Part shown: positions 1-42,622 of the stretch, piece by piece
Layout: each line of letters opens with the position of its first letter
Position numbering within the stretch: the first letter of the stretch is position 1
IMG/VR virus record: IMGVR_UViG_3300003543_000028
Coordinates: 1-42,622 of that record
Direction: 5' to 3' (one strand)
Source of the DNA: a virus
DNA length: 42,622 bases
Position numbers and translations under genes: made by a program
The notes under the pieces: generated by a model
What the model was told of the DNA's origin: nothing
The model's input: the letters and a program-made list of their open reading frames with translations, nothing else
The model's database searches: none

Positions 1-1677
1 AATGGTAATAGTATCATTAACTTTCTAAAGAACTTTAGTAGTTCAACGCCACAAGATGTAAGTGTGGATTGGGTAAATGATGATGGTAGTGTAGAGACTA
101 AAACATTTGCTAATATTAAGAAGTTTCAAGATAGTGTAGATATTAAAAACAATAACAATGAGCTTGTTAGCTCAACAGGAGAAAATTTATCTATACATAA
201 TGCAAACAATATAGAAGGTAAATCTCTACTTGATATTCAAGGTATGGTTACAAACCCTCACAACTTTAAGTTCTTGGTTGATACCGAGAGAAGTTTCCCG
301 GAAAGATGGATGGTGGGAGTAAATCAGAAGAATCAAATAGTAGGTTGGGGGTACCAAAACACTTATATATATAACTCAGGTAATTCTGATAGTCTAGGAA
401 GTTTTGTGTATGAAGTACCTTTTGAAGTACAAGGATTAGAGCCAAAAGAAATTATAGCTACTACTTGGGGGATTTATCTATTATATCCTAATGGAGATTT
501 ATATACAAGAGGTCATAACGGCTACGGTCAATTAGGTAGAGGTAATACGAGCCATAATACTACAGGGTTCGAAAAAGTATTAACAGATGTTATAAAGGTA
601 TCAACTAGTTCACATGGCTATCACCAAGACTATATTAGTGTCTTAGCACTAAGAGAGGTAGATGGAGTTCGTGAAGTCTGGGGAGCTGGGAGAAACGGCT
701 ACGGTCAATTAGGTAGAGGTAATAATACTGAGAACAGAACTACTTTTGAAAAGGCACAGTTTACATCGGATTTAACTGGTGAAGACTCTATTATAGATAT
801 ATTCGTAACAGATACGAATATAATTTCAACTTATGCTCTTACAGATACAGGTAAATTATTTAGCTGTGGATGGAATGGAGATGGTGGATGCCTAGGATTG
901 GGTGATACTACAAATCGTAGCACATTTACACTAATTACTGGTAATCTCGCAAATGAAGAGGTTATAGAAGTTGTTACTGGAGGTGGGACTAGGTCTGGAA
1001 ATAATGCTTACTATAGACACTCAGTAATCGTGAGATGCGCAAGTGGTAGACTATTTTCTTGGGGCTATGGAGGAAACTCTGAACTAGGTTTAGGAAATAC
1101 AATCAGTTATAATACTCCACAAGAGATAACTTGGTTCGCTGATAATGGTCTGACTGTTACCTCACTATATGGATTTAGAGGCTCTTGGACAAACTACTTC
1201 GCTATCTGTAGTAACGGAAAGGCTTATGCTTGGGGTTACAATAGTTATGGGTCTTTAGGTATAGGTAATACATCAATTACTGGTACACCTACTGAAGTCA
1301 TTTTGCCATATGCAGATGGTCTAACAGTTAAGAAGATATATAGAGGAGCTGGAAGTGGCACATATAGTTATCATCACGGGACATTGTTTGTATGTGATAT
1401 AAACGGAAGAGATGTTATATATAGTGCTGGGCATGATGGAGAAAATCAAGTTGGTGATTACTCAGGACAAGCTAACACTCCTAGGCAAATACGATTTGGT
1501 GTTAATCCAAATGCTAAAGTTAAGCAAGTATCTACAGGGGGTTCTAGCAGTTCTTGGTTCTATGTTTGTTTATTTGACAATGGCGAGGCTTATGCTTGGG
1601 GTGATAATGATTACCAAACTTGTAGGCTTTACGACAGCAATAGTAATATAGTTGCACCAGCACTAATAGGAGCATAA
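1..1677 (+). CDS. Tail fibre with RCC1-like beta-propeller (3' part, open at left edge)
   Basis: The frame is open from base 1, so the GTG at 64 is not needed as a start; the 5' end lies outside or, on a circle, at 42026. The visible 558 residues carry about seven RCC1-type blades, each with a W/A-G-x-N-x-x-G-x-L-G-x-G-N core such as GYGQLGRGN (twice, with near-identical DNA around 515-545 and 692-722), GCLGLGD, SELGLGN and SYGSLGIGN. RCC1 repeats fold into a seven-bladed propeller used for protein or ligand binding. The short stretch before the propeller (VSVDWVNDDGSVETKTF) resembles phage fibre linkers. Its place after other fibre genes and before the lysis genes suggests the receptor-binding tip of a tail fibre. 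The fold is well supported; the role is inferred from context. Confidence 0.75.
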   Translation, partial: NGNSIINFLKNFSSSTPQDVSVDWVNDDGSVETKTFANIKKFQDSVDIKNNNNELVSSTGENLSIHNANNIEGKSLLDIQGMVTNPHNFKFLVDTERSFPERWMVGVNQKNQIVGWGYQNTYIYNSGNSDSLGSFVYEVPFEVQGLEPKEIIATTWGIYLLYPNGDLYTRGHNGYGQLGRGNTSHNTTGFEKVLTDVIKVSTSSHGYHQDYISVLALREVDGVREVWGAGRNGYGQLGRGNNTENRTTFEKAQFTSDLTGEDSIIDIFVTDTNIISTYALTDTGKLFSCGWNGDGGCLGLGDTTNRSTFTLITGNLANEEVIEVVTGGGTRSGNNAYYRHSVIVRCASGRLFSWGYGGNSELGLGNTISYNTPQEITWFADNGLTVTSLYGFRGSWTNYFAICSNGKAYAWGYNSYGSLGIGNTSITGTPTEVILPYADGLTVKKIYRGAGSGTYSYHHGTLFVCDINGRDVIYSAGHDGENQVGDYSGQANTPRQIRFGVNPNAKVKQVSTGGSSSSWFYVCLFDNGEAYAWGDNDYQTCRLYDSNSNIVAPALIGA

Positions 1678-1678
1678 A

Positions 1679-2098
1679 ATGGAAATTTTAGTAAGAAGTA
1701 ATTATAAAGATGGGGCATTTAGCCCTAAAGTATTAGGTTATATAAAAGCCTTTGTATTGTTGGAAGTTAGTAAATCTTCTAAAGAATTAGAGTGGTTCTC
1801 TCGGTGGAGATTATCTGACAATGAGGAAGATTTAATTACTCAGTGCATAGCTAGTATAAAAAAAGTAGAGGATAGAAAACTAAAAACTGAAGGTAAATTA
1901 TATCCATCAACTAAACACATAGTGAGTTTTACTAAAGATGATGCTATGGGGATGTTACAAGTTAAAGCTGCTTTTGAATTAGGTTTACCTGAAACAATTA
2001 TAGAATTTAGTAACGGTACTAAAATGCCAATAAAAGCAAAAGACTTCCCAGGATTAGCTAAATGGTTTGCAGTTGAAAGAAATAGTTTCTTTATATAA
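1679..2098 (+). CDS. Hypothetical protein after the fibre gene
   Basis: This 139-residue protein has a good ribosome site (AGGAG, 7 bases before ATG) that overlaps the end of the fibre gene, so the two are probably co-translated. I see no transmembrane segment, signal peptide or known catalytic motif. The sequence is mixed charged and hydrophobic with K-rich patches (SIKKVEDRKLKTEGKL). Small genes directly after a fibre gene in phages often encode fibre assembly chaperones, but I recognise no such family here, so this stays an inference from position. A hairpin follows at 2125-2147. Confidence 0.6.
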   Translation: MEILVRSNYKDGAFSPKVLGYIKAFVLLEVSKSSKELEWFSRWRLSDNEEDLITQCIASIKKVEDRKLKTEGKLYPSTKHIVSFTKDDAMGMLQVKAAFELGLPETIIEFSNGTKMPIKAKDFPGLAKWFAVERNSFFI

Positions 2099-2124
2099 CC
2101 AGAAATCATATTGATAGTTTATAA

Positions 2125-2147
2125 AGTATTCAGATAATCTGAATACT
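2125..2147 (+). terminator. Hairpin before the lysis genes
   Basis: Perfect inverted repeat AGTATTCAGAT / ATCTGAATACT with a single A between the arms. There is no U-run after it, so it is more likely an mRNA-processing or attenuation hairpin than a strong terminator. It sits in the only gap between the fibre block and the lysis block. Confidence 0.45.
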
Positions 2148-2166
2148 CTAGTGAAAGGATAAAAAA

Positions 2167-2616
2167 TTGGATGCTCAAACAATAATTAGTCTTGTGATAG
2201 CGCTAGGTGGATTTGTTTCCACTTTTGCTGTATTGAAACAAAAAGTTTCTGATGCTTTCGTAAGAGACGAGGAGCAAGACACTAGATTTAAAGAATTTAA
2301 AAATAAGCTTGAGCTAGAACTCACAGACTTACAGAAATTTAAAAATGAAAGTAAGCCTCATCTTGAGCATTTAAGTAGGGTAGAGCAAGCAATAACTAAA
2401 AAACTAGATGGTTCTATTCAAGAGATTGTGAAACTTAACCAACAAGTTACTCAGTCTCCTACAATGAAGGAAGTTAGAGACGAATTTGTAACTAAAGAGA
2501 TGTATAAGCAACTTGAGAAGCATATAGATGAGAAGTTTACGAAGATGGAAGCAAATCAAGAGAAAACTAATGATATGCTGCATCAAGTATTACAAGCTCT
2601 AAATAAGGAGAAATAA
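2167..2616 (+). CDS. Membrane-anchored coiled-coil protein, possible spanin or lysis accessory
   Basis: The start is TTG, chosen because GAAAGG lies 8 bases upstream and no in-frame ATG occurs before the hydrophobic segment. Residues 4-23 (TIISLVIALGGFVSTFAVL) form one membrane span with a short N-terminal side. The remaining 125 residues are charged and heptad-like, rich in K, E and Q, as expected for a long coiled coil. One N-terminal anchor plus a coiled coil is the plan of i-spanins (Rz-like), and the gene is followed directly by a holin-like and a lysozyme gene. It overlaps the next gene at 2616. No embedded o-spanin lipobox is seen, so the spanin role is only suggested; it could also be a structural or holin-regulating protein. 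Confidence 0.6.
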   Translation: MDAQTIISLVIALGGFVSTFAVLKQKVSDAFVRDEEQDTRFKEFKNKLELELTDLQKFKNESKPHLEHLSRVEQAITKKLDGSIQEIVKLNQQVTQSPTMKEVRDEFVTKEMYKQLEKHIDEKFTKMEANQEKTNDMLHQVLQALNKEK

Positions 2617-3062
2617 TGTTTAAGGTGGTTGGAAGCTTATTAGGTGGCATTGTCAATGGAGTATCTGGATACTTTAAGAGCAAGCAAGAACTTAAGAAAG
2701 TTAAACTTGAAAGTGAAAAGAAAGTGATTGAAGCTAGAGCTAATGCAGAGATTGCTATTAGTGAAGCTAAGATACAACTGGCAAAGTCTGGACAATCTAA
2801 TGATTACAACTTGGATATGATGGCTATGGAGAATATGGAGAAAAGTTACAAAGATGAGTTTATACTTATCGTTTTCTTAGCTCCTATGATTATGGCTTTT
2901 GTCCCTGGTTATGACACAATAGCTTTAGCAGGTTTTAAAGTAATCTCACAGATGCCAGAATGGTACAGATATATTATTATAGGTATGGTTGTAGTTATAT
3001 ATGGTATGAGAGGTATGTTGAAAGGCTTAATAAATAAAAAGCTTACTTTGGGAAAGAAGTAA
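2616..3062 (+). CDS. Holin-like protein (3TM gene-transfer-agent holin type)
   Basis: 148 residues, with AAGGAG 5 bases before ATG. The N-terminus is an amphipathic or glycine-rich segment (VVGSLLGGIVNGVSGYF), followed by a charged helix (residues 20-65) and two hydrophobic segments: about 87-104 (FILIVFLAPMIMAFVPG) and about 122-137 (WYRYIIIGMVVVIYG). The pattern KDEF...P...AF.PG...GF...MPEWYRY fits, from memory, the family called Holin of 3TMs for gene-transfer release. Holins form the timed hole in the inner membrane that lets a cytosolic endolysin reach the wall, and the lysozyme gene next to it has no signal peptide. Lysis role is well supported by context and layout. Confidence 0.7.
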   Translation: MFKVVGSLLGGIVNGVSGYFKSKQELKKVKLESEKKVIEARANAEIAISEAKIQLAKSGQSNDYNLDMMAMENMEKSYKDEFILIVFLAPMIMAFVPGYDTIALAGFKVISQMPEWYRYIIIGMVVVIYGMRGMLKGLINKKLTLGKK

Positions 3063-3079
3063 GCTCTCAAAGGAATATT

Positions 3080-3589
3080 ATGGACTTAATGGTAAAACTT
3101 GAAGGATTGAAATTAGTGGCTTATGATTGTACTGCTGGTAAAAGAACAGTAGGAATTGGGTTTAATATGGAAGCTTCAGGAGCCAGAAAAGTCTGGAATA
3201 AACTTAAGATAGCAGAGGATTTTGATGATGTGTTTTACAAGAAAGCACAAATATCGGAAGCTTCTGCTTCTAAGTTATTTCACAAAGCTTGGGGCTGGTG
3301 TGAAAAGAAAGCTTCTGAGAGAGCTAAGGAACTTAACCTAGAATATAACAGTATGCCAGATTATAAGAGATTTATACTAGCTGATATTGTGTATAACACA
3401 GGTAGTATAAAGAAGTGGAGAAAGGTACTTATTAATAAGACACCTGAGTCGGTATTGTTAGAAGCTAGGAGAAATCCTAAAGAACTAATGGATAGTAGAG
3501 TTGCTAAGATAGGTTACTATTTTGGCCTAATAAAAGATTTAGAAGAAGCTAGACATTTAGGTTTAGAACACGCTAAATATATAGTATAA
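3080..3589 (+). CDS. Endolysin, GH24 lysozyme type
   Basis: This 169-residue protein cleaves the glycan strands of peptidoglycan. The N-terminus reads LEGLKLVAYDCTAGKRTVGIG, which carries the phage lysozyme triad in the spacing E-8-(D/C)-5-T: Glu8, Cys17 and Thr23. Many homologues have Asp at the middle place; here Cys fits the spacing, with Asp16 next to it. The helical C-terminal half (DYKRFILADIVYNTGSIKKW) matches the conserved lysozyme core. There is no signal peptide or SAR-type hydrophobic start, so export depends on the holin encoded just upstream. AAAGGA lies 7 bases before ATG. Family assignment is firm; which residue is the nucleophile is inferred. Confidence 0.82.
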   Translation: MDLMVKLEGLKLVAYDCTAGKRTVGIGFNMEASGARKVWNKLKIAEDFDDVFYKKAQISEASASKLFHKAWGWCEKKASERAKELNLEYNSMPDYKRFILADIVYNTGSIKKWRKVLINKTPESVLLEARRNPKELMDSRVAKIGYYFGLIKDLEEARHLGLEHAKYIV

Positions 3590-3598
3590 GAAGATATT

Positions 3599-5098
3599 AT
3601 GCAGTTAAATCAATTCAATGGTGGTATCAATGTAAGAATGGCTCCTCATACTATAGGAACTAATGAAGGTATAATTTATACTAATATAGATAATGCTGGT
3701 GTGTCTTTAAAGCCAATTAAAGCTGATAAAGATGAAAACACTAGCATCGATAAGTATCTTTATAATTATAAAGATACCTGGCTAAGTTCAGCAAATTATA
3801 GAGATTATCAAAAGTTTCAAGAAAAGCTATATTATTCTGATGGATTAGGTAGACCTCAAAAGACTACTGATGGTGTGAACTGGTTCAATTTAGGGATTGT
3901 TAAACCTGATAATGCTCCTACAATTACAGAAGATGTAGCTGGAGTAATAGAAGGTACATATCAATATTGTTATACTTACTATAATAATTCAGATGGTACA
4001 GAAAGTATGCCTAGCCCATATAGTTCAGAACTTACAGTATCGGGTAAGAAGATTAAAGTTACTTATATAGCTTCAACTGATGTTCAAGTAGATAAAATTA
4101 GAATATATAGAATAGGTGGAAATCTACCTACTATGGAGTTAGTTATTGAAGTAGCTAATGCAACTAGTAACTATCTAGATAACTTAGGGGACTTACAAAT
4201 AGAAGGTACAGTATTAGCTACATTTAGCAATAAAGAAGCTCCTACTGGATTAAGCTATATAAAAGAGTCTAATGCTATGCTATTTGGTGCAAAAGACGAT
4301 AAGCTATATTATAGTCAAATTGCCTACGTAGACTACTGGAGTGCTTTTAACTTTATAGATTTTGATGACACTATAACTGGTATAGGTGCAATAGGTAATG
4401 GTTTATTAGTGTTTACAGAGTTTAAGACTTATATAGTAACTGGAACATCACCAGAAACTCTAAGCAAGTATTTACTGAGTGGGAACCAAGGTTGCTTGTC
4501 TCATAGAACAATTAGCTTTGCTAAGAATACTTTAATATGGCTAAGTTCTGATGGTATCTGTGCATCTTCTGGTGGAGATATACAAATAGTATCTAGAGAT
4601 AAAATGGGTAAGATACAACTAGACAATGTGAAAGATAGCGTTGTTTATGATGATGTATACTATTTGTCTTATGATACAGATGATATTCTATGCTTTGATA
4701 CTAGATTTGGTAATATTATAAAACATATATCAGGCTCTACTGAATGCTTCCATATCTATGATGATGTGTTATACTATTCATATAATGGCCAACTATATAG
4801 TATGTTTCAAGATACTAATTATAGAGAGTTTTTATATAAATCAGCTGAGTTAGGTGATGGTCAGATTAGTAATTTAAAGAACTATAAAAATATCTACTTA
4901 AATGTGATAGGTACTATGGCTATTAAAGTTTATATTGACTCTGTACTAATTGGTACTTATAATGTAGATACTAGTACACATGAAATCAAATTGCCTCAAG
5001 ATAAGAGAAGAGGTTATAGTATACAGTTTGAGATTAATGGTGTTGGAGAGCTTAGAGAGATACAGTATGTTGTGGAAGGTAGACAAAATGGGAAATAG
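3599..5098 (+). CDS. Tail nozzle / stabilisation protein (T7 gp12 or P22 gp10-like)
   Basis: This 499-residue protein starts MQLNQFNGGINVRMAPHTIG, typical of podovirus nozzle proteins that close the tail tube (FxGGIN...P..I..NE). The body is rich in beta strands with repeated DDxxYYxxYD-like strands (KLYYSQIAYVDYWS, DDVYYLSYDTDDILCFDT, DDVLYYSYNGQLYSM), as expected for the beta-propeller of this family, and the C-terminal part looks like a beta-sandwich. Its length is between P22 gp10 and T7 gp12. The ribosome site is weak (GAAGA). The 3' end overlaps the next gene by 11 bases. Role: lower tail tube, binding the fibres. Assignment rests on the N-terminal motif, fold pattern and context. Confidence 0.72.
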   Translation: MQLNQFNGGINVRMAPHTIGTNEGIIYTNIDNAGVSLKPIKADKDENTSIDKYLYNYKDTWLSSANYRDYQKFQEKLYYSDGLGRPQKTTDGVNWFNLGIVKPDNAPTITEDVAGVIEGTYQYCYTYYNNSDGTESMPSPYSSELTVSGKKIKVTYIASTDVQVDKIRIYRIGGNLPTMELVIEVANATSNYLDNLGDLQIEGTVLATFSNKEAPTGLSYIKESNAMLFGAKDDKLYYSQIAYVDYWSAFNFIDFDDTITGIGAIGNGLLVFTEFKTYIVTGTSPETLSKYLLSGNQGCLSHRTISFAKNTLIWLSSDGICASSGGDIQIVSRDKMGKIQLDNVKDSVVYDDVYYLSYDTDDILCFDTRFGNIIKHISGSTECFHIYDDVLYYSYNGQLYSMFQDTNYREFLYKSAELGDGQISNLKNYKNIYLNVIGTMAIKVYIDSVLIGTYNVDTSTHEIKLPQDKRRGYSIQFEINGVGELREIQYVVEGRQNGK

Positions 5099-5624
5099 TA
5101 GTTTTATACAGTTACCCCAAGATGTGAGTGACCCTCAGCAACTTCGTAGGTTCTTAGATAAACTTATACTTCAGATAGATATAGCTTTTGGTAATAGAGG
5201 TAGTAATCAATTTACTACCGCTTCTGAAGTAAACAGTGATATTAACAGTATTCAAGAAACTCTAGATTTTATAGCTTCTGAAGAAGAGAAGTTTATTAGA
5301 GTAGATGGGAGTAGAGACTTTAGTGGTGTTGTTAAGTACTCAAGTGACTTAACTTTTACTGATGATAAATCATTGATAGCTAAGAAATATGCTGATGATA
5401 ACTATGAGCCAAGCTTTACTAAGGATACTGCATTTAATAAGGACTTTGGCACAGGAGCTGGTACAGTAACTGAAGGTGGAACAACTACTAATAATCCTCA
5501 GCAATCTGATATAGCTGATTTAAATCAGACTATTAGTGACCCGCCTACTCAAACTGAGGTACAAGCAATAAGTGATAAAGTGGATGCTATGTTAGGTGCT
5601 TTGAGAAGTGCTAATATTATTTAG
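5088..5624 (+). CDS. Virion-associated hypothetical protein
   Basis: I place the start at ATG 5088 (MGNSSFIQLPQDVSDPQQL), because GGAAGG lies about 10 bases upstream and the overlap with the nozzle gene is then only 11 bases; the frame is open further upstream but out of phase with a real gene. The 178-residue product has an N-terminal helical segment (PQQLRRFLDKLILQIDIAFG) of a kind seen in podovirus proteins encoded next to nozzle genes. After that comes a fibre-like middle part (FIRVDGSRDFSGVVKYSSD), a T/G/N-rich linker and a C-terminal coiled coil (ISDKVDAMLGALRSA). Probably a minor tail component; no exact family is recognised. Confidence 0.6.
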   Translation: MGNSSFIQLPQDVSDPQQLRRFLDKLILQIDIAFGNRGSNQFTTASEVNSDINSIQETLDFIASEEEKFIRVDGSRDFSGVVKYSSDLTFTDDKSLIAKKYADDNYEPSFTKDTAFNKDFGTGAGTVTEGGTTTNNPQQSDIADLNQTISDPPTQTEVQAISDKVDAMLGALRSANII

Positions 5625-5658
5625 TTTAATGTTATTTTAATGTTAATCTTGATATAAT
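5625..5658 (+). promoter_or_regulatory. Late promoter upstream of the ejection-protein cluster
   Basis: This 34-base element has TTTAATG at positions 1-7, TTTAATG at 12-18 and GATATAAT at 27-34. It shares length and phase with elements at 34298, 36407 and, on the other strand, 20575, 27520, 33771 and 33860. It lies in the gap between 5624 and 5664 and would start RNA within a few bases of the ATG at 5664. Confidence 0.7.
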
Positions 5659-5663
5659 ATTAC

Positions 5664-6071
5664 ATGATAAACATTAAAATTATAGATGATAAAGATTATA
5701 ATGAACTGTTAAAGCTTTATCAAAGTTACCAAGATATACTCCCTACCAACTATGGAAAGTTTATATCTGCTAAGCTATTAAATGAAGAATTAGCAATAGT
5801 TAACTCTAGAGCTTTCGGATTATATAAAAACTCAGACCTAGTAGGCTATATAATCGGTTTTGGTGTAGATGATACGTTTACTTTCAGCTCTATGTATGTG
5901 GATAAGGCTAGCAGATATTTTGTTACCAAATTCTTACAAAGTACTGAAAGTATTATAAAATCCACAGGTTATAATAAGTGGATAGCTACTAGTGTTACGG
6001 AACAGTCTAATAGAATGTTCCTGCACTATAAAGCTTTGCCAATAGAAATTAAATATTATAAGGAGATATAA
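5664..6071 (+). CDS. GNAT-like acetyltransferase candidate in the late operon
   Basis: 135 residues. The order of elements (IKIIDDKDYNELLKLY, then GLYKNSDLVGYIIGFGVDD, FTFSSMYVDKASR and a C-terminal NRMFLHYKALPIE) follows the GNAT fold, but the canonical RxxGxG/A coenzyme A loop is missing, so it may bind another ligand or be structural. Podoviruses often carry such a protein beside their internal virion genes. The TATAAT of the upstream promoter ends only 5 bases before this ATG and no ribosome site fits in between, so the message may be leaderless. It overlaps the next gene at 6071. Confidence 0.5.
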   Translation: MINIKIIDDKDYNELLKLYQSYQDILPTNYGKFISAKLLNEELAIVNSRAFGLYKNSDLVGYIIGFGVDDTFTFSSMYVDKASRYFVTKFLQSTESIIKSTGYNKWIATSVTEQSNRMFLHYKALPIEIKYYKEI

Positions 6072-6736
6072 TGGGTGGACTAATAGGCGGTATTACTGAT
6101 GCAATAGGTATTACCAACCATAAAGGTGAACGGCAAGCAGCTGCAAATGCAGCTCAAGCTACGGCTAACCAAGCAGCATTAGGTAAAGAGTCACTAGAGA
6201 TGTCTAAGGAGCAATTAGATTTTCAAAAAGCTCAATATAATGACTGGAAGGATATATATGGTACTTTACAAGAGCAAATTAATGACTACTATATGAAGTA
6301 TGATGCTTCAGATGTAATTGCTAATAAATTAGCTCAAGTAGACCAACAATATGGACAACAAGAAAATCAGTTAACTAAGACTTTAGCACAAAGAGGTTTA
6401 GGTGGTAGTGGAGCAGAAGCTCAAGGGCTTACTCAACTAGCTCAAGGTGAAGCAGCTCAAAAGAGTAATATAAGAAGTACAGCAGCTGATGAAGCTATTA
6501 ATAAAAGAATGCAATTTCTTGGCTTAGGCTTAGGACAAGGTACACAGATGTTGGGTACTACTGCACAAGTATCTAATAATGGTGTTAATGCTGCAGTTAA
6601 TTTAGCTGCGCAGAATGTTCAAATAGCTGGACAGCAGTCATCATTGCAGGGCAAATTAAGTATAGCTAATATGTCAGCCACATCAGATGCTATAGCTGGT
6701 ACTGCTGGTTTTGCCAGCGGAAAAGGATGGGTATAA
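6071..6736 (+). CDS. Internal virion / DNA ejection protein, small
   Basis: 221 residues with AAGGAG before ATG. The sequence starts with a glycine-rich hydrophobic segment (MGGLIGGITDAIGI), followed by a long A/Q-rich helical region (residues 18-75) and a repeat-like middle part (QLTKTLAQRGLGGSGAEAQG). This composition is typical of podovirus ejection proteins (T7 gp14 and P22 gp7/gp20 type), which are packed in the head and form a channel across the envelope after attachment. The motif ..R.L..RG..GSG.. is one I associate with such proteins. It shares one base (TAATG) with the next gene. Family name uncertain, class fairly sure. Confidence 0.65.
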   Translation: MGGLIGGITDAIGITNHKGERQAAANAAQATANQAALGKESLEMSKEQLDFQKAQYNDWKDIYGTLQEQINDYYMKYDASDVIANKLAQVDQQYGQQENQLTKTLAQRGLGGSGAEAQGLTQLAQGEAAQKSNIRSTAADEAINKRMQFLGLGLGQGTQMLGTTAQVSNNGVNAAVNLAAQNVQIAGQQSSLQGKLSIANMSATSDAIAGTAGFASGKGWV

Positions 6737-8316
6737 TGGGAGCATTTGAAACAGGCTATAATATAGCTACAGGGGCAAGTCGAAAGAAAATTCAAGAGTC
6801 TGCTATAAAGTTAGAGTCTGCTCAAGCTGGTAGTTATGAAGCAACTGCTAATAAGACTGAGCAGGAAGTTAAAGCTTTAAAAGAGCAAAATTCTTTACTT
6901 CAGATGCAAACTCATATGATACAAAACCAAATAGCTGCTAAAGATTTAGAACAAGCTACTGATGAGTTAGTAACTAATGGTAACTATGAGCATTTTAATA
7001 AGATAATTAAAACTAATTCTACTATAGCTGCGAAGATGAAAAACAACTATGGTGTAAGCGCTATTAGACCTATTGACTGGAATAGTAAAATGGATATAGC
7101 TGAGCTAAAGAAACAAGGGTTTACTGAAGATGATATAGCTAAGTTAGATGATGACTCTAAAGCTGGTATATCACAAGCTTTCTATATGACAGATGCTGGA
7201 CATATAACTAGCTTAGATGACTTCGTTCAACATACTGGATATCTTAATAGAGCTACATCAGATAAGCTAAATGCTTACACTCAGATGAAAGATAAATTAG
7301 CTAATATAGGTAAGCACTTAAGTACTGACCAGGTAGAAGCCCAGTCTGCTAATACGTGGCTAGAAGCTCATCCTGATAGGACTTATAATGACTGGAAGAA
7401 TGTAGCAATACAGAATAAGACTAAAGCAACTATAGAGATTAATAAAAGTAAGCCCACAGCAGCAGGTAGTGCAAGAAGAGATACACTAAAGCAACTAAGG
7501 GAAGCCGCGGCAGCTGACCTCGGTTATAATTATTGGTCTGAGGTACCTGCAGATAAAAAGCTTGAGGTTAGTCATAGCATAAATACTCGTATGCAAGGTG
7601 GTACATCTCAAGTAAGAGAGGATAAAGATGTTAAAGATATTGTAACTTCTAGTGATATAGGTAAGAAACTTAATAGTGGTGATAACTCAATATCAAGCAG
7701 CGTAAGAGAAAAAGCAGAAGCAGCGTTTATTCATACAGATAAGTATAAAACTTATAAGAAAGCTAAGTTAGCCTTTGATAGTGAATATAATAACTATAAG
7801 TTTACTAATGAGCTTAATAATAAACTGCAGGTTGCTATTAAGTCTGGTGATTACAAAACAGGGTTTATAGACACCCTTAAAACTACTGTAGCGAAGTATA
7901 GCTCAACAGAACTTAGAGGTTTTATGGGTATGGATGAAGTTAAAATAGCTAAGAAGCTAGGTTTAGAAGGTTCACTAGGTAGAAGTATTGCAGGTGTGCT
8001 AAAGGAAATGTCTGGTACAGCCGCTTCTGACAGTGAGTTTGGTAGAACCCTTAGCTATACATTAGGTAGTCAGTACTATGATGAAAAGTCACAGTCAGTT
8101 CTTATGAATAATACAGTTAATGACCTTAAGACTAAGCTAATAAATAATGGTAGAACTCTTAGAGGTGTAGGCTTTGTTGGCAGTGTTCATGATAAACTTA
8201 CTAAATTAGAGGGTGTTAAGCAAACAATGATTAAGCAAGGTATCATAGTTAATGGCTACACTTACATAGGCAATGGTACAAGTAACAAATCTACTGACTG
8301 GGAGAAAATTAAATAA
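6736..8316 (+). CDS. Internal virion / DNA ejection protein, medium
   Basis: I prefer ATG 6736 (MGAFETGYNIATGAS) because AAAAGGA lies 8 bases upstream and the ATG overlaps the previous stop; an ATG at 6727 is the alternative. The 526-residue product is almost wholly helical and hydrophilic, rich in K, A, N and Q, with a coiled-coil start (residues 12-75) and no membrane span. Its position between the small ejection protein and the portal, and its similarity in size and composition to P22 gp16/gp20 and T7 gp15-like proteins, suggest that it leaves the virion with the DNA. No enzymatic motif was seen. Confidence 0.62.
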   Translation: MGAFETGYNIATGASRKKIQESAIKLESAQAGSYEATANKTEQEVKALKEQNSLLQMQTHMIQNQIAAKDLEQATDELVTNGNYEHFNKIIKTNSTIAAKMKNNYGVSAIRPIDWNSKMDIAELKKQGFTEDDIAKLDDDSKAGISQAFYMTDAGHITSLDDFVQHTGYLNRATSDKLNAYTQMKDKLANIGKHLSTDQVEAQSANTWLEAHPDRTYNDWKNVAIQNKTKATIEINKSKPTAAGSARRDTLKQLREAAAADLGYNYWSEVPADKKLEVSHSINTRMQGGTSQVREDKDVKDIVTSSDIGKKLNSGDNSISSSVREKAEAAFIHTDKYKTYKKAKLAFDSEYNNYKFTNELNNKLQVAIKSGDYKTGFIDTLKTTVAKYSSTELRGFMGMDEVKIAKKLGLEGSLGRSIAGVLKEMSGTAASDSEFGRTLSYTLGSQYYDEKSQSVLMNNTVNDLKTKLINNGRTLRGVGFVGSVHDKLTKLEGVKQTMIKQGIIVNGYTYIGNGTSNKSTDWEKIK

Positions 8317-10142
8317 TGAAACCTACAATAGAAAATTTAAGAGATACATTTAAGATTAGCTATGATGTGTTTGAGGAGTCTCGCAATGAGGCCCTTAAAG
8401 TTCTTGATATGTATCATAATAGACAGTATAGTAGTGAACAGTTAAATGTATTAGCTGGTCGTGGACAACCGCCAGAGACTTTTAATGTTATTAAGCTATT
8501 TGGTAGAATGCTATTAGGTTACTATTCAACTATAGTTAATAATATTAAAACTAATCCTACTAAGGAAGCCAGCATAGTAACAGCCGCTGTACTTCAAGAT
8601 GCTGTAGACTATGTATTTAGAACAAATAACTTTATATCAGAGGGTGATAAAATAAAACTAGACTGTATTTTAACGGGTATTATGTGTAGTTTTATAGATG
8701 TTTCCAAGCGTGGTGAGCAAGACAAATTCGGTAGGGAAAAGTATGATATAAATATGCATCATGTACCTTCGCTAGAAATTCTTATGGACCCTATGAGTAG
8801 ACTAGATGATTATTCTGATGCTAGATATATTCATAGATATAAGTGGATTGCTGAGGAAGAGGTAGATAAGCTTTATAGCAAAGCAAAGCGTAAAGAGCTA
8901 ACTGCTTATTATAATCATCTTAACATCGATGAAGCTGAATTTACTTATACTTATACCACAGAATTTACGGGCTACTTTAAAAGGTCTGACAACTATTTAA
9001 TAGTACATACTATAATACATGACGGTGACAAATCATATTCAGTACATTGGAGTGGTAATACAATTCTTAGCAAGGAAGAGATTACTTATAAGCAAGTTAA
9101 AAACCCTTATAGAGTACAGAAACTAAATATTTCTAATAAGGTAGAGTTCTACGGGCAATTTAGAGAAATCCTAGCTACTCAAGATGCTATTAATCAAGCA
9201 CTATTAAAGATACAGTTAATGGTTAATACTCAGAAAGCTTTTATAGAAGATGGGGCTGTAGATAGTCTTGCTGATTTTACAGACCAGTTCAATAGAGTAA
9301 ATGCTATTATACCAGTTAAAGATTTATCAGGTATTAGAATTGAAAGTCTTACTAGAGAAGTACTAGACCAATATACTGTTATAGATAAAGCAATGGATAG
9401 AATACAGAGAGTATTAAGTATTAATGATAGTTTTCTTGGAATGGCTTATGCTAGTGATAGCGGAGCTAAGGTTAAACTACAACAAAATGCTAGTGCTGTA
9501 GCACAAAGATATAGTACTAGTAAAATAGAGCAATTTTATAGACTACTAGGATGGGACGTAGTAAATCTGATTAAACAATACTATACAGCTAATGATGTTA
9601 TTAGAGTTGCTGATGATTATCAAGGACATAAATGGATTGAGCTTAATAAACCTTTAGAAATTCCAACAGGACAAGTAGACCCTAATACTGGACAGCCACA
9701 AACAAGAATGGTATTTGAGGAAGTTATGGACCCTGCTACTAATAAGCCTATTAAGGATGAGTATAATAATATTGTAATGGCGCCTATCCCTACAGGTGAT
9801 ACTGATATAACATTTACTGATGCAGATATAGAGATAGACACAGTTAGTTTCAATGATGATGAACAGCAAAATCAGCAATTACTAGAACAGTTTATGAATG
9901 GCCCTATAGGTAATTTACTTAGTCAAGTTAATCCTTCTGGCTACTTTAAAGCGGGTTCTCTAAGTATTAAGAATACTAAGTCTAAATATAGTCCAGAGCT
10001 TGCTCAGATACTGGAGGATACAGCTAAGATGCTTAGCCCAGAACAGCAACAACAAATGCAGGGTGGTGAGCTTGATGGTCAAATGCCTCAAGGTCAAGCA
10101 TCTAATAACATGGCCAATAGGCCTACACAAGGAGGAAGATAA
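8316..10142 (+). CDS. Portal protein (P22 portal type)
   Basis: 608 residues forming the dodecameric ring at the portal vertex through which DNA enters and leaves. P22-portal features in order: an N-terminal helical part with FNVIKLFGRMLLGYYSTIVNNIKTNP, then ILTGIMCSFIDVSKRG, the conserved VPSLEILMDPMSRLDDYSDARYIHRYKWI (about residues 147-176), and a central GQFREILATQDAINQALLK helix. The C-terminal barrel region is Q-rich (EQQQQMQGGELDGQMPQGQ). Unusually, it lies far from the terminase and capsid genes, after the ejection proteins. It overlaps both neighbours at the stop/start codons. Family is confident. Confidence 0.85.
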   Translation: MKPTIENLRDTFKISYDVFEESRNEALKVLDMYHNRQYSSEQLNVLAGRGQPPETFNVIKLFGRMLLGYYSTIVNNIKTNPTKEASIVTAAVLQDAVDYVFRTNNFISEGDKIKLDCILTGIMCSFIDVSKRGEQDKFGREKYDINMHHVPSLEILMDPMSRLDDYSDARYIHRYKWIAEEEVDKLYSKAKRKELTAYYNHLNIDEAEFTYTYTTEFTGYFKRSDNYLIVHTIIHDGDKSYSVHWSGNTILSKEEITYKQVKNPYRVQKLNISNKVEFYGQFREILATQDAINQALLKIQLMVNTQKAFIEDGAVDSLADFTDQFNRVNAIIPVKDLSGIRIESLTREVLDQYTVIDKAMDRIQRVLSINDSFLGMAYASDSGAKVKLQQNASAVAQRYSTSKIEQFYRLLGWDVVNLIKQYYTANDVIRVADDYQGHKWIELNKPLEIPTGQVDPNTGQPQTRMVFEEVMDPATNKPIKDEYNNIVMAPIPTGDTDITFTDADIEIDTVSFNDDEQQNQQLLEQFMNGPIGNLLSQVNPSGYFKAGSLSIKNTKSKYSPELAQILEDTAKMLSPEQQQQMQGGELDGQMPQGQASNNMANRPTQGGR

Positions 10143-13100
10143 TGGAACAGCTACCATGGGAAATGAGCGATACTGAAATTAATAGCGCAGCACAAGCTAA
10201 TACTATTGAGGACAAGGCACCTTGGGAGATGTCTATAGATGAACTAAAGTCTAACACTCCCACATTTAACTTGGATGATGATGCTATACAAATAGACATT
10301 AGTGATCAAAACATTCAGGCTCCTGACCTGGAGCAAACTGCAAATGTAGTTATGGATACGACTAATCCAACTATAGAAACACCTAGTTATATATCATCTG
10401 AACAAATAGACACTATTAGGTATGATAGACAGAAAGCTATCCTAGAGTCTGGTGATGAGCTTGCAGGCCTGGTGGGTTATAAAGACCCAATAACAGGACG
10501 GCAAGTACAAGTTGAAATGGGTGGCCTTGAGGACACTAGTTTAGATATGGCTATGGGACTACCTGTAGGAAAGCTTAGTATTGTAGGCTTACCTAAAGAC
10601 TTAGCGGCAAAACTATTTATGCCAGGCAATGGGTTATCAGACCAAGCTAAATTACTACTCAAAATAAACCAGGGTAGGCTTAGTGAAGAACAAGCATTAA
10701 AATTCCTAGAAGGTGTACCAGAGGGTGACCAAGTTATTACTCTTGCAGAGAGTCTTGACTTAGCAAAAAACTATTTTAAACAGGCTGTTGGAGATAGCGG
10801 TAGAGATGCTGCAAGCCTAGGTAAGTGGCTTGAGAGGGAGAAGAATATTCTTGAGCCTTTCACTGCTAACCAAGCTGACCTGTTTCAGGCTAAGATCACT
10901 TATGGAGCTATGAAACAGAAGGTTGCATTAGAAGCAAAGGGCACTTTAAACACTGATAGACTTAGTGCTTCACTAGACGATTTGGCAGAAGTCTACGCTA
11001 CTGATGTATCAGGTATAGGCATAGCCTTAAAGCAAGCTAAGTTTGACCTTGAGGGAGGTATTGATATAAGTAAGGCTCTTGATCTTAGAGAAAACCTGAA
11101 CTATATGTTAAGAAAACCCGGTATAAGGAAGTCAGCAAAAGGTAAGCAAATACTTACTGGTGTAAAGAATTCTCTTGATAGTTTTATCAAACTTAATGTT
11201 GATGATAATCCTGTATTGAAAGACCTTGTAGAGACAGAGATTACTAAATATAGGGACACTATAAATAGTTATAAACTAGGGGAAGCAATTGCTAAACACA
11301 CTAAGAGTGACTATGCAGTAGACTGGTCTGGTGTTACAAAGCAACTCACAAAGGATGGTATATCAGGGCCCACAGTTAACCTAGCTAAGCCTATTATTGA
11401 GGAGTTTAGTAAAAGGTTTAAGAACTCAAAGTTTCTAGCTTCTACAATAACCCCAAAGGGTGCTGGCGAGGGCATAGGCGTACTTGGTGCTTGGAGTAAA
11501 GTTATTAAAGTAGCTTTAGATATGGCTAGCCCTATTTTTAATAGAGGTAGATACAAAGACCTAGAGATACAAGCCGCTATTCTAAAGAGTATAAGAACCT
11601 CTAAAACCCCTCTAGACTTTGTAGAAAATATCTATAAGAAAGAGGTTATTAAACAGGACGCATACCAGGAACTTAAGACTGAGCTTAAGACTAAGTCTAG
11701 TAAACAAGGAGACTTATTAGAAAGCTCAGGAGCTGACTATATGAAGGCTAATAAGTTCTCTGGTAAATCACAAATAGATATTAAAGACTTAAAAGATGTA
11801 CCTTTTGAAGATATACCTAAAAGACTGTATGGTACTGGTGTAATGGATGAGCACTTGTTATCTGAAATGGAGAACACTATAGATAGAATGAAGAATAAAG
11901 GCTTTAAATTTGAGGCTACTGTATTATCCCCTGGAGATACTCCAAAGTATGTTAGTGATATAAATCCTAATATACCTGGCAGTACTATAATTGATGACTT
12001 TAATGTGAATGTTAGACTTCGAGAGCAAGGTAGTAGAAGTACAGTAAATCAGGAAGAGCTAGTAGCCCATGAGTTTCTACATGCAGCCACCACTAATGCT
12101 ATGAAATATGGTAGAGAATATCCTAAGTCTTCACAAGGTGTAGCGCTAAAAAATTTAGAAGATTTGTTTGAGTCCTTTAAAAGGTCTACTGCCTCATTAC
12201 CATTTAAGTCTAATGGTAGTAATACTTTAGATAATCCTAAGGAGTTCCTCTCATGGGGGCTAACTAATAATAAATTCAAAGAGGCTCTTAAGAAAACAAC
12301 ATACAGAACAGTAGAGGGTAAGCCGATAACTATGTGGGAGAAATTCCTAGATATACTTAGGTTATTTACGGCGCCTAAAATAAATATAAGCTACTATGAT
12401 GATTTATTATCTAATACTACTGATATACTTAAAAGTAAAGATTTTAGGGCTTCGCAGTTAAAATCTGAGCATATGCGTAGAGCTACAGATAAAGGAGGGG
12501 AGGCTTTAGAAGGTATAAAGTTTAATTATAAACTAGATAGTACTTTAAAGGATTTAAATCCTGAGCAAAAGTTTAGTGCTATACAGCTAGAAGGTTTTTT
12601 AAAGAAGAGAGGAGTTAGTCCTAAAGAGATTAAGCAGTCGGGTATATTTGATATACCAGAAAATAAAGCTATTCCTGTTAATTCTTGGCTTGATAAAATA
12701 TCTGATGGTAAACATAGAATAGAAACTATGGGAGGTGAAGGTAAATATAATGACATTACTTTAAGCAATAAAGGTGAAGAAACTGCTACTTATAAAGAGA
12801 CTTTATCCCTAATAGATAAACCTAATGAATACGCGCCAACCATGCCACATTTTTCTCCTGAGCTGGATAACCAGCCCACTAAAACTTTATTAGGTTGGAA
12901 TAGGACGCATATAGATGATATTAATGGTAAGGAAACTACTGTGCTTAATGAGTTTCAGTCAGATTGGGCTCAAACAGAAAGAGCTGGAAGAGGCACATTT
13001 GTAAGTAAAGCTAAAAATATTAGAACAGAAGAAGAGCAGATAGAATATAAGGAATTACAAAGCTATTGGTATGACGTTCATAGAACTTTTGAGCGTGAAT

Positions 13101-13765
13101 ATCTAATGAAGGGTTATTTAGATGATGAAGTTAGAGAGATATTAAAGCGAGAGTTACCTAAGCATAATGAACAAAAATATACTAGATTTAATGAATTATC
13201 AGATAAGAATAGTCCAGATAGTATAAAATTAATGGCTGATTTTCCAATGTCAGAACAGAAACATCATCAGTTACAAATAGTTGAGGCTATAGATCAAGCT
13301 ATTAAGAATGGAACTAACAGAATAGCTATACCTATAGAAAGAGAGAATGAACTTATGGGCAGCTCTGGTGTTACTAAATTTTATGATAGTTTAAACAAGA
13401 AAATACTACCGGAAATACGTAAGAAACTAGAAAAACAAGGTATGAGAGTTAAGATTAGTAAAAAAGGCTATGTTGGTAGAACTATAAAAAAACTAGAGAA
13501 ATTGGAAGACTATCTAGACAGAGCCCTTGATGATACTGGATTGAACTCTTATAGTGAACTAGTTGAAGAACACCCTTTATATTTAGACAAAGTAGAGGAA
13601 TTTCTAAAGCTTAGGGACAACCCTGTTGATAATACTTTACATATCTTAGATATAGTTCCAATAAAAGGTAAGAAGGTGAAATGGGACGTATATTCTATGC
13701 TAGGTTCTATAGGATTAGCAGACTTAGCCAATAAGCTAAAGGGGGAAGAACAAGAGACTAAATAG
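10142..13765 (+). CDS. Giant polyvalent ejected protein with zincin-like and LPD3-like regions
   Basis: 1207 residues, with AAGGAGG before ATG. The acidic N-terminus repeats the motif PWEMS (residues 5-9 and 27-31), separated by low-complexity sequence. The middle part is helical. At about residues 640-655 it has VAHEFLHAATTNAMKYG, an HExxH zinc-protease signature (HEFLH, about 643-647). At about 935 it has LNEFQSDWAQ, followed by an HHQLQIVEAIDQAIKNG helix and IAIPIE; this E-(I/F)-Q-S-D core marks, from memory, the large polyvalent protein-associated domain LPD3. Polyvalent proteins are injected with phage DNA to disarm the host. It is last in the late arm and follows the portal, so it could be the counterpart of T7 gp16. 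Four of the window's ten GATC sites are in this gene. Confidence 0.68.
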   Translation: MEQLPWEMSDTEINSAAQANTIEDKAPWEMSIDELKSNTPTFNLDDDAIQIDISDQNIQAPDLEQTANVVMDTTNPTIETPSYISSEQIDTIRYDRQKAILESGDELAGLVGYKDPITGRQVQVEMGGLEDTSLDMAMGLPVGKLSIVGLPKDLAAKLFMPGNGLSDQAKLLLKINQGRLSEEQALKFLEGVPEGDQVITLAESLDLAKNYFKQAVGDSGRDAASLGKWLEREKNILEPFTANQADLFQAKITYGAMKQKVALEAKGTLNTDRLSASLDDLAEVYATDVSGIGIALKQAKFDLEGGIDISKALDLRENLNYMLRKPGIRKSAKGKQILTGVKNSLDSFIKLNVDDNPVLKDLVETEITKYRDTINSYKLGEAIAKHTKSDYAVDWSGVTKQLTKDGISGPTVNLAKPIIEEFSKRFKNSKFLASTITPKGAGEGIGVLGAWSKVIKVALDMASPIFNRGRYKDLEIQAAILKSIRTSKTPLDFVENIYKKEVIKQDAYQELKTELKTKSSKQGDLLESSGADYMKANKFSGKSQIDIKDLKDVPFEDIPKRLYGTGVMDEHLLSEMENTIDRMKNKGFKFEATVLSPGDTPKYVSDINPNIPGSTIIDDFNVNVRLREQGSRSTVNQEELVAHEFLHAATTNAMKYGREYPKSSQGVALKNLEDLFESFKRSTASLPFKSNGSNTLDNPKEFLSWGLTNNKFKEALKKTTYRTVEGKPITMWEKFLDILRLFTAPKINISYYDDLLSNTTDILKSKDFRASQLKSEHMRRATDKGGEALEGIKFNYKLDSTLKDLNPEQKFSAIQLEGFLKKRGVSPKEIKQSGIFDIPENKAIPVNSWLDKISDGKHRIETMGGEGKYNDITLSNKGEETATYKETLSLIDKPNEYAPTMPHFSPELDNQPTKTLLGWNRTHIDDINGKETTVLNEFQSDWAQTERAGRGTFVSKAKNIRTEEEQIEYKELQSYWYDVHRTFEREYLMKGYLDDEVREILKRELPKHNEQKYTRFNELSDKNSPDSIKLMADFPMSEQKHHQLQIVEAIDQAIKNGTNRIAIPIERENELMGSSGVTKFYDSLNKKILPEIRKKLEKQGMRVKISKKGYVGRTIKKLEKLEDYLDRALDDTGLNSYSELVEEHPLYLDKVEEFLKLRDNPVDNTLHILDIVPIKGKKVKWDVYSMLGSIGLADLANKLKGEEQETK

Positions 13766-13769
13766 TCTC
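13754..13769. terminator. Shared hairpin at convergent gene ends
   Basis: GAGACTA / TAGTCTC with a two-base AA loop. The stop codons of the plus-strand gene (TAG, 13763-13765) and the minus-strand gene (TAG, 13758-13760) both lie in this palindrome, so one short element ends both arms. There is no long U-run on either side, so termination may be partial or factor-aided. Confidence 0.5.
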
Positions 13770-15029
13770 CCTCTCATAGGTAGAGTTGTTAAAGTCTTCC
13801 TTCTTACTAACCTTTTTATATACTTGTTCAGATATTGCTTTCTTTACAAGTATATGATTTACTATTGTAGAATTAGAACCATTAATATTAACTACTCTAT
13901 CTCTTCGTTGTATAAATTTGCTACCACTATAACCAGAACTAAGTATAACAAAATGTTTAAGATGAGATAAGTCAACACCCTCTGCATGAGAGGTAGAACT
14001 ATATATACTAGCATTTTTAAAGTGCTTAGCTAATAATTTACGCTCACCAATGAAATGACACATTATACCAACATCTTCAGTATCACCAAAAGTACTTTTA
14101 ATATAGTCTATCTTCTCAGTATTACCTAATTCTATATAGTCTTCATCTACTTTAGCTATCCCACCTTCTAGCATATATAGGGATGTTCTTAGCTTCATAG
14201 TAGTGTCACAAACTAAATCACGTTTGCAAATATCTGGAACATACTCCATGCCTGCTTTAAACATCTCTGGAGCAACCCTAGATATATTATCTTTCTGTAA
14301 TATATTGTATAGTTGCTTAGTTTTACTATTTAGTTCTACGTAGTGTATTTTATCAGTAGCTTGTACATCTTTAGATATACCAGCATCTTCTTGAGTCATA
14401 TAAATAGTAAAAGCATTTATATCATCTAGTAACTCTATCTTAAATCTATCATACTGAGCTATATCTCTACCAGCAGCTTTAATATAATAAGGTTCTCCAT
14501 ATTTTCTAAAGAAGTCATAAAAGTTCTTAAATCTAAATGGATTAAACTTACTAATAGACATCTGATGATATATACTATTTGGTGACTCTACTATAGCAGT
14601 ACCACTCAAATGTATATGAGGTAAATTATTACATAAGGCTTTAATAGCTTTATATCTACCAGAAGGTTTACCGACAGTACCTAAGTTATGAGACTCATCT
14701 ATTATCACTAGTTGGTAATCTTCTGGTTTTAGCTTTAGATTTGCTCTTCTTTTTGTAGCATCCCACTTCCCTACTTGCTCGTAGTTGGTCACTGTATAAT
14801 TCTTTCTTAAGCCAAGCTCCACATCCGTCAAAAATTTCTGCCAACCAGGGATAGCTGCCTTTTTTGTCAGCACCAATACACGAGAAATCTTTGTACTTTT
14901 TTCTGCTACTAATATACTTGTTAAAGTCTTCCCACTTCGTGGTTTTCCTGCTAAGTATACGTAACCCTTTTTTCTTAGTATGTCCCAGCATTCTTCTGCC
15001 TTTTCTATTTGGTGTTTAAACGGTTTCAT
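13758..15029 (-). CDS. SNF2-like superfamily 2 helicase / ATPase
   Basis: 423 residues, AAAGGA 6 bases before ATG. Motif order: Q-like MKPFKHQIEKA at the start, Walker A GKPRSGKT (28-35), motif Ia VLVLTKKAAIPGW, motif II DESH (111-114), motif III HLSGTA, and a second RecA-like domain with IYSSTSHAEGVDLSHLKHFVI (motif V) and FIQRRDRVVN (motif VI). The DESH box and small size fit the phage SNF2-like group, which translocate on dsDNA and are often encoded beside VRR-NUC nucleases, as here. It is the last gene of the minus arm. Its job may be remodelling of recombination or replication intermediates; the exact substrate is unknown. Confidence 0.8.
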   Translation of the reverse strand: MKPFKHQIEKAEECWDILRKKGYVYLAGKPRSGKTLTSILVAEKSTKISRVLVLTKKAAIPGWQKFLTDVELGLRKNYTVTNYEQVGKWDATKRRANLKLKPEDYQLVIIDESHNLGTVGKPSGRYKAIKALCNNLPHIHLSGTAIVESPNSIYHQMSISKFNPFRFKNFYDFFRKYGEPYYIKAAGRDIAQYDRFKIELLDDINAFTIYMTQEDAGISKDVQATDKIHYVELNSKTKQLYNILQKDNISRVAPEMFKAGMEYVPDICKRDLVCDTTMKLRTSLYMLEGGIAKVDEDYIELGNTEKIDYIKSTFGDTEDVGIMCHFIGERKLLAKHFKNASIYSSTSHAEGVDLSHLKHFVILSSGYSGSKFIQRRDRVVNINGSNSTIVNHILVKKAISEQVYKKVSKKEDFNNSTYERETI

Positions 15030-15092
15030 ATCATTCCTTTCTACCAGTGGCAGATATCATACCAAATGATAACCTGCTCACAGATAACTGTA

Positions 15093-15278
15093 TTAACTAT
15101 TAGTATTCTGACTAATAACTTGTTGTTTAGCTTCGACTTCATCGAGCCACTTTCTTTTGTATTCATCTCGCTCATCCTCTAATATAGATATTTGCATACT
15201 TAACTGATTAATAACTTCACTGATGTTCTGCAGAGATCGCATACCAGCGAATTGTAAGTTACTTGGCGCCATACTCAT
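15093..15278 (-). CDS. Small coiled-coil protein
   Basis: 61 residues. AAGGAG lies 8 bases before ATG and the ATGA overlaps the stop of the VRR-NUC gene, which supports real translation. Residues 13-55 form a likely coiled coil (ISEVINQLSMQISILEDERD). No known family; it could be a partner subunit for the nuclease or helicase encoded on either side. Confidence 0.55.
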   Translation of the reverse strand: MSMAPSNLQFAGMRSLQNISEVINQLSMQISILEDERDEYKRKWLDEVEAKQQVISQNTNS

Positions 15279-15562
15279 AGTATTTCTCCTTCTACGAATT
15301 CTTTAACCATATCAACGTCCCAAGCAACTAATGAATAGCCACCAGCTCTTTCTATTAGATTAAGATTATAATCTTGTAATTTAGATACATTATTTCTAGA
15401 CTCTGGTTTTTTAACTTCTATACCAACGAAGCTGCCAGCAACACAGCAAAGGATATCTGGTACCCCTGCCTTAGTTGCGCTAACTACTTTTACTACATAA
15501 GACTCTTCAAGAGACTCAAGATATGTAGTTATCTTCTTTTGTATTTGTTGTTCAGTTGCCAT
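15275..15562 (-). CDS. VRR-NUC domain nuclease
   Basis: The start is set at ATG 15562 (MATEQQIQKKITTYLESL), since GGGGAG lies 7 bases upstream; a TTG 15 bases further up is less likely. The 95-residue product is a stand-alone VRR-NUC fold of the PD-(D/E)xK type: an N-terminal E-x-x-I-Q helix, then GVPDILCCVAGSFVGIEVKK with the Asp of PD and the E-x-K catalytic pair, and a Q-x-x-x-x-x-x-L-I-E-R-A-G-G-Y strand end typical of the family. Viral VRR-NUC proteins act as structure-specific, Holliday-junction-like endonucleases. It overlaps nrdB by 11 bases. Family confident, exact substrate inferred. Confidence 0.82.
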   Translation of the reverse strand: MATEQQIQKKITTYLESLEESYVVKVVSATKAGVPDILCCVAGSFVGIEVKKPESRNNVSKLQDYNLNLIERAGGYSLVAWDVDMVKEFVEGEIL

Positions 15563-16508
15563 ACTTATACTCCCCAACTAATCCAGCGATATCATAATCA
15601 GCGCTTCTACCTTCAAAGAAGTTCTGTAAACTACTACCATTAGTTAACATATCAAACCAAGGTAATGGATTTTTCTCTATATTATATTCTGGCTTAAGCC
15701 CTAGCTGGATCATTCGTCTGTCAGCTATATATTTAATGTATAACTTGACATCTTCTTTATGTAAGTCTCTAATCTCGTGTTTGCTAAATGCGAAATCTAT
15801 AAAGGCTTCTTCAAGACTAACTGCTTCACGAGCCATATCATATATAACTTTCTTGAATTTATCACCAACTTCTTTAGAGTTCTCATTAGCCCAAGTTCTA
15901 AATAGTTTGGCGTTACCTTCGATGTGTAATGTTTCATCTTTAAGACTCCACTCATTAACTTTACAAGTGCCCATTAATAGGCCGTGTCTCTCAAAGTTTT
16001 TAAGCATAATAAAAGCGCCAAATAAAGCTATGCCTTCTGTAAGAACTTGCTTAGCTACTGACAACCCGAAGCTATCTTTATAGTTTGAATTATTAGTATA
16101 GAAACTCCACTTATCTAATGTTGCTGTATGCTCTAAGAAATCTGTATAATAGCTTTCAGGTAATCCTAAGCTTTCATTTAGCTGAGCATAGCCTCTTTGA
16201 TGCTCCCATTCTCTACAATTAAAACTAGATAACATACCTCTAATCTCATTATTCTTAATCTTAGGTAGTAAGAAGTCAACATAGTAGTTAGCTACTGCAA
16301 AATCGCTCTGTGTAAAGATACTCAATATAGATTTAACAAATTCTCGCTCATCTTCAGTAAGCTTCTCTCTGAAGTCTACGAGGTCTTGGTTAAAATCTAT
16401 TTCATCTGTTATCCAGTGCATCTGTTCACTCTCTTGTCTGTAATCCTCAGCCCATTGGTATTTCATAGGCTTATAAATTTTACTAGGCTCAAATATATTA
16501 TTACTCAT
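15552..16508 (-). CDS. nrdB: Ribonucleotide reductase small subunit, class Ia type
   Basis: I choose ATG 16508 (MSNNIFEPSK), because AAGGA sits 8 bases upstream; a GTG at 16523 would overlap the stop of nrdA. 318 residues carrying the di-iron/tyrosyl radical cofactor. Visible ligands: Asp69 region (FTQSDFAVANYY), E100-x-x-H103 with the radical tyrosine Y107 in the E-x-x-H-x-x-x-Y spacing, and the second set in NEWSLKDETLHIEGN. The C-terminus (NFFEGRSADYDIAGL) resembles the tail that docks on the large subunit. With NrdA it reduces ribonucleotides to deoxyribonucleotides for phage DNA synthesis. Firm assignment. Confidence 0.93.
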   Translation of the reverse strand: MSNNIFEPSKIYKPMKYQWAEDYRQESEQMHWITDEIDFNQDLVDFREKLTEDEREFVKSILSIFTQSDFAVANYYVDFLLPKIKNNEIRGMLSSFNCREWEHQRGYAQLNESLGLPESYYTDFLEHTATLDKWSFYTNNSNYKDSFGLSVAKQVLTEGIALFGAFIMLKNFERHGLLMGTCKVNEWSLKDETLHIEGNAKLFRTWANENSKEVGDKFKKVIYDMAREAVSLEEAFIDFAFSKHEIRDLHKEDVKLYIKYIADRRMIQLGLKPEYNIEKNPLPWFDMLTNGSSLQNFFEGRSADYDIAGLVGEYKYGN

Positions 16509-16512
16509 CTCG

Positions 16513-18258
16513 TTATCCTTCACAACTTAAACATACTTCATTAACGCCATCTCTTAGCGCGTCTCTCTGCACAGCTAGTGCAACTTTCTCTGTCTTCCTA
16601 CTACTCTCAGTTCTTACATAGTATAAGTTCTTTAGTGGAACAAAATCACTTTTCCAACTAAAAGCTCTTAAATGAACTGCGTTGAAATACTCTTTATCTG
16701 TCCCTGCAGGAAAGAATACATTAACGCTTTGACCTTGACAGATAAACTCTTGCCTACTTCTAGCCATATCAACAACCCATCGTTGGTCTAGTTCATAAGC
16801 AGTTTTAAATAGCTCTTTTTCTTCATCTGTAAAGTAATCTAGGCTTTGAATACTACCATCATTAGCTAATATATCTTCCCAAACCTTAGATGCATCTAAA
16901 TTCTTATGTTTCACTAACTCTTCTAATACAGGATTTTTAACTAAATGACTACCTATTCTAGTCTTATGTGTATAACAATTAGATATTCGTGGCTCAATAG
17001 AAGCAGAGCAACCTAGTATAACACTCGAATTTGCATTAGGCGCTATAGATAATAAGTGAGCATTTCGCTTACCGACTTCAGCAAACTCACAGCCACCTTT
17101 AATGTCATAGAGTTTCTCAGTAGCTAGAATAGCTTCATCTTTAATATGTTTAAATATATTCCTATTAATACTAATAGCTAGACTAGACTCCCAAGGAATA
17201 CCTTTACTCTGTAAGTAATCGTGGAATCCCATAGCCCCTAAACCTAAGCTTCTTTCTTGACTAGCGCTATAGATAGATTTACTTAGTTCATCTGGAGCAT
17301 TATCTATATAAAATTGTAAAACATTATCTAGCATAACTATTAAGTCTTGTACCATCTGAGTATCTTTCCATTCATCGTATTTAGCTAAATTTACACTAGA
17401 TAGACAACATACAGCAGTTCTTTTATCATCTGTTACTAAATGTATTTCACCACACAAATTAGAGCCCTTAATAGATAAACCAGCTTGCTTAAACTCCTTA
17501 GGTAATCTTCTATTAGCTTCATCTAAATAGTTAATATACGGCTCACCTGTTCTATATCTAGTCTCTAAAATAGTCTCCCATAACTCTCTAGCTTTCATAG
17601 TATCTATTATCTTATTACTATGAGGGTCTATTAAGTGCCAGTCTAAATCGTAGTCAATAGCATTAAGAAAAGCATCAGATATATTAACTCCGTGGTGTAA
17701 GTTCAAATTCTTACGAGTTATATCACCTGTAGGCAATCTCATCTTAATAAACTCTATAATATCTGGATGAGATATATCTATATAACTAGCATAACTACCT
17801 CTTCTGGTAGACCCTTGTCTATAAGCTATTATATCAGCATCTACTGTATGCAAGAAACTAATAGGTCCAGGAGTCTTCATATCCATACTTCTAATATCTG
17901 ACCAATGTCCACCGACACCTCCACCTTTAATAGACAGCCATCTGAGCTCAGTAGTATGGTCACATAAACCTTTAACTGTATCTGGCACATAGGCTAAGAA
18001 ACAACTAATAGGTAATCCTTTAACCTTATCGCCCTTATTTATAGCATTACTAAGTACTGGGCTTGAAAACATAAACCAGCCATCACTAACATAATTATAT
18101 AGCCTTTGAGCTAAATCGTCATCACCATCTGAATAACAAGCTGCTGCTCTAGCAAATGCTTGTTGGATTGCTTCATTAGGTCTAGTATAATGAGAGTCTA
18201 ATAGTTTTCTACTAAAACCATTCATCTCAACTGTCTTACTATTATCTATTACTATCAT
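16513..18258 (-). CDS. nrdA: Ribonucleotide reductase large subunit, class I
   Basis: 581 residues, shorter than the 761 of E. coli because the N-terminal ATP-cone is absent, so overall activity is probably not switched off by dATP. Catalytic features: LPISC (Cys86) and CCLSSVNL (Cys284/285) as the redox pair, the radical-site motif NLCGEI (Asn267, Cys269, Glu271), the tyrosine pair Y546-Y547 for radical transfer and a C-terminal CLSC (Cys576, Cys579) that takes electrons from thioredoxin or glutaredoxin. The start overlaps the deaminase-like ORF by 17 bases. It works with NrdB encoded next; both supply dNTPs. Loss of the ATP cone is common in phage enzymes. Confidence 0.95.
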   Translation of the reverse strand: MIVIDNSKTVEMNGFSRKLLDSHYTRPNEAIQQAFARAAACYSDGDDDLAQRLYNYVSDGWFMFSSPVLSNAINKGDKVKGLPISCFLAYVPDTVKGLCDHTTELRWLSIKGGGVGGHWSDIRSMDMKTPGPISFLHTVDADIIAYRQGSTRRGSYASYIDISHPDIIEFIKMRLPTGDITRKNLNLHHGVNISDAFLNAIDYDLDWHLIDPHSNKIIDTMKARELWETILETRYRTGEPYINYLDEANRRLPKEFKQAGLSIKGSNLCGEIHLVTDDKRTAVCCLSSVNLAKYDEWKDTQMVQDLIVMLDNVLQFYIDNAPDELSKSIYSASQERSLGLGAMGFHDYLQSKGIPWESSLAISINRNIFKHIKDEAILATEKLYDIKGGCEFAEVGKRNAHLLSIAPNANSSVILGCSASIEPRISNCYTHKTRIGSHLVKNPVLEELVKHKNLDASKVWEDILANDGSIQSLDYFTDEEKELFKTAYELDQRWVVDMARSRQEFICQGQSVNVFFPAGTDKEYFNAVHLRAFSWKSDFVPLKNLYYVRTESSRKTEKVALAVQRDALRDGVNEVCLSCEG

Positions 18259-18475
18259 ATTTTATAACCTTTATATTTAAATCTCGTAATAAAGTAATAC
18301 CTTTATCACATCTATACTTTGTACCATAAACTACTTTAGATACACCAGCTTGTATTAATAATTTAGCAAATCTATCAGCAATATCCATCATTAAGCTATG
18401 TTTATTTTTCACTTTGTTTCTCTTTTCTTGCTTTTCGTTTCTTTCGTAGTTTCTTTCGTAGTTTCTTACGTTCAC
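18242..18475 (-). pseudogene. Degenerate C-terminal remnant of dCMP deaminase
   Basis: The C-terminal 45 residues (AKLLIQAGVSKVVYGTKYR, then CDKGITLLRDLNIKV) match the end of the dCMP/cytidine deaminase domain, after its PCxxC helix. The H-A-E proton-donor motif is missing and where PC-x-x-C should be there is DIADRFAK, so no zinc site remains. The open frame can start at a GTG (77 residues, with an odd RNYERNYERNEKQEKRNK repeat) or at ATG 18391 (49 residues); neither gives a full enzyme. An intact deaminase would turn dCMP into dUMP, which would compete with dCMP hydroxymethylation. It is either a decayed gene or a domain reused for another purpose. Confidence 0.55.
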
Positions 18476-18485
18476 TAGCTGTCAT
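18402..18485 (-). CDS. Very basic 27-residue peptide
   Basis: A small ORF in a different frame from the deaminase remnant. Its ATG overlaps the TAG stop of thyX, with AAAGAG about 6 bases upstream, so it would be coupled to thyX translation. The product begins MTASERKKLRKKLRKK and is about half lysine and arginine, with an internal duplicated KKLRKK unit. It could bind nucleic acid, or the frame may be left over from repeat expansion. It competes with the GTG-started reading of 18242-18475, and only one of them may be used. Confidence 0.35.
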   Translation of the reverse strand: MTASERKKLRKKLRKKRKARKEKQSEK

Positions 18486-19125
18486 TTATTACTCTTTTAA
18501 ATAAAAATTGATGTTCTTCAGGTAACTTAGAATAAACTAAATTAGCAAGATTTTTAATCTCCCATAGTGCAGCTCTTGAAGTTCTTAGCATTAAGAAATT
18601 CTGTAAGCTTCTAGCATTTATACTCCATACTAGTTCAGTCTTATAAGACTCAGGTAACATATATTTAGCTTTATCATTAGCTATATTATATGTATTTAGT
18701 AAATCTCTAAGTTTATCAAGTTGACTAGCCGATGCAGCATCAATAAAATCGTTACCAGTAGTTACTATAAATTTTCTTCCATATTCAGTTATAACTTCCA
18801 TACTAATAAATCTTCCTTCTACTTCTCTAGCTTCTATAGTTATAAATGGCTCTCTACTTTCTTTAAGCTCTTTTAAGGTATATCTAGTAGATTTAACTGA
18901 AGGGCTAGCTATCCTATGTCTTGCTAATTCTTGTAATAATGCTCTACTAACTCCTTTTATTTCAAAGTTATAGTATAAATGTTCTATAGTAGAACTGTGT
19001 TTATTCTTATTAGCCACTCTTTCAATTCTATCAAAATCACACTGTTCTTTAGGCTTATCCCAACATTTGCCAATCGCTATATCAGCTATTTCTATTGGCG
19101 TATAGTTTAGTAAGTTTACTTCCAT
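18475..19125 (-). CDS. thyX: Flavin-dependent thymidylate synthase
   Basis: 216 residues. The ThyX signature RHR-x5-S-x-R is present as RHRIASPSVKSTR (69-81), preceded by HSSTIEHLYYNFEIKGVSRALLQELARH, the FAD and dUMP binding core. The C-terminal SLQNFLMLRTSRAALWEIKNL helix also matches. The enzyme makes dTMP from dUMP using FAD, NADPH and methylene-tetrahydrofolate. AAGGAG lies 7 bases before ATG and the gene overlaps the ligase stop. Because this gene alone can supply dTMP, the ThyA-family protein at 22502-23185 is free to have another function. Family assignment certain. Confidence 0.95.
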   Translation of the reverse strand: MEVNLLNYTPIEIADIAIGKCWDKPKEQCDFDRIERVANKNKHSSTIEHLYYNFEIKGVSRALLQELARHRIASPSVKSTRYTLKELKESREPFITIEAREVEGRFISMEVITEYGRKFIVTTGNDFIDAASASQLDKLRDLLNTYNIANDKAKYMLPESYKTELVWSINARSLQNFLMLRTSRAALWEIKNLANLVYSKLPEEHQFLFKRVINDS

Positions 19126-19970
19126 TAATCTATCTCCTTTTTAGTTTTATCTAATCTTATAGTTATAAATGTAGGTTGTATGTAAGTGTCAAGTATTTGC
19201 TCATACTCTATCTCTATAACATTACCTATGAAACTATTAGGTTCTACAGCTCTATCATCATCATTAAGGCCACTGCCAACTTTTACTATTCTACCTTTAG
19301 AGTCTTGTAATACTAAGCTCCCAATCATGCCTTCATATTTACCTTCCCCATCTTCAATATTTATGCACAACAAGTCAGCTGTAGGTCTCAACTTTAGCTT
19401 GATGGCAGTATTTACTCGCTTACCCAGCTCACAGATATGCGTTCTATGTTTTATATAAGAACCTTCCCAAGCGCTTTTACACTTGTCTTTAGCTATCTCT
19501 TTAGACTCACTTAAACTAATAGGCCCAGTAAACTCAGGTATAAATAGATTATCAGGCAGCTTAATAGTTTTTAATAACTTTAGTCTATCATCAAAGTCTA
19601 CATTAGCAACTATAATGTCAAATACAACAAACTTGTTGTCTAATACATTACAAGGTAATCCCTTAGCTGTTAAAGTTCTCCAAGTAGTCATTATACCACA
19701 TTTAGTTCTATCACCTAATTTACCCTCAGATAAGCCTATGAATTCAGCTTCAAGTATAAAACTCTTGTCACTGTTATTCTCAACTAAGAACTCTTCTAAG
19801 TCATTAAGCTTAATAGTTTTATTGCCACTGCTATAAACAGTCACAGTATCGCCTATTTTATGTATTTGACAATAATTACCATCATATTTAGTAGACTCAT
19901 AATAACCTGCAGGTAGCAACTTAGAAGCTGGTACTTTATCTAATGATTTACCTTTACATTGTTTTATCAT
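19125..19970 (-). CDS. ATP-dependent DNA ligase
   Basis: 281 residues. Motif I is KYDGNY with the adenylated Lys28 (K-x-D-G), motif III FVVFDII, motif IV EGSYIKHR, motif V AIKLKLRP, followed by a C-terminal OB fold (GMIGSLVLQDSKGRIVKVGSG). This is the minimal nucleotidyltransferase plus OB plan of phage ligases such as that of T7, but shorter. It seals nicks in newly made DNA, together with the polymerase and exonuclease encoded upstream. It overlaps the MazG-like gene by 17 bases and thyX at the stop. Confidence 0.88.
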   Translation of the reverse strand: MIKQCKGKSLDKVPASKLLPAGYYESTKYDGNYCQIHKIGDTVTVYSSGNKTIKLNDLEEFLVENNSDKSFILEAEFIGLSEGKLGDRTKCGIMTTWRTLTAKGLPCNVLDNKFVVFDIIVANVDFDDRLKLLKTIKLPDNLFIPEFTGPISLSESKEIAKDKCKSAWEGSYIKHRTHICELGKRVNTAIKLKLRPTADLLCINIEDGEGKYEGMIGSLVLQDSKGRIVKVGSGLNDDDRAVEPNSFIGNVIEIEYEQILDTYIQPTFITIRLDKTKKEID

Positions 19971-20325
19971 TTAAGAACCTTTCAACTATAATTGGCTCGT
20001 GTACTTCAAATAATTCTTTATAAGAAGCATCTGACTCTTTAATAAAAGTACCATTTTTATTTAAGAAACCTTTGCGGTCTTTGATATCATCATATGCAAC
20101 CTCCCAACACTCAAGTAAATCAGTGCCACTCATAGTAGCTATATTAGTTAATACTACTAAGCAGTCACCAATGTCATCTTTAATATCTTTACCCTTAGCT
20201 ACATTATCAGCTAATTCACCCATCTCACTAATTAATTTTAGCACTTGAGTTTCAACTTTACCATTATCAATGATACCTCTATCTTTAGACCACTGTAGTG
20301 TCTTTTCTTCAAGCTTATTCAGCAT
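19954..20325 (-). CDS. MazG-like dNTP pyrophosphohydrolase
   Basis: 123 residues, all helical. The metal-binding pattern of the MazG/dUTPase superfamily is visible: E34-x-x-E37 in LISEMGELADNVAKG and D51-x-x-D54 in KDDIGDCLVVLTNIA. These enzymes hydrolyse (d)NTPs to monophosphates and pyrophosphate. In a phage with a modified base such an enzyme can remove the unmodified nucleotide (T4 gp56 does this with dCTP, though it belongs to another branch). Other possibilities are ppGpp degradation or house-cleaning. It overlaps the HTH gene by 11 bases. Confidence 0.78.
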   Translation of the reverse strand: MLNKLEEKTLQWSKDRGIIDNGKVETQVLKLISEMGELADNVAKGKDIKDDIGDCLVVLTNIATMSGTDLLECWEVAYDDIKDRKGFLNKNGTFIKESDASYKELFEVHEPIIVERFLNDKTM

Positions 20326-20551
20326 CTTGTATCCTTATTTCATATTTTAAACTTTCTTCACTAAATGGGTGAAGTACAATACCCTCATTAGCGTAAACAA
20401 ATTTAGCTACATTTAATGAAGGCTTATAACTGTAGTTTTTATAACTACTTACCATAGGCACTGAAATGTTTAAGTCTTTAGCGATCTCAAAACCTTTACT
20501 ACCTTGCTCAATCTTAGATTTAACTAAGTCTTGTATAAATACAAGTTCCAT
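20315..20551 (-). CDS. Small HTH DNA-binding protein
   Basis: 78 residues with AAGGAG 5 bases before ATG. Residues 12-37 (KSKIEQGSKGFEIAKDLNIS and VPMVSSYK) read as helix-turn-helix: GFEIAKDLNISVPMVSSYK aligns with the A-x-x-L-x-x-S-x-x-x-V-S-x-Y/W form of Cro/C1-like regulators. It is the first gene after the promoter at 20575 and so leads the operon with ligase, thyX and ribonucleotide reductase. It may regulate its own promoter or the large palindrome just upstream (20625-20698). No lysogeny genes accompany it, so I do not call it a repressor. Confidence 0.6.
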   Translation of the reverse strand: MELVFIQDLVKSKIEQGSKGFEIAKDLNISVPMVSSYKNYSYKPSLNVAKFVYANEGIVLHPFSEESLKYEIRIQDAE

Positions 20552-20574
20552 AATTCTCCTTTTTATTTAATATA

Positions 20575-20608
20575 ATTATATCAAAATTTTCTTTAATCTT
20601 TCATTAAA
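20575..20608 (-). promoter_or_regulatory. Early/middle promoter for the HTH-to-SNF2 operon
   Basis: On the minus strand this 34-base element has TTTAATG at 1-7, ATTAAAG at 12-18 and GATATAAT at 27-34, the same plan as the other promoters described here. The -10 box is at 20575-20580. RNA would start about 17 bases before the ribosome site-bearing start of the HTH gene at 20551. Confidence 0.7.
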
Positions 20609-20624
20609 TTTTATAAAATTAAAT

Positions 20625-20698
20625 ATTAGTCCAGAGACGTTAAAATTTTTATACGATGATTATATCGTATAAAAATTTTAGACGATTCCTGGGCTAAT
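20625..20698. other. Large palindrome between two minus-strand operons
   Basis: Core: perfect 17-base arms TAAAATTTTTATACGAT (20641-20657) and its complement (20664-20680) around GATTAT. An imperfect outer stem adds ATTAG at 20625-20629 paired with CTAAT at 20694-20698 and a CCAG/CTGG segment inside it. The 16-mer GATGATTATATCGTAT at 20655-20670 recurs at 20702-20717 over the stop codon of the carbamoyltransferase gene. It may terminate the modification operon or bind a regulator. Confidence 0.55.
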
Positions 20699-20706
20699 CC
20701 TGATGA

Positions 20707-22188
20707 TTATATCGTATTATTTTGAATAATCTTCATTCTACGAAAGTCATCTATGTTATAAATAATAGGTTGTCCGTGTGCATTTAAGCTAGTATTAATT
20801 AGTATACCATCAAAGCTATTTAATATGTGGAGTATATTAAAGTCTTGAGCTACTTGTAGTCTACCAGTATATGCACCCCTATCGCTGTCATAATGTGCTG
20901 CACCTCTGAACTCAGTAACATCTGTTTTAAAGTCATAAGCAATAATCATAAAGTATTTAGACTTGCCTACTTTCTCGACATCTATAAAGTTTTTATACAT
21001 AAAATCTTCAGTGATAACAGGTGCCATAGGCATTACAGTATCTCTACCATTTATAGCATTTATTCGTTCTACAGTCTTAAGCTTAGGTAGAGCTAAACAA
21101 GTAGTATTACACAAAGCTCTTGGGCCAAATTCCATAGAGCCTCTAAATATTTCTGTATAGCCTTTAATTTTAATCTCTCTTACAGACTTCTCTATGTTGA
21201 TATAATTATCTGTATTAACATCTCTTAATCCCCAGAGCAAATCATTATACCTAACAGGTAAGAACCCTAGTGCGCAGCCTTGGTCACCTGCTAGTGGGTT
21301 AGCTTCAAACTTATCGCTGTATCTAAGTAGTAAGTTATTTAGCTTAACATTATAGAATACACCGCCAGTAACTTTTATATTCTTGATGTTATAGCTACTA
21401 ACTATCTCTAATATAACTCGTTCTAATACTTGCTGTACAAAGTAAGCTATTATAGCTCTATTTCTCTCACCATCATCTGCTTTTGAAAATATGCTTTCCC
21501 AATATACCCAAGCTCCTTCCAACTCTCTTTCCATATTAGACTTCATAGGTATAGTCTCAGCTAAAGATTTTATACTTTTATCAGCTGTTTCTCTTATATA
21601 ATCTTTTAAAGTCTCTTTGTCAGTCTTAGTAACTTGCTGTTCATAGCCAAGTAACTTATATTCATCTTGATTTTCTTTCATACCTAAGTATCTAATGGCG
21701 TATTGATACATTAAGCCAAGTGAGTATTTGACATTATAGCTTCTATGTCTTAACACATTACCTACATATATACTTAAGCACTCGCCAAAATTACCGAAAC
21801 CATCGGCAACTATAGTTAATCCACTATCATCACCGTCTAAGAAATTCCACATAGACTTAGCGTGTAAATCGTGGTGGGTATTATTATAGTCAATGCTAGT
21901 AATCTTAGCATCAGGGAAATTAGCCTTAAGAAACCTAGGTCTATAGTATTTATTTTCAACTAAATCCAAACTCCAGAACCAGTGACTAATAAATATCTCA
22001 TCAACTTCTTTGTAAGCTTCAGGATAATATTTGAGTATCTGTTTGATACTCAAACTAGGGAATGAACTATCTGATTTAACAGTGCTTAGTCTTTCTTCTT
22101 CGTAGCCACATAATACTTTATAGGTGTTGTTATATCTACTAACTAATATAGCTGATGCATTGTGTCCTAATGTTATTAATAGCTTCAT
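20707..22188 (-). CDS. Carbamoyltransferase, NodU/TobZ family, putative DNA-base modifier
   Basis: 493 residues, both domains complete. The N-terminal Kae1/YrdC-like part has GHNAS (8-12), EEERLS (30-35), the metal-binding HHDLHA (105-110) and VADGFGNFGE (128-137). GGVFYNVKLNN and GDQGCALGF follow. The C-terminal carbamoyltransferase domain has RGSMEFGPRAL, INAINGRDTVMPMAPVITED and LINTSLNAHGQPI. The family uses carbamoyl phosphate and ATP to carbamoylate hydroxyl groups. NodU and TobZ act on sugars, and a phage member acting on 5-hydroxymethylcytosine has been reported, as I recall. Here it lies three genes downstream of a dNTP hydrolase and two downstream of a ThyA-like enzyme, overlapping its neighbour by ATGA, so a hydroxymethylated base is the likely acceptor. 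Confidence 0.85.
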   Translation of the reverse strand: MKLLITLGHNASAILVSRYNNTYKVLCGYEEERLSTVKSDSSFPSLSIKQILKYYPEAYKEVDEIFISHWFWSLDLVENKYYRPRFLKANFPDAKITSIDYNNTHHDLHAKSMWNFLDGDDSGLTIVADGFGNFGECLSIYVGNVLRHRSYNVKYSLGLMYQYAIRYLGMKENQDEYKLLGYEQQVTKTDKETLKDYIRETADKSIKSLAETIPMKSNMERELEGAWVYWESIFSKADDGERNRAIIAYFVQQVLERVILEIVSSYNIKNIKVTGGVFYNVKLNNLLLRYSDKFEANPLAGDQGCALGFLPVRYNDLLWGLRDVNTDNYINIEKSVREIKIKGYTEIFRGSMEFGPRALCNTTCLALPKLKTVERINAINGRDTVMPMAPVITEDFMYKNFIDVEKVGKSKYFMIIAYDFKTDVTEFRGAAHYDSDRGAYTGRLQVAQDFNILHILNSFDGILINTSLNAHGQPIIYNIDDFRRMKIIQNNTI

Positions 22189-22508
22189 CTATTTTCCCTT
22201 ACTAATATATCATATAATAAATCATTAGTAAAGCCTAATGATTTATAAAAATTCGTTAGACGCTTATTACATATAAGCACACATCTACCAGACAAAGACT
22301 TAAGCTTTTCAGTAGCTAAACCTTTACCTCTTCTATCTTTAAGTACATAGATAGTATCTATGTACTTAAATTCTTCGTCTCCATTAGCTATAAGTAATAA
22401 ATCGCCGTCAGTCTCTACTTTTTTAGTGCTACAGTACTTAACAAATTCATCGTAAGTATCCGGTATCCAACTGCAGTCTTTTAAACCATCATTATAAAAC
22501 TTTAGCAT
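22185..22508 (-). CDS. Minimal GNAT acetyltransferase in the modification operon
   Basis: 107 residues. The coenzyme A loop of GNAT enzymes is present as RRGKGLA (59-65) after the beta strand EFKYIDTIYVLKD, followed by an LKSL helix, a VLICN strand and FYKSLGF (motif B). The fold lacks some N-terminal elements, which is common in phage GNATs. It overlaps the carbamoyltransferase (ATGA) and the ThyA-like gene (7 bases), so the three are probably made together. It might acylate a modified nucleotide, but could equally target a host protein. The substrate is unknown. Confidence 0.68.
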   Translation of the reverse strand: MLKFYNDGLKDCSWIPDTYDEFVKYCSTKKVETDGDLLLIANGDEEFKYIDTIYVLKDRRGKGLATEKLKSLSGRCVLICNKRLTNFYKSLGFTNDLLYDILVRENR

Positions 22509-23185
22509 TCGTATATCCTTTCTAATTGCTTAAAGTGTCTCTCATATAAATGAAGACTTGCAGCATGCCAATGTATATTACCACATTCTAAATCTAACTC
22601 TTTAGCTATCATTTCAAGCATATGTCTTTGCCATTCTAAGTCTGCGCCTATTAAACCGAATCTAATATCATTACTTCTCATAGAAACTATAGCTTGTAAC
22701 TTGCCATCTCTAACTGTATAGCTAACATACATAGTACATACGTGGTCATTACCACCTATATAATGCATAAAAGGATTAGTATAATATGCGATAGCTCTTC
22801 TACTATACTTATCTCTCTTAAGCTCTTTAACTACATTTTTAAACTGATAACCATTTTGAGGACTAAACATAAGAAAACCATAATTACTATTAGTCATACC
22901 ATTTTCATCGCTCACTGTACTCCAAATCTGTGCATATTGTTTTATATACTCATTATTAGGATTTTGTGAGTTATACCACTTAGTTTCGTGTCCTATATAT
23001 GCTCCACTAGTCTTGAAAATATCTTTAATATTTATAATGCCTGTAGATGCGCCATCGAAAGTCATAGTAGCATTTATTAGTTCTATTGTTTTACTTCCTC
23101 TTACTTCAACTACATCATAGTTTTGTAGTTTATCATAAAGTTCCAATAGTGGTCCTTCATATAGTATTTTACTATTTGTGTTCAT
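22502..23185 (-). CDS. ThyA-family enzyme, putative dCMP hydroxymethylase
   Basis: 227 residues. ThyA-family landmarks in order: phosphate-binding SRRAIAYYTNP (R129, R130), catalytic Cys150 in NDHVCTMYVSYTVRDGKL, RSND (170-173), and HLY (212-214) in HWHAASLHLYERH. In true thymidylate synthases Asn (E. coli N177) reads the uracil. In this protein an Asp (D182 of LIGADLEW), shifted by a one-residue insertion, occupies that region; T4 dCMP hydroxymethylase also has Asp there. Together with the separate thyX gene and the carbamoyltransferase downstream, this favours transfer of a hydroxymethyl group to dCMP. A dUMP hydroxymethylase or an unusual ThyA remains possible. Length is slightly below E. 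coli ThyA (264). Confidence 0.78.
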   Translation of the reverse strand: MNTNSKILYEGPLLELYDKLQNYDVVEVRGSKTIELINATMTFDGASTGIINIKDIFKTSGAYIGHETKWYNSQNPNNEYIKQYAQIWSTVSDENGMTNSNYGFLMFSPQNGYQFKNVVKELKRDKYSRRAIAYYTNPFMHYIGGNDHVCTMYVSYTVRDGKLQAIVSMRSNDIRFGLIGADLEWQRHMLEMIAKELDLECGNIHWHAASLHLYERHFKQLERIYEC

Positions 23186-23498
23186 CGTTTAATCCTTTAT
23201 ATTTATTAGTTAAATGTTGTAAAAACATCAAATTACAAGCCGCGTGACTCAAGTGACTTAGACCTGTCTCAAGGTCAGTGTCTTCGCCAGCTTGAAACGC
23301 TTCTATGTGTCTGTATAGAGCATCCCAGTATAAGTGTAGCTGATCTTTATTGCACTTAGCCCAGTTATCTCTACCATACTTACTAGCGCCAAAAGCTAAC
23401 ACTTTAGCCATCTCTGTTTTAAACTCAGGTAATATAGCTCCTGATATAGGCTTGTTAACGCTCATAGACTCTTTAATAAATGCTTTATCACTATTCAT
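23172..23498 (-). CDS. dATP/dGTP diphosphohydrolase-like protein (DUF5664)
   Basis: 108 residues, AAAGGAG 6 bases before ATG. The pattern FGASKYGRDNW (36-46), YWDALYRHIEAFQAGEDTD and ETGLSHLSHAACNLMFL is that of the N-terminal dATP/dGTP diphosphohydrolase (DUF5664) family, an all-helical relative of MazG; the MazZ enzyme of Z-genome phages belongs to this group. Histidines and acidic residues in RHIE, GEDTD, ETG and HLSHA would hold the metals. In this operon, beside the ThyA-like enzyme, it may deplete a normal dNTP (dCTP would make most sense) or balance pools; its specificity cannot be read from sequence. It overlaps both neighbours. Confidence 0.75.
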   Translation of the reverse strand: MNSDKAFIKESMSVNKPISGAILPEFKTEMAKVLAFGASKYGRDNWAKCNKDQLHLYWDALYRHIEAFQAGEDTDLETGLSHLSHAACNLMFLQHLTNKYKGLNDEHK

Positions 23499-24420
23499 TA
23501 TCTTCTCCTTTAATCTGTTCAGGGTGCCATAGAACTATTTCTAGCTTGCCATCAATCTCTTTAAGTAAGTGCATATTAACTAGGTTAATAGTTACAAGAG
23601 CATCTATAGATGACATACCTTTACTTTCCCAAGCTCTAACAGTCCCATCCCACATCTCTTGCTCAGTCATATCTTCATTGACAAATTTCAGCGCTTTCTT
23701 AGGTCCTATACCTTTACAGCCTTTAATATTATCTGTAGTATCGCCTAATATAGTTTGCAAATAAGGCCATAACTTAGCTGTAGCTGCAGATGTTTCAATC
23801 CACTTCATCTGTTTATTCCACTGTAAGCTCTCATAGTAGTTAAAGTGTCTTCCAGGGACTGAGTTATAAACATCTTTGTCTATAGCACACATTATATATT
23901 TCTTTGGCTCTTGCATCTTTTTATACACAACTATATCGTCAGCTTCCCACTTAGTACATATACCACCACTATAGTTTTCAAGTAAAGCAGCTTTAACTTC
24001 TTTTAGACCTGCTGGAGCTCTATTATTAACTCTATTAGCTTTATAGTCTTCTTTGACTTTGTATCTAAAGTTATCTCTACCACTTGTGAACCACAACTCA
24101 CAAGTTAAACAACCTGTTTTATCTTTAATTCTCTGCAATTTCTCTTCAGCTTTAGCTACTGCTAAATTAATATCAGTATAATAAGTAACCATACTTTCTT
24201 CATCAAAATTAGGGTCATTTATAATCTCTTGCCACTCACTCTCAGAGTGGTATTCTCTTGGCAGTATCTCAATCTCTTCCTCAGTATTAAGACAAGCTAT
24301 AAATGCAACTGTATCAGCATCTATAAGAGCTATTTTGTCATTTTTAGAAGGCATAACCTCACCATCTATATCTATATCTATATCTACTATTTCGTCTGTT
24401 CCATCAATCCCATCTAACAT
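23491..24420 (-). CDS. 5'-3' exonuclease (T7 gp6 / flap nuclease type)
   Basis: 309 residues. Start ATG 24420 is chosen because GGAGGAAG lies 6 bases upstream and the ATG touches the polymerase stop. An odd N-terminal tail encoded by a TATAGA microsatellite gives IDIDIDID (13-20) before the nuclease core. Core motifs: ALIDADTVAF, YKVKEDYKANR, KWEADDIVVYKK, IMCAIDKDVY, LGDTTDNIKGCKGIGPKKA with the helix-hairpin-helix. All acidic metal ligands appear to be in place. T7 gp6-like nucleases remove RNA primers and degrade host DNA to feed phage nucleotide pools. Family confident. Confidence 0.88.
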   Translation of the reverse strand: MLDGIDGTDEIVDIDIDIDGEVMPSKNDKIALIDADTVAFIACLNTEEEIEILPREYHSESEWQEIINDPNFDEESMVTYYTDINLAVAKAEEKLQRIKDKTGCLTCELWFTSGRDNFRYKVKEDYKANRVNNRAPAGLKEVKAALLENYSGGICTKWEADDIVVYKKMQEPKKYIMCAIDKDVYNSVPGRHFNYYESLQWNKQMKWIETSAATAKLWPYLQTILGDTTDNIKGCKGIGPKKALKFVNEDMTEQEMWDGTVRAWESKGMSSIDALVTINLVNMHLLKEIDGKLEIVLWHPEQIKGEDNE

Positions 24421-26066
24421 TATACTTCCTCCACTTCTGCAATCATTGGTATATCTTTAAAGAAGAACGCTTTAGTCTTACTTATTTCTTCCCAGCCTTT
24501 AATCATACTAGTCTCTAACATTTTAGTCCAGTACTCTAAATCTTCCCTTGGTATTTCTAAATAAATAGCATCGTGTACTACATTTATAATATACTTAAGA
24601 CACTCACTATTAGTTTCTTTAACCATATAGTGCACAGCTAATTTAGTTGTCTCAGCACCACTGCCTTGAACAGGCCCGTTAATACCATCAGTCCCGAGTC
24701 TAGGCTTAGTTCTTCTGCCTAAAGCTGTAGTATATATATAGCCACCCTCTTTAACGCCATCCCATACTTTCTTATGGTACTTAGCTATATTAGGGTACTT
24801 CTTGAAATACTTATTTCTAATATTTCTAGCTTCTTCTTGAGTCATAGTAACGCCAAAGTTTACAAATGCATATTCTTGGAACGCAGGAGCACTCATACCA
24901 AATACAAAGCCAAAGTTAATAGCTTTAGCTTTAACTCTCTCTTCTTTAGTTACTTCATCTTTACCAGATATAAACTTAGCCATTGAAGTATGTAAGTCTT
25001 CGCCATCTTTAAGTTGTTTATACATAGCTGGTTCATTAAATAATGCACAAGCTAGTCTTAATTCTAAAGTAGAATAATCTGCCTCTATAACTATCTTGTC
25101 AGAGTCAGTAGACTTAAACATATACTGTAAGTCTCTCGGTATTTGCTGAGCATTTATGCCTCTATTCATATCACCGCCAGTTGCTGTAAATCTACCTGTT
25201 GCTGCGCCAGCTACATTATATCTTGTAAATACTCTTGGGTAGTTATATGAATTTAGCATAGTCTTTTTCTTTAATAGTCTTCTTTGTTCAAATATAACCT
25301 TAGCTAATTGATTACCCTCACTTATTAATTTAATAAGTGTATTTTTATCAGTTTTATCAACTCCTAAAGCTTCTTTACATTGTTTAGGTGAGTTTGGATT
25401 AAGTCCATTAAGATATCTATAGTTCTCTTCAATCTTATCAACCATAGCATCTAGCTCTTTTCTAACTGACATCTGGTCTATAGGTATCCCATTTTGTTGA
25501 TATTGTATAGCATACTTCATAGATAACATATCTACTTTGTAGGCTAGTACTTCTCTACCGTTTTGTATATTTTTATTTTGCCAAATAAGCCATAAAGCAT
25601 ATACGTCTGTTGCAGAGTATCTCAACTGTTTACCTGATAAATAAGCGCCTTTAATAAATCCTTGTTTTTGTAAATCTTTTTTGTCTAAGTCTTCATATAA
25701 CTTGTCCCAGCCAAACTTAGATACTACAACATCTAAGCTGAATTGCTGCCACTCAGGATAAGCTGATTTAACTAAATAAAAACAGTCATCAAACTTATCT
25801 GTCGTCATGTTTAATGTACCGAAGTCATATGAGCAGTTATACCATATAGTCCATAAAGGTTTAATAAAGTTCTTAGCTTCATCTAAGTCTATCTCATCTG
25901 TATCTATAATATATATTATGTCTGAGGTGTCTGGTTGAAATAGCTGTATAAGTCTTGTATTAGTGTAAAGACCGTCAGTTTCAATATCAGCAAAAGTGGG
26001 TAAGTCATCTCTTAAGTGTATTTCATCAAGTGAGTCAATAACTTTATATTTAATTTCGTGTTCCAT
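24420..26066 (-). CDS. Family A DNA polymerase with 3'-5' exonuclease
   Basis: 548 residues, compact for this family (T7 gp5 has 704). The exonuclease has Exo I ADIETDG (D27, E29), Exo II YNCSYDFGTL (N77, D81) and Exo III LRYSATD. The polymerase has motif A IVIEADYSTLELR (about 321-333), motif B RVKAKAINFGFVFG (about 372-385; Phe at the site of E. coli F762, and Phe where E. coli has Y766) and motif C VVHDAIYLE (about 495). It would replicate the genome together with the SF3-like ATPase and SSB encoded upstream. A possible promoter and a terminator-like hairpin separate it from the SSB gene. Certain assignment. Confidence 0.95.
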   Translation of the reverse strand: MEHEIKYKVIDSLDEIHLRDDLPTFADIETDGLYTNTRLIQLFQPDTSDIIYIIDTDEIDLDEAKNFIKPLWTIWYNCSYDFGTLNMTTDKFDDCFYLVKSAYPEWQQFSLDVVVSKFGWDKLYEDLDKKDLQKQGFIKGAYLSGKQLRYSATDVYALWLIWQNKNIQNGREVLAYKVDMLSMKYAIQYQQNGIPIDQMSVRKELDAMVDKIEENYRYLNGLNPNSPKQCKEALGVDKTDKNTLIKLISEGNQLAKVIFEQRRLLKKKTMLNSYNYPRVFTRYNVAGAATGRFTATGGDMNRGINAQQIPRDLQYMFKSTDSDKIVIEADYSTLELRLACALFNEPAMYKQLKDGEDLHTSMAKFISGKDEVTKEERVKAKAINFGFVFGMSAPAFQEYAFVNFGVTMTQEEARNIRNKYFKKYPNIAKYHKKVWDGVKEGGYIYTTALGRRTKPRLGTDGINGPVQGSGAETTKLAVHYMVKETNSECLKYIINVVHDAIYLEIPREDLEYWTKMLETSMIKGWEEISKTKAFFFKDIPMIAEVEEV

Positions 26067-26087
26067 TTGTGTCCTTTTATTAGAGTA

Positions 26088-26121
26088 ATTATCTCTGTAT
26101 TGTTTAGCTAAACTAAATTAA
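26088..26121 (-). promoter_or_regulatory. Weak promoter candidate before DNA polymerase
   Basis: GATAAT (26088-26093, minus strand) followed by TACTCTA, the same start-region sequence seen after the promoters at 33771 and 33860. The upstream T/A blocks match the consensus poorly. It lies between the SSB terminator hairpin and the polymerase start. Confidence 0.35.
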
Positions 26122-26125
26122 CTAT

Positions 26126-26156
26126 GTAAAAATAAAGGGTAGTTATTAGCTACCCT
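26126..26156 (-). terminator. Terminator after the SSB gene
   Basis: On the minus strand: AGGGTAG, a 7-base loop, CTACCCT, then TTATTTTTA. The stem (26136-26142 with 26150-26156) plus U-run makes this the clearest intrinsic terminator of the window. It would limit transcription from SSB into the polymerase. Confidence 0.7.
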
Positions 26157-26166
26157 AAACTACTAA

Positions 26167-26787
26167 CTATAAGTCTGGTTGTTCGTCAGCACTTACTTCT
26201 GGCACATTACCATTTTCAGGGGCTTCAAAATCACCTTCTTCAGATATATCATCTGCATCAATATCTGCAGAGCCACCTTCAACTAGTTTTGCTATTTGCA
26301 CACCTTTTAAGTATAGTGAGATACCATATTGTTTAGCAAACTCATAACCTGCAGCTTCACCGTGAATAACACCTCTTGAGCCATTACCAACAATAGTTTC
26401 ACCTAAGTCTATTTTTTGACCTTTAGCATTATATACAGCAACTTTGTTTGGCTTACCGTCAGGAAAGAAGCTATTTGTTTTAAACGCAAAGATTGTTTCA
26501 TCTGTCTCTTCATCAGTATCTGGGTCTTTTACAACTTTATAACCTAATGATTTTGGCTGTGTAGCTTTTTTAATTTTAGTAGGATTAGCAGCTTTATATT
26601 CTTCCCATACTGTATTAATATCTGTCATTAACTTTTGACAAGCTGGACTTTCAGTTTTTAAAACTATACTAGCTAGCTTTTGCATTTTAGAACCATCATT
26701 GTTCTCACTCTGGTCTCTACCATCACCTGTAATAAATACCCATATAAGTTCACTTACTGGTGTTTTAATTTTTGTATTCTTTGCCAT
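26167..26787 (-). CDS. Single-stranded DNA-binding protein, T7 gp2.5 type (DUF2815-like)
   Basis: 206 residues with AGGAG 7 bases before ATG. Features: N-terminal KIKTPVSELIWVFI strand, a K-rich helix, then an OB-like part (ETIFAFKTNSFFPDGKPNKVAVYNAKGQKI, GNGSRGVIHGEAAGYEFAKQYGISLYLKGVQIAKLVE), and a very acidic C-terminal tail (ADIDADDISEEGDFEAPENG) as used by gp2.5 to contact polymerase and helicase. It coats ssDNA at forks. It is flanked by hairpins on both sides, as expected of a strongly expressed gene. Family fairly sure. Confidence 0.8.
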   Translation of the reverse strand: MAKNTKIKTPVSELIWVFITGDGRDQSENNDGSKMQKLASIVLKTESPACQKLMTDINTVWEEYKAANPTKIKKATQPKSLGYKVVKDPDTDEETDETIFAFKTNSFFPDGKPNKVAVYNAKGQKIDLGETIVGNGSRGVIHGEAAGYEFAKQYGISLYLKGVQIAKLVEGGSADIDADDISEEGDFEAPENGNVPEVSADEQPDL

Positions 26788-26876
26788 AACTGTTTCTCCT
26801 TTGTACGACTGTTTTCAATTGTTTCGTTTGTCTCCATTGTTTCAAATAGCACTCGTGTAAACTCCTAGTGAGCTTA

Positions 26877-26904
26877 ATAGGGCACTCCTTCTAGAGTGCC
26901 CTAT
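26877..26904 (-). terminator. Hairpin between paralogue 1 and SSB
   Basis: Eleven-base perfect stem ATAGGGCACTC / GAGTGCCCTAT with a six-base loop, directly after the stop at 26909 (minus strand). Only a short T-poor tail follows, so it is probably an attenuator or mRNA 3'-end stabiliser. Confidence 0.55.
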
Positions 26905-26908
26905 AAAC

Positions 26909-27403
26909 TTACTTAGCTTCAGTTGGCTCGTCTTTAGAAGGAAGAACATCTGTAACAGAACTAAAATCAGGTTTTTCAAGTTTAGCTTTTTCAAGTTTAG
27001 CTTTACCTTGTTCAGGTGTCATAACGCCATCAAGCACATCAGTCATGATTGCTTTTTCTGTTGCAGCAAGTTGTTTGTTATGAGCTTTTTTGATTGACTC
27101 ACCTTGCTTAGAAACTCTTTTAAGACCATTTATACCTTTACCATTTTTCTCAGCATAGAAGAACTCTTCAGTTGCAGGTAAGAATTTACTAGATACAGAA
27201 CAAAGAATATGCGTAATATTACCATCAGCATCTTTCTTAGTAACTTCATCAATGTTAACTGTTGCTCCACCAGCTTTTGGCGCTAAGTTATCTTCAAGAA
27301 TTGCACTTAACGCAGCTCTAAACTTATTTGCTACTTTGTGTTCATCACATAACGCAATTACAGCTGACACTGTACCTTCAAATATCTCTTTTTTCGTTGC
27401 CAT
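26909..27403 (-). CDS. Early protein of unknown function, paralogue 1
   Basis: 164 residues, AAAGGA 7 bases before ATG. No known family recognised. It shares with the product of 33255-33743 a segment F-x-x-x-L-x-x-x-L-E-x-NLAPK-x-GG (here FRAALSAILEDNLAPKAGG), then D-G-N-I, a Cys, a Pro and an NGK-x-KG-like stretch, followed by a long helix and an acidic K-rich end. The two are probably paralogues. It has its own promoter (27520) and a downstream hairpin, which suggests high expression. Possible roles are nucleic-acid or host-protein binding; there is no direct evidence. Confidence 0.7.
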   Translation of the reverse strand: MATKKEIFEGTVSAVIALCDEHKVANKFRAALSAILEDNLAPKAGGATVNIDEVTKKDADGNITHILCSVSSKFLPATEEFFYAEKNGKGINGLKRVSKQGESIKKAHNKQLAATEKAIMTDVLDGVMTPEQGKAKLEKAKLEKPDFSSVTDVLPSKDEPTEAK

Positions 27404-27519
27404 AGGTTATCCTTTAAGTGGGTCCTCACCCGAATTTATTAGATAGTTTAATGGCCTTCCCAAGCCATATTAATCAAATTAAAATTTTAATTAATCCTTA
27501 TTTGATTATTTATAATATA

Positions 27520-27553
27520 ATTATATCAAATCAATCTTTAAATCTTCATTAAA
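27520..27553 (-). promoter_or_regulatory. Early promoter for paralogue 1 / SSB
   Basis: Minus-strand 34-base element with TTTAATG at 1-7, TTTAAAG at 12-18 and GATATAAT at 27-34; -10 box at 27520-27525. RNA would have a leader of about 110 bases containing small hairpins (GGGT-GAGG-ACCC around 27420 and ATGGC...GCCAT around 27450). Confidence 0.7.
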
Positions 27554-27575
27554 TTGAAGGATATATTTAATAAAA

Positions 27576-28778
27576 TTAAATATATATAAATTTTTTAGCT
27601 CGGCTGATTGAAACGTACATCAATCTAACATAAGTATCATAATAACTATTCATAATTGACTTCTTTATATCATTCTTGTCTACAAATACTGTATCAAACT
27701 CACTACCTTGTGATTTATGTACAGTTGTAGCAAATGAATAATCCATTATATAAGCTCTACCTAGTGCATATACATCTTTAAAGTACTTCTTATTTTCAAT
27801 AGCTTTCATTTTAGCTTTTTTAAGGGCAACATTAGCTTTATCAATGCCAACTATAACCGGATAGATACAACCACCTATAGTGTCTATAAATTGTATATCT
27901 TTATTGTCTATTAATGCTTTTAGTGAAGCTTCTAAAAACTTCTTATTTATCTGCTTGTTCTGTAATTCTAATTTACCAGTCTCGAACCAGTTTATTAAAT
28001 CTTTAGTTGTAGGTTTAATAAATTTAATAGCTAATACAGTGTCAAGTAAACTACCTAATTGTACTTCTTGACCTTCATAACCAGTTATACCTAATTGTTT
28101 AGCTATGTTTTTATTCCATTGTCCTACAGCTTTATTAGTATATGCTAGTAATCTATCGCCGCGTTTAAACTCTTTAATGTCAAACTTCCTTACATTTTCT
28201 GAGTATGGCGTAGTTAAATCTTTATTATTAGTGCCTTCTAAGTAGTTAACGAACTTAGTGTATAATCTAACTACATCAGAGCTTTCGCTTCTGTATTGCT
28301 TAGTTAAGTTAGTTGTAAATTCAGGGTCAGTTTGTATTTGTTGACCTTTCACTGGTAGTAACTGATAAGGGTCAAGAAAGCAGTGTATAGTTACGTCAAT
28401 TTTGCTGTCATCCTCCTCAAATACTGCATATTCTTCAACTTTCCCGATTATCTCAAAAAACATATCCTCAGATACCATTCCAGCTTCATCTATGATGATA
28501 TTTTTATACTCGCCTAATTCTTTATCCAATTTTATCGTCGTATCTATGTGATTAATATGTTGTGCGTTTTCATTAATAGCCGGTATCCACCCTAATAATG
28601 CGTGTATAGTTTTAACTTCAACGCCTCCAGCTAAATGTTCTTTTAATCTATGTAGCGCTTTATGAGTAGGCGCCAAAACTACCATAGTATCTGACGGTAA
28701 TTTATTAGTTAACTCTATCAAAGTGTGACTCTTGCCAGTCCCCGCATACCCAGTAGTATAGTTAATTTCTAGTGCCAT
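27576..28778 (-). CDS. SF1 helicase (Dda/RecD2-like)
   Basis: 400 residues, AAAGGA 7 bases before ATG. Motif I GYAGTGKS (10-17), Ia VVLAPTHKAL, motif II IIIDEAGMVS (about 93-102), motif III LDPYQLLPV, a Q-Y-R motif IV (LTKQYRSES), motif V VHKSQGSEFDTVFVD and motif VI YVSISRAKKFIYI at the very C-terminus. This pattern and size match the Dda/RecD-like SF1B helicases, which unwind in the 5'-3' direction and help start replication or recombination. The protein ends straight after motif VI, as in T4 Dda-like proteins without an extension. Confident at family level. Confidence 0.87.
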   Translation of the reverse strand: MALEINYTTGYAGTGKSHTLIELTNKLPSDTMVVLAPTHKALHRLKEHLAGGVEVKTIHALLGWIPAINENAQHINHIDTTIKLDKELGEYKNIIIDEAGMVSEDMFFEIIGKVEEYAVFEEDDSKIDVTIHCFLDPYQLLPVKGQQIQTDPEFTTNLTKQYRSESSDVVRLYTKFVNYLEGTNNKDLTTPYSENVRKFDIKEFKRGDRLLAYTNKAVGQWNKNIAKQLGITGYEGQEVQLGSLLDTVLAIKFIKPTTKDLINWFETGKLELQNKQINKKFLEASLKALIDNKDIQFIDTIGGCIYPVIVGIDKANVALKKAKMKAIENKKYFKDVYALGRAYIMDYSFATTVHKSQGSEFDTVFVDKNDIKKSIMNSYYDTYVRLMYVSISRAKKFIYI

Positions 28779-28911
28779 ATCGTTTCCTTTCTTAGTTGTC
28801 TGTAATCCGAGTCTCTTAGTATATCTAAAAGTTCCTCATACTCTCGCTCATATCTCTCTCTTGCTGGTCCATATACTTATTTAGGGCCACTGTGTTAGCA
28901 CACTGTTCCAT
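28769..28911 (-). pseudogene. Small frameshifted gene with a GA-tract (28-residue ORF at 28825-28911)
   Basis: ATG 28911 has an excellent site (AAAGGAG, 8 bases upstream) and overlaps the previous stop as TAATG, so translation is expected. It encodes 28 residues (MEQCANTVALNKYMDQQ...) and stops at 28825. Another frame then continues with normal-looking coding sequence (ERYEREYEELLDILRDSDYR) to a stop at 28769, inside the helicase start. The frames would join to a 46-residue protein if one GA unit of the GAGAGAGA run at about 28853-28860 were removed. Repeat slippage, a real mutation or a sequencing error could explain this. Confidence 0.45.
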
Positions 28912-29381
28912 TATATATTCTCCTTTTGCCATCTGATAGACTCTTCTGTGTTATTTTGCTCACTATAAGATAGAGTTTTTACTGTTTTAGAGTCATATAT
29001 CATTCTTAACGAGTAGCTAAATTCATCTTCTCTGCCACAAGATAAGTTGTCATCTAAATTATGTAACCAGAAGAACCCAGCAACACCTACAAACTTCTTA
29101 GATGCTTCAATATATACATAGCATTCGTTATGTACTGTAACAACTATACAACCGTCTTCTAGGTAATCTATCGGTTTCATTAAATCACTAGTTAATGCTT
29201 TAAATTCTTTAACTACTTCTATCGTAGAGCCTGTTTTACCAAAGATTGTAATTTCACTAGTTTTATCAAGCTCAGAAAATTTTAGTTTCATTACATCATA
29301 TTTACCTATATCCTCAGACCTAGTGGTTTCACTAAGTATTTCTAGCTTTGTTATATTATGTAGGCTTATGTTTGTAGTCAT
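28911..29381 (-). CDS. Hypothetical protein, beta-rich
   Basis: 156 residues, GAGGT about 8 bases before ATG. The predicted strands (KLEILSETTRSEDIGKYDV, CIVVTVHNECYVYIEASKKF) suggest a beta-rich fold without membrane spans. No known family or active-site motif. It overlaps the small coiled-coil gene upstream at the stop/start, so it belongs to the operon that starts with the SF3-like ATPase. Confidence 0.6.
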   Translation of the reverse strand: MTTNISLHNITKLEILSETTRSEDIGKYDVMKLKFSELDKTSEITIFGKTGSTIEVVKEFKALTSDLMKPIDYLEDGCIVVTVHNECYVYIEASKKFVGVAGFFWLHNLDDNLSCGREDEFSYSLRMIYDSKTVKTLSYSEQNNTEESIRWQKENI

Positions 29382-29578
29382 TATAGTTTACCTCTTAATT
29401 CGTTAATTTTATTATCAGTCTCTTGCAGTCTAAGGATTATATTATCATAGTCCTCATTAGCTACACCTACATACTCTGCTAATGCACTTAGTCTCATCAT
29501 TAGCTCTTTCTGTAACTCTCGTCGTTTATTAAGTTCTGTTATTATGTTGTCTCTAGCTACTATGTAACTACTACTCAT
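29381..29578 (-). CDS. Small coiled-coil protein
   Basis: 65 residues with AAGGAG 7 bases before ATG and ATGA overlap with the large ATPase gene. Nearly the whole protein is helical with heptads (LNKRRELQKELMMRLSALAE and ILRLQETDNKINELRGKL). No family recognised. Direct coupling to the primase/helicase suggests a possible small partner subunit. Confidence 0.6.
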   Translation of the reverse strand: MSSSYIVARDNIITELNKRRELQKELMMRLSALAEYVGVANEDYDNIILRLQETDNKINELRGKL

Positions 29579-32109
29579 ACTTCAACTCCTTCCTCTTTAA
29601 TTGGCTCTACTTCACCGTTATCACTTTCTTGTCCTTTAATGTCACCATCTTCATTTAGTAAATCATAACTTCTTAGTAACTCCTCAGTAATAACTAAATC
29701 TTGCTTATTCTGTCTTATATCTTTACTGACTATCGAAGGCTTCAAAACATTATCATTCATCTCTAGCATCTTCGGTACGTCTTTATATGATATCTCTTCT
29801 ATATCGTCAATAACACCAGGGATACTTATCATATGTGTAAATGACCCTTCTGCATTCCATAATCTTAGTCTATACTGACTACCGTGTGATGCTCTATTTA
29901 ATCGTATTAAACAGTCTGTTACAGGTCGTGGTTCCATCAATGTCTGTATCTCATCAAGTCTAGGTAAATCTACTGTACTACCTATCGCTAGTGCTAACTG
30001 TTTAATCTTACTTATACCTCCTTTCATAAATTTATAGTAATGGTCATCAACTTCTTTCCATCTACCGTTATGTCCATAGTCTTTCTTACTAATTTTATCT
30101 ACATCATAAGCTAAATAAATCGCAAAGTCTAATAACTCAGTTCTAATCATTTCTTTGATATCTGGGTCATCTAAATTTAGAGCTTCTCTTAGTGGGCGCG
30201 TTGAATACCCTACTACTAATCTACGTTCACCTACTGTCTCTGAAGCTGGTACAACTATCTTATTCATAGTAACAAATGGCGTAACTTCCTGGACTACATC
30301 TTCACCTTTCTTAACACTCGACTGCATCGCTCTAATACCTTCGTGATATTCAGCCCCGAATTTATTCAATGTCTGTATCACAGGTTTAAGTAACGGCGTA
30401 TTAACTAAGTGGTGTATCTCATCTATTAACAGGATATCAAGGTTAACCAAATAGTCATTAAACTTCTCTGTTAGAATATCACCATTAGTTTTTAAGTATC
30501 TCTTAGAACTAAATAGTGGCTTCAATATACCTTCTACTAGTCCAGTCTTAAATGAATGAGGTGGTCCCATAAGCGCAAATATCAATGGACTAGGCTCTCT
30601 TGTAAGTAACTTACGCTTTATAAATGGCAGAAATAACTCGTGAGTCTTCTCTTTACCTATCTGTGACTCTATAGCAGCTATTATAGTCTTAGGATATTTA
30701 TATCTATGCTTCATCTGTCTCATAGTATTCTCTGAGTCATAGAACATTTCTTGTATAGCAGTTCTTTTATAAATATTAAATTTGTGCCTTTTAGTAAGCG
30801 TATCGTCTTCAATGGGCAATAGCCCAAATGGATAGTCTGGTCTTTCTACTAAGTCTATTGAGCGTGCTCTTTCTTGTATTTGAGTCAATCTTTTCTTAGG
30901 CATCGTAATCTCACCTGCTAACTCTTCCTTAAGCATCGCTACCGTTGGAAACAGTCTTATCTCACCTGTCTCTACGTTGTGCAGCATATGTGGAGTACCC
31001 TTAGCAGTATGCGCTGTAACTCTATAAATATCTACTATTTGTTTATTGTCGTTATATACACTAGCAGTACGTGACTCCCAATTCTCATCATAGTTATATG
31101 GCTCCTTAGTATCCGGCATTAATATCTCCTTTTGTAGTTGATCTAAGTTCTTTGAGCGTGGCAGCATATTATTTATAGTCTGTATAATCATAGTGTGCTG
31201 CTGTGAGCTTATACCCGGGTCATTCTTTAAACTACCTGATAGTCTAAATAATAAGTCATTCGGCTTCTGAGTATAATATTTCGGCTTATAAGGATATGAC
31301 TCTTCAGCTGGTGCTTTAAACCCTTCTTTAAGGTCTGCCTTAGTTCTCTTAGCTATAAAGTTCGCTAGTGTAATCTCTACTGTAGAGTCATTCGGGTTAA
31401 ATCCCTTAAACATAAACCCTAACTGTGACGTCTGATTTGTGTGCTCAGGTAAATATGAGCCACTTTCTTTGCGCGTGTCTAAGTGCTCTGGTCTTGTATC
31501 TTTAAACAGTGCCATAACCGCCAACTGTACAACTTTGGGCACCGGTCTAATGCTATCAGTGTCGTTTATAGCTATTAATTCCTTAGTGTTATTACCCTTG
31601 TTAGCCATAAACATTACTTTGTCTGAGCTAGCTAGGACGTCTAGGTCGTCGCCTAATCCACCTCTGTGTATTGAATACACATAGTCCTTCATCATTTTAT
31701 TATCTGGTGTATCGTGGTACGTGAAGTTATATCCTGCCTTACCTATACCCTTCGAAATAACTAATGGTCTCTGGTCCTCTGGGAGGTTCTTAACTATATT
31801 ATATAACAACTCAGCTTTCGCTCTATTGTCTGGGTCAAGAGTTATAAGAGGTGGGTTGCATAACCCGTGCACTATTGCGACTGTCTTATCTGCGTTATTG
31901 TCTACTAAGAGCTCTTTAAAGCTATTAGTTTTCAATAACGAGCTAATGTTTTTCTTCCAAGCTTGGTGGAATATTACACTAGTTCTACCATCTTTAGTTA
32001 TCTTAGCTTCTGGAGATAAGCCCTTCGCCTTCAACTGCTCCTGTGTGTATATGTCTTTAGCTCTTACTAACGGCTCTGTCGTTGCGTAAACTAATTCTTG
32101 TTTTAACAT
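29575..32109 (-). CDS. Putative replicative primase/helicase with SF3-type ATPase
   Basis: 844 residues. The C-terminal third has a Walker A region ALMGPPHSFKTGLV (about 509-522), Walker B LDILLIDEIHHLV (about 551-563), a sensor-like TPFVTMNK and an arginine-bearing TVGERRLVVGYS, in the order and spacing of SF3 (D5/E1-like) helicases. Its loop (GPPHSFKT) departs from the classic GxxGxGKS. The first 470 residues have no motif I can name; a primase domain would be expected here, and a possible D-x-D lies in GGLGDDLDVLAS. The C-terminal tail is acidic. No other replicative helicase or primase is visible, so this protein likely fills the role of T7 gp4. Confidence 0.65.
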   Translation of the reverse strand: MLKQELVYATTEPLVRAKDIYTQEQLKAKGLSPEAKITKDGRTSVIFHQAWKKNISSLLKTNSFKELLVDNNADKTVAIVHGLCNPPLITLDPDNRAKAELLYNIVKNLPEDQRPLVISKGIGKAGYNFTYHDTPDNKMMKDYVYSIHRGGLGDDLDVLASSDKVMFMANKGNNTKELIAINDTDSIRPVPKVVQLAVMALFKDTRPEHLDTRKESGSYLPEHTNQTSQLGFMFKGFNPNDSTVEITLANFIAKRTKADLKEGFKAPAEESYPYKPKYYTQKPNDLLFRLSGSLKNDPGISSQQHTMIIQTINNMLPRSKNLDQLQKEILMPDTKEPYNYDENWESRTASVYNDNKQIVDIYRVTAHTAKGTPHMLHNVETGEIRLFPTVAMLKEELAGEITMPKKRLTQIQERARSIDLVERPDYPFGLLPIEDDTLTKRHKFNIYKRTAIQEMFYDSENTMRQMKHRYKYPKTIIAAIESQIGKEKTHELFLPFIKRKLLTREPSPLIFALMGPPHSFKTGLVEGILKPLFSSKRYLKTNGDILTEKFNDYLVNLDILLIDEIHHLVNTPLLKPVIQTLNKFGAEYHEGIRAMQSSVKKGEDVVQEVTPFVTMNKIVVPASETVGERRLVVGYSTRPLREALNLDDPDIKEMIRTELLDFAIYLAYDVDKISKKDYGHNGRWKEVDDHYYKFMKGGISKIKQLALAIGSTVDLPRLDEIQTLMEPRPVTDCLIRLNRASHGSQYRLRLWNAEGSFTHMISIPGVIDDIEEISYKDVPKMLEMNDNVLKPSIVSKDIRQNKQDLVITEELLRSYDLLNEDGDIKGQESDNGEVEPIKEEGVEV

Positions 32110-32552
32110 TCTATGCCTTTAGTAAGTTCAATGTACTTGGCTGAAGTGACTGAAGTGACTGAAGTGACTGATAGTTCTTTAAAATTTATCAAGTCACTAT
32201 AAACTATATCAGTTAAATATAAGTTATCATAATTCAAAGTTCTTTGCTCTCCGAATAATTTAACTTCTATTATAGCTTGTTTACGCTGTAAAATAGCTAA
32301 TCGCTCTTTATATTTAGCTATTTTAGTCAGCTTACTATTATGATATAAGCTATCTAAGTTTTTGTTAAGTTCTGTTAAGTCTTTAGATATCAGCGTTTCT
32401 AGCTTCCAATAATTGCATCTACCTGGTGGGACCTCTGAAGGCTTAATCTTATGGTATGCAAGTACGAGCTGCGCTAATTGCTCCTCCAGATATCTGGACT
32501 TCATCGCTATGAATTCATACTTCGAAGTTGTTATTTTGATATCATTTATCAA
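32103..32552 (-). CDS. Hypothetical protein with TTG start and VTS repeats
   Basis: 149 residues. The start is TTG, supported by AAGGGGA 5 bases upstream; the next ATG is only at residue 17. It is helical and basic in the middle (KIAKYKERLAILQRKQAII). Near the C-terminus a 9-base repeat (GAAGTGACT type, three units at about 32142-32169) encodes VTSVTSVTS. It overlaps the primase/helicase start by 7 bases. Possibly a helicase loader or small DNA-binding protein; not recognised. Confidence 0.55.
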   Translation of the reverse strand: MINDIKITTSKYEFIAMKSRYLEEQLAQLVLAYHKIKPSEVPPGRCNYWKLETLISKDLTELNKNLDSLYHNSKLTKIAKYKERLAILQRKQAIIEVKLFGEQRTLNYDNLYLTDIVYSDLINFKELSVTSVTSVTSAKYIELTKGIEC

Positions 32553-32865
32553 TTTTATCCCCTTATAATTATTTTAATGATTATAATATATTTATCATTA
32601 AAATATCTTTAAATCATTATTATTAATATATTAATATATCAAAATTCCTTAATATATTAATATATCAGAATTCTCTTAGTATATTTAAAACGTTAATATA
32701 TAGATATATATACTTTCTAGCTCCCATAAATAAACTTTTGAGCACCTTCTTTAAATACTTATACCATATATTAATATATTAGTATATCTATAATAATAGT
32801 AGATATAATTTAACGAAATTAAAATCTATTATCATAATAGTATAAATAATAATGATGATAGATAG
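32553..32865. other. AT-rich iteron-like region, possible replication origin
   Basis: No gene here. The 313 bases are extremely A+T-rich and contain two 25-base direct repeats at 32623-32647 and 32649-32673 that differ at one base (core TTAATATATTAATATATCA), with a partial third copy at 32771-32788. Iterons next to the primase/helicase gene are a common origin design. The region could also hold promoters for the genes below. Confidence 0.45.
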
Positions 32866-33081
32866 TTACTCGAGCTCATATTTAGCTATTCTACACATAT
32901 CCTTAAACATAGCGTCGTCCATAGAGATTAATCTATTCACTTTAGTCATAACGAATTCGTACGAACTATTCGGCTCTATCTTAATAGTTATATAACTACT
33001 TTTAGATATATCTATTTGTCTACTTATAAGCACCTCATTAGCTTCGAACGTAACTATTGTGTTACTACCTCTTAACGTCAT
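32866..33081 (-). CDS. Small hypothetical protein
   Basis: The start is set at ATG 33081 (MTLRGSNTIVTFEANEVLIS), because GGAGG lies 8 bases upstream; the in-frame TTG at 33096 is itself part of that ribosome site. 71 residues, beta-rich with a helical C-terminus (AMFKDMCRIAKYELE). The start overlaps the stop of the small gene upstream by ATGA. No family recognised. Early position suggests a host-takeover role, but nothing in the sequence proves it. Confidence 0.55.
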   Translation of the reverse strand: MTLRGSNTIVTFEANEVLISRQIDISKSSYITIKIEPNSSYEFVMTKVNRLISMDDAMFKDMCRIAKYELE

Positions 33082-33191
33082 TTTCTTAACCTCCAATATA
33101 GTTTATAGAGCTGGAAGCTCCACTGCGCTTGCTTAATACCTAGCTTCATAGTCAATTCTACATAGCTTATCAATAGTCTATAGTTATTCAT
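33078..33191 (-). CDS. Small early protein, 37 residues
   Basis: ATG 33191 is preceded by a perfect ribosome site (AAGGAGGTAATTT), the strongest seen in the window, so this short frame is very likely translated. The product begins MNNYRLLISYVELTMKLG and is rich in aromatic and basic residues (WSFQLYKLYWRLRK at the end), with no clear membrane span. It is coupled by ATGA to the next gene. No family recognised. Confidence 0.6.
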   Translation of the reverse strand: MNNYRLLISYVELTMKLGIKQAQWSFQLYKLYWRLRK

Positions 33192-33217
33192 AAATTACCT
33201 CCTTAATAGACTTAATA

Positions 33218-33244
33218 GAGGGCTTCATTTTACTTAAAGCCCTC
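33218..33244 (-). terminator. Hairpin after paralogue 2
   Basis: GAGGGCTT / AAGCCCTC, 8-base stem with an 11-base loop, 10 bases after the stop at 33255 (minus strand). It is followed by a short TATTAAG without a U-run. Similar hairpins follow paralogue 1 and SSB, consistent with partial termination after the strongest early genes. Confidence 0.5.
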
Positions 33245-33254
33245 GATAAATTCA

Positions 33255-33743
33255 TTAGTTATTGAAGTCTACCCAGTCTTGCTCAATATCATAGTATTCA
33301 GATTTTAAACAGCTAGCTTTAAGTCCCACAACCTCTTTAGATTTAGCTTGAGCTTCGTCAAAGTTACCTTCAGCCATTGCTTCAACTGCTTCAGCCTCAA
33401 GAGATTTAATGACTCTTCGCGCTTTATTCCACTTAGCTATCGCAGCTTTACAGTATCCTTTAGATTTACCGTTAGATATAACCATTTTATCAGCTGGATA
33501 ATATAGTTGATGATATCTACAGTAAGCTTCCTTTATCGTCCCATCCTCATTTAAAATAGCTGGATAAGCGCTCGAACCACCACCTGATTTAGGGGCTAAA
33601 TTAGTCTCTAATAGAGTCAATAGCTCTTCGCTAAACTTTTTAGATACTTTACTATTTGTTAAAAGTTCGCTAACTTCACTACTAATTTTATCCCATAGCT
33701 TAGTTTTACTAAGTCTTACTACTTTGTTTTCGCTTGTTTTCAT
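33255..33743 (-). CDS. First early protein, paralogue 2, possible zinc-binding
   Basis: 162 residues, AAAGGA 9 bases before ATG; the first gene of the minus arm, downstream of two promoters. FSEELLTLLETNLAPKSGG (about 38-56) is shared with the product of 26909-27403. After it, C-x-x-H (AYCRYHQLYYPADK) and a later Cys (GKSKGYCK) could form a small zinc site, which paralogue 1 lacks. The rest is helical and charged. As the first and probably strongest early gene it may act on the host, but no known family is seen. Confidence 0.7.
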   Translation of the reverse strand: MKTSENKVVRLSKTKLWDKISSEVSELLTNSKVSKKFSEELLTLLETNLAPKSGGGSSAYPAILNEDGTIKEAYCRYHQLYYPADKMVISNGKSKGYCKAAIAKWNKARRVIKSLEAEAVEAMAEGNFDEAQAKSKEVVGLKASCLKSEYYDIEQDWVDFNN

Positions 33744-33770
33744 TTGAATTCCTTTTGTTTTGATAGAATA

Positions 33771-33804
33771 ATTATATCCTAAACTTCTTTAAGCTAACTT
33801 TAAT
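33771..33804 (-). promoter_or_regulatory. Early promoter P2 (proximal)
   Basis: Minus-strand 34-base element with ATTAAAG at 1-7, CTTAAAG at 12-18 and GATATAAT at 27-34. The -10 box is at 33771-33776. Followed by TATTCTATCAAAACAAAAGG, which includes the ribosome site of the first early gene. Confidence 0.65.
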
Positions 33805-33859
33805 TGATTTAAAGAATATCTAAATTAATTTAGCTCGCCGCCTTTGTTTTGATAGAGTA

Positions 33860-33893
33860 ATTATACACCAAGATTCTTTAAAGGAATATTAAA
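33860..33893 (-). promoter_or_regulatory. Early promoter P1 (distal), duplicate of P2
   Basis: Minus-strand element with TTTAAT at 1-6, TTTAAAG at 12-18 and TGTATAAT at the end; -10 box at 33860-33865. The region after it (TACTCTATCAAAACAAAGG) is nearly the same as after P2, so promoter plus ribosome site look duplicated while no gene follows P1 directly. Confidence 0.6.
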
Positions 33894-34064
33894 AGTTCTT
33901 TAAATTTTAATTAAATTAAATAATTAATTTTAATCAAGCTAAATAATAATATTTAATATTCTTTTAATGTTTATTATGGTACGCGCAATCATTATTATAT
34001 CGCGCAGGCGCACGCACGTATATCATATTTTACATTAAATCTTCATTAATCCTAAAGATTATTA

Positions 34065-34122
34065 TAGTATTGAGAACGATAATCAGTATCATTTAGTATT
34101 GAGAACGATAATCAGTATCATT
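34065..34122. repeat. Two 29-base tandem repeats with Fur-box-like core
   Basis: Perfect copies at 34065-34093 and 34094-34122, with a start of a third copy (TAGTA) after them. Each holds CGATAATCAGTATCA (34077-34091 and 34106-34120), which matches the 7-1-7 Fur consensus TGATAATnATTATCA at all but two of the fourteen fixed positions. It lies between the early and late promoters. Confidence 0.6.
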
Positions 34123-34297
34123 TAGTACTTGGTACTTCATTTACCCCCCCCCTAGGCAATCGAGCTTAAATAATTATAACTATCCAAAGCTCTTAGAACT
34201 CTAACGAAAATTTGAAACTAAATTTAATTTAGCTAAATTAAATAAAGCATACTATAACTTGACTTCCTATTTACCTAAATTAAATAAAGTTATATAA

Positions 34298-34331
34298 ATT
34301 AATGTAACTTTAATAAATTATAAGATATAAT
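34298..34331 (+). promoter_or_regulatory. Late promoter before terminase genes
   Basis: ATTAATG at 1-7, TTTAATA at 12-18 and GATATAAT at 27-34; TATAAT is at 34326-34331. RNA would start about 20 bases before the ATG at 34359. The second block is the least conserved of the family. Confidence 0.6.
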
Positions 34332-34358
34332 CGAACATAAATAATTAAGGAACTGACA

Positions 34359-34802
34359 ATGAACAAAGCATTACTCCAGTCATACAAGATAGAATATGAA
34401 ACCTCAGACATATCAATTGAAGACTTATGTAAAAAGTATGATATAGCTACAAAAGACTTAAAAGGGTATACAAAGTGGCAAAAAATCCTATCTTCAGAAG
34501 ATGATATAATAGACGAGCCAGAGCCTCAAAAAACAATAGATATATTAGATACTAATATTGTTACTAATGAGACTAAAGAAGTCCTACTTGATGATATAGA
34601 TACCTTCAAAAGATTAGCTGTTAAACAAGCCGTTAAGTTTATTAAAGAAGACGCACAGTTTGCTGAGGTTAAAGAATTTAAAGATATGGTAGCTATAGTT
34701 GATAGTATAGAGAAAAGTTATAAAGACGTTAAGGACCCTATAGGTACTACGATAAACATAGCGATACAGAACTTAGTTGAAAGATTTAGTGATGACTGCT
34801 AA
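34359..34802 (+). CDS. Terminase small subunit candidate
   Basis: 147 residues, AAGGA 9 bases before ATG. The N-terminus is an HTH-like segment (SDISIEDLCKKYDIATKDLKGY), the middle is acidic, and the C-terminal half is helical (FKRLAVKQAVKFIKEDAQF). An HTH protein of this size encoded directly before TerL, overlapping it by 11 bases, is typical of small terminase subunits, which recognise the packaging site and regulate TerL. It starts the late arm. The assignment relies on position and architecture. Confidence 0.7.
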   Translation: MNKALLQSYKIEYETSDISIEDLCKKYDIATKDLKGYTKWQKILSSEDDIIDEPEPQKTIDILDTNIVTNETKEVLLDDIDTFKRLAVKQAVKFIKEDAQFAEVKEFKDMVAIVDSIEKSYKDVKDPIGTTINIAIQNLVERFSDDC

Positions 34803-36411
34803 TATAGAGGATATTAACTTAGGACCTGAGATAGCTCAAGAAACTCAGAAAGAAATGAAAGCTCGTAAGAAGCTTGAGCAGAGCTACTTAGCCCAAGAGA
34901 TCGAATTGACGCCAGAACAACAAGAGTTTATGGATACTAAATTAGGTAGTAAACTCTGGAGGATAGATAACTTATATACTATCCGTGATAAAGATAGCGT
35001 TAAGATGATACTTAAACTTAATCCATCACAACGGAAGATACTAACGCAGTTTAAGCATACTAAGAAGATTATATTGAAATCAAGACAGCAAGGTATCTCT
35101 ACATTATATCTAGCTTACTATTTAGATAGTTGTTTGTTTCAACCAGGTTTTCAAGCAGGTATACAGAGTTATGGACAGGATGAGGCAGATAAATTAGCTA
35201 AGAGAGCATTATTAATGTGGGATGAGCTTGATGAGAACGCTAAGCAGATACTAGGTATAAAACTCGTTAGTAATAATCAGAAAGGTATGACATTTAGTAA
35301 CGGCTCAGTTCTTAAAATAGGTAACTTTAGAGGTGATACACTACAAGGGCTACATGTATCTGAACTAGGTAAGATAGCTAAGAAGTTTCCTGAGAAAGCT
35401 AAGGAGCTTAAGACTGGAGCATTCCAAGCAGTTAGTAAGAATAACAGGATTACTATAGAGTCAACAGCGGAAGGTAAATCTGGACTATTCTATGAAATGT
35501 GGAAGACTGCAAATGAGTACAAATCTGAATTAGGCCCCTTTGACTTTCAACCAATATTCCTTAGCTGGACAGCAGACCCTGATTGTAACATAGACCAAGA
35601 ACGTGAGATAGATGATGAGCTTAATAGATACTTTATTAAGCTTGAAGACTCTTTGGGTGCAGAATTACTAGACACACAGAAATGGTGGTACGCTGCTAAG
35701 AAGATAGAACTTGGCGAGGATATGAAACAGGAATATCCAGCTACTGCAGAAGAAGCATTTGAGCAGAGTCTAGAGGGTACATATTATAGGCATGAGTACG
35801 AGAAGTTAACAGTAGTTAAAGATAATTATGACTCTAATTTATTAGTACACTCAGCAATGGACCTCGGTATGAATGATACTTTTTCTATAGGATTTTTCCA
35901 AAAACACCCAGATGACAGTATCCATATTATAGGTGAGTATATGAATAGTGGGCATGGACTGCAACATTATAGAGATGTATTTGAAGCACTCAATAAGAAG
36001 TTTGGTTGGGCTCACGGGACTACTTATGTACCTCACGATAGTAAGGTCAGAGAATTGATAGCTGATAAAACTAGATGGACAGCTATGAAAGAGATGGGCT
36101 TTAATGTTGTATTAGTTTCCAAGCATAGAGTATTAGATGGCATAGAAGCAACTAGGCAGTTCCTTAAAGACGTTAGTATTAATGAAGAGTGTAAAGTAGT
36201 TATATCATCAATACAAAACTATAGGAAAAAGTATGATGCTAAATTTGATGTATTTCTAGATGCCCCTGTACATGATGAGCACTCACATACAGCTGATATG
36301 CTTAGATACATGGCTGTAGGATGTAAAAATAAGCCTATAACAGAATTATATATAAGAAGCAGAAGATTTAGTAAATCAACTAACTTTGTAAGAAATGTAT
36401 ATGACGTTTAA
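34792..36411 (+). CDS. terL: Terminase large subunit
   Basis: I place the start at ATG 34792 rather than the in-frame TTG at 34777; the ribosome site is weak (GAAAG). 539 residues. The ATPase has Walker A-like SRQQGIST (97-104), Walker B-like LHVSELGK (Glu191) and coupling motif ITIESTAEGKSGLFYE. The RNase H-like nuclease has HSAMDLGMND (first Asp about 356), TYVPHDSKVRE and HDEHSHTADMLRYMA (last Asp about 500). It cuts concatemeric DNA and pumps it into the prohead through the portal. Whether packaging is headful cannot be read directly. Family assignment is confident. Confidence 0.92.
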   Translation: MTANIEDINLGPEIAQETQKEMKARKKLEQSYLAQEIELTPEQQEFMDTKLGSKLWRIDNLYTIRDKDSVKMILKLNPSQRKILTQFKHTKKIILKSRQQGISTLYLAYYLDSCLFQPGFQAGIQSYGQDEADKLAKRALLMWDELDENAKQILGIKLVSNNQKGMTFSNGSVLKIGNFRGDTLQGLHVSELGKIAKKFPEKAKELKTGAFQAVSKNNRITIESTAEGKSGLFYEMWKTANEYKSELGPFDFQPIFLSWTADPDCNIDQEREIDDELNRYFIKLEDSLGAELLDTQKWWYAAKKIELGEDMKQEYPATAEEAFEQSLEGTYYRHEYEKLTVVKDNYDSNLLVHSAMDLGMNDTFSIGFFQKHPDDSIHIIGEYMNSGHGLQHYRDVFEALNKKFGWAHGTTYVPHDSKVRELIADKTRWTAMKEMGFNVVLVSKHRVLDGIEATRQFLKDVSINEECKVVISSIQNYRKKYDAKFDVFLDAPVHDEHSHTADMLRYMAVGCKNKPITELYIRSRRFSKSTNFVRNVYDV

Positions 36412-36440
36412 TGTTAGTTTAATGTTAGATATGATATAAT
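36407..36440 (+). promoter_or_regulatory. Late promoter before the capsid genes
   Basis: TTTAATG at 1-7, TTTAATG at 12-18 and GATATAAT at 27-34. It differs from the element at 5625 only at a few non-core bases and overlaps the terL stop codon. It would give extra transcription of scaffold and capsid. Confidence 0.72.
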
Positions 36441-36468
36441 AGTTTTAATTAAAAATAAAGGATATAAA

Positions 36469-37113
36469 ATGGGTAATCCAGAACAGAAAAATGTAGATGC
36501 TACCTCAACTAGTACTGATAATCAGAATGATTCGAGTGTAGACTTTGAGAAACGATTTAAAGATACTCAAGGAGCTTATACTAAGTCTCAACAAGAATTG
36601 AAAGCAGCTAAAGCTAGATTAGAAGCTTTGGAAAAGCTGACAACACCAAAAATAGAACTTGATGAAGCGACTAAGCAAGAATTAGATGAATTAAAGTATG
36701 AAAATCCGGATGCTTGGCGAGCTAAGATGAACAAGCTGGAAACAGAGGCATATAGCAAACATAAAGAAACTCTGAATGAGGCGGGTAAAATGGCAGCTCA
36801 ACAAGCTGAGTTAGAAAGACGGACTCAAGTTCTTGCAGAATTTAACGCTAGCTATCCAAACTTAGTATTAACTGATGAGGTTATACAATTGGATGTTCCT
36901 AACAGAATTAATAAGAAGCTAGAGTCTGGAGAAGTAACGTTCGAAGCTTACCTCGAGGAAGTTGCGAATTATTTACAAGCTCCAAAGGTTATTGGTGATG
37001 GTAATCAAACCTTAAATCAGCCTGACTTATCAAGAGTAGGTGGCGATGAGAAACCATCAGATGGCGCGGTGAAAAAAGATATCGTTAAAGATTATAAAAA
37101 CCTAGTATTTTAA
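36469..37113 (+). CDS. Capsid scaffolding protein
   Basis: 214 residues, AAAGGA 7 bases before ATG. The N-terminus is disordered and polar, then long coiled-coil helices follow (FEKRFKDTQGAYTKSQQELK, AARLEALEKL region, residues 25-135), and the end is short and basic (VKKDIVKDYKNLVF). Highly charged, helical, and directly before the major capsid gene: this is the usual profile of a scaffold that guides prohead assembly and leaves before DNA packaging. Sequence homology cannot be shown by eye. Confidence 0.72.
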   Translation: MGNPEQKNVDATSTSTDNQNDSSVDFEKRFKDTQGAYTKSQQELKAAKARLEALEKLTTPKIELDEATKQELDELKYENPDAWRAKMNKLETEAYSKHKETLNEAGKMAAQQAELERRTQVLAEFNASYPNLVLTDEVIQLDVPNRINKKLESGEVTFEAYLEEVANYLQAPKVIGDGNQTLNQPDLSRVGGDEKPSDGAVKKDIVKDYKNLVF

Positions 37114-37126
37114 TAGATACTAGGTT
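37099..37126 (+). terminator. Hairpin between scaffold and capsid genes
   Basis: Ten-base stem AACCTAGTAT / ATACTAGGTT with the scaffold stop codon in its loop. No strong U-run. It may reduce scaffold mRNA decay or adjust the scaffold to capsid ratio by RNA processing. Confidence 0.45.
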
Positions 37127-37146
37127 AATTAAATAAAGGAAATGAA

Positions 37147-38277
37147 ATGGCAAATGGTACAGGTAAAGTTGATGCTTCTTCTGACTTAGTAAGAAGAGCA
37201 TGGGTCTCTGAAGGCTTAATTCAAAAATCAGCTACATCATTCTGGGCGCCTTATAAAGGTAAAACTCAAGACTCAATCATTATGGTTGAAAATGATATTA
37301 GTGCTTCAAAAGGGCATACAGTTGTATTTGATTACGATGGTAATTTAAGTGGTAGACCAGTTAAAGGTAATACTACAGCAAAAGGTAAAGGTGAACAAAA
37401 GAAAAAGTTCTCTGATAAAGTTACAGTAGCTGACTATAGATATGTAGTTGACAATGGTACTAAATTTGATGGTGTTGTAATAGGCGATTTATCTATTAAT
37501 GAGCACTCTGATAGTAGAAGTAGATTAGCTGACTTGTGGGTTCGTTCTGAAGACCAGGCATTCTTTGATTTAGGTCAACAAGGCGCAGAATTTGATTTAG
37601 CATTTGATGCTACTGATTTTGATTTAGACGCTATTATGAAAATAGAGCAAGTTGTTAAAACAGGTACAGGATTTGATACTAACCCTGCTGGTTACGCTCG
37701 AAGACTTCCATTAAAACCGTTTAGATTATCTAATGGTGAAGGTGTTTGGTTATTTGTTCTTGATGTAGCTATGAAAGCAGCATTCTTAAAACAAGCTGGC
37801 GCAGGCGCAATCCTTAAAGATGCAGACGTTAGAGGTAATGATAACAGACTTATTAAAGGTGTTATTGGTAAAATTGGTTCTTTCTTATTCGTTGAAGGTG
37901 GTACATTCTTTGGTTCTACTGAAGGCGCAATTCTTGATAATAGTGATTACTTTAACTATGACAACACTGGTGTTGAAATGGCTGGATTAAGACAAAAAGA
38001 TGCTGCTGGTAAATGGACTGGTCAATCTGGTTTTGGTACTGCTAAATACTCAAGAGGTTTAATCTTAGGTGCTGGAGCATTCCAAAAAGCAAATGGTATG
38101 ATGCCTGATTATAAATATGAAGCAACAGACTTTGGTAAATTTAGTGAGTCTTGTTTAGAAACTTGGTGTGCAGCTAAACCTTCTAAATTAGTAGCAGAAA
38201 ATGCGGATAACACTGATGGTAAACTTGCAGGATACAATTATGGTATTGTTTCTGTTACAGTTGATTTAACAGCATAA
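37147..38277 (+). CDS. Major capsid protein (N4 gp56 / DUF4043-like)
   Basis: 376 residues with AAAGGA before ATG. After a short N-arm come SATSFWAPYKGKTQDSIIMVENDISASKGHTVVFDYDGNLSG, VADYRYVVDNGTKFDGVVIGDLS and SRSRLADLWVRSEDQAFFDLG, a pattern I associate with the N4 gp56/DUF4043 capsid group, an HK97-fold family. It forms the icosahedral shell. Position after scaffold, its composition (rich in G, A, D and K, few Cys) and the flanking hairpins for strong expression agree. Confident as capsid, moderately for the family name. Confidence 0.82.
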   Translation: MANGTGKVDASSDLVRRAWVSEGLIQKSATSFWAPYKGKTQDSIIMVENDISASKGHTVVFDYDGNLSGRPVKGNTTAKGKGEQKKKFSDKVTVADYRYVVDNGTKFDGVVIGDLSINEHSDSRSRLADLWVRSEDQAFFDLGQQGAEFDLAFDATDFDLDAIMKIEQVVKTGTGFDTNPAGYARRLPLKPFRLSNGEGVWLFVLDVAMKAAFLKQAGAGAILKDADVRGNDNRLIKGVIGKIGSFLFVEGGTFFGSTEGAILDNSDYFNYDNTGVEMAGLRQKDAAGKWTGQSGFGTAKYSRGLILGAGAFQKANGMMPDYKYEATDFGKFSESCLETWCAAKPSKLVAENADNTDGKLAGYNYGIVSVTVDLTA

Positions 38278-38287
38278 GGAGTAAGAT

Positions 38288-38680
38288 ATGGCTGATTTAA
38301 GATTTGAAAATAAAAATAATCAAAAGAAAGAAGTTAGCGTATCAGTAACAGGTGTAGTTTCTACATCTGCTACAATGAATGATACGCTATTTACTCTTCC
38401 TGAGGCTTCTTTGGTTACTAGAGCTTATGCTGTAGTTATTACACCTTCTGGTACTGCTACTGATACAGTAGATATTAAAGTTGGTTCAACAGTTGTTGGA
38501 GATGAAGTTGTTGTTGGTGTTGCCGGAGTTCAAGAAGGTACACAAGCAAAAGCATATTTCGCTACTGGTGGAAGTGTTACTGTTGTAGCTGGTGCCGATG
38601 CTCCTGATGCAGCTGGTAGAATTAAAATAGTTGTGGAGTATATAGAAACTGAGCTTTCTGAAGGTACTTACACTGATTAA
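38288..38680 (+). CDS. Small head protein, possible decoration protein
   Basis: 130 residues with AAGGAG before ATG, directly after the capsid gene. It is almost wholly beta: alternating V/T/S/G strands (VSVSVTGVVSTSATMND, VDIKVGSTVVGDEVVVGVAG, SVTVVAGADAPDAAG). Size, fold and place fit a capsid decoration protein, but a minor tail or connector role is possible. A terminator-like hairpin follows. Confidence 0.6.
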   Translation: MADLRFENKNNQKKEVSVSVTGVVSTSATMNDTLFTLPEASLVTRAYAVVITPSGTATDTVDIKVGSTVVGDEVVVGVAGVQEGTQAKAYFATGGSVTVVAGADAPDAAGRIKIVVEYIETELSEGTYTD

Positions 38681-38684
38681 TTTT

Positions 38685-38708
38685 TAGTAGGTCTTAATTG
38701 ACCTACTA
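38685..38708 (+). terminator. Hairpin after the capsid block
   Basis: Nine-base stem TAGTAGGTC / GACCTACTA around TTAATT. The tail (CTTATT) is only weakly U-rich, so it probably lowers rather than stops transcription into the adaptor and fibre genes. Confidence 0.6.
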
Positions 38709-38728
38709 CTTATTGAGAAAGGAAAGTT

Positions 38729-39370
38729 ATGACAAGAGTTGAAAAACTAATTGATAAAGTTAGACACGAATTATCTGATTTAGATAAGTCTAGATGGTCT
38801 GATGTTGGTTTACTTGGTATACTTACTGATGCTCAAGAAGACATAGTTTACAAGACTAACTGCTTCCATAAAACTATTAATATATTAACGTCAGTTGATA
38901 AGAACACTTATGTTCTACCAGAAGATGTAAGACTACTTAAGTCTATAGCTTTTAACAATAGCTCACTCTCATTAGTTACTACCAGATGGATAGAAAGCTT
39001 CAATAAAGACTGGAAAACAGCTAAGGGCAATCCTAGCTATGCTATATATGATAACATAGATAGAGGTGCAATAAAAATTACACCAATACCTACTGAGCCT
39101 GAAGAGATAGCTATTACTTATTTAGCTAACCCAGTTCCAGTATTAAGCTTAACTGATGATTTGACTATTGACTTAAGTTATGACTTAGGTTTGTTTTATT
39201 ATATTGTAGCAAGAGCATTAAGTCGTGATTTCGATGCACAAGATGTTAATGTAGGTAGTAGATATATGTTACTTTATAATAAAGAGATTAAAAGATTTTT
39301 GGCTGAAAGCAGTAAGAGTTTCTTAGCTACTAGTAGACCTTTTATTTGCCCTTACCAAGGCTTTGTATAA
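38729..39370 (+). CDS. Head-tail adaptor protein
   Basis: 213 residues, AAAGGA 7 bases before ATG. The N-terminal helix bundle (MTRVEKLIDKVRHELSDLDK, RWSDVGLLGILTDAQEDIV) and the middle part (YVLPEDVRLLKSIAFNNSSL, ITPIPTEPEEIAITYLANP) have the pattern of podovirus adaptor proteins (P22 gp4 / T7 gp11 kind) that bind below the portal and carry the nozzle. A C-terminal helical part with ALSRDFDAQDVN follows. Overlaps the next gene at TAATG. Good fit by pattern and context. Confidence 0.68.
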   Translation: MTRVEKLIDKVRHELSDLDKSRWSDVGLLGILTDAQEDIVYKTNCFHKTINILTSVDKNTYVLPEDVRLLKSIAFNNSSLSLVTTRWIESFNKDWKTAKGNPSYAIYDNIDRGAIKITPIPTEPEEIAITYLANPVPVLSLTDDLTIDLSYDLGLFYYIVARALSRDFDAQDVNVGSRYMLLYNKEIKRFLAESSKSFLATSRPFICPYQGFV

Positions 39371-39657
39371 TGGAAGTTTTACAATATGAGCCGCAAAGCA
39401 GAAGTGCTCAAGCTACGTTATATACGTATAATGCGAATAAAGATTTACTTCAATTAAGTAATGATATAGTTTATAGACTTAACAGAGACAAAACAATGAA
39501 CACTCCAGAGTTTAATAGGTTTATGAGAGACTTTGAAGCTTTTGAAGCAGGTGAAATTACTAATATAGAGATAGAGAAAGCAGATATATTTCTTGGTAAG
39601 TTGGGTCTTCCAGATGAAATAACAAGTGCACAAAAGGAGAGCTTATGGGTTTTATAG
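39370..39657 (+). CDS. Hypothetical virion-region protein
   Basis: ATG 39370 overlaps the adaptor stop as TAATG and is preferred over an upstream in-frame TTG. 95 residues, acidic and helical (TPEFNRFMRDFEAFEAGEIT). It has no motif or membrane segment. It may be a minor tail part or chaperone; the next gene starts within its last codons after AAAGGAG. Confidence 0.55.
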   Translation: MEVLQYEPQSRSAQATLYTYNANKDLLQLSNDIVYRLNRDKTMNTPEFNRFMRDFEAFEAGEITNIEIEKADIFLGKLGLPDEITSAQKESLWVL

Positions 39658-40376
39658 AAAATGTTAATAACCTTGCTCAAATAGACAGTGAAATTAAGAT
39701 TGTTGATACAAATAAAGAAGCAATAATTAATGTTTCGGACAATATAGATAAAGTTACTACTGTTGCTAACGACTTAGCGGCTGTTATGAAAGTAGCAGAA
39801 GACTTAAATGAGACTATCTCAGAGATAGAAACAGTGGCTAATGGTTTAAACCTAACTTCTAGTAATATAGAATTAGTAGCTGATAACATCACTAGTATAG
39901 TAAACACTAGTGATAATATAACACCTATTACTACTATAGCAAACAGCATAGAAAGCGTTAATCTTATAAGTGAAAGTATCACTAGTTTAAATGCTTTATC
40001 TGATGAGCTTAATAAAATAAGCGTAGTATTTAATAATATTAGCCAGATAAATATAGTAGAAGACTATATTTCGGAGATTAATACACTAGCTATTAATATA
40101 GAAACATTACTAGATATGACAACAGGACATACTTTTAATGAGACAGAGTTCACTGGTAATGAAGGACAAACTAATTTTGGTTTTAATCATTCAGATTCTA
40201 GCTATTTGACAGTTCATTATAATGGGAGGCTTTTAAGCTCTAGTGACTGGACAGCATCTAATGGGACCTTAGTCACATTAGTTGACCCTGTTAATGATAC
40301 AGGAGATGAAATAACTATTAGAGCTTGGGATAGATTTAAAATCATTGACAGCAGTCTGGATATGGGAACACTATAA
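39645..40376 (+). CDS. Tail fibre-like protein with I/V/N repeats
   Basis: 243 residues, AAAGGAG 5 bases before ATG. Residues 15-155 consist of degenerate repeats of about 11-14 residues (VSDNIDKVTTVANDLAAV, LVADNITSIVNTSDNI), which look like a helical or trimeric fibre shaft. The C-terminal domain FTGNEGQTNFGFNH...LTVHYNGRLLSSSDWTASNG...DEITIRAWD is a beta-sandwich found in many phage fibre proteins (strand, turn, NGxxLxxxDxT). It is probably a fibre or fibre-anchoring protein; the partner is unknown. Confidence 0.68.
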   Translation: MGFIENVNNLAQIDSEIKIVDTNKEAIINVSDNIDKVTTVANDLAAVMKVAEDLNETISEIETVANGLNLTSSNIELVADNITSIVNTSDNITPITTIANSIESVNLISESITSLNALSDELNKISVVFNNISQINIVEDYISEINTLAINIETLLDMTTGHTFNETEFTGNEGQTNFGFNHSDSSYLTVHYNGRLLSSSDWTASNGTLVTLVDPVNDTGDEITIRAWDRFKIIDSSLDMGTL

Positions 40377-40408
40377 TATAAATAACCTCTTAACTGAAAG
40401 GAATAACT

Positions 40409-40729
40409 TTGAGTAGAACTAGAGACTTGATAAATGTTTTGTCTAAGACCAGAAAAGCTGAAGCTAGTGGTGTTAGTAGGGTTGAAAATTCAATACTTAA
40501 AACGACGGAATATTTATTAATAGAAGATAATAAAGCTATAACACCTAGTAAAATTATAGGTGATATAGTCTGGGGTATGGCATTGATATTTGATGAAACA
40601 AGACCGAATGTAATTGTAAATAGAGTTACTTGTAAAGCGTCAATTGATTGTAAGTCCATAGAATTTGATACAGAAGATAACCTCAATGGTTTCTTTTGTG
40701 TTGTCACTTACTTAACTGAAAGGGTATAG
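40409..40729 (+). CDS. Hypothetical protein with TTG start (1)
   Basis: 106 residues. The TTG start is supported by CTTAACTGAAAGG, which ends 7 bases upstream; the same 13 bases stand at the same distance before the TTG of the next gene. The sequence (LINVLSKTRKAEASGVSRVE) is helical at the N-terminus and beta-rich later. It lies among the fibre genes and may be a fibre-associated protein, but no family is recognised. Confidence 0.5.
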   Translation: MSRTRDLINVLSKTRKAEASGVSRVENSILKTTEYLLIEDNKAITPSKIIGDIVWGMALIFDETRPNVIVNRVTCKASIDCKSIEFDTEDNLNGFFCVVTYLTERV

Positions 40730-40730
40730 T

Positions 40731-40940
40731 TTGATAAAGCTAAATGACCACTATTTCATAGCTTGGCTAAATGTAGTAAAAGGCTATAAAGTTGAAGTTA
40801 AAAAAGAAGGTATATATGTTCATATGACCCCACAAAGCTATTCAATAGCGCTGTCGGAGTATAGTGAGTCATATAAACCCATCTTGAAAGAAATTAGAGC
40901 TTTTATAAAAAAGCTTAACCACTTAACACGCAATGTGTAA
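40731..40940 (+). CDS. Hypothetical protein with TTG start (2)
   Basis: 69 residues. TTG start one base after the stop of the previous gene, with AAAGG 7 bases upstream. Basic and aromatic (AWLNVVKGYKVEVKKEGIYV), no membrane segment. It may form a pair with the preceding small protein; function unknown. Confidence 0.5.
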   Translation: MIKLNDHYFIAWLNVVKGYKVEVKKEGIYVHMTPQSYSIALSEYSESYKPILKEIRAFIKKLNHLTRNV

Positions 40941-40972
40941 TAAGCTCAAAAGAGCAAAACAAAGGTAATACT

Positions 40973-41977
40973 ATGAGTGTATTAAAACAAGATAAGAGTT
41001 TAGTGTATGGTTTAACAGGAGAGTTAACAGCGTTAGTTCAAGCAGATGCAAATGAAGCTCAATTAAGAGCAGCAGCAGATAAAGCTAACTTAGAAAAGAT
41101 AGAGTCTGAAGAGTCTACTAGAGGTTCTGAAATTACTAGAGTTGAAGGTATTATTAGTTCAAATAAAAATATTTCTGTTTCAGTTGATAAAGACTTACAG
41201 TCTAATATTGATGGTTTAGAGTCTACTATAAATCTTAACAAAGCTGCAGCTGAGACTGCTATTAACTTAGTTCAATCTAACCTAGACTCTGAAATTAAAG
41301 ATACTAATAAAGATGTATCAGACTTAAATGATAGAGTTGATAATGTTTTATCTAATGTAGATGATGCTGCTTTAGACTCTTTATCTGAGGTTGTGACTTC
41401 ATTCCAAGAAGCTGATGGTAATTTAAATAAAGCTATTACAGACTTGGCGGCTCTTAGAACTTCTAAGATGATAGAGTACAAAGAAGAGTCTGATGCTAAA
41501 AATGCTCTTCAAGATAAAGAAACTGTAAGAGTTGAGAATAAGGTTGACACTGAAGTTAGTAGACTTGATAAAGGTTTAGCTTCTGAAGTTTCTAGAGCTC
41601 AAAAAGAAGAGGCACTTAAAGTTGCTATTGCAGCCAACTTAAGCGATTTAGCTAATATTTCAGTTGCTAGAACTAACATTGATGTTTATTCTAAAGATGA
41701 AGTAATTGCAGCTATTAAGACAGGTGGTTCAGTTCTAGCAACTGAAATGGTTACTGTATCTAACGACAAGATAGTATTTACAGAAGCTCCTAAAGGTGGT
41801 AGAGTATTAAACTTTATGACAGTTAGACATATCGATACAGAAAGTAGAGTTTGGGATATCCAAGTAACACTTGATGCTGGTGATGCTTCAGGTAAGACAT
41901 TCAATGTTCACGCAGATACAGCTGGTCAATTTGATGGTAAATCTGTAATGGGTCAATACGATTACATTATGGCTTAA
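40973..41977 (+). CDS. Tail fibre-like coiled-coil protein
   Basis: 334 residues, AAAGGT before ATG. Residues 35-245 are a long charged coiled coil (EIKDTNKDVSDLNDRVDNV, DTEVSRLDKGLASEVSRAQK), as in trimeric fibre shafts. The C-terminal 80 residues are beta-rich (MVTVSNDKIVFTEAPKGGRV, WDIQVTLDAGDASGKTF) and may be a head or docking domain. A perfect 36-base palindrome follows. Likely a fibre or whisker component; no exact family. Confidence 0.65.
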   Translation: MSVLKQDKSLVYGLTGELTALVQADANEAQLRAAADKANLEKIESEESTRGSEITRVEGIISSNKNISVSVDKDLQSNIDGLESTINLNKAAAETAINLVQSNLDSEIKDTNKDVSDLNDRVDNVLSNVDDAALDSLSEVVTSFQEADGNLNKAITDLAALRTSKMIEYKEESDAKNALQDKETVRVENKVDTEVSRLDKGLASEVSRAQKEEALKVAIAANLSDLANISVARTNIDVYSKDEVIAAIKTGGSVLATEMVTVSNDKIVFTEAPKGGRVLNFMTVRHIDTESRVWDIQVTLDAGDASGKTFNVHADTAGQFDGKSVMGQYDYIMA

Positions 41978-41978
41978 C

Positions 41979-42014
41979 AAACGAACAGAGATACTTAAGT
42001 ATCTCTGTTCGTTT
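41979..42014 (+). terminator. Perfect 36-base palindrome before the last fibre gene
   Basis: Two 18-base arms, AAACGAACAGAGATACTT and its exact complement, without a spacer. The RNA would fold into a long hairpin ending in GUUU, directly followed by the ribosome site (AAGGAG) of the gene at 42026. It can end or process the upstream message. Confidence 0.65.
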
Positions 42015-42025
42015 AAGGAGAATTT

Positions 42026-42622
42026 ATGGCGATAATAAGACATATAACAGATGATGTGTCTGTAAGTAATATCAGCGAAAGAAATAGCTTAAAAAGAAAA
42101 GTTGACGGTATGACAGTTCTAGTAGCAGATGCAATAGCTGATATAGACGCTGGACCGGGTAAAGCCGTGTACAGATACGATGCCGCTGATAATTCATTTG
42201 TGCTAGTAGCTAAATCTAGTGAAAGGACGATGGAGTTCAGTACTGAAGAAGTAGTTATATCTAATGGTGAGGTTCAAGCTTCTAATATACCAGCGAATAA
42301 CTTAATTTGGGGTGTATCTGTAATAGGTGGTAATGTAGTAAAGGTTAATTTAAGGCCAGAAGACCTTAACATTGTATTAGGTAAAATTCAAGGTTTATCA
42401 GATTATAATGGTATGAGTTTAAGGTTTAGTTATGCTTATGGCTCTTTAACTTCTCAGTTAAATGCTATGTTTGATTTAAAAGCTGATGCTTCTGAGGTTC
42501 AAACTATGTTTGATTTAAAAGCTGATGCTTCTGAGGTTCAAGCTATGTTTGATTTAAAAGCTGATGCTTCTGAGGTTCAAACTATTAAAGATTTAAAAGC
42601 TGATGCTTCTGAGGTTCAAACT
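42026..42622 (+). CDS. Tail fibre N-terminal part (open at right edge)
   Basis: ATG 42026 has AAGGAG 6 bases upstream. 199 codons run without a stop to the last base of the window. The start (MAIIRHITDDVSVSNISERN, followed by MTVLVADAIADIDAG and AVYRYDAADNSFVLVAK) is a domain type found at the N-terminus of tail proteins, probably the virion-anchoring part. Residues 148-199 are four 13-residue repeats of the type MFDLKADASEVQT, a coiled-coil shaft. The last codon is complete, and base 1 of the window continues in the same frame. Joined to 1-1677 this gives a fibre of about 757 residues. Confidence 0.75.
   Translation, partial: MAIIRHITDDVSVSNISERNSLKRKVDGMTVLVADAIADIDAGPGKAVYRYDAADNSFVLVAKSSERTMEFSTEEVVISNGEVQASNIPANNLIWGVSVIGGNVVKVNLRPEDLNIVLGKIQGLSDYNGMSLRFSYAYGSLTSQLNAMFDLKADASEVQTMFDLKADASEVQAMFDLKADASEVQTIKDLKADASEVQT
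42467..42622 (+). repeat. Four 39-base tandem repeats at the window end
   Basis: Units at 42467, 42506, 42545 and 42584, almost identical, each coding for 13 residues of the form FDLKADASEVQ(T/A) with a variable two-residue start (MF or IK). The fourth unit ends exactly at the last base. Confidence 0.9.

Follow-up and report, generated by a model that had tools for sequence, protein, structure and literature searches.

A translationally coupled hydroxymethylase and carbamoyltransferase cassette, predicted to give 5-carbamoyloxymethylcytosine, in a podovirus with no recognisable nucleotide kinase

Results

A minus-strand cassette for cytosine hypermodification

The stretch of DNA analysed here (the window) is a virus record of 42,622 bp (GC 33.8%, no terminal repeats found), and it carries four coupled genes that very probably form a cytosine-hypermodification cassette whose predicted product is 5-carbamoyloxymethylcytosine. 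By its virion genes the virus is a podovirus related to the Kafunavirus type: its capsid protein is 44–49% identical to the counterparts in PH1, KF-1, VPMS1 and Amaethon, and Kafunavirus-type matches were also obtained for the portal, terminase and internal virion proteins. The features discussed below are the following.

15552..18258, minus strand: ribonucleotide reductase small and large subunits (PF00268, PF02867), dNDP supply
18475..19125, minus strand: complete ThyX flavin-dependent thymidylate synthase (PF02511, E 6e-38; signature motif RHRIASPSVKSTR), dTMP supply
19954..20325, minus strand: MazG-like pyrophosphatase (phrog_1992, E 3e-37), second gene of the next operon
20315–20551: 78-aa ORF, first gene of the next operon
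20641..20680: A/T-rich hairpin of 17 bp immediately 3' of the carbamoyltransferase gene; of the perfect short-loop inverted repeats in the window, it is the longest
20707..22188, minus strand: predicted 5-hydroxymethylcytosine carbamoyltransferase, 493 aa, NodU/TobZ family (PF02543 and PF16861)
22185..22508, minus strand: small GNAT-fold acetyltransferase, 107 aa, optional accessory (PF00583, 23.2 bits, cut-off 20.7)
22502..23185, minus strand: predicted dCMP hydroxymethylase of the T4 gp42 type, 227 aa (Thymidylat_synt, E 3e-21, plus signature residues)
23172..23498, minus strand: putative PF18909 (d)NTP diphosphohydrolase (E 5e-26, 90.9 bits against a cut-off of 27)
23491..24420, minus strand: 5'-3' exonuclease of the same operon (phrog_107, E 5e-44)
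24420..26066, minus strand: family A DNA polymerase at the upstream end of the overlapping run (PF00476, E 6e-50)

On the minus strand the genes run in the order DNA polymerase, exonuclease, PF18909 protein, ThyA homologue, GNAT and carbamoyltransferase. The last four, all intact, overlap successively by 14 bp (PF18909 and ThyA homologue), 7 bp (ThyA homologue and GNAT) and 4 bp (GNAT and carbamoyltransferase, ATGA). The first-pass annotation had described these four genes, in this order and coupled, as an operon; the family assignments hold by profile search, but the operon extends further, since the exonuclease and PF18909 genes share 8 bp and the exonuclease gene also overlaps the DNA polymerase gene head to tail. 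The hairpin lies between the carbamoyltransferase gene and the 78-aa ORF and possibly marks the operon end. The MazG-like gene does belong to the next operon, as had been noted, but the 78-aa ORF precedes it there; it adjoins the cassette in the related loci L002 and L059 as well. The gene order and coupling of the cassette are repeated in L002 (genome G001, an apparently complete sibling) and in L003 (genome G002), and the arrangement is therefore not due to chance.

The carbamoyltransferase belongs to a phage clade linked to hydroxymethylases

Yang et al. (2021) reported by LC-MS that an expressed enzyme converts 5-hydroxymethylcytosine (5hmC) in DNA, and 5hmdCTP, to 5-carbamoyloxymethylcytosine (PMC8670742). 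The window protein is 37% identical to this validated eLife 2021 enzyme over its whole length (535 columns, E 1e-86), and the blocks MEFGPRALCNTT and INGRDTVMP are common to the window and validated carbamoyltransferases. Both family domains are intact in the single 493-aa ORF (Carbam_trans_N, PF02543, E 4e-18; Carbam_trans_C, PF16861, E 1e-19), which is shorter than the 554-aa validated enzyme and lacks part of the interdomain linker and the C-terminal tail. The family's conserved HxxxH and Asp residues, of active-site type, are present: H105, H106, H109, D129 and D302 are invariant in 15 relatives and are also aligned in NovN/GdmN. As specificity residues, MetaGPA proposed TobZ W408, G421 and R423.

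In a tree of 97 rows, the window and validated enzymes fall together in a phage clade of 66, separated by a branch with an SH-aLRT of 100 from 30 cellular proteins and one cyanophage enzyme. Genomic context divides in the same way. Of the 55 phage-clade loci in which the carbamoyltransferase gene is flanked on each side by 3.5 kb or more (well-flanked loci), 53 had a hydroxymethylase homologue nearby; of 77 cellular loci, none did (Fisher p = 5e-28, a value that overstates independence because near-identical phages were not collapsed). We conclude that the window enzyme is a 5hmC-type carbamoyltransferase, an activity predicted from clade, identity and linkage.

The whole family is annotated as NodU/TobZ/GdmN, and its cyanophage member has no linked hydroxymethylase, as might be expected if the window enzyme carbamoylated a sugar or small molecule, of the nodulation-factor or antibiotic type, in a role unrelated to DNA. 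However, the separation of the window enzyme from those members, by tree and by linkage, is fully supported, and the validated 5hmC enzyme stands on the window's side of the split, which makes a sugar substrate highly improbable. The first-pass annotation had named membership of a sugar-specific clade without phage DNA-modifying members as the finding that would speak against DNA modification; the tree instead places the enzyme in the phage clade and, together with the hydroxymethylase linkage, it decides the matter in favour of DNA modification, so that a sugar-type enzyme was rejected.

The ThyA homologue has the signature of a dCMP hydroxymethylase

In T4 gp42, Asp145, three residues before the catalytic Cys at a position occupied by Leu in thymidylate synthases, forms the hydroxymethylase signature with Ser94 and Tyr96, and the D145N variant is inactive; Asp179 is given for cytosine (PMC6400193). 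The best PDB match of the window's ThyA homologue was T4 gp42 (E 1e-29, versus about 1e-11 for E. coli thymidylate synthase). Its residues D147, C150, T151 and D182 correspond to T4 D145, C148, T149 and D179, in the segments D147-H-V-C150 and S100-N-Y102, and a Glu occupies the position equivalent to 58 in the E. coli enzyme. Thus every element of the gp42 signature was found: the Asp three residues before the catalytic Cys, Ser-x-Tyr, and the equivalents of Asp179 and Glu60. Every carbamoyltransferase-linked ThyA homologue keeps the catalytic Cys and has Asp where T4 has D145 and D179, and the window locus has a linked ThyA homologue with Asp177, as expected of a 5hmC carbamoyltransferase.

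The complete ThyX, which the first-pass annotation had passed over, would free the ThyA homologue from making dTMP. With Asp at both diagnostic positions and ThyX present, an ordinary thymidylate synthase and a dCMP methylase were both rejected, and the protein is assigned as a dCMP hydroxymethylase of the T4 gp42 type, with its activity predicted from these residues. The signature residues, the clade of the validated enzyme and the linkage together bear out the original proposal of dCMP hydroxymethylation followed by carbamoylation, with 5-carbamoyloxymethylcytosine as the predicted product.

The PF18909 protein is a probable dCTP pyrophosphatase

Among the carbamoyltransferase contigs, PF18909 was found in the window, L002 and L003 only, the L059 contig ending before the expected place. 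The domain also occurs in PH1 gp08 and KF-1 gp27, as a fusion with dCMP deaminase, and this suggests that its substrate is a dC-nucleotide. The protein would probably convert dCTP to dCMP, the job done by gp56 in T4.

No recognisable nucleotide kinase in the window's subclade

P-loop kinases of two families are encoded near the carbamoyltransferase in 51 of the 55 well-flanked phage-clade loci. The four loci without one are L157 and three members (L002, L003 and L139) of the five-member podovirus subclade to which the window belongs. With profiles of the two families and Walker A patterns, no phage dNMP kinase was recognisable in genomes G000, G001, G002 and G007, where all matches were to helicases, primase-type ATPases or a RecA-like ATPase; matches to GxxxxGK[ST] in the window were confined to helicases. 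Direct terminal repeats (127 bp in the L002 contig, 99 bp in the L139 contig) suggest that both of these genomes are complete, and neither contains a recognisable kinase. Neither of the two P-loop families was found in the Kafunavirus-type relatives. The first-pass annotation had remarked on the missing kinase for hydroxymethyl-dCMP, and the gap persists in the two apparently complete siblings; the absence, defined by homology and motif searches that a new fold could escape, is real and specific to this lineage.

T4 supplies its own monophosphate kinase for the hydroxymethyl-dCMP step (PMC6400193), which implies that the window virus relies either on a host kinase that tolerates this nucleotide, with Campylobacterota as candidate hosts on a hint from L059, or on a phage enzyme not recognised as a kinase. 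If it had neither, the pathway would halt at 5-hydroxymethyl-dCMP, short of the triphosphate, or be non-functional, a reading to which the kinase content of the other 51 loci lends some weight. Against it, the cassette is intact and has been kept across divergent genomes (54–80% identity between hydroxymethylases), and since the kinase-less state spans the subclade the step is presumably supplied otherwise. We therefore regard a halted pathway as very unlikely and retain a complete one. The question raised is how this branch manages without a recognisable kinase when T4 and nearly all comparable loci have one.

The GNAT is a genuine but optional member of the cassette

The 107-aa product of the gene between hydroxymethylase and carbamoyltransferase has an intact CoA motif (RRGKGLA) and a conserved N-terminal FYxDGLKDCSW. 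Its profile match is weaker than those of the other cassette genes, lying just above the cut-off, and GNAT folds were the top PDB matches to its structural model (E 5e-4; mean pLDDT 66). L002 (56% identity) and L003 (49%) were the only loci in which an orthologue was found, in each case at the same position. PF00583 matches occurred in 5 of 50 carbamoyltransferase contigs, at the cassette only in L003; the L002 protein was detected by a specific GNAT profile and not by PF00583. No GNAT was found at the locus of any other carbamoyltransferase phage tested, a search for relatives gave one weak GenBank phage match (E 0.6) and none in plasmids, and no further cassette emerged when viral contigs were scanned with profiles of the GNAT and of the hydroxymethylase. 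A conserved regulatory hairpin within the gene was rejected, as it is not kept in L002 or L003. The GNAT is a genuine conserved gene.

It is nevertheless dispensable for carbamoylation. Three of the five subclade members (window, L002 and L003) have it; L059 and L139 lack it, and there the hydroxymethylase and carbamoyltransferase genes overlap directly. The GNAT was therefore rejected as an essential pathway step and is considered an optional accessory, which either was ancestral and then lost twice or was gained more than once.

GNAT-domain enzymes of the TmcA/NAT10 type acetylate the N4 of cytosine in RNA. By analogy, the window GNAT could add a second group to the base, by N4-acetylation or acylation of the carbamate, to give an acylated 5-carbamoyloxymethylcytosine. 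Its intact CoA motif agrees with such a role, as does the position of its gene, which in three divergent genomes is translationally coupled between those for hydroxymethylase and carbamoyltransferase. However, the gene is missing from L059 and L139, whose cassettes are otherwise similar, and from the locus of every other carbamoyltransferase phage tested; the base has no reactive aliphatic amine of the kind usual for GNATs, and no nucleic-acid-binding extension is evident within 107 aa. The further acylated base suggested in the first-pass annotation thus gains nothing beyond gene position, and we consider base acylation improbable. Marginally less probable again is a doubly decorated, new base for which the GNAT would acylate 5-carbamoyloxymethylcytosine (e.g. 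at N4) or its nucleotide and a phage kinase of known type would be bypassed.

A protein or small molecule is the most likely substrate, and counter-defence or another accessory function is favoured over base acylation. One specific form of this, that the GNAT acetylates a host protein in counter-defence or host takeover and lies in the operon for timing, appears plausible, though we put it forward tentatively. The compact GNAT fold and the patchy presence, as usual for accessory genes, are consistent with it, and AcrVA5, a compact GNAT anti-CRISPR that acts on a host defence protein, is among the PDB fold matches (TM 0.46–0.52); the match is generic and at the level of fold alone, from a model of the modest mean pLDDT given above.

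Discussion

Proposed pathway

In the route we predict from these sequences, the PF18909 protein would probably remove dCTP and yield dCMP, which the ThyA relative would convert with methylene-tetrahydrofolate to 5-hydroxymethyl-dCMP. A host or unrecognised phage kinase, and then host NDP kinase, would raise this to the triphosphate, and the phage polymerase, which would have to accept the modified dCTP, would insert it. With ATP and carbamoyl phosphate, the carbamoyltransferase would cap the hydroxymethyl group before or after incorporation to give 5-carbamoyloxymethylcytosine, a base expected to protect against restriction and other defences that read cytosine. ThyX would make dTMP independently, and the GNAT would be an optional accessory in the window's branch.

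Comparison with known systems

The chemistry of carbamoylated cytosine has been known since the 2021 report, which established it in vitro for a single enzyme encoded on a metagenomic contig and only predicted that a phage contains the base (PMC8670742); no further report of the carbamoyl base was found in the open literature after 2021. What is new in the window is the architecture: a cassette with no recognisable kinase, a PF18909 protein, coupled hydroxymethylase and carbamoyltransferase genes and an optional GNAT. The system of Yang et al. (PMC8670742) similarly has a carbamoyltransferase of the same clade, a linked ThyA-family hydroxymethylase and an NTP pyrophosphatase nearby. In contrast to that system, the window has no linked kinase, has PF18909 where a PF01503 pyrophosphatase was reported, couples its hydroxymethylase gene, which lies directly upstream, to the carbamoyltransferase gene, with an optional GNAT gene between the two, and encodes a shorter enzyme.

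The T4 pathway (gp56 dCTPase, gp42 hydroxymethylase, gp1 kinase and glucosyltransferases) shares with the window a pyrophosphatase, a gp42-type enzyme and a decorating transferase. It differs in that the window's predicted cap is a carbamoyl group rather than glucose, no kinase is recognisable, and PF18909 stands in place of gp56.

The same carbamoyltransferase clade includes GenBank phages, among them Xanthomonas phage Xp15, Acinetobacter phages Effie, MD-2021a and HHU4, and Bacteroides BF503P1. A hydroxymethylase is present where examined; unlike the window, those examined have a P-loop kinase and have no GNAT or PF18909 gene at the locus. Since the clade takes in isolated phages (Xp15, Effie, HHU4, Bacteroides BF503P1), their virion DNA is open to direct assay.

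The Kafunavirus-type phages KF-1, PH1, VPMS1 and Amaethon resemble the window in virion genes, in a genome of about 42 kb and in a ThyA homologue beside the DNA polymerase, and KF-1 and PH1 also share the PF18909 domain. No carbamoyltransferase or GNAT was found in KF-1 or PH1. Their type of ThyA has N177D but, unlike the window protein, keeps Leu143 and His147, and by these residues it looks like a dCMP methylase. With this neighbouring group predicted to make 5-methyl-dCMP, phages of a single virion type seem to have exchanged one cytosine modification for another.

Gene order, hairpins and other proteins of the window

Contig L059 (4 kb), assigned by binning to an Epsilonproteobacteria genome, has its genes arranged as in the window: hydroxymethylase, carbamoyltransferase, an 80-aa ORF, a MazG-like gene and ligase. 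Its carbamoyltransferase is 59% identical to that of the window. This contig gives a weak hint to the host. The following features were located in the window:

64-1677, RCC1-repeat protein (537 aa) adjoining virion genes
22217-22246, 12-bp hairpin within the GNAT coding sequence
22338-22370, perfect 15-bp hairpin within the GNAT coding sequence (3-nt loop, z -4.6)
26909-27403 and 33255-33743, two mutually related phrog_10459 proteins
41979-42014, perfect 16-bp hairpin closely following the last tail-fibre gene

The 15-bp hairpin was not conserved in either sibling locus compared (L002 and L003), and the 16-bp hairpin is a possible terminator. No match to the RCC1-repeat protein was found in sibling genomes G001, G002 and G007; homologues of the phrog_10459 proteins occur throughout the window's podovirus group.

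ThyA homologues and PF18909 fusions in other phages

Nine loci of Bacteroides-type carbamoyltransferase phages (L021, L023, L024, L025, L026, L028, L031, L033 and L041) encode a ThyA homologue in which the catalytic Glu58 is replaced by Met, Leu or Ile, and Trp80 by Tyr, while Cys146, Thr147 and Asp177 are retained. In many of these phages it is a second ThyA copy. The Kafunavirus-type phages PH1 (L050) and KF-1 (L051) encode both PF18909 fusions and ThyA homologues carrying N177D, the latter present also in further loci:

L050 6361-7110, dCMP deaminase-PF18909 fusion, PH1
L051 17611-18219, dCMP deaminase-PF18909 fusion, KF-1
L050 7654-8472, N177D ThyA homologue, PH1 gp10
L051 16265-17062, N177D ThyA homologue, KF-1 gp25
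L052 8459-9301, N177D ThyA homologue
L172-L174, N177D ThyA homologues, Kolga, Amaethon and VPMS1

The fusions to dCMP deaminase suggest that PF18909 would target dC nucleotides. Apart from N177D, the active sites of all the listed homologues resemble those of thymidylate synthases (Leu143, His147), and these proteins are predicted to be dCMP methylases. The DNA of Kafunavirus-type phages and of SAR11 phage Kolga may therefore contain 5-methylcytosine.
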